A stretch of DNA of 64,000 bases from assembly GCA_011634665.1 (NCBI GenBank), contig WAEK01000020.1, positions 62,501-126,500 of the forward strand, given 5' to 3'. The DNA is from Mortierella sp. BCC40632 (Eukaryota; Mortierellomycota; Mortierellomycetes; Mortierellales; Mortierellaceae). The notes under the pieces are model-generated. The model worked only from the letters and a program-made list of their open reading frames with translations, ran no database searches and was not told where the DNA came from. Below are positions 1 through 64,000 of this stretch, in pieces; the stretch's first letter is position 1, and each line of letters starts with the position of its first letter. The position numbers and the translations under genes are program-made.

Positions 1-550
1 TCGGCTCCCATCTCGTCATCACCCCCCCGCCCATTTGCCTTTTGTTATCGCCCAGCATTTCTCCCTTTTTGCCCATCAACCTCCATCTCGCCATCACCCG
101 TCATCGCCCGGCTCATCCCCAGCAGCAGCCTCATCATCCACCTCACCATGGCCCCATCAACTCCACCTCGCCATCACCCATCACACCTTCTGGAGTCATG
201 GTAGATGGGTATGGATGGATCATGGGGATGGGCGATGGGCGATGGCAAGGTGGAGTTGATGATGGATGGCGAGTGGGAGCTGATGGCGATGATGAGATGG
301 GAGGGCAAGATGGGGAGCTGCTGGGCATGGGGGGAGGTTGATGGGCATGGCAAGGAGTTGAGTTGATGGCGAAAAGCGGAGGTGGAGTTGATGGGATGGC
401 GAGGTGATGGGGCGAGGGGGGAGTTGATGGGGGCATGGCGATGGCGATGAGGCGGAGCCGATGGGCAAGGGCGATGGGCCGATGGCGGGGGGGAGTTGAT
501 GGTGGCGGATGGGCGATGGGGGATGGTGATGGCGAGGTGGGTCACTGGTA
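1..550. repeat. GATGG/CCATC minisatellite with a strand switch
   Basis: Degenerate short tandem units built on CCATC/CATCACC on the + strand from 1 to about 185, then on the complementary GATGG/GATGGCGA units to about 550. A shorter patch of the same units lies at about 640-780, where it fuses with the end of the gypsy A integrase. Open frames here are low-complexity His/Pro/Ser or Gly/Met/Trp strings and are not genes. Confidence 0.85.
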
Positions 551-725
551 GGCTTTCTTATTGAACGAAAAACTGGCCATCCTGTTCAATATTTTATTCA
601 ATGGGCAGAAATTTTTTTGCGTTCAAGTAGCGTTCAAAACGAAAATTCTGGATGGATGGGTGGTGATGAGGTGGAGCTCCAGCCGAATGGGTGATGACGA
701 GATGGGCACGACAAAGATGGAGCTA

Positions 726-2845
726 CTAGGTGGTGGTGAGATGGAGCTGCTGCTGGGTAATGGTGAGGTGGAGCTGATGACTGATGGCATCATATACAAC
801 TCGGAATCTCGCCTGATGTTTCTCCATCTCTTCCTTCACATTAGGTTGTTTGACCACAGGAGTTTTTTCCGTCAGGAGTGTCGCCGGTGTCAACGGTACG
901 TGTCCATACATCACTTCGAAGGGGCAGAGTCCAGTCGCGGACGACTTTGCTGAGTTGTGTGCGGATTCGGCATGGATGAGGAATTCATCCCAATCGTTGT
1001 GAGCCTCATTCGTGTACAAGCGCAGGTACTGCTCTAGTGATTGAATCGTTCGCTCTGCTTGTCCATTCGTCTGTTGATGTCTTGCTGTCGACATGTCGAG
1101 GCTGGTTCCTAAATGCTCAAACAGGCTCTTCCAGAACATGCTTGTGAACCTGGTATCGCGGTCTGATACGATCGACTTGGGGACCCCATAGTGCCGGAAC
1201 ACTTGCTGAAAGAAGATATCAGCCACGTCCTTGGCGGTGCAGCTTGTCTTGGTGGCAGCGAATACGGCAGCTTTGCTAAACCTGTCTACGAATACAACTA
1301 TTGCGTCGTGTCCCGCTTTTGTCTTCGGTAGGTGTGTCACAAGATCCATGGCTATGTGTGTCCAAGGCTTTTCTGGAATCGGTAAAGGTTGCAATAATCC
1401 TAGCTCCTTTGTTGTCCGGTGCTTACTGAGTCTACATTCGTGACAAGAGTTGACATAGTTCTGTACCGATTTCCACATTCCTGGCCAATAATAGGCTTCT
1501 GACAATCGAACATACGTCTTGTCGACGCCAAGGTGGCCTGACAATGCCGAGTCATGGAGCTCCTTCATGATCATGGATTTCTCTTCTGGCACATTTGGTA
1601 CGCAGAGCCGCATACCCTTCTTGAGGTAGAGGAGTTCATCCCGGATCGTGAACTCATATGGGTTATTTTTTCCTTGCAGTCCTCTAATCCGTCTCATCCA
1701 TTCTCCAAAATCTTCATCCTCCTCGTAGGCTCCTCGGCAAGCGGCGAGAACTGTTTCTCCGACGACCGGACCTGATTCGACACTTGCGGCGACTTGATAG
1801 TCAGGTCTTCTGGACAGAGCATCAGGCACAATGTTAAGTGGTCCTTTCCTGTATTTTACTACGAACTTGTATTCTGCCAATTTTTCCATCCAACGGATCT
1901 GTCTAGGACTGAGAGTGTTTTTTGTATCCAGATATTTTAGTGACTCGTGATCAGTGATGACGGTGAACGGTTCGGCTGTTGAGTGTAAGTAGACTCGCCA
2001 TTTTTGGAGCGCATGGACGACTGCGAGCTGTTCCTTCTCATGGATTGGATAATTAATTTCTGCCGCAGACAATTTCCTTGACTCGAACGCCACAGGTCGG
2101 CCATTCTGTGTCATCGCGGCTCCCACTGCGAAGTATGATGAGTCGGCTTCTACTTCTACAGGAAGGTCAGGATCGAAAACTGCGAGAACTGGGGCTTGGA
2201 TGATCGCTTTCTTCAGCCTTTTGAAGGCCTTCTTCTCTTTCTTTAACCACCTGAATACCACGTCTTTCTTCAGAAGTTCAGTGAGTGGGGCAGCGATTTT
2301 GGCTAATTTGCGGATGAAGCGACGGTAATAATTAACAAGCCCAAGGAACATTTGGACATCCAGGACACACCGCAGATGGGGCCATTCAGCAATTGCTTTG
2401 ACTTTGGCAGGATCGACGGCAACACCTTTGCTTGATATGATATGCCCTAAGAACCCGACTTCCTTCTTAGCAAATTCGCATTTAGATAGTTTGGCGTAGA
2501 GCTTGTGTTCTCGAAGCTTGCGCAGGATTGTCTCCAGGTCGATTACATGCTGTTCCATATTCTTGCTAAAGATCAGGAGGTCATCAAGATAGATGATCAC
2601 GCAACCATCCAGTTCGACTCTGAATACTTCGTTCATCAGGGTCATGAAAGTGGCAGGGGCATTAGTCAACCCAAAAGGTAATACAAGGAACTCGTATAAC
2701 CCATAACGTGTGCGGAAAGCTGTTTTGTGTACATCCTCTTCGTGTACTCGTATTTGATGGTAACCAGCACGTAGGTCGATCTTGCTGAATACTTCCGCTC
2801 CATTTAGTCGATCAAGCAATTCGTCAATTCTCGGGAGAGGGTACG
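726..2845 (-). mobile_element. Ty3/gypsy fragment A: truncated pol (RT, RNase H, integrase)
   Basis: One uninterrupted minus-strand frame runs from the junction with an LTR at 2845 (entering in the YPLPRIDELLDRL palm motif of reverse transcriptase) to about 726. Visible in order: RT with the YLDD active-site box, RNase H (an ADSS and a later TDHESLKYLD segment), the integrase zinc finger (H..H..C..C), and the integrase DDE core (AMDL, SDRDTRF, GQAER). The 5' part of pol, protease and gag are missing; element B starts in their place. At the other end the integrase C-terminus runs directly into minisatellite DNA, so both ends are truncated. No premature stop is seen in the remaining about 700 codons. 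The protein is clearly from a different family than elements B and C. Confidence 0.93.
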
Positions 2846-3103
2846 TGTGATATAATTGAACTTACCCTAAAAGGACGCCTCGACATGGATAGACATAGTG
2901 ACAATAGAGGGGTCAGCAAAGGGAAGAATAAGAATCGGTGAGAAAAAGACATGCCTGGCCACTTGGCCCAGGGACGTTGGGTTTTTTTATTCATGCCTCC
3001 TGAGAGACAGGAAGCTAACTCTAATGTAAGTACTGTGAGGCGCACGTGCCTCAGGCACTGCTCTTCTAGCGTAGGCTGCTCGCCATAGATCCCAAGGCGA
3101 ACA
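2846..3103 (-). repeat. 3' LTR of gypsy B (258 bp)
   Basis: Near-identical to 9514-9772: one missing C in the TTGGCCC run and one T/C difference near position 3064. On the minus strand it starts TGTTCGCC and ends ATATCACA. Confidence 0.95.
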
Positions 3104-3115
3104 ACCCCCCTCCTT
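3104..3115 (-). promoter_or_regulatory. Polypurine tract of gypsy B
   Basis: On the minus strand AAGGAGGGGGGT lies directly upstream of the 3' LTR, the usual place for plus-strand DNA priming in LTR retrotransposons. Confidence 0.75.
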
Positions 3116-3194
3116 ATGGAGAACGAAGCATGAGTTCGTAGGTATTAACGACGCGGGATCAAATGGTGAGAAGTCGGTGGAGAAAAAAATTTTT

Positions 3195-4455
3195 TTATGT
3201 CCGTTTGCGTGCAGCACGCGCACGGATTGGTTGCACACGACTCGCAGGGGTGAACTTTTTATTCGGAGCTTTGCCACTGGAACGCCTAGCGGTAGTTTTC
3301 TTAGGAGTAGCCTCCATAGATAGTGCCGCTTTCTGCTTGTCCCAGTATTCCTTGAGACATGTTCGTTCCACAAAGGACTCCTCAGGTTCCCATGTATTAT
3401 AGTCTTCAGTAAAGTCTTTCCATTTAACAAAATATTGCAGCTTGCCAGGAATAGTTGGGTGAGGTTCATGTTCGAGAATGGTTTCTATCTCGTACGCAGG
3501 GTCACTGTCAAGGTCATCCAAAACCAGCTTCAGTTGTGACGGCGCATATTGCCTATGATGAACTTCCTCCGTTCCATCTTTCAACACATATGCTCCCTGT
3601 GCCGTTTTGCGGACAACAGTGTAGGGACCTTCGTACCGAGGGGTGAGCTTGCCTCCTTGGATAGGGTCAAGGACCATTACCTTAGCACCATCCGGGAACT
3701 CGCTGTGAAGTACCGTTCGGTTGAACCGTTCTATCATTTTTTCCTGTGTAGCTTTGGCTTTACCTGAGATAGCAGGGAATACTATTTTGTTCATATACTC
3801 GAGTCGTTCGAGCAGCTCTTCTTGGGACATCAATTGCTCTTTGTCATTCAAGTAGTTGCTGAATCCATTCGCCTTTCTTGCAAAGAAGAGTGAGAAAGGT
3901 GATGACGAGTGTAAAGACACAACTCGCGTGTTCATTGACATTTGGATGAATGGTATGTGAGAGTCCCATGTGGAGCTTCGCTCTTGGATATGCTTCCGCA
4001 CCATGTTATTGGCTATTTTAACATGGCTCTCTGCTACTCCGTTCGCTCTTGGATGATACGGCGTGATGAGACGTTGATCGACATTCATTTGAGTTGTCAT
4101 GGTACGTATAGCTTCATTGACAAATTCACGACCATTGTCTGATTGTAAAACTCTCGGGAAACCAATAGTGCAGAACAGCTTGAAGAGCTTTTCTGCTACG
4201 GTGATACCTTTCTTGTTCGGTAAAGGCTCAAGGAAGACAAACCTGGTGCACACATCCACAACAACCATCAGGTACGCATTGCCTTTTTGTAGACGTTGTG
4301 AACGGACCAGTCAGATCGATGGCAATGTGATCGCCAGGCAGGTTTGCATGGATTGCCTTCAAAGGATGGTATCTTTTTTCGAACGATATTTGTACGTTGA
4401 CATTCCCGACATCTTTTAATAAAATCAGAACAATCTTTTTGTCAAGTGAGGCCAA
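3195..4455 (-). pseudogene. Gypsy B integrase with C-terminal chromodomain
   Basis: The main frame (4268-3195, 357 codons) carries the second and third acidic positions of the integrase core (LQSDNGREF; HPRANGVAES). The segment with the first Asp (DHIAIDLTGPF) is in another frame at 4455-4228. The two frames are separated by what looks like one extra A in the A-run near 4280. After the SH3-like integrase C-terminal part comes a chromodomain (AYEIETILEHE, YFVKWKDF, NTWEPEESF), which defines a chromovirus and targets integration to modified histones in known families. The tail is basic (RRSSGKAPNKK). Confidence 0.9.
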
Positions 4456-6204
4456 GTCTGACCCTCGCTATGAATGGCGTTCACCATAGCAATAGTACCA
4501 ATATGACCCATACCATGAGTCCTATGGAGTACATCTTGTCGATCACTTTCCATAACGATTGTACGCTCGGTGTCTTCATTTTGCAAGATATGCACGTAAG
4601 CAAGAATAGCAGGCAGTGAAGCTGGAGTAACCTTCCGGAATTTATCAGGGAAGATACGAGATAATGCATCAGGCAAAATGTTTAGAATACCAGGCCGATA
4701 GTGAACAGTAAAGTTATAGTTCAAGATCGTGTCTTGCCAATTGACCATCATGGAATTCATGTCTTGCTGCGAATGAAGGAATACAAGGGCTCGGTGATCA
4801 GTGTAGAGATCAAAGTGTCTGCCCCAAAGGTAATAGTGGAACTTATTGAGCGCAAACACGATCGCTAGCAGCTCTTTCCCTGTCGCAGAATATTTTCTTT
4901 CTCTTTCTTGAAGGGATCTCGCCATGAATGATATGTATCGGATGTTCTTTGGATTTTTTGGCCCATCAGGTAATTGATAAAAGTACCACTCCAATACCCA
5001 CATTCGATGCGTCAGTTGCCACATAGAATGGTAGAGTAAAGTCTGCAAAAGCAAGCACAGGAGCCGCTGATAGAAGTTTCTTCAGTGTCTCAAATGCTTC
5101 CAACTGCTCAGCGTCCAACGTGAACGTGTCGGTTCGATGTCTTAACGCATCTAACGGTGCTGCAACGGAACTGAATAAAGGGATACTCTCGCGGAAGAAA
5201 TTGAACGTCCCGAGATATGACTGGATTTGCTTTCCCGTGGTTGGAGGTGCCCAATGTTCGATATTCACAAACTTAGTAGGGTCCACACTCCTCCCATGGA
5301 GTCCAATCACAAACCCGAGCAATGAGATTTGCGTACTGTAGAAATGACACTTATCGGGATTCACAATAAGCTTGGCTTTGTTTAACCTGTCAAGCACAAT
5401 CTGCACATGCTCACTGTGTTCTTCTCTGTTCTTTGAGAAAATCACGATGTCATCAATGAAGTTGCAGACGAACGGAAGATCGCCAAGTATACGAGCCATT
5501 CCTCGTTGAAATATGCTGGAAAGCGGTTTTAACCCAAATGGAGCTTTCTTGAACATGTATTGCGTACCTCTGTGCATAAATGCAGTCAAAGGTTGATCCT
5601 CTTCATGTACTGGTAGACGATGGTACGCCTGAGAAAGATCAATGGTCGAGTAGATTGCATTACCTGCCAACTTGTTAATGATGTCAGATATTAAAGGTAG
5701 AGGATAGTTATCATCTGGTATTTCTTTATTGAGTGGTCGTGGATCTAGACACACTCTCCAAAGAGTCTTGTTACCCTTCAGATCTTTTTTAGCTGCAAGA
5801 GTTAGTGTATTATTGTGGACATTACCAACAGGGGCGACTGTAATTACATCGTCCTTTTTCCACTTCTCGACAGCTTCGTCAAAAATGGACAATTGCTTTT
5901 GAGCAAATGGTCTAGGCCGTCTGAAGATGACCGTTCCCTTTGACACAGGAAGGTATACCTTCATTTCAGGAATGGGACAGTGACTCGACTTAGGAATTTG
6001 CGTATTCTTTTCGATCACGTCTTTGATTGACTGTAAGAAAGCCTTCTTAGCATTCTGAAAGCTCGGTTGACTTTCTTCTTCAGGTCGTTCAGATGGAATG
6101 AGCGAAGGACGCTGATCCGGCTCCGGTTCTGGTAGGACTGAGGCATTCAAACCAGGATTGGGTAGTCCAGTCAAACCAAGACCAATACGATGGAACAAGT
6201 CCAT
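4425..6204 (-). pseudogene. Gypsy B reverse transcriptase and RNase H (frameshifted)
   Basis: Frame 6204-4966 contains the RT: GMDLFHRIGLG before the palm, IDLSQAYHRLPV, and a FIDD active-site box, ending at the start of RNase H (ATDASNVGIG). RNase H then continues in a second frame (5054-4425: KYSATGKELLAIVFAL, YTDHRAL, DALSR). The break at about 4975 is explained by one extra T in a T-run. An apparent extra A near 4440 ends the second frame inside the integrase zinc-finger region. The protein family is secure, but the product would be truncated as read. Confidence 0.9.
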
Positions 6205-6278
6205 GCCGATTGTGAATGGGTACTTTTTGCTTCACTACTTCGAATGGAGAGAACACTATACATGATTGGTAATGGATC

Positions 6279-6509
6279 TCAATAGGTTCTGTTTGACCGA
6301 TCCTTTTCTATTGTAGTATCTTCATCTGCTAGTGTAATCGTTCCTTTCATGGACCGAATGTCCTTCCCATGCTTTTCCACGATATCTGGCCTTATACAGG
6401 ATACAGTAGCACCAGTATCGATCAGTGCATTGTACTGACACTTCTCAAATTCAATGGTAATAACAATACGCTGTTCTTCATTATCATCACGCATTGCAAA
6501 TGCTGACAA
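6279..6509 (-). pseudogene. Gypsy B retroviral-type aspartic protease
   Basis: A short frame with the LIDTGATVSC active-site motif (DTGA) after a beta-strand-rich lead, as in gypsy proteases. It ends early. The next frame (about 6300-6215) continues the linker to RT and is joined only if one A is removed from the A-run near 6306, and a second A near 6218. The spacing fits a single original gag-pol reading frame. Confidence 0.82.
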
Positions 6510-6680
6510 CTTAATTTCAGGAGGTCCATAGTAAGCTGAGTTTTTTTTCCTTAATAGTTTTCAAGATCATTAGGGTCTTCACACTCTTGTGCAGCAAGGT
6601 CAGGAATGTTCTCTGAAGGTAGAGTAAAAAAGAACTGGCATTTTTTTTATTTTTATTCGTTGCCGAAGAGCTATTCTTCT

Positions 6681-8147
6681 TTAAACCCTTCCTGACAGAT
6701 TGAAGGAATCTTCGTTCAAACGGTGTCTGACCAAGGGGGGGGTCATATTGCTGTCCGAGTAGGATTGACTAATGACCTGAGGTTTAGAGCATAGTAGATT
6801 TTGGTCAGTGTAAGTCTTAACATTGAGACTAGCAATTACTTCTTTGACAGATTGCATACCAATTTTGTTGCCTTCGGCGTGCCTTTGTTTCATTCGGCAT
6901 TCACTTTCAACGTGACCAATCTTGAGGCAAGGTCTGTAAGTACATTCCTTGTGATCCTTCGTTATATGTGACGAGTTATCGCCACACTTAGCACAAAAAA
7001 ACAGCGATGAGCCATTTCCTTTGTTACCCGATTGGTTAGGAGAGCTCCTATTTTTCTGGAATGGGGTAAAACGATTGTTGTTCATTCGAGATCTCGTCGT
7101 GCGTTTGACGGATGAGGGTTGGCCGTTGCCCTTTCCTTCAGCGGGTGGATCATCGTAGATCTTGGTGACATCGGATCCTTCAGGACCGCGTAGTCTCTTA
7201 CATTGAGTTAACAATGAGGATAGAGACTGGAAGGATGCTGCATTCGGGTCGAAGCTGCTATAACGAGTCAGCATGATATTGTAGGCATTGGGACCAATGG
7301 CTTTCTCCAGTTGACTGAGGATAATATCATTGTCATCCTTTACACCGTAAACATGCAAGTCTCTTTCAATACGGATTGCAAAGTTCTGATATGTCTCTCG
7401 TTCAAGCATTCCGATCTTGGTTAGACGTTCCACTTCTTCATCTCGTTGATCTTGTGTCAAACAGGCATTTACGAAGACTTGACGGCAGGTTTCCCATCCT
7501 CTAGTGCCGGATGGATATGGCTTAATACCTTCCTGGAACTGGACGGCAAAGTGCTCCACCTCGATGCAGGACACCATGAGTCGCTCACATTGTCGCTCAA
7601 ATCGTTCCTCGCCCAGGTGGGCCGTAAGCAGACGGTAAAATTGGCTTAAGAAGGTTCTGGCCGTCATTTTCTTTCCGTCGTATCTAGCCACACGCTTGGG
7701 AATGTTGTCCAACACTGCGACTGTCTGCGATTTTGGACTGTCTTCGACTGATGCAATGTCTGCAGCAATATCTTGCAACTTCTTGAGGATCATTTTGGTC
7801 TTTTCATAGTCTTTTTCAGTCACGGCAATCATGACATCTAGATCTTGTCTCGCTTGGCCCTCTTGGTACCCGTCGTTGGAGTACAGATTGCTCAGCCTCT
7901 CGCCAAGTGACTTGACAGCGTCTTTGAGGCGAGCTATCTCAGTCGCAGAGTCGTGTTTGACTATATTGAGGCGTGGTCCTTGCGAAAGACCTTCGTTTGC
8001 GGTTCCACCACCAAGGTTGGTTTGGTGTCTATCCACCTCCATATCCCATTCACTGAACGAAGGGGAAGAGGGGACGTTCAAATTCTCCGTTGGCTCATTA
8101 GCCCTTGATTGAACAGGTTCAGGAATGGCAGAGACTGGGGATGACAT
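6681..8147 (-). CDS. Gypsy B gag: capsid region and zinc knuckles
   Basis: 488 codons on the minus strand. N-terminal acidic/Ser-rich part, a coiled-coil stretch (about residues 65-130), an alpha-helical capsid-like middle (about 150-335), a basic RNA-binding stretch with RTTRSRMNNNRF (about 360-390), then two Cys/His knuckles (CAKCGDNSSHITKDHKEC and CLKIGHVESEC). Gag packages the element RNA in virus-like particles. It lies between the N-terminal gag frame and the protease in normal order. Start chosen at the first ATG of the frame. Confidence 0.82.
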   Translation of the reverse strand: MSSPVSAIPEPVQSRANEPTENLNVPSSPSFSEWDMEVDRHQTNLGGGTANEGLSQGPRLNIVKHDSATEIARLKDAVKSLGERLSNLYSNDGYQEGQARQDLDVMIAVTEKDYEKTKMILKKLQDIAADIASVEDSPKSQTVAVLDNIPKRVARYDGKKMTARTFLSQFYRLLTAHLGEERFERQCERLMVSCIEVEHFAVQFQEGIKPYPSGTRGWETCRQVFVNACLTQDQRDEEVERLTKIGMLERETYQNFAIRIERDLHVYGVKDDNDIILSQLEKAIGPNAYNIMLTRYSSFDPNAASFQSLSSLLTQCKRLRGPEGSDVTKIYDDPPAEGKGNGQPSSVKRTTRSRMNNNRFTPFQKNRSSPNQSGNKGNGSSLFFCAKCGDNSSHITKDHKECTYRPCLKIGHVESECRMKQRHAEGNKIGMQSVKEVIASLNVKTYTDQNLLCSKPQVISQSYSDSNMTPPLVRHRLNEDSFNLSGRV

Positions 8148-8519
8148 CGGACGTTGAGGAGTATTGATGATTTCAGGAAGTGCTTCGCAGGAGCGTCAAA
8201 TGTTGTTGTTGTTTTTTTTTTTTTTTTTTTTTTTATATTTCCTACAGTCAGCACGTTCAATATATTTTGTGACATACGAGACATGGTACCATGACAAGTA
8301 AGTCTGAAACGTCGCATAGTCGACCAAAATATAATGATGATGACAGTACTCTTAGTCTGGTATACATATCTTTTATCACTTATTGCATAGAGCGTCTCTC
8401 ATATCCAATTATCCCTTCGGATACATTTGATACTTTTTTAGCGTTATCGCTAGTACACTTCATCTTTTTATTTTATGTTATATTATATTTTTTTTTTTTT
8501 TTTGTCTTATCTTGACACA

Positions 8520-9102
8520 CTACGGGAAGTGTTGATGTCTCCTCGACTTGTTATACGCGGCCACCAGTTGCAACCAGCGCAAATGATCCAAGTGCATGTA
8601 TTCTCTTTCTTCGAGCAGAGTATGCAATTTGGTGAGATGATTCACTGCTACTTGAAAGATTGCTGGATCAGGGCTGTTGCCCAGCGTACGGGCATAAGTC
8701 GCCCACTCTTCAATCTGTCGCTGGAGAACAGCTTTCTGCTCGTTTACTCTTCCCAGGAACTCCACTGTTTCTGCCGACACATACCCAGTCGGGGGCATAT
8801 CATCCACTAGTGATGGAAGGTTTGTCTGCAAGTGACGGCATGGTTGGAGCCGGCGGTTGTTTCGCAGGAACGGTTTGTGGCGTGGGGCTGTTGTATGTGA
8901 TATGTGGTTCTGTCATAGCCGTGGTATCAGCTTCCTCATTATACAGACGATCCACCCGATGACTACCAGGACAGTCATGGGGGTGACCTATTAAGCCCAT
9001 ATCGCAGCTCGGCGAACGATCCCTATCTTCTGGTGTTGCTGGACGAGCCGTTGGGGACGATGCTCGTAGCGATGAACGACTGCTCGATCGTGTGAGGGCC
9101 AT
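8520..9102 (-). pseudogene. Gypsy B N-terminal gag-like frame (broken)
   Basis: Starts MALTRSSSRSSLR and is Ser/Pro/Thr-rich. It changes frame near 8815: the first frame ends at ITSG and the second frame continues with helical sequence (FLGRVNEQKAVLQRQIEEWA) to 8520. The position directly inside the 5' LTR fits the start of gag. A poly-A/T-rich spacer of about 370 bp separates it from the main gag frame. I cannot tell whether this was once fused to gag or is a separate small ORF. Confidence 0.55.
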
Positions 9103-9513
9103 GGTGGGGTAATGAGGAGGTGTTTGTGTGTTGTAGTGACAAGGGAAAGATGGAATAAAATGTTTTCTTTCCTTTCACCATGAGCAGACGGGTTACTTTT
9201 ATGCGAATGAGGAGACAGATGAGGCCGCGCATTCATGCAACCATGGCCTCCTCTGATTCGCCCATTTCAGTCGAATGCCCCATTCATGCAATTTCATGTG
9301 TCACTTCGTGATTGGTCAGTTCTTTTAACCTCATGATCTTTTTCTGTAGTGACTCGGGTACACAACCCTTCAAGTTATTCATTGTCTGTAGTAAGACTGG
9401 GCGTACTCTTGCACAGTTGATGAGGTCATGATCCACATTGGGGAACATCTTTCCGGGAGTATTCCCCGTCCTTGGACCATACGTCCAGACAATTCTTCTT
9501 CACCGAAAAAAAA

Positions 9514-9772
9514 TGTGATATAATTGAACTTACCCTAAAAGGACGCCTCGACATGGATAGACATAGTGACAATAGAGGGGTCAGCAAAGGGAAGAATAAG
9601 AATCGGTGAGAAAAAGACATGCCTGGCCACTTGGCCCCAGGGACGTTGGGTTTTTTTATTCATGCCTCCTGAGAGACAGGAAGCTAACTCTAATGTAAGT
9701 ACTGTGAGGCGCACGTGCCTCAGGCACTGCTCCTCTAGCGTAGGCTGCTCGCCATAGATCCCAAGGCGAACA
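9514..9772 (-). repeat. 5' LTR of gypsy B (259 bp)
   Basis: Partner of 2846-3103. Directly inside it, on the minus strand, is TTTTTTTTCGGTGAAG, which is not an obvious tRNA primer-binding site. A 7-nt match to the LTR itself (TCACCGA against TCGGTGA) would allow Tf1-like self-priming, but this is weak. Confidence 0.93.
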
Positions 9773-10594
9773 GCCATGTCAACTGCACACCACCCCCAAA
9801 CAGATGGACAATCAGAACGCGCAATCCAAACTCTCACAACGATGCTCCGGTCTGTCATAGATCAACAACAGACAAACTGGGATCTTTCATTACCTTCACT
9901 CGAATTTGGATACAACAACTCGGTCAACCCAACAACTGGTTACTCTCCCTTCTTTTTGAACATGGGCTACCATCCCCGTATCCCATCCGCTCTACTCCAA
10001 CCCCAACCGTCTAAAGCTCCCAAGGTTGAAAGTTTTGTAAGCGACCAGAGCAGGATACTCAAGGAGGCCCAGGATTCTATTCGACTCGCACAGGAAAGGC
10101 AGACTTGGAACGCAGACAAACATAGGATCGAGCACAGCTTCAAAGAAGGCGACAAAGTCTTGCTCAACGCGGAACATATCACTATCCCAGCAGACCAAAA
10201 CAGACCATCAGATAAACTGAAGCCGAGATTCATTGGACCCTACACACTCCTTCAGCAATTGTCCCCTGTCACCTTCAAAGTTGAATTACCTCCGACAATG
10301 AAAATACACGACGTGTTCCATGTGGATCGTTTCCGACACTATGAAGAGTCGCCAGAATCACTCGGCCCTCGGACAACAGTACATTCAGAACCAGAGCCTG
10401 AAATCATCGATGGAGAAGAAGAGTTTGAAGTAGACAGTATTCTGGACTATCGGTACTATCGACGGCAGCATCAGTTCCTTATTTTATGGAAGGGCTACTC
10501 TCGAGACGAGGCAACATGGGAAAAAGTAAAGGATCTTACACATTGCCAGGAAACTGTGGACGAGTACAAGCAGAAACACGACCTAAATTTTTAA
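9773..10594 (+). mobile_element. Ty3/gypsy fragment C: integrase C-terminal part and chromodomain
   Basis: An open frame enters at the junction with the LTR of element B and starts in the last integrase core motif (STAHHPQTDGQSERA, containing the catalytic Glu). It continues through the integrase C-terminal domain (KPRFIGPYTLLQQ, FHVDRFRHY) and a chromodomain (EEFEVDSILDYRYY, FLILWKGY, ATWEKVKDL) to a TAA at 10594. It lies on the opposite strand to A and B and belongs to a third lineage. Everything upstream (gag to integrase core) is missing. Confidence 0.92.
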
Positions 10595-10604
10595 AAGGGG
10601 AAGG

Positions 10605-10919
10605 TGCGACAGTGTCCTCTTCAAGCTGCGCCCTTTGCCACTATTTGTGACTGTCCAGTTGCCACCACTGCCGCGCCCCCTTCCATTTGCCACCAAACCA
10701 CTTGTATAAATAGTTAGCTTTCTCATTACTTTAATCTTTAGCAATAAACTGCCCAAACCAAAGACTCCCTGGCCTCTGACTGTTGCAGATATCCACGAGA
10801 ACAATACAACTACAGTAGCGATAAGAAAAACACGACAGGAAGCTGGAACTCTTTCAGGATCTGTATTGGGTATGGCGCATGTCAGGAGTGCTTTCGGACA
10901 CAACAATACCTACTGTACA
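10605..10919 (+). repeat. Probable 3' LTR of gypsy C
   Basis: Follows the stop codon of C and a purine tract (AAAAGGGGAAGG, 10593-10604). It begins TGCGACAG, contains a TATAAATA box at 10705-10712, and may end at TACTGTACA. Without a partner copy the right border is a guess. Confidence 0.55.
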
Positions 10920-10957
10920 TGTCGAGCAGCGCTGCGTGGATATGGTTGGGTCGGGAC

Positions 10958-11111
10958 TAGTGTTCTTCAACTCAACTCACCAACTCACTGACTCGACTCA
11001 ACTCAACTCATGAGTTGAGTTGAGTTCAGATTTTTCCCAGCTCATATGTGCATGAGTTGAGTTGAGTCGAACCTCCTGCCTCCAACTCAACTCGACTCAT
11101 GGGAAACACTA
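10958..11111. mobile_element. hAT-like MITE (154 bp) with palindromic core
   Basis: Ends are TAGTGTT...AACACTA. The flanking 8-mers are gtcgggac and gtctggac, 7 of 8 matching, which is the duplication length of hAT elements. The interior consists of AACTC/GAGTT units and includes the perfect palindrome AACTCAACTCATGAGTTGAG near 11000. There is no coding capacity. Confidence 0.75.
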
Positions 11112-11571
11112 GTCTGGACTCTGCCGATAACAATATTCACCCTGGCAGAGTTTGATGTTCCGTTGGCAAAAGTCTTTTCCGACTTGGCGAGAAGATACGG
11201 AGGATCCCCTGACGAGCCGATCGTCCTCAAAAAAAAAAAGAGGCATCGCGATTCCCATGGAAGGTGATACAAAACGACCTGCACAGGGAACAAGAAGTCC
11301 CCGGGCAATATTCCCTAAATCTGTGGATGAACTGCCTATTAGCGGGGATAGCTAAGTAGAAGTGGCTTTAACAACGTTGGTAAACGCATTTGTACAGATT
11401 ATATCGCGAAAAAATCAGTCGATAGCCTCCACCATCAGAGGACTTGAGAAGTGAGCTGCAAATAACACAATAGTATAAATGTACCGTATCTGGGCACAAC
11501 CGAATTTTCCCTAATGATATACATTAATACTCTTACACTTGTCCAAATTGCAATGGGTAATGGGATGTCAC

Positions 11572-11755
11572 TAGTGTTCTTCAACTTGACTCACCAGCCC
11601 ACAGACTCAACTCGACTCAACACATGAGTTGAGTTGAGTAAATAACAGTGTTTCTCAAAAGTCGGATGATATCCGATCCGACTTTTTTTCCTTGTGTTAT
11701 CTCTGTCCAGAAAAAAAAAGTCGGATCGGATATCATCCGACTTTTGAGAAACACT
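11572..11755. mobile_element. Second AACTC-palindrome element interrupted by a hairpin element
   Basis: Starts TAGTGTTCTTCAACT like the MITE at 10958 and has the same AACTC/ATGAGTTGAGTT core, but its right half is replaced by a 109-bp perfect hairpin (11647-11755) whose own ends, AGTGTTTCTC, are hAT-like. No target duplication could be identified for either part. Confidence 0.55.
11647..11755. repeat. Perfect 43-bp inverted repeat (109-bp hairpin)
   Basis: Arms 11647-11689 and 11713-11755 are exact reverse complements with a 23-nt loop. Each arm contains GTCGGATGATATCCGATCC, itself partly palindromic, so cruciform or hairpin folding is likely. Confidence 0.9.
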
Positions 11756-12224
11756 TGACTCTTTACCTACAAGCAAGGTCAGCGGGCTGGGATAGGGAAT
11801 AGCAGGTTGGGTCAAGAGCGAGTGGAAAGGCAAGTGTGTGGGAGAATCTGTTTTTTTTTTTTTTTTGGCGTAAAAAGAGGGAGAGGGAGGGAGGGAGGGG
11901 GAGGGAGGGAGAGAGGGAGTAAAGAGAGGGAGCCGACTTTGGACATGGTAAGACACGCCCTTTGCTGCAAAAAAGGGTTGCCTTTGCTTAGCCTAGGCGT
12001 GGACAACAGCATGTCTTTTTTTTTTTTTTTTTTCCAGAGGCGAGGAATGGAACATCCTCTCTCACACAAACTCTCTGCATGCCAGGAGTTTCCTAGTCCC
12101 ACTCTTTCCTACGTGCTGGTAGTCAAATGCATTTTGAGAAGAAGTTGTCTGTCAAAAGTGAGCGCTGATAGGACCTCACTCGCCACGGGGACTCTATTGC
12201 GCCATTGCTTTCAATGCACAAACA

Positions 12225-12267
<43 letters not shown>

Positions 12268-12384
12268 TTTTTCTGTCTATGAAGTGTTACAAGGGATCCA
12301 CAATGCTAGACAAGGAGCAAAAAGGAGCCATGCTAAAAATTTTAGTAGATCGATCGCTGCTGGGAGTCCCTCCTTGATAATATT
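11756..12384. other. Intergenic, low complexity
   Basis: Poly-T tracts (about 11850-11866, 12017-12033, 12229-12264) and a GAGGGAGG repeat near 11880-11930. No gene is visible. Confidence 0.7.
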
Positions 12385-18191
<5,807 letters not shown>

Positions 18192-18480
18192 GTTCTAATG
18201 GTATCCCGATGCGCAGATGATGTTTTCCCAAAAGTCACTTGTCTGGTGAGTTGATTCTGTCTCTGTCTGTGTCTGAATCAATGACACGAAGCATCCAGAC
18301 AATGGCAGAGAAAGAGGAACGAGTGGACTAGAGAGTGAAGAGGCATCTCCCAAGGACGGGCTTTTTTTTTTTTTTTTTAGTGATGTGGTGGCTCGGTAGA
18401 GACTGACAAGCTGCAAGTAGATGGCGGGCACAGACCTTTTTTTTTTTTTTTTTTTTTTTTGCACAACCTCTCGCTTTGAC
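18192..18480. promoter_or_regulatory. Divergent promoter region INTS4 / SRR1-like
   Basis: 289 bp between two head-to-head start codons, with two poly-T tracts (18362-18379 and 18438-18460). No TATA box is seen. Confidence 0.5.
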
Positions 18481-19575
18481 ATGGCTGATTCAGAGGAAGC
18501 ATTTACATTTGTCACAAGGAAGAAACATGGTCGTCGGCCGCCTCCCAATGTAATTAATCGGGAAGCTGCTGGGGGATGTCAGACCGGACCTAACTCACTA
18601 GCTGCTAAACAACGATCAGAACCAGCCATGGACCTCAGAAAAGGCGAACCAGAAACCCTCCCAGGGTGGGATACCCGAAAGCCCATGAAGATCAAAGGAA
18701 ATAGCCGACGGGCCAAACTGATGGGATACCAAGGCGCCAACGCACATAAAAGGACTGAGAAAGACTTGGCATGGGCCCAAAGCACAATGGAGGACAGACT
18801 ACTTTCACTAAAGGACTCCAAGTTTTATCTTGCCCTTCAAGGTAGATCAGGAGCTCTATTCTTGCTATCCATCCTGCCCAAGACTCTAGGATTCGATCGG
18901 CGAATAACCAGTACACCCCCTTCTCTGTGAACGCCTTAGACATGGTGCTGTCAACACTTCGACCTCCACATCAACAAAAAAATTCGGTCGAGACTAACCC
19001 TGGCACGGCACAACAGCCAGCGGAAGCATCAGCAAAAACCGATACTCTGGATACAACTGCTAACGAATCGACAGACAAAAGCAAGCAGTCGGATAACAGC
19101 AACTCCAAGGAAGACTTTGAAACAATCAAGGATATCATATGCTATGGCATCGGTTCGTTTGAGTCCTCTCGTAATTCGCAGTTCCAGCTGGCGCTCGGCA
19201 TTTGTTTAAAAGAAGCTCTCCAGGTGTGTATTGTCATTGGCAGTCGATCTTGGACACTCAACGAAGATGCTTTCCTAACTCTAGCCGTGGTTACTATGGT
19301 ATAGACAAAGGGGACAGTCTCGATATCTGACCCCATTATGACAGACTTGGACAAGCGGCTTGCAGAACACTTGGGTTGCCGAATCCTCGAACAGAATGAC
19401 CAGTCGCATGTGTCTGTTGAAGGCTACACGCTGTTTTACATGCCCCACTGTCCTAAGGGCCTGTATTCGCAAATCCTTGAATCGAATTGGACTCCAGAAT
19501 GCATATCACAGATAGTCATCATCGGCAATCGATTGACTATGTATGACGAAAGGTAAAAATCGCCTATCTGTACAC

Positions 19576-19607
<32 letters not shown>

Positions 19608-19921
19608 CCTTAGCAAAACTAGATTGGGAAGGATCTTTGGTCCCTTTCTCTGTGAAACTCAAGGCGTTTACTTATATCCTTCCTTTTTTTTTTTTTTTTT
19701 TTGCACGCACATTCTAAAGCCCGGTATTCAGACAGGTTGAAAGACAGGCTCCATTCATTCTGCCTGCACTGTCAATAGCAAATGTATCACCCTTTCCTGC
19801 CGTGAAATTTGAGGACAACACTGTGTTCAATGACCTTGCTATCCATACGTTTAGTCCAAAGGCAGGAAAACTTCCTGAAGTGAACCTCGAGAATCGTGAG
19901 CAGGATCCAGAGCTGCTGTAA
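18481..19921 (+). CDS. SRR1: SRR1-domain protein
   Basis: Four exons (18481-18841, 18940-19223, 19305-19552, 19744-19921) join in phase into 356 aa. The SRR1 family signature is clear: DIICYGIGSFESSRNSQFQLAL, SDPIMTDLDKRLAEHLGC, LFYMPHCPKGLYSQIL, SNWTPECISQIVIIGN. The N-terminal 110 residues are basic and disordered. SRR1 proteins were first linked to circadian light signalling in plants, and the yeast relative BER1 to tubulin stability and haem regulation; the biochemical activity is unknown. ATG 18481 was chosen because the upstream in-frame ATG at 18421 would read through a poly-T tract as poly-Phe. The last acceptor is placed at 19743, which keeps a 59-residue tail open. Confidence 0.88.
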
Positions 19922-20375
19922 ACATCAAATTCAGACGCAATTTTTGTTCCTTCTCTTTTCCTCTCACTCTCTTCTTGTCCAATAAAGTCATCCAGGTTGT
20001 CGCATCAGACATAAAATCGACTTTTCATGCATATTTTCACTGTCAAAGCTGATTTTCGGTATATTAAACGAATGGCTGTCAATGGGTCAAAGCAGAGAGA
20101 TGGTACTCTTGGTTCACGAACGCGGCATGAAGCCTCGGGAAGGGGTAACAGGTTCAGCTACAGATATTGGAAGGCAAAGGCCTTCGGGCAATAAGCTATG
20201 TATCATGTTAAATGTGACAGAGCGCACAGCGGGTGGGGTGGAGAGGAGGGTGAGGGGGTGAAGGGGCGAAGGGGTGATGGGGAAGGGGGTAAAAGGAAAA
20301 AAGGGCGAAGAAGGTAGGATGGCAAAAACCGATGAGAAAAGTGGATGAAGAACAAAAGGAATCCCAGTGAAATGT
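19922..20375. other. Convergent intergenic spacer
   Basis: Lies between the 3' ends of the SRR1-like gene and the methyltransferase. It contains an AATAAA-like signal near 19980 and a G-rich GAGGGTGAGGGGG stretch near 20240-20290. No gene is seen. Confidence 0.6.
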
Positions 20376-21008
20376 CTAGTTCTTTGGTTTTTCATAGACC
20401 CAAATGCCCTCTTGCGAATCCTCGAGACTACAATGCAGGCCATCCAGATGCTTCAGATCAAACACCAGCGCAACAATCCGCACGCCACGCTCAAACTCCT
20501 GTTGGATCCATTGACAGAGGTCCTCGCCGCCCTCAGGAGAGAGATAGACGAAGATGACGGTCCACTCCTTGGATTGCATGGACTGCAGATCTCTCCAAGT
20601 GGTCAGATCGGCGACTTGGAACGAGACTCTTCCCTGCTGAACCAAATCAGTGGCAAGCGCGGTCGACTTTTCGACCAAATCCTGTTCGCACTCGATGCCC
20701 AGTGCAGCCTGTGCACCAAAGAGCTTGACTGCTGCATAGCAGAACCGACCGTCACCAGAGCCAACATCTAAAACTCGGTCTTTAGGCGATATCCGAGCCA
20801 TCTCGAGAGCGAGTAGGACTCTGCGGACGGAGGTGGGGATAAAGGGTGCATAGGTAGTGTCGACGCCATCGATCCAGAGCGGGAACTCTGAGGCATGCTC
20901 GTCATAGTCAGGGTACTGATTCTGGAAGAACTTGACATCCGCTTGATCCAGCGAAGCAACGGTTGTGGGCTGAGGTGACCCTGATGGAGAGGAGGCCACT
21001 GATGGCAT
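20376..21008 (-). CDS. Class I SAM-dependent methyltransferase
   Basis: 210 aa, a single exon from ATG 21008. SAM-binding motif I is DRVLDVGSGDGRFCYAA (about residues 80-96), followed by an acidic motif II position (GIECEQ) and motif III-like VSFQVADLTTW. Further on are IFVYLSPEGGEDLCQWI and a short C-terminal strand (GIWVYEK). The GSGDGRF motif and the overall size recall the small protein-lysine methyltransferases of the FAM173/ATPSCKMT type, but the substrate cannot be read from the sequence. The frame is open upstream to 21179, but that part translates a CT-rich 5' flank, so I start at 21008. The gene lies just outside the Fanzor element, whose left end is 370 bp upstream. Confidence 0.82.
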   Translation of the reverse strand: MPSVASSPSGSPQPTTVASLDQADVKFFQNQYPDYDEHASEFPLWIDGVDTTYAPFIPTSVRRVLLALEMARISPKDRVLDVGSGDGRFCYAAVKLFGAQAALGIECEQDLVEKSTALATDLVQQGRVSFQVADLTTWRDLQSMQSKEWTVIFVYLSPEGGEDLCQWIQQEFERGVRIVALVFDLKHLDGLHCSLEDSQEGIWVYEKPKN

Positions 21009-21375
21009 GGTTGAGTGAAAAGGCTGGGGGGCTGGAGGAAAGGAGTGGAAAAGAAAAGTGGGAGTGGAAGAGGAAAGGAGTGGAAGAGCGGAGAGAAGAA
21101 AAGAGAAGAAGAGAAGAGATAAAACAAAAAAAATATGAGGATGCAGTCCGCCCTTCCACTCTCCGCTCTCGGCGGTCACACAAGCACAAGACAGCCACTT
21201 ACATCACTCCATTTGCTGATGCTTGCCCTGCAAACGAGTCAGTCGTGCATACAACCAGGGTCTTTCACCCCCCTTTTGCAGCTTGTTTGACCTACTTGCC
21301 ACGCTCTGTCGCCTTTTCTCCGGGCGTCCACTCTCAGAAACTTTGCATTTGCTGATCTAGTCCTACATCACAGAC

Positions 21376-21377
21376 TA
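21376..21377. repeat. Left TA target-site duplication of the Fanzor element
   Basis: TA directly before CAGTCCGGCG. It pairs with TA at 26059-26060. Confidence 0.8.
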
Positions 21378-21425
21378 CAGTCCGGCGTCAAAAGGTGTAC
21401 AAAAATTGTACAGCTTTTGACACCC
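21378..21425 (+). repeat. Left terminal inverted repeat with hairpin
   Basis: GTCAAAAG..GTACAA..TTGTAC..CTTTTGAC (21387-21421) can fold on itself and also pairs with the right end at 26010-26058. Confidence 0.8.
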
Positions 21426-21549
21426 TCTCCAACAAACTGATTGGCTACGAAATTAAGCTAACTTCGTGACGCCACTTTTAATACAAAATACAGCTTGCTC
21501 TAGCTCCATCTAGGAGACACTCGTCTTCTTATTCACACTGTCCGTCACC

Positions 21550-24500
21550 ATGGGTTTGACCGATATTTCACAGATGCTGCGGGAATTAGATTGCAGAGGT
21601 ACTCCTACAGACCCAAGAGACCATTGTGAGGTGCATGTGGACCTGCTGTCCTGTTACTTTGGATTTATTCGGGCTTGCGACTTCAGGATTACCCGCAAGC
21701 TTTTAAAGGAGAACCACTCTCTGGACACTTTGCAAGCGTTACGGATCGAACGGTTGGCTGCTGCTCTCGACTCGAAGCTTTCCAAAGCATTCAACAAAAG
21801 CGCAATCCTACATATCGACGGCAACCCTACAAAGGAAAAGGAACATGCAAGATCCCTACGCTCAGCGATCTACAAGCAGCAGAACGACCGTCTGGAAACG
21901 CAAATTGACGATCTCAACAGGCGCTGCTCACAAATCCTGAATTCTGCGCCAGACAAGCTCATAAAATCACACATGAGAAGTCTCCGCAAGAGCTTCCGCA
22001 AGATGTTACATGCGTGGCAAAGATCTTTTCGCATCGACGACGATATGCGGCGTCGACTGGGTGCAAAGCTTGCAGCAAATGGGTGGCGGCTGTGTGAGCG
22101 GGATCCTACGTCCGGGATCTGTGTTGGCGAGGCTGACCTTTGCTGCGCCCAACTCGCCGCCCAGAAGAACGGTGAAGGCCGCGGTCCCATTGTAGTAGCC
22201 TCAGGAGACTCAGATTTCCTCGCACATGACAACATAACTTTACTTCGCCAGAATGCCAGACGCCGAACCGAGTATCGCCAATTTACTCAGCACTATGTGA
22301 TCGCGACGCTCAACATGAATAGGCCACGGCTAAGACGCTACACCAAAAAGAACCAGCATCGTGAGGAAGAATTCCCTCTCCTTAACCCGGACATCTGGAA
22401 GGTGCTAGCAACGGTGTGTCAAAACGACTATTCAACTAACGTCAAGGGCTACGGTCCAAAGAAGAACTGGGCGATTCTTGGTCAGCTTTGGGACCGAGAA
22501 GGGGTAGACACACCTCAGGAATTGCTAGCAGAATACGAGAAAGATATGGCAAAGAGAAAGTACAAAGGCGAGCCGGTCGTTGTCCCAGACTTTTCTTCGT
22601 CCGCACGGGTGTTTTTTGACCGCACGGAAACCTTGCTACCACCTTCCTCCTCACCACCCAATGCTATCCCTCATCATGATGTGATTCCTCAGATGATGGC
22701 ACTCTATGGGCGTTCGATGACCATGCTAAAAAAAGAGTTTTGTAAAGGTCCACCCCATACACTACAGTCGGATCTCAAGAAAGCCAAGTATACGCGACAC
22801 TTTCGAACAAGTAACAGCCAGTTCAAACCCCGTTGGATTAAGTTGCCACAGTGGAATGAACTACCGCCAAGACCGCCATCGAAAGTTCCCACCCCCCCTT
22901 CAGAGCGAAAACCTCAAAAACAATCCAAACAGGTTAGTGTGCATCCGAATTGATCAGCACGCATACAACTTGCGCAGCTATGATACTTATCATCGCTTTG
23001 ATACCATCAGGAGCGCGTTAAGGCTAGCATCAACAGTGAGTCTGCCCTTCCTGACAAAGGAAAAAAGAGAAAAGCAGAGGTAGGACAGTAGATATTGGTA
23101 GTGCTTGCCGTGACCATCAACCACACGTGTTTCTCATCTCTCTCTCTCTCTCTTTCTCCTCTTTTTTTTTTTTTTTTTTTTGTTGATAGGAGCCAGAGCA
23201 GGGCATTCCCTCAAGTAAACCCAAGACAAAACGATCAAAACCTAAAGTCGACAAGACGAGCCGCGCATCAAGGGAGACAAATTGCCGACAGGAGAGGATC
23301 GCCCAGGCAGCCGCTGAAGGGACGGATCCTAAGATCCAAGAACGCTGCCACAATCTTGGATCAATTATCAACGACGTGTTGAAATCCCTCTGCGAGACGG
23401 TAACTCTCTCCAAAGGTGACACCCGTCATCTACTGACGACCCACATGGCGGTGAATCTAAGACCTTCGGTGGAGGCATACGTCGCAGCCGGTCACGCATT
23501 GGACTTCAAGCAATCGCCTGATGATGACCAGTCTACACTTTGTGACCATGTCATATCCGCCCTGAAAGAGGATATCGAGGACACTCTCACCCAAATTTCA
23601 CGACTTTACACGGATCTCAGACGGATTTGCATTTATGCTACCGAGTATTACATCTCCAAGATCATGGCCGAGCATTCCGACATCGGACACCGTGAACAAC
23701 GGATGCGTGCCTTCCAGGCCGTGTTGAAGGGCCAAGATTTTTTCCGGGCACTAGCCGTTGCTCTGTACAATCCTAGCCGAATGAGAGATGTACGAGTCAA
23801 AGAGGATTCAGCGCTGGCAAGACAGATTGCAGCCACATTTGAACTGGATTTTGGTGCTGCCGCACAGAAAGTTCTCGAGAGAGTTCGCAAGCTGCTGGAT
23901 GGCACTGTCCATATGCACGTTATCGAGGAGATCGCCCGTAATACTAGTGACGGGATTCGAACTCAGGCGCAACACTTTATCACGACCTTAAAGTCACGGG
24001 TAAGTTGTTTCTTTGACAGAGCGATGTAGCTTATCAACTTGCCTGTAGCTAACCGTCTTCAACCTTTTCTAGGTGATTGAACAAGCTCCCGAATGGGCCA
24101 ACACCACCGGAAAGCCGATGCTGGATGCAATTGACAAAAATGGTCAAAGCAAGCGAGACGACCTTTTGTCCACCAATTGGTTTCTGAACTCCGTTCTTCC
24201 AGAGGACTGTCGAATTGCCCTGTACCCCCGATCATCCTGGAGCAACGCCTTTGTCTGTCTCAGTGAGGCAAACATAATCCACTCACTCAAGCGCAGAAGA
24301 CTGACGCCGGAAAAAAAAGCATTGATCCCGGTGTATAATCACCTTTTTGGCAATGGCACAGCGTATGCTGAGCACCGTGGCCAGCTGATCTACGACCTCT
24401 TCTTTGGAGGCACAAAGACGAATTACGATCGGACCACAGCGGTGGCACATCCACTCCACTCTGACCGAACACCAGCAGTCTTGGACTTGAGTGAGCCGAG

Positions 24501-25895
24501 CCTCAGCACTGTAGCACACAAGGTTTGTCATGGTGTAGACCGAGCTGAACAACGGCTTGGACAGCCGAGTTCAAGAATGCCATTAAGCAGGACATCGTGT
24601 CGCGTGGTGAGGAGCCCCATCACAGCAAAGGACGTCGTCTCAAGTACATACTAGAAGGGACTCTCCAAACGAATGGCCAACAGGTCAAAGTGCAGGCGGC
24701 TCATTTGTGGCATAGGTGGCCCAGGAAGAAAGTGGCCGACACTGGCAACTCATCTTCAGTTTCCTCAACGACCTCTACACTCTCCACGCTCACCTCCGAA
24801 GGCCAAACAAAAGACTGGAGACCAGAACACCGACAATCGCACATCGATTACATTCAACAGTGTCTCCCTGACCAGGCCGCCGTGCAATGTCTATTTCCCG
24901 GCCAGTCAGAATTCATTGTTACGGCCGTTGATCCAGGAGCTAAAAAGACAGCATGCTCGGCAACGATTGACACACTCGACCCGGATCATGTCTCGATCGT
25001 CGATGTCCCAAGGGCAAACCTATCGTTCGCTGAGGAGCTCTACAGGAAAAGGATGGAGTATGCGAAGCAGAACGCCATCTACGATGGCAAGGACATTCAC
25101 ACGATTGAGTGTGAGCTGGTAAAATTCACACTACCGCCTCCACAGGCTTCGCCTCTTGAATCTTTCCATCAAGTCTTCGCAGAGGCGAAGACGAACATGA
25201 CGACTCATATTGAACGTGAGCTCAAAGCAGACCCGGTCCTTAGCGATTTTTATGGGTCACCTCGGTTGCGTTTCTGGCGATACCAGAAGGAGGAAGGCAG
25301 ACGGGCGGACACTGGCCGAGCTATAGCCAGTCTTCTCAAGAATGCCCAAAAAAAATCTCTGGTCAAAGCTCAAGACAAAGAGGAGAGGCGGGCACTCTTA
25401 GCCATTGGTGATGGCAAATTTGGGAGTTTGCCGGGTATTCATGATAAGTCGGGAGGCTTTCGTTATCAACTTATCCAAGAGGTGAGAAAGCTTTTTCAGC
25501 TGTCGAGACAAAAATATGAAGTGGATGTTCATAACAAACAGTCGTTAACCCACTGGGAATAGGCCAAAGGGAGGGCAATGGTAGTGGTTTTGGTCAACGA
25601 ATTTAGGTCCTCTATAACTTGTAGTCGTTGTCGTGGACCTACCAAGGCCTTCGGCAGGAATCTCATCTGCTTGAGCCCAACGTGTGGTGGGGCACGTACA
25701 GAAGAGCAGAGCGCGATCGCTGGTCTGAGTTCCACCACTGGTCCCATGTGCGACAGAGATCACAATGCGGCACTGAACTTGGCGCGAGCAAGCCTGCAAC
25801 AAATTCAGGAACACTCTTGGCCAGTTGAGCTGCAGCGGGTCAGGGCAATAAGTCTGGAGAATGACGATGCCATTTTGGCAAGTGCCGACGTATAG
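21550..25895 (+). CDS. XPG/FEN1-like nuclease fused to a Fanzor (eukaryotic TnpB) nuclease
   Basis: Six exons (21550-22932, 23011-23079, 23190-23999, 24073-24490, 24565-25481, 25563-25895) have GT-AG borders and join in phase into 1,309 aa without a stop. Residues 1-310 look like an XPG/FEN1 nuclease: D31, D90 (HIDGNP), E194/D196 (GEADLC), D220/D222 (SGDSDF), and D293 in a helix-hairpin-helix-like LATVCQNDYSTNVKGYGPK. These correspond to the seven metal-binding acids of FEN1. Residues about 475-505 are Lys-rich and NLS-like (KGKKRKAEEPE, KPKTKRSKPKVDK). Residues about 750-1309 resemble Fanzor/TnpB: RuvC-I D1016 (VTAVDPGAKK), IGDGKF, RuvC-II E1212 (VLVNEFRSS), zinc finger C1219/C1222 and C1235/C1240, RuvC-III DRDHNAALNLA (D1263/D1265). 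Fanzors are RNA-guided DNA nucleases in eukaryotes. The role of the XPG domain is unknown. Start: ATG in an ACCATGG context. Confidence 0.88.
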
Positions 25896-26058
25896 GCGTT
25901 GGCGCAAAATTTACGGTGTAAGTGCCTCAATTAGTTTGTTCATCAGTCAATCAAACTGCTGACTATTCTAACCCTCTTTTTTGCTTAACTTCCAACCAAC
26001 CACAATGCTAGGATGAAGTGTCAAAAGGAGTACAATTTTTGTACAACTTCTGACACTG
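25896..26058 (+). ncRNA. Candidate guide-RNA (omega/fRNA) region of the Fanzor element
   Basis: The 163 nt from the stop codon to the right end of the element. In characterised TnpB and Fanzor elements the guide RNA comes from the 3' end of the gene and runs to the element end, with the guide taken from flanking DNA. The region ends in the stable palindrome AGTGTC..GACACT (26017-26057). The position is by analogy only; no transcript evidence can be read here. Confidence 0.35.
26010..26058 (+). repeat. Right terminal inverted repeat with hairpin
   Basis: The AGTGTCAAAAG..GTACAA..TTGTAC..CTTCTGACACT palindrome (26017-26057), the inverse counterpart of 21378-21425. Confidence 0.8.
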
Positions 26059-26060
26059 TA

Positions 26061-26180
26061 CTGTACAGCAAAAAAAATTTTTTTTTGCTGAAAAACATAA
26101 GAAGTTCAGCAAAAAAAATTGAGTTGAAAAATATAAGCGGGGTAATCTAAAATGTTTGGTGGAAATAAGTGCTCTCATCC
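26061..26180. repeat. Left TIR of the pogo-like element
   Basis: Contains two copies of a TTCAGCAAAAAAAATT-type subrepeat and ends GTGCTCTCATCC; it is mirrored at 28178-28296. Confidence 0.92.
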
Positions 26181-26240
26181 CATGCTTTCCCCCCCCCTCG
26201 GATTGCTGAAAATGCTGAAAATGCTGAAAATGCTGAAAAT

Positions 26241-28206
26241 CTACTGCAGAAAAGAGTCTTTATTATTACCCCTATCTACCATCTTTTCAAAATCATATCG
26301 AAAGAGTAGTTCTTTCAGCTCTTCTCGTAGTGCTTTATCCACGCAGCGTTTATCTCTCACCGCCTCGAGTCCCTTAAAGATACTGTCCCATTTCTCTGGG
26401 GTTGTATTGACGCTTGAGATCGCCTCACGTTTGGGGGTAATATTTCTCATTAAAGTGATCTTGGCCTCTTCGATGGCCAGCTCTTGTTCTGTGGGTTGGT
26501 AGTGGCCATTTCCGATAACCTCGCCTTTGACTTTTGCTACAATCTGTTCAAAAAATGCCTTCTCTAATTTCTCCAGTTTAATATTAACTTGAGGCTCCAC
26601 TGGACGATGGGCCTCTTCTCCTTCAGAGATAGGCCACTGACGAAGCTCTTCTTCTTCAATGCATCAGAGATGGTAGGCGTCTTCGCCCAGCAATGCCGGA
26701 CAGTTGTTGGTTTGATGTGGGTCCACGCATAGGGAATCAACGTCCATGCCTCGCCACTTGAAGGATTTTTTTCGACCATGCGGGCAATGGATGTACGGCG
26801 GGTAAGAGACTTCAGGTAAAAGTGCTTGAAGACAGCAATGATCCCTTGATCAAGCGGCTGTGTAATAGCAGTAGAGTTGGGAGGGAGTCGTTCGACTCTA
26901 AGATGAGTCAATTCCTTCCCTCGTACCAATTGACTTCTCCATCTTTATGTTGAGGTGCCGAGTCCATAAGCAGGAGAGTGCTTTTTGTTAGTTGGCTATC
27001 AAACTTATCGAGCCATTTTATGAAGGTAGGACTTGTCATCCATCCGCTATCTGTCTTGTGCACCGCCATCGGTACTCGTTCGTCGTGAATGATATTCCTA
27101 GCAATGTGCTTTGCTACTCGGTGGTGTTAGCAATTGTTTTAAGACCCAACAATTTGAACTATTGCGCACATATTGGCCGGTATGACTTACAAATGATGAG
27201 CGGTTGCAGTGAATCCATCTCTTTCTGCTTTAATAGCGACGAGCCCGTTGCGTTAACACAAAACATGGCAGTTACCCTCGAGTTCCTTGCTGGTTTGCTA
27301 CCAGCTTTAAACTCGGGTGTCGTGAGAGACCGCGTGACAAGCTCTGTCAGATGGAACCCGCACTCGTCGCAATTGTAGATGTCTTCTGGGTCATATTGGT
27401 CACAGATATCTCGAAGCTCTTGAAGCCGAGGCTGGATTGCAGGAACGTCTACGGAGCCTGCTTGACCATGGAGTTGGACGTATGCAACATCGTATTTCTC
27501 TTTGAAAGCCGTGAAAAAAGAACTGGATAGCGATTTGGTATTTTTCAGTGTTTGGTGGCCATCTTCTCGCAAAATAATTAGAAACAGGTTGCCGGCATCC
27601 TTTAAAGACGTTCCGTTGACGGGTAGATTTTGTTTGCGTTGGCAGATGAGCCATTCGTAAGAGACTCCATTAGTAGTTCATCTTTTGATTTGACCACATT
27701 GAGTGCGCCTGAAGGGAGACGGCGCGAGGCTTCGGATATCTCTTTGTGGTTTCTCAACCAAACAGAAAACGTCGTCTGTTTAATGTTGTAAAGCTTGCAA
27801 AAGGTTTCTTGACTCCAGGCCCGCAAAGTTTTAGGATCCTCAGAGGCACGCCTGTTGTGGGCCAGGAACTGGGCCACCAAAGCAGTTTTTTCCTCGAGCG
27901 AATATCTAACCTTGGAGGAGGCGTGCGTTGCAGCGGGTACTATGATATCCTGGAGTTGTCGGTTCTTCTTTGCATCTTCAATCTGCCAAGCAACCAGCTG
28001 AGCTCGTCGTTCTTGGAATACACTGAGGTCTGCTTGTGAGAGCTCTTTCTCGCTGACAGGCGCAAGCGCGCGAGCTCGCTTAGTACTGTAAGATCTGGTC
28101 TGCTGTTTTTGGTCATCTGGTAGCAGATGAGGGTGAGGGTGATGAAGACTGTTGGAATGCAATGACAATGAGGGAGGGGATGAGAGCACTTATTTCCACC
28201 AAACAT
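26241..28206 (-). pseudogene. pogo/Tigger DDE transposase, frameshifted
   Basis: Segments in order: N-terminal basic part and an HTH-like region (YSLEEKTALVAQFLAHNRRA; FCKLYNIKQTTFSVWL); CENP-B-type second HTH (ICQRKQNLPVNGTSLKDAG); DDE core with first Asp in IYNCDECGFHL, second in LLLMDSAPQHK, and LPPNSTAITQPLDQGIIAVF; C-terminal helical part (EELRQWPISEGEE onward). One intron fits at about 27182-27105 (GTAAGT..TAG). The reading frame breaks at about 27655, 26925 and 26655, in each case needing a one- or two-base correction, so this copy cannot encode a full transposase. In its family the enzyme inserts at TA. Confidence 0.87.
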
Positions 28207-28296
28207 TTTAGATTACCCCGCTTATATTTTTCAACTCAATTTTTTTTGCTGAACTTCTTATGTTTTTCAGCAAAAAAAAAAATTTTTGCTGTACAG
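28178..28296. repeat. Right TIR of the pogo-like element
   Basis: Inverse copy of 26061-26180; it differs mainly in the length of the A/T runs next to the end. Confidence 0.92.
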
Positions 28297-28298
28297 TA

Positions 28299-28411
28299 GA
28301 TAGCTCCACTATACAAGAGAGCATGTGATGTGATTCGATTTTCTTGCTAAACCTGCTACCCTCTATATCATATAGCAGTGAGATAGCAAGGCACATAAAC
28401 CTCACCCTTCT

Positions 28412-28450
<39 letters not shown>

Positions 28451-29763
28451 AGAACTAAGGAGGAGAAGAAAGCATTGCACGGATCACCCGTGCCATTCCT
28501 GAGGACCTTGCAAAGGGAAGATATATCACTGTGCCAGCACTCAACGAAAAATAGAGCGGATGGCATCTCAAAAATACCATTGAAAGATACCATGAAGCCA
28601 TTTTAAAAATAATTAAAAAAAAAGTCCGAGATAGTTGAGCGGACATCACACATCACCTAAGGTGAGAAGAGAAAAAATGTCCAAGCTGAACAGCGAACAA
28701 TCAAAAGCTACAGGGCCTCTCTATCAAATACCTTCTGAAACAAAGGTGATGCGACATGACAGAAACGAAGAAGCCCTATATGGAGGAGGAGGAGGAGGAG
28801 GAGGGAGGGAGGGAGAGGTGCATCAAATGTGCACAAGGTATTTGATTGTGCCTAGCACTGCCTTGGATCGACCTGGCAAGTCTATCCAAAGGTATCAAAC
28901 GACTATTTGTCCGGAATTTTCAGTCCTCTAATGCAAGAACGAACGATGCGCTCTGATGACTCTGTTACGCTACTTCATTCCTGTTGGAGAACCTCATTGG
29001 AAGGAGCAGACACATCAAAGATCCATCCCCCGTTGATACCAGACTGGTGAGGCTGTGACCCGAACAGCATAGTCACCTTTGATTTCAGCTAGTTAAAATG
29101 TGCTTCCCCTTTTTTTTTTCTTTTTTCTTTTTTTTTTGTACCGTAATTTACCTGAAGAACGTCAAGGCTCACTCCCCCCTTCGAGATAACTCCAACGAAA
29201 GGCCCAAGGCATAAACCAGGTCTATGGCGATGGCACTCAAGCCCCGATATCCGACGATACATTGGTTGCTACATCTCTCACTCTTGGTGGAGGCAATGCA
29301 AATGAACATGGTCGTAAAAGGATAGGACTCTGATCCGCGGTGCAACGATGGGACTAAGAGGTTCCTTCTTTGTCTCTTTGTTAGTGCCGAATGAGCCATC
29401 ACATGAACCAACTCTTGATAGCTGTTCGATATATTTATAAAAAAAAAAGCCTATGGGCTGACTTCTACTCTTTGCTCCCTTTGGATTGGTCTGGTCTGGT
29501 CTATCAAAGTAAAGTTCTACAGAACTGGAGTCAGGACCTGATAGAACCCTTTTGCCCCTTTATGATGCATGTGTATGCGTCAAAATAGGCCTCGGATGGT
29601 CATTGGGCGAAGCACATCGCTCCGCAGGCCTAACTGAGGTCTCTTTTGAAAAGTGCCATCACCTCCACATACACCTCACAAAAAAAAGGAGCTGCAATCG
29701 ACCAATCTTTCATTATGTTTTATTTTTGATGCAGCAAATAGAGCACCTAGAAAAACTACCAAC
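28299..29763. other. Intergenic, about 1.46 kb
   Basis: Contains a (GA)n tract (28416-28447), a GGA-rich patch (28783-28815) and a T-rich tract (29110-29137). No supported gene; the short open frames have no recognisable motif. Confidence 0.65.
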
Positions 29764-31481
29764 TCATTGATTCGATACCTCCATCGAGGACTGACTATCT
29801 GCATTCCCAGAAAGAGTATGAGATGATGCATTCACCTCTGTGAGGTCACTTCTGACACTTAAGTGGGGACCTGCTGCATCTCCAGGATGTGTAATCGGCT
29901 TCCTAGAAGGGTGTATGGGCGGCGAACCAATATGCATCCCACCAAGAGTCTTGTTGAGAGCATGTGTCGGTGACGCAAGCGGTGGTGGTACCCCAGCCAA
30001 CATGATTGCATACACACTACCCGGATTGACCGTATTACTGTTACTACTGCTTCCACTGTTGCTATTGTTATGGGTTGATTGTTGTCGGTTTGCACGGATA
30101 ATCTCAATCTCGGACTGGAGCCGCTTGATCAGATCCGCCTTCTTTCCGCTACCATGTTTTCCTCGCTGCCGGAGCATCTCCTTCAACTCTGCTACAGTCA
30201 CATCGTCGAAATTGACTCGCTCCATTGCTGCATCAAGACGCCGCTGCTGTTCTTCTGTTCGAGCCAATGATGACGAGTGCCGTGGTGTAATCCGATCAAT
30301 TTGGATTGGAGCCGGCGATGGCACTGTGGGTGTCGCTGACACTCCAAGAATAGATGGACTCGCTAAAGGTGGAGCAAACTCTGCATTGGGGGTTGCATTT
30401 GTTGAAAAGGCCAGCCGTTTCGTCTTTGAGTCCAGCCCAAGACTGGGAGGGATTAGCGAGGTCTGAGATGACGGCAATGATGTCGACACTGGACTCTTTT
30501 GTGGAAGAGTAGATGATTCTGATGCGGATCTTCTTCTATGCCCTGCCGTTGCGCTTGCTGCTGCTCGTCGTTCAGCCAATGTAGGAACTGGCGATGCTTC
30601 AGCCAACGTTTTCGCTGTGTTTGCTCCCTTGATAGAATGTTCCGCAACCGCATCCATGGCCGCATTTAAAGCTTGGCGAGTCACGAGTGGTATCTCTGCG
30701 GATACTGCCTTGGTAGTCTTTTTCTTTCGAGCAGGAGGGGTGTTTGGTGAATTCATTCCACCAGGCGGTAATGCATATCCTGTGATTGATGTTGGCGTGA
30801 CAGGCTGTTGTAATCCTGGTCCTATTGACGTATCGGCCTTAAGATCCAGAGATGCTCGACTGCCTTTGGCACTACTCTGACCAAACAGCGCTTTGATTCC
30901 GCCTTGGGAGACCCTCGCTGTAGCGGTGGATGGACGGGGCCTTGATTTAATCTTGGATAATCCTCCTGGAGACGACGCAGGGCCTGGAGAGACTTGCCGT
31001 GATGAAAAATAATCTTCGCCTGCAAAGCTTGCTGGAGAAAGTGGAGATTGTGCTGGTGAATGTCCAGTCGGAAACTGTGCAACGCCAGGCACGTAATGGT
31101 GTGGAAAATGGATATGCTGAGGCGTGAGAGGGTACGCTGGTGTTGCTGGACTCTGGGGCAATTGGATCTGGCGAGCGAGCTCTAGCTGAGCCTGAAGCTG
31201 AGCTTGTTGTTGTTGTTGTTGCTGTAATTGTAGCCTCAATTGCATCTGGTAAATTTGCTCTTGCTCCTGACGCAACTGTGTCTGCAATAATTGTTGGCTT
31301 TGCTGTTGCTGTTGTTGGTGGTGATGGTGGGTTTGCTGCTGCTGTTGTTGTTGTTGTTGTTGCTGTTGTTGCTGCAGCTGTAGCTGCATCTGTAGTTGTA
31401 GTTGGTGTTGTAGTTGTTGTTGTTGTTGTAAATGCTGCTGCTGTTGGTGGTGCTGCTGCTGAAGCTGTAGCTGTTGCAACT

Positions 31482-31518
<37 letters not shown>

Positions 31519-32253
31519 CTGGAGCTGCTGTGATGGGTGTTGGTTAAGATGTTGAATGTGCTGCTGTAGCGTCTGTGACTGCAGACTTTGGGATTGTTGA
31601 GGATTCTGGGGCTGCTGAGGTTGCTGAGGCTGTGGAGGCTGTGGAGGCTGTGGAGGCTTCTGAGATAGCTGAACAGGGCGCGGTTCAGCACTCTGCGGTT
31701 GTGGCTGCCCGGGCTCAATGGTCGCTTCCGGGATGTCAAACAAAATACTGGCACCGTTCGGGTCCGTAGCCCACGAGGGATCGTAAGGCTGGGTCATATC
31801 ATCGATTACTTGTTGTTCCGCCACCTGGGCATTAAGCAAAATCGAATCCCAGTCATCGATCTTTGGGATGTTGCCCATACCGAAAACGCTTGGGTCCATC
31901 GCCTCAATAGAAGACGAGAGCAAACTGGTAGCCCCTGCATCAAATGGACTCAAGTCTGTCGAAAATGGCTGTCCGTGGCCGCCATCGGGGTTTAGCGGCA
32001 ACTGATGCAGTTGTTGCTGCTCAGGATGCGAATGATACTGTTGCAGTTGCTGGTTTGGATGGAGCTGTGGCAGTTGCTGTAGCTGTTGCTGTTGTAGTGG
32101 TGGAGGCTGCACCAGATGCTGATGCCGAAGTTGATGCTGGAGAGACTGGTCCTGAGCACCGCCCTGAGGCAACTGCTGCTGCTGTTGTTGTTGTTGCTGT
32201 TGCTGTTGCTGTAGCTGCTGTTGTTGCTGTTGCTGCTGAGGGAAGGGAAACAT
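29764..32253 (-). CDS. Poly-glutamine SAP-domain protein, probable nuclear regulator
   Basis: 829 codons in one exon from ATG 32253 (MFPFPQQQQQ). Residues about 5-400 are dominated by long Gln runs mixed with His, Leu and Pro. The middle is Ser/Pro/Thr-rich with short basic clusters (ARKKKTTKA, AGHRRRSAS). A SAP domain lies near residue 690 (VTVAELKEMLRQRGKHGSGKKADLIKRLQSE, split here for reading), preceded by a helical QQRRLDAAMERVNF. SAP domains bind AT-rich scaffold DNA or RNA, and poly-Q/SAP proteins are usually chromatin or transcription factors; the specific function is not recognised. The frame continues upstream to 32316 through a ctgcag that could be a splice acceptor, so a small 5' exon is possible. 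Confidence 0.75.
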
Positions 32254-33856
32254 GCTGATAGACAAAGCCGACTCAGAAGGGGATAGAGAATATGGATGGC
32301 GCAAATCTGCAGACAAGGGGAGGGGAAATCAAGAAGTTGGGCGTTGTTGTTCGTTTTTGAGGACAAGCATCCTCTATCCTCGAATTCTGCCCTGGCTCCG
32401 TCAACTGTTCTCCTGCCTACTCTACCGCGGCTAATGACCCTGTGCAACTGACTGCAACAGATGACAATCGCGAGAGAGGTGAGACCTTTCAGCTACTCTC
32501 GACTTGAGAAAGACAGTTCAGGTTTGAGCTTGGCCGAGAGGCATCACCAGATGTCCAGCAAGCTGTGTTATCGGATGAGAGAGTTTAGACGTTGAAATAA
32601 TGGACCGGATGTCAAGTAGGCAGAGTCAAGCTACTACTACAAGTACGAGCGAATACGACACAATGCGCCAAGTCAGTAATTCCGCCCCTGTCGAAAAGAA
32701 GCAGCCTGTTTTGAAGGCTACAACGATTGTAATGGAATGTCGTGGGAGAATGCATGATGAAGCCATTGCTCATCACAGGACGGTATGACGCAGGACCAAA
32801 CATGATGGCTGGAAGTTTCCCAAGCATATGAAATGGGTGGTGTGAGGCAAATGGGCCATGTAACCATTGAGAAGAGAAGGTGCAAGAGGATGCTTACAGG
32901 CGATGCGCAACACGAGACTGAGATGGCGATGGATATGGATATGAAGTCGATGACGAACAGTAGAGATGGCAACGGTAGAAGAGAAGGCGATGAGGACGGA
33001 GGAGGATGCGAAAGAGATTTTATTTTTACAGTCGCCTCTGTGAAGTCCTTGTCCCAGCGTTTTTTTTTATTTCAGGGCAGGGCCAACTCTTCTTACCCTA
33101 CCCAAAGCAACCTCGCTCTCTCTGCTCCTCATTTTGCTCTAAATTCGAGGTCAGTTATTGAGTGCGATCGCTCCAAGGACAACACCTGTGAGTTGGGTAA
33201 TCCAGGTCTGGATGAGCTCTTTATTCACACCTATATCCAGCCTGGGGGTTCGGCTTGTCCTGGTTTTGGAATCTAGGATCGGGATCCTCCTCTCTCACAT
33301 TTACATACCCCGCCCCCCTCCCCACGTGAGATTTTGTTTAAACTGTCTACGTTTGACACTGCACTGAACCAAAAGTCAAACCACTCGCACTTCACTTGTC
33401 TCTTTGTCCCAAGTCGATATGATCGAGAGTGTGGTTGGCAGACCAGAAGCTTTCCTTGGCATTTGGTAAACATTTAATCTTTTCTTTTTCTTTGTCTGTC
33501 TTTGCTCATGATTTCTACCATAGCCTCAAAAAGGGAGTCAAGTGGAACACTATCTTAGGTTGAACAGTGGGAATATGATCCATCCCGAGGACAGAAAAAA
33601 AAAATCAGGACAAAGTCGTTTAACCAAAGGAAGGACCTCGACTCAGATGGTCTCCCTAATTACTGGTGTGAAGAGGTCAAATGTGCATTAGGGTCTGTAG
33701 CTGAAGTATATCCCCATCCTATCTGTCCCGCATAGGGATAAGCCTAATTGTCACAAAGCGGACAAAATTGCAGCAGAAACCAGAGCATACAAAATTAGGA
33801 GTCGGTCATTTCCGTCGTGAAAACTATTAGGTCGGGATGGAGGAATAAAAGGAGGA
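32254..33856. other. Intergenic, about 1.6 kb
   Basis: Upstream of the SAP gene and downstream of the PRPF39 gene. Only short frames without recognisable motifs; small A/T tracts near 33060 and 33596. Confidence 0.6.
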
Positions 33857-35876
33857 TTAACCTACGATCGACGAATATCCAAATGCACCGCTATGTGCCC
33901 CCCAGTGGGCTGCATGGGTCGCAGATACCGGTGAAGCATTAGATGTAGCAGGGGTGGTACCATTATGATCGGCAACTGGAGCCTGACTCTCCACGGAGCT
34001 TGAAGCGCCATCGGCACCTTGATTAGTTGACTCATCCTGCTTTGCCTGCTTCTTTGCGCGCTCCTCTTCTGCTTGCTCAGTCGCAGCACGTTTTCTGGAC
34101 TCAATGACATAAACTGAGGGTGACTTCATTTCTGCCTCCAAACTGTTGTACCGGGCTGCGGAGGATCCGAACTCCATTACAAAATCAAGATAGCTCTGAT
34201 TGTAGTCATTCTTCACGCTCTCAGGAAGGGCTGATGTCCTGACCTGTTCATAAACATTTGAGACTCGAGCTTCATAGTCGTCACCTAACATTAGAAAATT
34301 GGATACATTTGGTAGTAAGGCTGTTAGTTGAGCTAGAAAGCATCTCGACTATGGGGTAATGTCGAAAAAGTATTCAGGAAACTGAGTACCAAACTTACCA
34401 TGCTGGTCCTTCTCAAATTTGACATAGTTTGAAAAGTAGAACTTGCTTGCAAATTTACCCTCGCCCGTCTTGAAGATAGCACGAGCAGCCTCGGCATCCT
34501 TCTTGACTTGCCAGAGAAATTTAGCATAAAGGGTGACGATTGCTGTCTGCGTCAACTCATCCACGTTCTCTTGACCAAGTTGTGACGCATACACAAGCTC
34601 CGCTGGTGCAAGATCCTTTGGCGAGACTCTCCGCTCAAAGTTGGCAAACCGGACTATTGTTTCAATATGACCAGGTACTATGTAGAGAACCAAAGAGACA
34701 AATAGATTAAACCAAACGTGAGTACAACCACCAAAAAATGCCTCCTGCTTATCAAAGGAGGACTTCCAACAAAACAAAACAAAACAAAAGCGACTTACAG
34801 AACCCGAGCATAGTCTTGTAATGTTGACGAGCTGCCTCGATTTCTCCTCTCTCCTCCTCCACAAGGGCAAGCAAGAGACGTGAAGATGGGTTAGTCGAAG
34901 GGACGAAATGAGCTGCACGACTGTAGACACCCTGGAGTTGATCAAGATTGTTCTGAGAGCGGACCCATGTTCCATAGCGCAACCAAAACTCCTCGTAGAG
35001 GGCCTAAATTCATAATCAAGAGAATGAGAAGAAACCTGTTACTAACGAATACATCGCTCAAAGACTTTGCTAACGATTTCCTACCTAACAGAGCAATCTT
35101 TACTTACACAGGTTACCAGACAACGCTCATATAGAATACGAATCCGTTGGATATCGCCTTCGGTCTCTTCAAAGTCAAGATAGCGGCGCCAGTTGTTGAG
35201 CTGAGGCATATCCATCGGTTTGACATGAAAGTATGGGCGCTTGATCTCTGCCTCAAACGGCCACCGCTTGTTAGTTTCCGTAGCTGTGTTTGTGTAGACT
35301 TGGGTAGCTGTCTCCATGATACGCTGTCTAATTTGCGCCTCCAGCTGCTCCTCAGTCTGTGCTGACTCCTGTGGAGCACCTTGCTGCCCATCCTTTGACT
35401 CCTGACTGGCACTGAGCTGGCTTTTGTAGGTGGCCAGTTTCTCTTCAGAAATGAGCTCATCCAATGGTCTTGACATCACCAGTTGCGAGTATCTAATTCA
35501 ATGAAAGGAGAGAGAAAGAACGGCCGTCAGATTTTCATTCCACAAACAACTAGTCTTGTATATTTTTTTAAAAAAATATTATTAATAATAATATTAATAA
35601 TAAAAGAATAAGGGCCAAACAAAGAACTGAGCAACTTCTCTCCCTCATGCTTACTTTTCAAAGTAACGTGCGTATTGGTGCATAGGGATCTTAATAATGT
35701 GCTCCAACAATTTGACGACCTTGGAGATCTCTGCTTTTTCTTCCAAGAATTCAATATATTTATCCCAGAAGACATGCGGCATGAAGTCCATCCCTACACA
35801 TTTGGATCCGCGTTCAAAAAGCCTATCGCCGCCAAGAAAAAAAGAGGAGGGCAAAAATGATTCAAGGTAAGAACAG

Positions 35877-35907
<31 letters not shown>

Positions 35908-37478
35908 AGAGAAGAGAAGAGAAGAGAAGAGAAATGGAAAGAAAGATGTTAGTGGTTGGTCAGGTCGATAGCAAAGGTTGTAGCTTTGATAAGAAACTCA
36001 GTGGCAGGCTTTCATGATAAGCAGAATATCGTAAATGAAAATGCGATTGAAAACAAGGTAGTAGCCGGTCTAGTAGGCAAAAAGACATTGCCTTCACTCC
36101 GTCCATACGAGCGATAAAGAAAGGTAATGGGAAATGCCTCGCAGCTCCTGCTCGAGCTCTAGTGTTAATGAGTATGGTGCTGTCTCCAATCTGAGAAAGA
36201 AACTCAGATATGCCGGGTAGACCGAGTCCCCGATGCAGCGCCATGAAGGAGTTCATGTCAGGGAACATTGAATCATTGCATAGCACCAGCGACAGCGGAA
36301 AGCAAACAAGTAACAACGCGACAGTAGCTCTTTTTTTGCTTGCCGTTGTGAAGTTCCATGATCCGAGGTGGGAGCTGCGCTCCGTCCTGAGGTCACATTT
36401 GTGATTGAAAATCCAGAGTACATGAGACTAGTGATTGCGTAGGCCCATGCTTGATGTCCCGATTGATGCGATGACGCCTGTTCTCCGAAGCGTCCACATG
36501 ACTCGAGATGGGACATAACAAAACTGCATTGACACCAGAGCCATCTCAGCAAGATCAAAAAAGGAGAGAAGAGTGAACGGAGAAGACTACCCAGAGCGGA
36601 AAAAAGACTGAAAAGAATAGAAAGGAGGCTGAAATGCTAGCAACTCATTAGGTCACTTACTGCTCTGTTGCTGCGCGTTCGTCAGGCTTTTGCTCCATCA
36701 CAAAAGAGCAATATTGCACCCAAAGGTCCACAGAGTTTGAGATGCTCTTCACTCCTCTCTCAAAAACCTACGATCAAGCAATAATAGTATTAAAAGCGAG
36801 GTCACCTTGGCATTGTTCCTAGCAAAACACTCAACGGGAGCATGCGCCAGAGAACCGGATGAAGGGCCTACATACCTCAATAGCGCCATCAGCGCCCCGA
36901 GAGAGGAACTCTAGATCTGAGTACTTTTTCCAGTAGCCAAAGCAGAGCGGGAAACGGCCAAGGAAAGCATCATAGATAACGCGGACGTTGGAAATGTTGG
37001 CAGGCGGTGCATCTGGTCCAAAACCTCCATCCTGTCTGTCCACTAACCGCAAGAGCTCCTCCCATGAATCAAAGTCGGTGGGCGTGGCCTGGACAATAGC
37101 CCAGCATCGGTCCCAAGCTTCGATCAAAGTTGGGTCAGCCGTAGTAGGCATTGGTGCGCCACTTGGAGTTGTTGTTGGTGGTTCTGCTACAGGAATAACA
37201 TCAATGGAGTTTTGGTCTTCGGCCCCTGCGTGGGCATTATCAGGAGTGCCTATTCAGCATAAGATTCAGATCAGAGTAGATGGAGCTTGGATTGTCAGAA
37301 TACACACGTAGATGGTTTTCGCTGTCTGCCCAACAATACAAAATGTACCATCAGTTAGCATCGGCTCCGTGGATGTCATTGTTGATGTTGCGAAGGATGC
37401 TTCCGTGTCCTGTGATGGTGGCGAGGATGCCGAGGTTGATGCAAGGGCAGCAGCGGTAGCTTCAACTGTTGGATCCAT
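33857..37478 (-). CDS. PRPF39: Pre-mRNA-processing factor 39 (U1 snRNP HAT-repeat protein)
   Basis: Minus-strand gene of about 8 exons from ATG 37478 (MDPTVEATAAALA) to a stop at 33857. HAT-repeat segments in order: LIEAWDRCWAIVQATPTDFDSWEELL; RVIYDAFLGRFPLCFGYWKKY; VFERGVKSISNSVDLWVQY; LFERGSKCVGMDFMPHVFWDKYIEF; the family hallmark IKRPYFHVKPMDMPQLNNWRRYL with ILYERCLVTCALYEEFW; then later repeats and an acidic/Ala-rich tail. Prp39 forms the scaffold that joins U1C to the rest of the U1 snRNP and supports 5' splice-site recognition, in keeping with the intron-rich genes around it. One intron (about 35821-36660, 840 nt) is far longer than its neighbours and holds a poly-A tract and GAGAA repeats. 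Confidence 0.9.
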
Positions 37479-38444
37479 TTTGGTGATGTGAGAACGAGTA
37501 AGAGAGACAGAGAGCATGAACGAATCCATCTTTTGATCCTTCGGGACTATGGAGCAGTCACCTTTGACTTTTTTTCTTCAGCGCCTTCAAATCGTGACCT
37601 AGAGTGCAGAGAATAGCCGCACGAACAAAAGAGAGCCTGAGGTATCTGAAGCCCACAATAGACAGATACAAAGAGTCCAGAATTGGGTCCCCCGTTTCCA
37701 ATCAGGATAGTACGCAGACGGAGAAGGCAAGGACTACTATGTTAGTGAAGGAGACATGGTCATAGCAACTGGGCAGAACTGGAAGGCTGCTTATTCTGGT
37801 GGCGCTAGTAGACCAAGATACACGACACCAGGAACACCAACGAAGAGCGAAAGGAGCACTGTATCCACACAGCAACCAACCAGCCTACCATTACTTTTTA
37901 CACGTGTATATCTCCAGCTAGAACACCTTGCGGGTGCAGTAGAAATCTCAATGCAGCCTTGGGACAAGTTGTGGAATATGTGAGTTAACTAGGATTGACA
38001 CCACACTCATGCTCGAGCTATACTCTAGTCGGCCGGGTCGGCGACTGTAGACGCTTTGGATTGAAGCATAGTGGCCCTGCTTCTGCTCTGCTAGAATTGA
38101 CGATACAGGATGTTCAGGATAGGATCAGACAGCTAGAAAGTGGCAGTGAGGATGTCCATTGTCGGTGTAGTCTTTCATCGAACTCTTCCTCATTCAAATG
38201 AAGCAGTACCTTCCAGTTGCCCGACCTTGGAGACTGTGAATCACGCGAGCACACGAACAGTCTCCGCCACTGTCGCCCGCCTGTCTGTGACGCTGCACGA
38301 TCACTTCGTCCAGACTCCACACTCGCTTGCATCAAACCATTGCTACGACTTCCCTTCCCATTTGTTTCCAATGTCCTTCACCTGTGGCTGCAATTCAACA
38401 GAACAACCACGCGAACCTCATTTCAAAAAGTCCAAGTACTTTGT
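37479..38444. other. Divergent intergenic region
   Basis: About 970 bp between the PRPF39 start and the unknown plus-strand gene. Open frames exist (38140 and 38217 onward) and could extend the next gene's N-terminus; no other gene is seen. Confidence 0.5.
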
Positions 38445-39386
38445 ATGTCACCTATTGTTTCTCGAATCAGCTCACCGCGAGAGTCGACAGCCCCTCGGCA
38501 AGCGTCCTCATTTTCTGCTCTTCACCATTCACTACGATCTAGGAAGACATTGCTGCCAGTTTCGCTATCAACACCAAGCACCAGGTAACCTTATGTCGGT
38601 AGAACAATATCAAAGGACTAGATTTATCCATAATTTTTTTGCCTAGCACTCACTCACCTTTCCTGTCTTTTCCATCCTTTAATCGTACAGAACCTCTCTG
38701 CTCAGTAAGTCTGCTCCTTAACACACCATGCTCCGATCTGTCTCTGCTACCAGCTTTGACGAATCTATTTTCTGATTCTATCGATATTATTACACTCAGC
38801 TACTCGTGGTTAGTGGAAGCAAGACGAGATATTCCCAAAGATGCTGTGATCGAGGCAGAACTACATAACCCTGCCGATTTCTCCAAGCCCATCAAGGCCA
38901 ATGCGATCGAACTTCAGGCGCAAGATGGAGAGTCTCCATGGTATCCTGGCTTTCACCTCTCTGAAGCTATTAGTTCGCGGTCAAGGTACACAATACTGCT
39001 GGCTAAAAATCATTGCCCTTTTTTTTTTTTTAGGTCTAATCGGCGGTTCTATGTACTTTCTCCTCGCATGGAGACCCTGACCTGCGGCCTTCATCCCGTG
39101 AAACTCACTCTCTATAAGGATCAAGTAAGCCCACCTCCTGCCCTATTCTGCTAAAAATGGAAGAGGGTTGAGCCAGTCTGTTAACTTCAATATGACCCTT
39201 CTCCGCTCCACAATCTAGTCAAAGACGACTGTCCTTGGCACACATGAGAACGCGATTTTATCCCGGATTGATACTCAGTACTGCATGAAGGATGAATTCA
39301 TTGAAAAGATGAAAGAAGCAGCCAAGCATGCGGAATGGAAACCAGTGAGCTCGGATTCAAAGAATGGATCGGACACCAAGAGCTAG
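38445..39386 (+). CDS. Conserved-looking small protein, unknown function
   Basis: Five exons (38445-38584, 38691-38704, 38814-38985, 39034-39124, 39219-39386) join in phase into 194 aa; exon 2 is only 14 nt. The N-terminal 50 residues are Ser/Arg/Leu-rich with few acids, which would suit a mitochondrial presequence. The rest is a compact mixed domain: RRDIPKDAVIEAELHNP, ESPWYPGFHLSEAI, RRFYVLSPRMETL, CGLHPVKLTLYKDQ, KTTVLGTHENAILSRIDT. I do not recognise the family. The same frame is open upstream to an ATG at 38217, so the start is uncertain. Confidence 0.6.
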
Positions 39387-39517
39387 TGGCATGGAACCTC
39401 TCAAGAGCTTCAAGTACTGCAGAATAAAGATGGATCCATATAAATTTCTTCACAAAAACACTTTTTGGCACCGAGTGGATATATTCGAGTTGAGCGCTGC
39501 TCCTTCATTATGGCTCC

Positions 39518-40287
39518 CTATTGCATTCGTTCCAACTGAAAGTGCATTTTGTCGACGCGCTCCTGTACTGTCTTCAATGTAGAGTTGGCGGACATAATTT
39601 GCCGCCTTGCCTTTATGAGCTTCTGGACAGCAGGCTCCACCTCGGGAGGCGCGGCGGCCGAAGCCAAGAAGAGCTGGAGCTCTACAATACAATTTGGAAT
39701 CACCATGAGCTGCCGGGTCATTGGCATTATAGTAGCATTGAACATAATATCCTCTCAGGGGGGCCCCGTCCACCACAAAAGAACATACCTGCCATAAGTC
39801 GCTCAATCTCCTTTTCAAGCTCGGCTTGACTCTTTCGGACACTGACAATATTGAAATCCATCTCTTGCACGATTGGTCCAAGCAAGGACATGATCCCCTC
39901 AGCGAGTTTTGCTGTGTCCTGTTGTGATGGGTTTTGTTCGCTCGAAGTCCGTTGACTCGCGTTGTCGGGTTGGACATCCAGTAGTTCCCGCTGTTGATTA
40001 CTATGACCTTGATGCCTCTGTTGGGAAGATATATTATACTCTAGTTGATCTTGTATGGCCGCACTCACAGTTGTAGAGGCTGTGGTAGAGGCTGTAGCTA
40101 TCACTTGAGGCATCCGAGACGTAGGAGGTAATTCGCTCTGCCTTGAAGGATATAACTCCTCTGTTGAGACTGTGTCATGAGGCGTCTCAATTGCATCGGC
40201 TACAGCATCGGAGATGGAGGTTCTAGGATCTGGTGTCACAACAATGGGTTGCGGGTATGAGCTGTAGTCTTTTTTGAAGAATGACAT
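39518..40287 (-). CDS. SNAPIN: Snapin-like BLOC-1 subunit
   Basis: Two exons (40287-39789 and 39681-39518) give 220 aa. The N-terminal 110 residues are low-complexity (Ser/Thr/Gln). The C-terminal half is the helical Snapin/Pallidin-type domain: LAEGIMSLLGPIVQEMDFNI, VRKSQAELEKEIERLMAEL, VEPAVQKLIKARRQIMSAN, LKTVQERVDKMHFQLE, with the KLI(N/K)ARR(R/Q) motif typical of Snapin. Snapin is a coiled-coil subunit of BLOC-1, which acts in endosome-to-lysosome/vacuole sorting. The intron border (GCAG/GTATG..TAG/AG) is canonical. Length and domain position fit the family apart from the longer disordered N-terminus. Confidence 0.8.
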
Positions 40288-40472
40288 GGCAATTATTTTC
40301 CTGCTCCTTGGTCAGAGTTGCAAATGAAGCATCAACATGAGAAAGCAGGTTGCTTCTCTCTTACCCGAAGGACCTGCACGTGATAGCAATTGATCAAGAT
40401 CAGGCATAAGCTTTTTAACAGCAGAGCGTCCTCTTGGCCTCTTGGACGTCTCTCCCCTCTTCAGCAACTCCC

Positions 40473-43400
40473 ATGGACTTTTCCGAACTCGAAGATTGGG
40501 GTAGGAAACGCTGCTACTACAAAGCTACGCACTCCTCAGATGAAAATATGCTCACAGTCTATGTCTTTTCTTGTAGTATTCCTCTCAACTCACGCCGAGG
40601 ATCGTGCGGACAACGACATCCTAGAAGTGACTAGTTTGGGTCTCTTACCATCAAGTATGCACCGACCGGTGCTTTCATATGCTTGAAACCTCTTGTTTGG
40701 CTCTTCTTCAAACTCTAACTATGCCCTCTTCAACCTTGGACCAGTATCAAAAGAGACAGACTTCGGCTTTGCCACTGGTCAAGACGATTTATTAACGCTG
40801 GAGGACGTTACTAGCTGGCTTCAGTTGTCACTATTGACTCCAGACCTATGCTTCCAACGGAATGGAAAAGACTATCCACTCTGCACCATTTCCTCTTCAG
40901 CAGAAGCCCTGGTGTCCTCTGAAGCTATCTTCTGTATCTACAAAGCCTTTTGGGAACTACCAAGCTCTATTGTATCCGGGCCGCCAGAATCCAATCTTCA
41001 ATCATATTATGCCAAAGTCAGGAGTGGATCGAGCTCGCTTTGGTTGCGAGTTTTAATATCAGAGTCCCATCGGTACCGCACAGTAAGACAGCACGAGGCC
41101 CTTGTCGACTTTGAGCGTGAACTGGCTCGCTCTTTGGTGAATGAGGTCAATCCAGCAAGCGTCAAGCAACATATCAAGAACGAATTCCAACTCTTTCGAC
41201 TGGGACTGACAGGTCATGCAGGTGCAAGGGATCTGCTGCAGCAATCACACCAAAGATTGCGGCGTCACCTTGAACAAGTGATAGAGGAGGTGGAGACTTC
41301 GAAGGCGACTGTCGAAATCTTAGTTCGAACAAAGCAATCTCTTTCAGCTTTGAAGAGACAGGAGCAAGAGTATCTGTCACGCTTTCCCAACCTAAGACTC
41401 TCTCCCAGCATGACAGCCTTGCAAGAAGAGAACCCCGAGACCGTTGTTGAACAGGCTTTGGTGCAAGAGGTATCCTCACAAGCACGATGTACAGAGATCA
41501 TTGCAGGCCTAAAGCAACGCCTCTTTGAAAAGTCGTATCCCACTACTTGCTCAAAAACTCTCGACACCCCCCAAACCTCGTTGTTAAGCCAATGGTACCA
41601 ATCAAACTCCAGTCAGTACATGCACCTATCTCAGTCGCAACACTCAAGACCTACATCCTGTAGAACAACCCAGAATGGCTGGGGGATTACATATCGTCAG
41701 ATACGAGATATCAATACCAACGAGTTCTACAGGTACAGTTGCTATGCGAACTGCAAGGAATTCAAGTGGCCGCGCGAAACCTCGACAGGGAATGTCCCTA
41801 TTACCCTTCAGTCACCAAGAGGAAGCATCAATGGATACTTGGACGAATTTAATCCAACACTTCTGAAGAACCGTCTCAAGAGATGGCTTGCGGATCGAGT
41901 CGAATTAGAAGGTGTCGAGATAAAGGCCTTGCGAGATCTCGTCTGTGATGATATAGAGAATGCAAACCTCTTCCCAGACGCAATGTCCGCCCTTCGAAGA
42001 GACAAAAAGCAAGGTAAAGTTGCAAAGACACGGTTGACATTATGTAGCATGGAGTAGTGATAGGTATGCACAAATATTCCTCATTACAAGTAGTTGGCCG
42101 ATTTATCATAAATACCAACTAAGAGATGTTCCTGGATTAGATAACAAAGAAAATCCAAAGGGCTTTACGGATGCCCAAGGAGGGGCTAGCTTCCTAGAAG
42201 TATGGGATGCAGTCCTCCACAAAGAACTCTGTCCAAATGCGGTTTTAACCATCCCAAGGATACTTTCATGGAACGTATCATCGTCCGACGTGCTTTTATC
42301 AAACGAAGGAGACCGACAGATCGACTTTGTTATTACCGAGGCAACCCAGCGTTGGGAGGACTCGACCCCTTTCGAAAGTTCACGAAATACACTGCTGGTA
42401 ACTTGGCCCTCTATGGACAAGTGCCAGCAATTTCATGTTATGAATCTTTTGGCTAGAATGCTCTCGGCCATCTGGGATAATTTTGACTTTCTGGATGACG
42501 ATCTACCAATGGAGCCCGAGTTTGACACAAAAAAAGACAGTGCGAGCAAAGAACCAAAGATCAACCTTGAACCGGAACCAACAAGTTCCTCCTCAGACTC
42601 AGCACCTACATCCCTAGCTTCTGACTCAATGAAAAGCAAGAAGCTGTCGGCGTTGTCAAGTCTTCGCCAAGCAGAGGCTACGTTTATGGAAAAGCCTTTC
42701 TCTGTTGTGTCACCATCTTCGAGCACATGGACAAGAGTCTCTGACACCCCAATGAAATCTACTCGCACTTCACTGGCCGCTGGACAAAATGTAACCCATG
42801 AGGCTGATAGGAGTAACCTGATGGGAAGCACAAAAATGATATCAACACCCGAGGCGAGTGCGAAAAAACAGAGACGAAGACATTTGTCATTGGAGAAAAT
42901 ATGTGCCAGAAATACACCAAAGGTCCCTCAGCAAAGAATGACCACGACAACGTTTGCAGTCACTGAAGTATCTGGATCCAGGAATAGCGATCCAAGAGTA
43001 GAGCCCCACGCCACCGATCCAGACCCAAGAGAAGAGCCAATTGTATGTATGAGACAATGGGATTTTTCGGTAGACGACTTGACCGTAGAGATACCTTCAG
43101 AGCCTTATAATGGCCAGCGCTTGGAATCAACAGAGTCCCCAAGTCTACATGGGGTTTCACGATGGAAGCGCTTCCAACTGTCGAATGTGCAGAGAAAGGC
43201 AAATATACCTGATCAAGACGCCTCCTTACCAAGCAGCAGTAATGTCCACCAACAGGCCGCAAGAAAGTCCCTGTACCCACTTGTCCATCTTTTTTCGTTA
43301 CCAGATATATTTTCTAATCCATCCAACCCTGGCATTCCCATGACACCAACACCAACAGCAGCAGAATCATTTGATGGCATACTGAGTTCACTCAACAAAG

Positions 43401-44140
43401 AGGCGGCAAGGTTTATGAAGTTGAGTATTCGAGAGAAAGAGCGATGGATCTATCACCGATGGATGTCAGCATGGCATGAACGATCCCCAAAAGCACCAAA
43501 GGACACACGTCTGAGATATGAAATCATGCTGGAGACGACAAGGCTGTTCAAAAGAGACGCCACGGCGGCGGCGTCGGGGTTCAAGAGTCGCTCAAGCCAA
43601 GAAAAAATGAAACTTCAGGCGGCAACGAAACGGGCTGAAAAATTACTTCATCTGAGTCAAAAATCGTACCCACACCCATCTGGCCTACAGTCATTTCAGG
43701 AGGAAAGAAACCGTCGTGAAAATGAGGCAACAACGGCGAAATCACTATTGATACAAAGGCTAGACCAGACTGTCAGGAAGACGAACACTGTTTTGAGGAG
43801 GATACAAGAGCAACACAATGTAGCGGAACAAGCGAAAAAAGTAGAGACGGAGAAATTTGAAGAAGTATGTATACTTGAGCAACAGTTTGGGTTTGGCTCA
43901 AACTGGCTTGGTGCCGCACAATCCTTTCTCAAATCGGACAAAACAAATGATAGCGTGGCAGTGTTGTTGAGCAGGGCAGGGGGTCTTGCGAATAGGAGTG
44001 GCGACCAACAACAAAGAGAGCAGGGTCAACAAAAACAACGACGGTCTGATTGCTACTTGAGCGAGGTGGAGCTTGCATTAGTACACCACCATCTTTCCAC
44101 CAACCTTCCGGAAGAGGAGATCCTCGATCACATGCATTAA
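40473..44140 (+). CDS. Large unknown protein with coiled coils (1,129 aa)
   Basis: Four exons (40473-40500, 40577-40654, 40745-42013, 42126-44140) join in phase. The N-terminal part, about residues 1-430, is folded-looking (VTSWLQLSLLTPDLCFQRNG, SLWLRVLISESHRYRTVRQHEAL). A helical coiled-coil stretch lies near residues 170-250 (HQRLRRHLEQVIEEVETSK). After a second mixed region (DRQIDFVITEATQRWED, KCQQFHVMNLLARML) comes a long Ser/Pro/Thr disordered part. The C-terminus has WIYHRWMSAWHER, a charged coiled coil (LLIQRLDQTVRKTNTVLRRIQEQ) and a short YLSEVELALVHHHL helix. I do not recognise the family and assign no function. All four exon junctions keep the frame, which supports the model; the start ATG lies in a CCATGG context. 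Confidence 0.65.
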
Positions 44141-45284
44141 ACTACCCAGAAAGGTGTCGCTCGCAAGAAGCTGGGCCAGTTTGTCTGACCCCGATCGTTG
44201 TTGAAAGTCTCCTGGGAGAACAAAGCAACAGCCCAATTCTAAGCGGTTGTGGGGAGTGAGGCGGAGCTCTCTGAACCTTCTAGTTGTGACCAAGGGCACA
44301 AAGTCTTTCTGCTGTCTTCACACTGGGTGCCGGAAATAAGCTTGGGGGGGGGGAGGCGAGTCCTCTATGTCCAATAATCACCTTTGCATCGACGTTCCAG
44401 GTCTCGGGAGCAGTGACAAGACAGTGCCTGTACCCGACAGAGACTATACCATGGCTATCGGACTCAAGTCGATTGAATCCTATCTGTGGAGGCCGCTGAT
44501 GGCAACAAAAGCAAATCAAGCACAACATGGACAAAGGATCGGGCTTTTCAAAGGAAACCGCACAGCCCAGTGAAAAACATGGTCGTGGGCTGTGCGATTG
44601 ATGTACAGTACAGATGCAGAATGGGACCTCAAGTGAGGCTCTTCTTGCGTGGCGTCAACAGGGCGGTGCGCCGCAAGTATACAAACAAATTAGGCTGTCT
44701 GCAGTGGTCGTCATGGCCTTACTCTTTTCGGAATGCAGAAACAGTCAAGACCATTGAGCACTGCGGCGAGCTCCCTCGGGGTTCGCACTATCGTAATTCC
44801 TGGGCGTCAGAGTAGCTGAGGCGGAACCAGCGGAGGATCACACCCGTTTGCGCAGGTGGCACGAGGACGAGAGCATTGTGTCCTTTGCGATCCCCGCCCA
44901 CCACTTTGGTTGTGGTCGGGCTTTGTTGTTTGCCATCGCCGAGCCCTTGTTGACGATATCTTGTTTTCTTTCTACTTTCTTTGCCCCTCTCTTGCTTTTC
45001 TTGTTCTCTCACGCTCTTTGCAGCTACCACTTAAACACCTTCCTTTCCTTTCCTTTCTTTCTTTTTCTTCCTTCCTTCCCTCTTTCTTTCTTTTTCTCTT
45101 CTCTGCATTTTTTTTTTTCTCTTTGCGCACTTTTCTCCATCTCTTCTTCTCTTCTCCAAACACCATCTCATTCTGCTCATCTCTGGCTCCGCCCATCTTA
45201 ACCCTGACCTCCAATTACACAATAACTCATTCCGCGCCTCCACCCTTTCATTCGCATACATCTCAATCCTCTCCAAGCTACGCC
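44141..45284. other. Intergenic, about 1.1 kb, pyrimidine-rich right half
   Basis: The right half (44960-45200) is CT-rich with TTTCTTTCTT runs, as seen upstream of other genes here and probably the promoter/5' UTR of the PSD gene. The left part holds the hairpin at 44559-44596. Confidence 0.55.
44559..44596. repeat. Perfect 11-bp inverted repeat
   Basis: CGCACAGCCCA and TGGGCTGTGCG separated by 16 nt. A stable GC-rich hairpin of unknown role in a gene-free stretch. Confidence 0.7.
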
Positions 45285-47549
45285 ATGTTGGTACACCCGT
45301 CCCCCGCGCATCCCGCGGTTTTGAACCCGCCCAGCATCCCCACTCACCCACCCACACCTCCTGGCTCAGAGACCGACGAGCCCTCAGTTTTAATGCGCAT
45401 ACACATTTCCCGCGCAAGGGACTTGGCTATCAAAGACAAGGTAGCTCATTTGCTCTGTATCCGCTGTGCAATAATACAAGTTGGGATTCAGGCATTCTTA
45501 CAATCCTTTCTTCTTCCTCTTCTCCCTTGCTTTGCTCGCGTGAACGTATTTGGTCATAGAAAACTCTTTTCTCGAGGGGTTCCTCGGACCCATATATCAA
45601 AGGAACCATTGGAGGTTACAAGTTCAAAACAGAAATCATTTGGGAGTGCCTGGACCCAGTCTGGGATGCATCCTTCGAGTTTGAGATAAACCCACATTCG
45701 GTTCCTGCTAAAGCTCATCTCGAGTGTTGGGACAAGGACCGTTACTCTAAAGATGACTACATGGGCATCATTGATATCGCCTTTGACGTGACTTCGCTCT
45801 GGTCGACGGGCCATGCCATGCATTTTGACGACCCTGCTAATGAGGTAATGCTTTTGGGACATGGTTCCTGTCTCGGTCAAAAACACTCTTGGCGATATTC
45901 TGGAGGCATTTGTAATGCATGTCCATTTAAACTTACTGTTCAATCCATCTATCGTTATTTAGCCACGCTGGTTCCCTCTCAGGACAGAGCCTGGAAAGTC
46001 TTCCAATGTGAAGGGTGAAGGTACAGAGCGTTTTTTTCTACTGGCCATATTATTCAGTAGAGCATCGATGAAGTGCCATTACTACTTTTTTTCCCCTTTC
46101 CTTTCCTAACCGCCAATGTTTTCCTACTCTTCCCCTCTTATTCATACCTATTCGTAAAACCACAGTTGAGATCAAGTTTGGATTTGTCGACATTACTTTG
46201 GCTCCAGTTCATGGTGTCCCACGAGACATGGAGTGTCGACTAATCTGGGACAAGTTGACCGCACAGAGTAAAGATCTCAAGTTGGACGAGCGCAAGTACA
46301 ATATCGACAACGTTATCCATTCTGCGGATGAAATTCCTGTTGCAGAGCATGAGGTTGGCTCTGCTCAGAGTCGAAAGGTTACTTCTGGCACGCTTGCGCC
46401 TTCGGAACTACAAGGCATTGTGCTCATGGAAGTTGTTTCAGCTTCGTCACTCCCAGCTCTGCCCAACATGACCAGGATCATTGGCTACGACATGGACCCA
46501 TTCGTGATTGTCTCGTTTGGAGAAAACATCTTTAGAACAAAGGTGGTTCGCCACAACCTCAATCCTGTATGGAGAGCCAACCTCATGTTCCCTGTAAAAA
46601 CGAACGAGATGGATTTCAAGATCAAGTATGCTGTTCATGACTGGGACAAGTTTAGTAGGAATGATGCTGTCGGAACCGCGTCGATCAACGTCAGTGAGCT
46701 GACCCAAAACCCATGCCAGCTGGAGATTGGCTCTACCTCGAGCAGGCCGGGCTTGCACGAGTCAGAAATGAAATCATTCGATCTCAAGCTCAAGCCTGCA
46801 GAAGATATCGCCATTCGCTCCGAGGATGCTACCCTTCATGTCAAAGCAAAATTTGTGCCCTATGACACGCTTCGAAAGCGCTTTTGGTATGGTCTGGCAA
46901 AGACCAGCGGTGCTGATATCTCTACGGGAATGTATAGCAAGGGACTTATCCTCTCCATGCTTGAAGGTCTTGGCTCGACTCTGACCAACGAGACGGTCGA
47001 CAACCTCTTTGTTGGCCTTGGCAAAGATCCTGAGAGCGATGAGCTAACATTCGATCAGCTTTGTTCACAACTCGAGGAACGCGTCAAACTACTCACGCAA
47101 ACTCAGAGTGGATCTCAAAAGAAGAAGAAGAAGTCCGAGTCAAAATCGCATGAACGTCGTTCCTCCAGTGAAAGCGACAAGGACGATATTTTGTATCAAC
47201 ATTTCACGCAAGGCGGACAGTTGGAGGACAAGGACTTTGATCCTAGAAATTCGGAAGAAGAGCATGTTATCCGGATCTCGACCTGCCCAATCTGTCATGA
47301 CTCTAGTTTGGGATCCAGTACCGAAACAGATGTGATTACGCATATTGCCATCTGTTCTGGCGTTGATGGTTTCCATATTGACAAGTTGATCATGGGTGGC
47401 TTTATGACAGAGGCAAATGCGGAACGCAAATGGCTTACCAAGTTGGTCAAATCGCTTGGATATGGAAGAATGAAAGTCGGAAAGGTACAGACTCATACAT
47501 TCTTTTTTTTTTTCGGCTCAAGGTTAGAATGACTGGGACCTTTGTCTGA

Positions 47550-47595
<46 letters not shown>

Positions 47596-48665
47596 TTTTT
47601 TTTGTACTCTTTCTTGCTTTTGCTCCACGAATGTCTATCTAGGCGAATGCAAACATTATCATCAAGAACCGAAAGACGGGTGAGATGACTGAAGAAAAGA
47701 TGCCAACCTTTATCCGTTTGGGCATTCGTCTGCTTTACCGTGGTCCTGGAAGTCTTTCATTCGCCAGCAAGACCTTTGAGGACATGTCCATCAAACAAGG
47801 TCGCAAGTTCAATGACCCACTCTCCAAGAAAGACATTGAGCCTTTCATTCGATTCCACAAACTCGAAGAACAGATGCAGGAGGTCCTGGATCCCATTGAG
47901 TCATTCCAAAACTTTAACGAGTTTTTCTATCGCAAGCTGAAGCCTGGCGCGCGCAAGCTTGCTTTCGAAGGAAACGACAATGTGGCCGTTAGTGTTGCCG
48001 ACTGTCGTATGTCTTGTTTCGACACGATCTCCATGGCGACCGAGTTGTGGATCAAGGGAGCTACGTTCTCGGTTGCAAAGCTCTTGGGAGATGAAGAGCT
48101 GGCTAAAAAGTACGAAGGCGGTGGTTTGGCTATCTTCCGCCTCGCCCCCCAGGACTATCACAGGTATGTCGATTTTTTTTTCTTCTTATTTTCCTCCACT
48201 AGTTGCGCTTTCTGCCTTTTCTTTCCCACTCAACTCACATTTTTTTGTTAATGTATTGCCAACAATAGATTCCATATCCCTGTTCGAGGCGTCGTGTCAA
48301 ACCCCCACCCGATCAAGGGAGAATACTACACTGTGAACCCAATGGCGATCCGAAGTGTCTTGGACGTGTATGGAGAGAACAAGCGGGTTGTGTCCACCAT
48401 TGAATCCGAAGAGTTTGGAACGGTGGCCTATGTATCCATTGGTGCAATGCTTGTGGGTGGCATTGAGATAACGAGCACCCCAGGCAGCGTTGTTGAGCGA
48501 TTGGATGAGCATGGTTACTTTGCCTTTGGAGGCTCAACCATTGTCCTTCTGTTCGAGCCCAACACTATCAAGTTTGACCGGGACCTTGTGGAGACGTCTG
48601 AAAAGTGTATTGAGACCTTGATCCAAGTGGGCGACCACATTGGTACCTCTGTCCGAGGACTCTAA
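45285..48665 (+). CDS. PSD2: Phosphatidylserine decarboxylase, PSD2 type (C2-C2-EF-PSD)
   Basis: Six exons (45285-45440, 45560-45844, 45990-46014, 46166-47484, 47643-48163, 48269-48665) join in phase into 900 aa. Domains in order: C2 domain near residues 35-145 (LMRIHISRARDLAIKDK, DPYIKGTIGG, WDKDRYSKDDYMG); second C2 near 230-330 (GIVLMEVVSASSLP, DPFVIVSFG, HNLNPVWRA); an EF-hand-like stretch; a Cys-pair motif (TCPICHDS); then the PSD catalytic domain with FNEFFYRKLKPGAR, APQDYHRFHIPVRG and the autocleavage motif FAFGGSTIVLLFEP. In this family cleavage inside GGS(T) turns Ser into the pyruvoyl cofactor. The enzyme makes phosphatidylethanolamine from phosphatidylserine on endomembranes. The length is typical for fungal PSD2, and nothing is missing. 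The third exon (25 nt) is the least certain. Confidence 0.93.
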
Positions 48666-49037
48666 GTACCTTTTCCTTCCAGGTTCTTTCTCTCTCTCTC
48701 TCTCTCTCACGCACATATACTCTGTCTATAGCATCCTTACCCTTACAAATATGCTTAATTAAACGATTGCATCATTCACTGTATTTGTCAAGTCTTGAGT
48801 GTAGCCTGAGAGAGAGAACATGACACTCTTTCCAAAAAAAAAAAATCACGACGTAGCCCTAAACTACAGTAGTCCCCCCACATTTGACCAAACAGAGGAT
48901 CTACTCTCTCTCTCTCTCTCTACAAAAAGGGTCCAAGCGTAGGCAAGCCTCGGGCCACCCAAAATAGCCAACTGACTCTTTATTTTTCCCCACGGACCAA
49001 CAACCCTGTTGAAGCAATCTCATCAAAAGAAAACAGA

Positions 49038-49644
49038 ATGAACAAGTATGCATCCCATTGCTTGAAAGCGGAGCTGGGTCTATTTTTTTCTTCTTCTTTC
49101 TTCCAGCAAGCTTTGACTCACACTCTTTTTTTTTGTGTGTGTTCTCTTTAGCGAAAACTCACCTCTAGGACATGCTTGCTTCATTTGCCAGGAATGGCTG
49201 GCATCAGAAAGTTTACTTGTTGAACATCTCAAGAATGTCCATGGTCACCCCATCACTCCAGCTTCCAAGACCGACCCACAGGTCATCCACATGGACACCA
49301 CAGCAGACATAAAAAAGGCAGAAGCAAAAACAAAGGCAGAGACAGAAACAGCGACAGAGACAGAGATAGACCTGGAAACAGACAAGGACATGGACATGAA
49401 CAGGGTGAACAACAACTTTATCGATTCAAATCTTGTCCAAGCTTGTGCTCAATCCCAAATCGAACACCAAGTCACTCATTTGATCCACAAGATCCTTGTT
49501 CCTCTTGACTGTACTCACCCCAACGGAACCAAATTTGTCGTTTATGCAACTCGAGAAGTCTCTAGATCCTTTCTTGATCACCCAATGGTTCAACTTGGAC
49601 CCATTCAATCCAAAGCAACAAGAGACTCTGGTTTAAAACAATAG
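49038..49644 (+). CDS. Small protein with one C2H2 zinc finger
   Basis: Two exons (49038-49045 and 49152-49644) give 166 aa; the first holds only ATGAACAA. A single classic C2H2 finger lies near the N-terminus (CFICQEWLASESLLVEHLKNVH). It is followed by an Ala/Thr/Glu repeat stretch (KAEAKTKAETETATETE) that looks like an expanded hexanucleotide. The C-terminal segment is a mixed domain (QIEHQVTHLIHKILVPLDC). The function is not recognised; single-finger proteins of this size may bind nucleic acid or protein. The gene is convergent with the BAR-SH3 gene. Confidence 0.65.
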
Positions 49645-50162
49645 CTTGAACGAGTCCTCTCTGATCTATGAAGGATCGCACAAGTTTTTTTTTTTCTTTT
49701 TTTTTTTTTCCTTTGCACTCGAAAGGAATCGTTGGGTCAAAAAAAAAGGACAGCGGAGGACTGTCCTCGAGATTCTGAGTCCATTTTGTACCAGAAACCC
49801 TCCCCTCCCCCCTTACTCATGTAGGAACCGAGAAAGGAGAGGCTGAGAAAGAAAAAAGACACATGCAGGGAAGTGAAAAGAGAGAAAGAAAAAAAAAAAG
49901 TTGATATAACCATTACAATCATGATGAAGAGAGAGAGAGAGAGAGAGAGAGAGAAATGAAATGGACATTACGACTTGACTATCATACACTACATAACTGA
50001 CTGTAGAAAGAAAAGAAAGAAATAACAGAGGGAAAGGGGAGAAAAGGCGAGCTACTCTTAAAAGCGCACCGCGCGCACTATGCCTCCTACTCCTCTCTCC
50101 TCCACACACACACATACACACACACAATCTTCACTTCCTCCTCCTTCTCTCTCTCTCCCCGT
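49645..50162. other. Convergent intergenic spacer
   Basis: Holds T-rich (49686-49710), (GA)n (49927-49955) and (CA)n (50102-50126) tracts. No gene is seen. Confidence 0.6.
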
Positions 50163-52215
50163 TCAGTGGATATGGAAACAGTTGTTACACGATCCTCGCT
50201 TAAACACATTCGCCGTAAATTCTGTACAGTTGCATTCTCGGCAGGGTCCTACTTCACTCGCCTCGTTCGCTTGTTGGCTCGCAAAATAGTCCTTGGGAAT
50301 ATATCCTGTCCGGGGTCCCGTTGGGGTGGATGGCGTTGCACCAGCGGAGGCAGTTGGCCCGTGCTTAGCCACATCAGTGAGCATCACGGTCGAACGTCTC
50401 GTCGGAGGTGGCGGTGGTGCCACCCTGGATCCAATCCCTCCTGGCTTGTTATTGACTGGTGATCCCATCGTCGTTGAGATGGATCGACTAGGAGCATGAG
50501 TCGCCGAACGGGCCAATGTTGTTGAGGGAGGTGACATGGAGTGCTGGTTCGTAATGATCGACCCAACAGCACCATTGCTCAGACTGGGAACATGTGAATG
50601 GCGATTCGGGGGTGGGGGTGCCCTTCTGTTAACGGTCGATGCAGCGCTCACGAGTTCTGGTTCCGAATGTGCTGGTTCCTGCTCGACTGTACTGCCAATC
50701 TCTGCCTCACGCTCAAAGTAGGCGGCCTCGTCCTCGTCCTGGTACCGTCCAGACTCTAGCGTGATCGACTTTGGTGAATCCTGTTTGTATGGGCTTGTAT
50801 GACCGTTGGCATCACTGGGGATGACCTCGCAGTAATTGGATGGGAACATTCCTTCGTGACGACGTCCATTTGCATCCACCAATTCACCTTCCCACCAGCC
50901 CTCGTCGATTTCTTCAATAATTCGGATCACATCGCCCTTTCGGATAGAAAGTTCTCCGTCTGCTGTAGCTTCAAAATTGTATAACGCTCGAACTTGCTTC
51001 TGAGGTCGTCCTCTTGTTGGTAGAGCTGGTGGTGGTGGGTGGGGTGGCAAGGCTGCATGTCCATTCGATTTGGCTATCACGGTGCTGTTCTTCCTTGTAT
51101 GACCTGCTTGTGATAATTGGGGCATGGATCGACTAAGATCCGAGCCGTGAGATGAATGCGCGGCCACATTGAGACGAAGCTCTGCAGAGGATGGCGCACG
51201 TTCAAGAGCGGCTCGTCCGGCAGCTGCCGTGTGAACAGTAGGGTAGTCATCCGAATTGGCTGGGTCCTCGATTGTATCAAAGGATGTCTGTCGGCAAAGT
51301 TTCCTTGTGATGGATGAGGTCTTGGGTGAGCTATTAGGGGATACGGCAAAGGCGCTCTCGGGTATCTCTTCCAAAATCTCTACCATCTTTCTTGCAAACG
51401 TGAGCTGAGCATCATAATAACCCTTCAGGGACTGAACTTGTTCATCCTAATGGGCATCAAAAGAAAAAAGAAAAAGAAAAACCGAGTAGCGGCAGGAAAA
51501 GTGTTAGAGGGTTCCAGCTCTACTGAGGGTGGTCGCGACTCGAAAGACTCCAAGACACGCGATGTTAAAAAAAAAAAAAAAAAAAAAAAAATAACACGAC
51601 GAACCTGTGACTCGTTGATGAGGGTCATGATACCAAGGAGACACTCGCGAGTGTCATCATACTTGCCCTTGGCCGCTTGCATTTCCTCTTCCCACTCTGG
51701 CTTTTCCTTTTTGGCCTTTTGCACTTTGGCCAACTTGGCGTCGTAATCAAGTCGTCTTGACTGGAGTTTCTTGTTCAATGCCTAAAAATGGAGAAAGACA
51801 CAGAGACACATTAGTCCAACTAGTCCCCACTTTCACAGTCAAGAATCCCCTCTTTCTTTTTTCAGGTTGCCAAAAAAAAAAAAAAAAAAAAGGCATGTGC
51901 TTCCCATCTCTCACTCAAAGGCTCGAATCACAACAGCAATTGTGAACGCATCCATGCCAGTTTATCCATCCCAAGTAGGTCGGCTCTGTTCGCTTCAAAA
52001 ATCATCCGATGTACACCAACAGCCCAAGTCCCGAGAAAGTGAGAGAGAGAGAGAAGTGGGAAATACTTCAAGGTTCTGACTGTCCCCCATGGAGTCTTTG
52101 TTTGTTTTTTTTTTTTGCCATATTCGTGATAATCCACCTATCCCTGTTTATCCTCCCAATATTTTCCTGTTGATACTTCTTTGCCTCTGTGCACTCCATA
52201 ATTTAGCCTAGTCGC

Positions 52216-52248
<33 letters not shown>

Positions 52249-53796
52249 CTTGTAGGGGCCCTCTCATTCTCTCGTACCTGATATTCCTTCATCTGTGCGT
52301 TTGCTCGGTCGAGGCCATCGAGATATGTGTTGCCAAAGCGATTAATCTAATTCCCCGAACCATTCAACGGTCAAGAGAAGGAAAAGAAGATTGGTAAATC
52401 ATTAATTAAAAATAGAAGAACAATACACCGCCATCCAGGTTCCTCTTTGTCCAGGTTCCTTTATTTGTTCCTGAGACTGGAGGAGGGGAGAGGCGAGAAG
52501 AAGAAGAAAAAAATTTCAAGCCAAGTTTCCAGGAAAGGGGGCGCGGGGGGGTCGGAGAAGTGGAGGGGAGGGGCAGTGGTGGTTACCCGACCATGCAGCG
52601 GTGGAGAGGAGAAAGAGAGTGTTTGGTGGTGTTCGGTGGGCTGCAGCCAGAGCAAAAGTCATGTAACCTATTGAAGCGCCCATGCAAAATGCTCCGATTC
52701 CGCATCGCAGGAGAAATGATACCGCGGAACTATGTTGACCGGCGGTTCCACCTCCCTCTCTCTCTCTCTCTCTCTTTCATCTGCTAATCGAGCCCTTTCC
52801 TACTCCCCCGTTTCTGCTAATGTTGTGTCTCTATCCTGCCTTGTCAGGTACGCCCACAGTGCCCCAGACTGGTGCAGATGTTTGGTGCCTGTCCTAGGGT
52901 GTGACTAAATCGAGACATTTCATTGATCGGAAGAAGGGAAGTTGATGATAGTTGTAGCCAATCCCTGAGTCCTGTCAAACGTTTTGCTAAAGGTGTCGAT
53001 GGGGGGTGCTCTGTCTTCTGAGACGATGCTGCATCCAAAGCCTCGTAGGAGTATGTATGCTCCTCCTCCTCTCCCCATTCTTCCTCCCCCAAAAAAAACA
53101 AAAATAAACGACCAACAACAGTACAGCAGTACTAGCAAGAATGACCTGACAAGAGAACGTACCAGCTCATTCTGGGCAGCGCCAATCTTTTGATGTGCGT
53201 CTCCCATGTACGAGAGGGCCTCGCGATAGTTCGAACCGTCGCGGACAGTGCCACTCTGGGCTGACAAGCTCATTCCAAAGGTTTCGATGGCCAAACTCTT
53301 TTGTTTCTCTCCGCTTTCAACTCGCTTGTCTAATCCAAGGCGTAGAAAGAGAGATAGTTCGTTTAGTTGTGTGCAATATTAGACTAATATACTTTTGGCG
53401 GGAACACAGAAGCAAGAACGGGGTGTTGGGAACAAATGCAGTATGACGGGTCAAGGGTAATGCAGAATGGGTCAGCGGGAAGGTTGCAGAGGAGCCCATG
53501 GCCTAGTCAGGCTAGAGAACAAAACATGCGATCCACTCCTTCAAGAAAAGGTCTTTGGCCTTGTGTAGGACTTGCCCTGTCCGGGATAACATGATGTCTT
53601 CAGCGAGACCAACATTTCTTTTCTTTTCTTTTCTTTTCTTTTACTCATGCGTTGGATCAGCCCATGCTTTTCCTGGACAGGGCCAACCTTCTTTTTTTTA
53701 TGCAAGTTGAGAACAAGTAAGCCTCCTTGCATGGACATGGGGAAGGAATTAGCCAGGGGAGGGGAGGGAGTGGGGAGAGGTACGGAGGTTATCGAG

Positions 53797-53827
<31 letters not shown>

Positions 53828-54313
53828 TTTTGTTCATGATCCCGCTCATGAACTCCTCCCATCCCGTTTGACCATCTCATATGAAGACCATGCCGCTTCT
53901 CGGCCGCACCACCTGTCAACGAGTTGGGAAGGGGGAGAAAGGAGGAAGGAAGTTGGGAAGGGCCAAGAAACGAAGGACATGCATAACAGGAAGGAGAGAA
54001 ACTTACTGATTGCTTTGAGGTATGCCTGTGAGGTCTCGGTCACTACGTCGAGCGCCACCTTGCGTGCCTCCGTCTCGGTCTGAAGGGTATTGAAGTCTTC
54101 GTCCATCCGGGTCTTTGGGGCCTTGCCCATCTTTTCGCCCGTCCACTAGAAAAAGGTCGTAATGGAGAAGTACAGAAAAGTCGTTTATGAGCATGAGTAT
54201 GCATGGAAGGTGAACTCAAAAAAAAAAAAAAAAAAAGGCCAAGGGCAAAAAAAAGTTCGGACAAGCTCGAGAGTGGTTGGTACCTGCTTGAAATTGCCAA
54301 TGTTCTTGATCAT
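50163..54313 (-). CDS. BAR-SH3 protein (endophilin/amphiphysin-like) with Cys/His tail
   Basis: About six exons from ATG 54313 ([10 protein letters not shown]) to a stop at 50163. The BAR domain spans the first five exons: [96 protein letters not shown]. Exon 6 adds a Ser/Pro linker, an SH3 domain ([38 protein letters not shown]), a second disordered linker with poly-Pro motifs, and a conserved-looking tail [26 protein letters not shown] that could bind zinc. BAR-SH3 proteins curve membranes and recruit endocytic or actin partners. The intron at about 52346-53164 (about 820 nt) is unusually long and contains a G-rich stretch near 52540-52575. It shares an 808-bp divergent region with the IF1-like gene. 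Confidence 0.86.
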
Positions 54314-54979
54314 GGCTGAGGACTAGGCTAGTGTGAATGCTGCAATGTGTGTTGGGCGGAAGAATGGGAGAGTTGGCAATGAGCCAATGTTGGACTGGAG
54401 AAAAAAAAAAAAAAAAAAAAGGGCCGTGCTCGAGCTGCTCTTTTTTTTTCTTTTTTTTTAACGTCTCGCGTTCAAGTGAAGGGTCTGCAGGGTGTGGGAG
54501 AGAAAGCAAGGGTGAACAAGTGACTAATGCCTCTGGTGACAAGTCTCGGGGAGGATGGAATGAGTTGATGGAGAAGGGTTGGGTGTCTCGCGGGGCTGTG
54601 GGAGTGTGTGAGCGAGTGAGAGTGAATGAGTGAGTGAGTGAGTGTGAGTGAGAGAAAGAAGAAGAAGAAAATAAGCGAGAAGAGAGAGAAGGAGAAAGAG
54701 GAGAGAGAGGCTCGGCGTGTGTCGCAGAACAGGAGGGAGCACAGGTAAAGTGGACGGTCAGAGGGCCAGGGCCAGCGGCCACACGATGAAGTAATCGCCC
54801 GAGCCCGTATCGTACTCCCACTGTACCTGGCCCCATACCAACCAGTTGGGAAGCATTCGTCTCGGTCCTCTTCATTCTCAACCTGAACCCACGCACGCCA
54901 TGCTCTTCTCCATTCTAAATAAATGGCCACTTCCGTGTACCCAATCCGCCACACTAGGGGACGTTTGTGCGTGTGTGTG

Positions 54980-54987
54980 CATAAATA
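54980..54987 (+). promoter_or_regulatory. TATA-like box upstream of the IF1-like gene
   Basis: CATAAATA about 135 bp before the ATG at 55122, followed by a CT-rich stretch. Possible core promoter element; no other evidence. Confidence 0.3.
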
Positions 54988-55121
54988 CAGGGTCTCTCCA
55001 CTGACCCATTCCCAAAAGGAAATGCACTCTTCATAGCCATCTCTCTCTCTTTTCTTTTTCATCCACTTTCTGTCTCAGCCATCCTCCCTAACAGCACCCT
55101 TCTCCTAGCGCCACCAACACT

Positions 55122-55394
55122 ATGGATCATTCAAGCAACCCTCTCGGAGACCGCGGCAAAGCTGCCGAGGACCTCTACATCCGTCAGCGGGTAAAGATCC
55201 AGGTCGTAAAGAGAGCGGTCAAAAGCACCTAACACTATCTCTGATACCGTCTGGGGCCTTCCTATTCACTTTATGCCGCTTGAAACCATGTTCTTCCCCG
55301 ATAGGAAGCCGAGAAGGCCGCCGCTGCTCGAGAGAAGGCACGGCAAGAAGCGGAGAAAGCTGCTGTTGCTGCTGCCAACAAGAGCAACAACTGA
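55122..55394 (+). CDS. IF1-like mitochondrial ATPase inhibitor (52 aa)
   Basis: Two exons (55122-55190 and 55305-55394, phase 0) encode 52 aa. The centre, GDRGKAAEDLYIRQREAEK, matches the inhibitory segment of IF1/INH1 proteins (G-K-x-x-A-E-D-x-Y-x-R-Q), and the rest is a charged Ala-rich helix (AREKARQEAEKAAVAAA) as in the coiled-coil tail. IF1 blocks reverse ATP hydrolysis by F1-ATPase when the proton gradient falls. Unlike most mitochondrial IF1 precursors, no presequence is visible: the start MDHSSNPLGD is acidic. Either an upstream exon is missing or import uses the mature part. The assignment rests on a short motif. Confidence 0.6.
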
Positions 55395-56071
55395 AGCAAG
55401 ATCACTACAGCCAATATTTCTACTGCTCTCGGAATCATCTGATCTGAGAGGAAGATCTTCAGCAACCAGCCTCATGAATGAAGAAAGGAAGAAAAAAAAA
55501 TAGAGAGAGAGGAAAGAGAGTGTGTGGACAAAGAATGAGATCATGAGATCGCCACCGATTTGAGATTGATGTTTTAAAAAATAAAAGAGATTTAGCAAGG
55601 CAGAAAGTCAGCTTGCCTCGGAGGATTGGATCCCTACCGATGCAAATAGAATCGACTTCCACAATGCAGGCTCTTGCGCGAGGTTTGCATATATCTTTCT
55701 CGTCATGGAGCAACGCCGCGGGCTGCTGCCTCGAGAGGCGCGACCGTTGGTGCCACTTTGAGCAACGACAAAGGACTTCATTGCGCGTAGAATTGAAGAA
55801 CAAGATCTTCTGGAGTCTGTCGCCTTTTTATAATGGAGCCGCCCCCAGTCTGTTCTGTGACGTGTCCATGGTGGAAAACGTGGGTAAACATTTCTGGCTT
55901 TCCAGGCTGGTGTCACAGTGTCGGTGCTTCCCCGCCCTTCACCCAGACCCAGAGAAGGTGACCCCGTCCGTGGCTTCAGGCTGAGCCGAGCCTCGAGAAG
56001 AGCATATTTTATCCATGGCAGAACTCTCAGTTCCTCACCATGGCATCTTCATTATTTGTGGCCTGAAAGAA

Positions 56072-56103
<32 letters not shown>

Positions 56104-56360
56104 AAAAGAAAAGCTGCAGAAAATTCATCTCTTCCATCTCTTACCTCTCTCCCCAACTTCTTCTCATCCTCTCTTCCTTCATCTCTTGTTTGCAAGTGCG
56201 TGCAACTCCATCTGGTCAAAGGACCGTCCGCACAGCTGCCTCTTCTCCGACATCCAGAGCGAAAGGAGGATTTCATACCAAGGATTTCATACCAAAGAGA
56301 ATTACTCGACCTCATCAACACCCTCGCTTTCTCTTTCGTGGACACCCCTCATAATCGGAC
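55395..56360. other. Intergenic, about 970 bp
   Basis: Contains two A-tracts (56070-56107) and a CT-rich stretch (56120-56195) before the SCY1-like gene. An imperfect duplicated GGATTTCATACCA occurs at 56269-56295. No gene is seen. Confidence 0.55.
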
Positions 56361-59300
56361 ATGGGCGCAACGGAAAGTAAATCACTCGGCTCCAGCACGG
56401 TGAATGGCTCGGAGAGATCCTCCAAGGCCAAGTTGACATTTATGCCTGGAGCAAACCCACTCTTGTCAACACCCATCTACACGTTACGCGATGCTTTCTA
56501 TGGCAAACGACCCGTCTCTGCATTCACTTTTGATCCTTCTCAGTTTGCTGTTGACAACAAACAAGAGTTCTTGCCAAAGGCTATCAAAGTACGAAAAAAG
56601 AACTACGCTTGTACCTTTTACAACTCCTTTTTGGTTGCTTTCTTGTTACCTGGGTAACTCACCACGCCCCCATGCACACATACACCTCTTTGTAGAAAGT
56701 TAAAACCATCCGACATCCTTCAGTTCTAAAGTTCATTGACTGCAAAACCAGTCCAGCAGGAGTTCACTTGATTACCGAGCAGGTCAGACCGTTGACCATT
56801 GACTATCTGGAGTCAATCACTGAGGATGAGATCTTGTTGGGTTTATTCGACATCTTGGTAAGCATCTATTCTTGCTTCACTCACGTTGAGAGCAAATCCG
56901 AGCTACTCTCTGTTTTGCTAAAAATGAGGTCTATTAACGAATCGGTTGTGTTTTCTGACAACCCATCTATTAGGTTGCACTTCACTTTTTGCATTCGCAA
57001 TGTCAACTATCCCACAACAACGTTCAACTGGGTTCTATTTTTGTCGCGAACGGGCGCTGGGTGCTCGGAGGCATGGAAATGACAGGAACGGTGGCAGAGT
57101 CCATGGACATGGGATTGACATCGATGCTCTCCACGGAGCTGGTTCCTCCAGAGTATAGCAGTCAGTCACAATCAAAGGTACCGACATTGCCTCTTCAGAA
57201 ATACAGGTATAGAGCCAAGAACGAGAATGGATCAGATGATGCTAACTCGATCCTATCTTTTCTTTTTCCTTTCTGGTTTTGTAGAATCTGGATCTGCCAC
57301 ATGCGGTGGATATCTGGCAATATGGCAAGTTGATTGAGCAACTATCCAACGAAGGACTCGTGAATGTAAAGCCCGGTACTCTTCCGTTAGATCTCATGTT
57401 CAGCAGCAACCCCGGGAAACGACCCTCTGGAGATGTCGTCCTCGAGTCAGACCTTTTTGCTAAAAATAACGCCGTCGCCGTCGTCCGCTACTGCAGACTC
57501 AAAGGATTGGACAAAGCACAGAACCAGGAATGGAGTCAGTAGGTCAACTTTCAGCTCTCTGTATATGTTTATTTACTGACAGTAATATTCGGCGGGCATG
57601 TTGTTAAGCAAACGATCATCCTATTCTCTTTTGGCTCTAGAACCATCATGTCAAGGCTCTATATGCTGCCCTCCTCCATCGTAGAAAGATTTGTACTTCC
57701 ACAGCTGCTTACACAAGAGTTTTTTGCTGCTGAAGGCTTTGACGCTCTTTACAGGACTCTCTTTACACCTCAACCAACGCGTCCTCTTGTTTCTGAGGAA
57801 CTATACCACTCGCATATCATGCCGTTCATGGTCAAGCTCTGGACTTTCCGTCAGGCAGATATCAGGATGACCATCCTTCGACTTTTTGAGGTTTATCTGA
57901 AGGCAATTGTTTTGGGAGAAGGCGGCACAGAGATCTTAAGCCAGATCATCATTCCAGAGGTACACTCGTCCGACATGTTTTTCCCCCTTCATGAGTGGTC
58001 CAAACTTTCCATGACTGAGCCATGAAGGTTCTAACTTCGTACTCCCTTTTTTTCTTTCTTTCTTTCTCTCTTTCCCCTTGCGATAGATTCTGGCTGGACT
58101 TCAGGATGCAGACCCCAAAGTCTACATGGCATCACTCTCAGGACTGGCAACAGCAATACCCTATGCATTGTTGGTGACGACCTATGTCGAAACCGACTTG
58201 ACAAAAATCAAATTCTCGATCAAGTCGCTCTACGAGCAGACACTTATCCCTCAGATCATGGCCTTCTGGATCTCTGAAGACAGCTCACGCGAGTCAAGGA
58301 TCGAGTTGATCGAAGTTGTCATGGGCATGTGGTGCTCCATCTACACCCTGGGACTCCAAAACCATGCTTCTGTCAAAGACTTGAGTTCAACCCTCATTCT
58401 AACTCTTGTCTCTGTCATGAAACTATCATCGACACAGGAACGAGTCGATCTAATCTCACGATCGTTCACAAAGCACTCCACCAACAACCTCTTTTGTATC
58501 CATGGTCTACTAAAGTTCCTTCCGCAATTCCTGCTCGATGATGAACGCGAGGTTCGTGAGGCTGCGGCAAGGGCCATCTCAATGGTTGCTCAACAGGCGG
58601 TCAACCTGACAGGCCCTAGTTCTGAATCAGGGACAATCGATCAACAGGATACACAAGCAACACTTGAGAACGAGCAGCAACAAAGCGGAGAAGGTCCGAC
58701 CTCGGCATCACCAGCTGCCTCGTCGCCCTCAGCCCATGCCTCCCGTATTCGTCAATATTGTGAGAAGCAACAGTCTCTCTTGCCTCCTCGTCGACCTATC
58801 TTTTCTCGATCTACATTCGCGAGCGAGCGAAGCTTTTCGGGCTTGAATGGATCGTCATCCTCAGGTGGTGGTAGTAACAGCATCACTGGATCCATGATGG
58901 GACGGACAAACTCGATGACAGACTTGAACAGCAGCCGACGATCCTCCATGGTCTCTCAGGATTCGTTCATGGTATCGGAACACGGCTCACTGAGGACACC
59001 AGGAGCAACGACACCTTCAATCACAAGAGCGGAGTCCTTTTCGGGAGAAGGATCCAATCTGAAGGAAGGATCGGAAGAATCGCGGTCGTTGCCAAATCAA
59101 TCTCATACAACGGCACCAACACAGCTTCATGCTGGTCAAGAAGCACGGAGCAATAGTTTCACCTCAACCAATCTGGAGAGCAACGGTCACCATCTCAAGA
59201 ATGACATGGCGGATATCCAGGCTACTTCTGATTCAGGAACACTGGGCTCTGAGCAGGGTGAGAGTGATGCAGTGGATGCGGAGGAGGAACTGATGAAAGC

Positions 59301-60670
59301 ATTAGAACAGGCCAAGGCAGAGATGAAGCTTCGCCAACAGCAGGTCCATGGGGCCACTCAATCCGCTTTGAGTACCTCAAGCACTCCACAATTAGGAGTT
59401 GGATCCATGGCTCCAAAGACTACAGCCACAGCAACCAAAGCAGTAGCCTTTAATTGGGGCAATGAGAACGGCGAAGATGGTGACGACTGGGACGAAGATA
59501 ATACGGAATCCATTGACGGTAAGTCGAGCTTTTCGATACGATGCTATGCGTTCCCATTTGCTCTTGCATCAATGACAGTATAAAATGATCAAGATTCGTA
59601 TTAATGCTTCTTTCTATCCATTCTTCTTTTTTTTTGGGGATGATCGGTGTATATTAGCTTTGCCCAAATCCCAACAGCCCGTCGAGGACGAACAAGAGCG
59701 GAAACGAAAAGAGATGGAAAAGGCCGAAAAGGAAGAACAGTTACGAATCAAACGAGATCAAAAGCAACAAGAGATGCAAGCGAAACGGGAAGCCCGTCGA
59801 CAACAGCTTGCAGAAAAGCAACTCCAAAAGAAGGCCACCAGTATTGTTACAGGTGGTATCAAGAAACTTGAAGTGTCTCCAGTATCGGCTGAGCGAGGAT
59901 TGACCAGTCCTGGTCCTAGTCCTCTCTCGCCTTTAGGTGCTTTGAGCTCTCCTGTTAGTGCGACCAGCACCAAGGAGAATGTAGCTAGCCGACTTGCACG
60001 ATTGCCCATCGGGCAGTTTGAGGAAGAAAATGATGGATGGGGTATGGATGACGAATTTGACGTGGACTCGGCGCTAGAGCAGCCCACTACCAAGACAGAT
60101 GATACAGACGATCTCTTTAAGGATATGGAGGTCACTTACAAAGCTCCTGCATACGTCAGTTCTGGTAAAGCGACTGTCCCCGCGCCTTCGTCAGTGACTG
60201 GAAAGAGCGCTAGTCAAGCCTCTGTCCTGACCACCAAAGAGACAACCACCAAGACTTTATCATTATCCAGCCCTCTTCCCTCAGTCACAAGTCCCGCAGC
60301 AACATCGCCAGTTTCTACATCGGGAACCCTGCTCTCTCAAAGAGATCATAGTTCGAGGAACAGTAGTCAGAAATCCAGTCCAGTTTCAACCCCCATGCGT
60401 GTTGCTTCACCAGCTTTGGGCTCGGTCAACAAAGGAAAACTAGAAGTGATCTCGACCACAACTGCGACGGTCTCTGCTGTGACGACTGAAACGACCACTA
60501 CAACCGAGACGAAGACCAAGATTAGCGCGTCATTGACCGAGGTTTCAAAGTCGATTACTCCACCCGTATCTTTGTCTCCGAAACCCAATGTCGCTACCGC
60601 ACCTTCGATTGCTCTATCCGTAGATGATGCCACCGTGGAAGAGGATGGGTGGGGTGATGAGTGGGAATAG
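56361..60670 (+). CDS. SCY1-like pseudokinase
   Basis: About nine exons from ATG 56361 (MGATESKSLG) to a stop at 60670. Kinase-like N-lobe and C-lobe: VKTIRHPSVLKFIDC, HLITEQVRPL, ALHFLHSQCQLSHNNVQLGS, RWVLGGMEMTG. SHNNV replaces the catalytic HRD and GGME replaces DFG, so the kinase is dead, as in all SCYL proteins. HEAT repeats follow (ILAGLQDADPKVYMASLSGL; DDEREVREAAARAISMVAQQ). The Ser/Thr-rich disordered region ends in a charged coiled coil (RKRKEMEKAEKEEQLRIKRD) and acidic-Trp motifs (NDGWGMDDEFD; EDGWGDEWE at the very C-terminus). SCYL proteins act at COPI/clathrin transport and tRNA export. The GGMEMTG loop and start resemble the SCYL3/PACE-1 branch; the tail resembles SCYL1. MG at the start suggests N-myristoylation. 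Confidence 0.9.
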
Positions 60671-60865
60671 AGAACACAAAATAGCCCGATATATTTTTTT
60701 TAATGACCCCCACAACCTCCTCACTGACGATAATGATCTTTATGCAATACAACCTCAGCACCCATACTTTTTTTTCTTTCTTTCTTTCTTTCTTTCTTTC
60801 GATAAAACATCTGTCTTTTTTTTTTATTATTATTGTTATTTTTATTTTTGAATGGGATGTGGACC

Positions 60866-62603
60866 TTAGACGTTCTTTGGCTGTGAAAGATCTGATGATT
60901 CCTCTTCATTGGCTTCAATCGTCAACCGAGTGATATTCTTATTATAGGCCTCGATTCCGACATAGTCCTTGGCCTTTGGTCGCATGAAGAACTGCCTCTC
61001 CGGAACCGATCCAGTGCTACCTGCTTTTCACCTTCCATCTACAAAAAGAATCATTCAATGAGAAACATTGTTGAGCAAAAAAAAAAGAAAAAAAAAGAGA
61101 GTAAAAAGACAAAAGAATGGAAAAGGAGGAGGAAGAGAGGGAGGGAAAACGACTTACTTCTGAAATTAGTCCAAGGTTATTGAGGGCAAGACCAGCACAT
61201 TCGTCACAGTCGCGGTGTTCGCCACTCCGTTCTTTTGCCATAGCAATCGCCTTTTGGATCCAACCAAGTGCTTCTTCCTCCATTTGCTTCTGTATTGCTG
61301 ACTTGACTGGCTTGACCGAAACTACAGTGGTTGATGTAGATGGAGTAGAGCTAGTGGAGGAGGAGGAGGAGGAGGACCAAAACTTCCATGAAGACTTTTT
61401 CGACTCTGTTGTTGCTGTTGGCTGTGAAGGAGTCGTAGACGAGGTATCGAATTCAGGAGTCGATGCAAAAAGAGTCTCTCCAATGCTGTTCATCAGAATC
61501 GCCTCTCGACAAAACCACATGTCATTCTCTTGCTTCTTTGTCAATTGTTGCGATTCCTGTTGACGATGATCCTGAACCAGTTGCATCGCCTTCACAAACA
61601 AGGACAAAGCATACTCATACTTGGATTGTCGAACATACAATGCGCCCAATGTAGACAACAATCCAACTTCATCAATCACATCCATTCCCGATACCGTCGC
61701 CGTCGAGTCTGATGCAGAGGACAACTGCTGTTGTCTAGCCTGAGTCAAGGTACCAAGAGCCCAAGCGAGTGCTTCTTCCGCAAGATCATACTCTCCAAGA
61801 CGCATCCAACAATCGGCTGCCTGCTTTGCAAAGGAGATACCATCCTGTTGGGTGATCAAAGGTCGCTCTGCACCTGCACCTCCAAACAAACTTCCTACAC
61901 TGAACCCTCCTTGATTCGATTCTCCTTCCTGAGATTGAGGAATGTCCTTTTCGGAAAGTTTCCATAATCTGGTCAGGACAGTAGCGGCTCGCTCATCCTG
62001 TCCAATCCGTGCATAGAAACGCGCTCTCCGATGTTCAATCTCGATCAAGGCCTTGTCCTTTTCCAATTTTAGAGACGATGCCAATGAGGAGTTGGGTCCA
62101 AGTCCATACTTTTGTTCAAGATCAGATCGTGTCAACTCGAGTGCCTTGTTCAAATAGAGCTCTGCAACATCGGGCTCGGGTGAGATCTCTTCACGAACCC
62201 AAGCGCCATGGAGACAATTCTGGGCCGCGTTGGACAATCCAGGGGGAGAGGGACACTTGTAGTTCTCGATGTAGGCATGTGTGCCTGTCCAGCCAAGAAA
62301 ACCAAGTGTCAAGGTGGTTGTAGAGAAGATCAAGACGTTCCGGATAGCCTTGGTGGTAGTGATCATGACTCTAGTCACGGGGGAAAGACTCTGGTCCAGG
62401 TCCATCAGATGTGGGTTGGAAGACCTGGCGGGGGTCGAGAGTGTAAAAGACCGACGTGGAACTGCTGGAGTAGAGTGATGGGATGAGAATGTTGTTGCCC
62501 ATGACTGGCGAGAATGCACAAGGGTCGATGGGCCCAGAGTAGGGCGGGAAGAAAGACGAGCCCTAGCAATGGCTGCACTTTTGAATGTCCAACTGCTTGA
62601 CAT
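60866..62603 (-). CDS. Mitochondrial inner-membrane TPR protein, MGR3-like
   Basis: Exon 1 (62603-61158) starts MSSSWTFKSAAIARARLSSR, an Arg/Ser/Ala-rich mitochondrial presequence. One transmembrane segment follows near residues 85-110 (NVLIFSTTTLTLGFLGW), then TPR-type helices (AELYLNKALEL, RRARFYARIGQDERAATVLTRLW, AADCWMRLGEYDLAEEALAWAL, LLSTLGALYVRQSKYEYALSLF, CAGLALNNLGLISE). The layout matches yeast Mgr3, an adaptor of the i-AAA protease, but other mitochondrial TPR proteins are possible. Exon 2 starts at 61038. Its TPR helix continues in the right frame only if one G is dropped at about 60995 and another at about 60973; as read it ends early. After both corrections the frame stays open to the stop at 60866. 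Confidence 0.72.
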
Positions 62604-62965
62604 GGTATCCTGGACTTTGTGGCTCCTGTGAAATCCCGTTCTGCCGAGTTGGAAAGAATGGAAGAAGATCAGAGCAAAGACTGCCCTTGCCTCGGAGAAA
62701 AATGAACCCCCTTCTCCCTCCTCTTCCTCCCCACACACATTGTTCAAGACAAGCCACTCGGCGAACGTTGGGCACAGCAAGTGGTTGCTGCTTGCTTCAG
62801 TTGTTGCTGTTGTTCCTTCTGCTCATGGGAAAATGAGTTTCGCATCGCACAATCGACGATTCGCACAGTGGAGGTGTGAAAATAGTTTCATAGAGGCCAA
62901 TCTGTTTATTAGGCATGGTATTGCTGGCTGGGAAAGAGTGGGGAAATTGGTATATGGCTCGCTGT

Positions 62966-63616
62966 CTAGTTCCATTGGGCCTGAGAAAAGAAGAAAACGA
63001 AGAAAACGAGGAAAAAGAAAATGGTCAGCCAATCACTGTCTCTCTTCTTTTTTTTTTTTTTTTTTTTTGGACATCCCATTGCTGCAGTTGATGGCTGTAG
63101 GGGAGGGGTGGGGGGTTACTCACATTGGTTGGCTCTGGCATAGACTCCTCGACGGCAAAAGGCGACTTTTTCTTGCTATCGGCAAGCTTCTTTGAGAGCG
63201 CTCCTCCACCCCCTTGCACTCCACGGTTCTCAGCCTAGAACGATAAAATATAGTGATTAGTGGGAGACAAGGGTGGAAGCCTAATAAGGCTGCGATGATT
63301 GCTGGGGACATTGTTCCATTCCCTAGGAGAAAAAAAAAGAAGGAAAAAAAAAAAAAAAAGCGCTCCCATTGCTTATTACATCTTTAGCTCGCTTCATGGC
63401 AGCAAGTGCAGAGGGTGAAAGGTCGCTTTCTCTGGCTGATGTCTGCTGGCCTCCAAGCGTCTGACCACCAGTGGTGGATGGTCTCTGAGGTTGAGTTTGC
63501 TGATTCGATGGACCAGGTCTCCGCACTGCTGAGGCTGAGGCTGGGCCATCGGATGGGCTGCCTCCAAGAGCGCGGCCTTCGCTCTTGCGGTCAGGTTTGC
63601 CGCAGCATGCACCCAT
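62966..63616 (-). CDS. Small 'MGACC' protein, predicted myristoylated and palmitoylated
   Basis: Three exons (63616-63380, 63234-63124, 62980-62966) join in phase into 120 aa. It starts MGACCGKPDR: Gly2 is a myristoylation site and Cys4/Cys5 are likely palmitoylated, as in other MGxCC membrane-anchored proteins. The body is Ser/Pro/Gln-rich, followed by a charged helix (LSPSALAAMKRAKDAENRGV) and GGGGALSKKLADSKKK, ending in AQWN encoded by a 15-nt last exon. No catalytic domain. The family looks like short fungal plasma- or vacuole-membrane-associated proteins, but I know no function. Confidence 0.65.
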
Positions 63617-64000
63617 GATACGCCAGTCGAATCCAAGAAAAGAGTTATAGAAGAATAAACCAAGAGCTGCTGACAGAACTTTTGCCCGTCGTGTCCTTTG
63701 CTGTTGCTGGTGATGATTGCTGTAGCGATGATAAAGGTGATGCTCAATCTGAGACAGATTGAATCACAAGTGAGGGATGAGGAGAGCAAAGAAGAGAGGA
63801 GAGAGAGTGATTGAGACACACACAGAGAGAGAGAGTGGGTGAGTGGGCTTTGGGGCACCCTCAGCCTCAACTCGTTCTTTCTCTCCTTCCTCACGCAAAG
63901 CCTACAATCGCCTGTATCCCAACTCTTACCGCCACACACCCCCTTCTCAACACTTGCCCGATCACAATACGATTCATTTGACACTAGACATAACATTATA
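63617..64000. other. Upstream region of the MGACC gene
   Basis: Contains GA-rich stretches (63770-63840), CT-rich in the direction of the gene, consistent with a promoter/5' UTR. No other gene is seen before the window ends. Confidence 0.5.

Follow-up and report, generated by a model that had tools for sequence, protein, structure and literature searches.

Fanzors, the RNA-guided nucleases of eukaryotes, attract interest as tools for genome editing, and the service they render to their transposons is unsettled. A locus in a stretch of 64,000 nucleotides from Mortierella sp. BCC40632 (hereafter the window) raises the question of whether a Fanzor is joined here in one polypeptide to a second, XPG/FEN1-like nuclease, and what such a protein would do. 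The sequence-only reading of this DNA had proposed one intact gene of six exons encoding both nucleases. We read the locus as a copy of a multi-copy terminal inverted repeat (TIR) transposon that has no transposase of its own and encodes a conserved XPG/FEN1-Fanzor1 fusion; the identity of the fusion element and its conservation are close to certain in our assessment. With less confidence, we lean towards a fuller account in which RNA-guided cutting is followed by processing of the break. The features of the locus are as follows (positions in the window).

21374..21377, + strand: ACTA at the left junction (AC of the flank plus TA), a candidate TAM; AC stands before TA in 5/5 copies.
21376..26065, + strand: whole element, a subfamily 1 XPG-Fanzor transposon with TA at both ends; exact common ends and differing flanks in four copies, inverted repeats.
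21376..21423, + strand: left terminal inverted repeat, a palindrome in its own right; complementarity of 85% with the right repeat.
21550..22932, + strand: exon 1, XPG/FEN1-like domain (residues 1 to ~360) and start of the linker; fold matches and acidic residues.
23011..23079, + strand: exon 2, basic linker; exon joining.
23190..23999, + strand: exon 3, last stretch of the linker and start of the Fanzor half, with an approximate boundary; joining and alignment.
24073..24522, + strand: exon 4, Fanzor half; joining and alignment.
24523..24569, + strand: doubtful intron 4, more likely coding with a one-base frameshift near 24559; sister copies and alignment with the Actinomortierella ambigua protein P0001.
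24570..25481, + strand: exon 5, RuvC D1025 and a TNG motif where Fanzor1 has its WED motif; alignments.
25563..25895, + strand: exon 6, E1221, zinc finger (TNB), RuvC D1272/D1274 and stop codon; profile match and alignments.
25896..26065, + strand: 3' non-coding end including the right repeat, candidate omega-RNA scaffold; folding and subfamily 2 islands.
26018..26065, + strand: right terminal inverted repeat, predicted hairpin; repeat match and RNA folding.

Joining of the open reading frames gave six exons that splice in phase 0 and encode a stop-free protein of 1318 residues. The proposal of one intact six-exon gene stood as regards this joining, but one base missing near 24559 puts intron 4 in doubt. 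The window copy is one base short at about this position relative to three sister copies, and the region of intron 4 is coding in both P0001 and subfamily 2A. Because the sister copies have the extra base and P0001 codes there, the alignments indicate that intron 4 is probably a frameshift inside one long exon. A genuine intron was dropped as the most likely reading, the sequence being coding and in frame in the three sister copies and P0001; a 47-nucleotide splice bypassing the frameshift is possible, as an optional event at best. The length of 1,309 residues given earlier must reflect another splice choice, and the RuvC residue numbers used here are therefore those of the earlier reading plus nine. 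All three sister copies contain other frame-shifting indels within exons, some of which lie in base runs and may thus represent decay or assembly error.

The proposed search for the same fusion in other fungi gave proteins from three named genera, P0001 from Actinomortierella ambigua, P0002 from Entomortierella lignicola and P0003 from Dissophora globulifera, in protein-database searches that each scored the ~8000 best candidates. P0003 is partial at its start, and in P0002 the Fanzor half was recognized via alignment with the genomic locus L047 and P0003 only. Actinomortierella and Dissophora belong to the Mortierellaceae according to a taxonomy look-up, and Entomortierella is a member of the same family. 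A subfamily 2A query gave no homologue at E 0.01 among 7988 protein-database candidates scored, and P0001 had no match among viral contigs in a search that detects close relatives only.

The XPG half was identified from its predicted fold, for which Foldseek and VIA-align give FEN1/EXO1, with identities of ~14-17% in most structural matches; the earlier XPG/FEN1 assignment of the N-terminal part is borne out by this comparison. A sequence search of the PDB with this half returned no related chain, and the identification therefore needed a fold. The XPG half of P0002 has a predicted fold of fair confidence. A profile search of the N-terminal part, as suggested previously, did reveal an XPG_I_2 match, but at 20.1 bits against a cut-off of 24.2, and none of the curated XPG_N and XPG_I profiles exceeded its cut-off (XPG_I 17.1 for P0002 and 17.3 for L047 vs 24.9). 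The seven acidic residues listed in the sequence-only reading (D31, D90, E194, D196, D220, D222 and D293) are all present and do not vary when the window protein is aligned with P0001 (61% identity) and a 2A member (26%); P0002 has Gly at the first of these positions. We take these residues to match the acidic positions in FEN1 numbering, and the NDY..G.G.K region presumably resembles a helix-two-turn-helix. Structural modelling supports an XPG/FEN1 (Rad2)-type nuclease fold for the N-terminal half, with putative flap or junction cutting.

The Fanzor half contains the RuvC residues D1025, E1221, D1272 and D1274, which are the D1016, E1212 and D1263/D1265 reported earlier and are invariant in the window protein, P0001 and the 2A member. 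Among six aligned Fanzor halves, the RuvC-I Asp (D1025), the Glu preceding the TNB (E1221) and the RuvC-III Arg-Asp (D1274) are all invariant, and E1221 occupies the place of the catalytic Glu of Fanzor as described in the available text of PMC11423790. The profile check proposed for the C-terminal part gave a match to PF07282 (Cas12f1-like_TNB) narrowly above the cut-off of 26.3 for the window protein (26.5), with scores of 28.1 for P0001 and 50.1 for P0003. No match to the TNB profile was obtained for P0002, whose annotated C-terminus is odd, and one TNB Cys is absent from subfamily 2A. A TDG motif has been described in the WED domain of Fanzor1 (PMC10711439, available part); TDG is present in 2A and L050 and the variant TNG in the window, P0003 and L047, the WED domain being assigned by position only. 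Among PDB chains, a six-member profile matched the TnpB-like L79 (1.6e-7) and SpuFz1 (0.0028), the SpuFz1 match lying in the TNB part. The model of the P0002 Fanzor half has pLDDT values mostly <50, too low for a fold search. These sequence features support the assignment of the C-terminal half to Fanzor, with putative RNA-guided cutting.

The fusion is not the isolated oddity it had seemed, a view ruled out by further paired XPG and Fanzor loci found across searches of the same genome. All 12 loci read from subfamilies 2A, 2B and 2C have an XPG piece and a Fanzor piece on the same strand and in the expected order. The 2A elements have an inverted repeat, TATCCCTTAAACCG, which again comes with TA, occurs at both ends in four of six loci and is unrelated to the subfamily 1 repeat beginning TACAGT.., whereas for 2B elements the right end alone was found. 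Subfamily 3 (L047) has its own XPG domain and a Fanzor half with NEYYTSKRCPKC. The subfamilies are ~20-32% identical and have the same domain order.

The genome searches score the best candidates only, so the locus counts are lower bounds. A same-strand XPG match lies within 5 kb upstream at 30 of the 48 sites found with the Pfam TNB profile alone, downstream at three and on the opposite strand at none; at the other 18 this 5-kb upstream stretch lacks an XPG match, and two of the 30 (C1:558958 and C7:2774957) represent another Fanzor-like gene adjoining a 2B element. When matches to fusion queries were added and near matches merged, 36 of 59 loci were paired (five downstream, one on the opposite strand; ~0.16 expected from densities), a count biased towards fusions because its Fanzor rows come partly from these queries. 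Both lists draw on 33 of 34 rows (the one left out being a match to the linker only), 50 of 50 and 48 of 48 rows of the match tables, and the 59-locus list also on 17 entries from 23 rows and on 24 of 74 rows of further match tables. The XPG loci L034, L036 and L038 are unpaired in the 59-locus list, yet have Fanzor matches by tblastn. Inspection of four loci, of which L048, L050 and L053 lack a paired XPG match, revealed XPG remnants upstream of L048, L049 and L053 and none upstream of L050. The counts support the XPG-Fanzor fusion as the commoner Fanzor arrangement in this genome.

Trees of the XPG and Fanzor halves of eight members are identical in topology, the grouping of P0002 with L047 being weak in both (68 and 51), and distances in the two halves are correlated (r 0.93; 0/5000 permutations as high). 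Between 2A and 2B, dN/dS is 0.15 in the XPG half and 0.12-0.20 in four Fanzor segments, at NG86 dS values of 1.2-1.5, near saturation; in the linker exon it is 0.36. The low dN/dS is a feature of the comparison between subfamilies; the four copies of the young subfamily 1 set yield small counts, in which nonsynonymous differences are not rare (window vs C4: 10 synonymous and 14 nonsynonymous codons in the XPG exon, 14 and 12, respectively, in the Fanzor exons). Since the trees agree, the distances correlate and dN/dS between 2A and 2B is low, the XPG-Fanzor join is old and has been inherited as a unit. The fusion, its age, its joint inheritance, its conserved active sites and its past transposition are computed results.

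The similarity among the window, C4, C9 and C24 copies stops at the inverted repeats, and their flanks are unlike. The window copy is 98.4-98.7% identical to the other three, which are 99.3-99.5% identical to one another; at 98.4-99.5% identity, the subfamily 1 copies have therefore moved recently. All four start and end with TA, and no empty site was seen for comparison. AC precedes the left TA in all five copies with the left end read, and 137 of the 2495 TA in the window overall. The right flanks of the subfamily 1 copies have no obvious common sequence, and a motif on one side only looks as a TAM would; on the strength of five subfamily 1 copies, the left-junction ACTA may be such a TAM. 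This AC before TA is not shared by the left flanks of 2A elements.

Reading the frames of the 4.69-kb element (21376-26065) by eye, together with a profile scan of the fusion protein, revealed no transposase. The DDE_1 gene next door belongs to a separate element, and the neighbouring pogo-like transposase was rejected as mobiliser, its ends, CAGCAAAAAAAATT, being unlike those of the element. A transposase-bearing element with the same inverted repeat was also sought and not found; of 12 zero-mismatch matches to the repeat pattern, 11 mark the ends of copies of the fusion element and the twelfth is a lone site on C3.

The 3' end of the element may represent an omega-RNA scaffold that stops at the transposon end. 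Two islands are conserved between L033 (2A) and L041 (2B) from the stop codon to the right end (28/32 and 36/38 columns), with 52/90 columns conserved between them. The islands hold two hairpins, one of 7 pairs, with one pair seen as C-G, U-G and U-A, and the other within the right repeat; the right repeat of the window copy is likewise predicted to fold as a hairpin. Taken in its entirety, the 3' end gave no significant RNA structure against shuffled sequence (z -1.34, 0.38 and -0.78), and the covariation comes from a single pair, with 206/500 shuffles as high.

Fanzor is RNA-guided, and the 3' flank of its omega-RNA supplies the guide (PMC10432273). In the proposed mechanism, the 3' end of the element would give rise to the omega-RNA and the right flank would serve as the guide. 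The RuvC half would cut element-free sites, either the empty donor site or the allele, beside an ACTA-like motif at the left junction, and the FEN1/EXO1-like half would then trim 5' flaps or resect 5' ends. Such 5'-end processing would shift repair away from end joining and towards copying in the element. By analogy with characterized enzymes, RNA-guided cutting by the Fanzor half is likely, whereas the resection or flap role of the XPG half is a tentative suggestion. That the whole constitutes a fungal Fanzor clade with a built-in flap/5'-end nuclease, acting as a one-protein cut-and-resect machine for self-homing with no transposase of its own, is conceivable and at present doubtful.

The XPG half may instead act on RNA or on the R-loop, trimming the omega-RNA or mRNA or nicking the bubble junction and so altering the break rather than resecting it. 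Enzymes of the FEN1/XPG family act on bubble and flap structures, both kinds of junction are offered by an R-loop, and one polypeptide holds both the XPG domain and the R-loop maker. Resection or flap removal is preferred to R-loop nicking because the nearest folds are EXO1 and FEN1 and because of what is generally known of these enzymes. The Fanzor1 proteins of PMC10432273 and PMC11423790, moreover, cut by means of REC, WED, RuvC and TNB, no XPG-type domain being named in the available parts of these papers, and an action on RNA or the R-loop is rather unlikely. The lack of a visible transposase in the element, together with ends that are both palindromic and hairpin-capable, would also suit an XPG half that processes inverted-repeat ends or hairpins at excision, the fusion replacing the missing transposase. 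This is quite improbable: two subfamilies have unrelated repeats, TACAGT.. and TATCCCTTAAACCG.., with TA at the ends of each, which is more like the borrowing of different Tc1/mariner-type transposases, and FEN1-type enzymes are not known to join strands.

Introns or frame gaps separate the XPG and Fanzor exons in the subfamilies read, as they would if the halves were two adjacent genes with separate transcripts and the join an annotation artefact. Such an artefact is very improbable, however, as the linker exon is coding in 2A and 2B (dN/dS 0.36), the three annotated proteins from other records span both halves, and the window exons join in phase 0. The single polypeptide proposed from the sequence is upheld by these annotated proteins of three named species, the agreeing XPG and Fanzor trees and the coding linker exon of subfamily 2. 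It is also improbable, if slightly less so than a mobility role of the XPG half, that the fusion was formerly functional and has now decayed, its conserved residues mirroring past selection. The frame-shifting indels of subfamily 1, the broken reading frames of several subfamily 2 copies and the nonsynonymous differences among young copies would agree with decay, but the near identity of these copies indicates recent movement, the base-run indels could be assembly errors, and dN/dS is low in both halves between subfamilies. Cutting followed by 5'-end processing in a single conserved protein is the reading retained here.

The fusion resembles Fanzor1 (SpuFz1, GtFz1 and PpFz1) in the RuvC Asp, the Glu before the zinc-binding TNB, the second Asp in the next helix and the TDG/TNG motif, and in being the sole cargo of a TIR transposon, but is longer by ~500 N-terminal residues, which hold a second nuclease site. 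It shares the fold and seven acidic residues with FEN1, EXO1 and XPG (Rad2 family), whereas its XPG half sits in a transposon protein. Academ transposons encode an XPG-like nuclease together with a transposase and helicase; an XPG-type nuclease in a DNA transposon is the sole common feature, the fusion pairing it with an RNA-guided-type nuclease and no transposase. TnpB of IS200/IS605 and IS607 has a similar TNB/RuvC protein end, but is prokaryotic and short and is not known to have an XPG domain. Tc1/mariner elements carrying Fanzor1 have been described (PMC3627910); as far as the available part of that paper goes, their TIR ends are bounded by TA like those of the present element, in which, unlike in them, no DDE transposase was seen. 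No mention of XPG was found in the available parts of four Fanzor papers (PMC3627910, PMC10432273, PMC10711439 and PMC11423790), and among 5.39 million papers searched for the two terms, none pairs Fanzor with XPG. The XPG-Fanzor fusion is thus likely to be new to the literature.

A natural fusion to a FEN1/EXO1-type nuclease that has been conserved for so long indicates that selection has held break processing together with putative RNA-guided cutting. It offers Fanzor biology a testable idea, the copying in of the element after a guided break, and shows, in a natural protein, how an editor able to bias repair might be designed.

On its right side, the XPG-Fanzor element in the window is directly adjoined by a pogo/Tigger-like element with ends CAGCAAAAAAAATT, and a methyltransferase-like open reading frame lies immediately to its left.

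Window 20376-21203, minus strand: methyltransferase-like open reading frame, which matches Methyltransf_31 above the cut-off
Window 26066-28291, minus strand: pogo/Tigger-like element, whose DDE_1 match exceeds the cut-off while its HTH_Tnp_Tc5 match falls slightly short

The terminal TA of the XPG-Fanzor element is apparently the insertion point of the pogo/Tigger-like element.

At other loci of the same genome, the subfamily 2B elements L041 and L043 are located next to or within another Fanzor-like gene, and a transposase-like gene with a SWIM-type motif also adjoins them. Both genes are named by their motifs.

L041, oriented 6542-7218: right flank, Fanzor-like/transposase-like gene region beside the 2B element
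L043, oriented 6780-7653: right flank, Fanzor-like/transposase-like gene region beside the 2B element
L047, oriented 1073-1564: second Fanzor-type C-terminal piece, upstream of the subfamily 3 gene, sequence LTDEFRTSQTCAEC
L044, oriented 1785-2820: further diverged XPG domain (28% identity), with no Fanzor match beside it in the 8.5 kb read

In P0002, the annotated fusion protein of Entomortierella lignicola, the XPG domain contains Gly (LVG) in place of the first catalytic Asp and the zinc ribbon is missing from the annotated C-terminus, which reflects either decay or a wrong gene model.

Elsewhere in the genome carrying the window, AACAGTAAGGGGTCAGAAG occurs on many contigs in frequent same-strand pairs spaced approximately 5 kb apart (e.g., C4:344408 and C4:349385), a spacing and strand arrangement that resembles the repeats of an LTR element.
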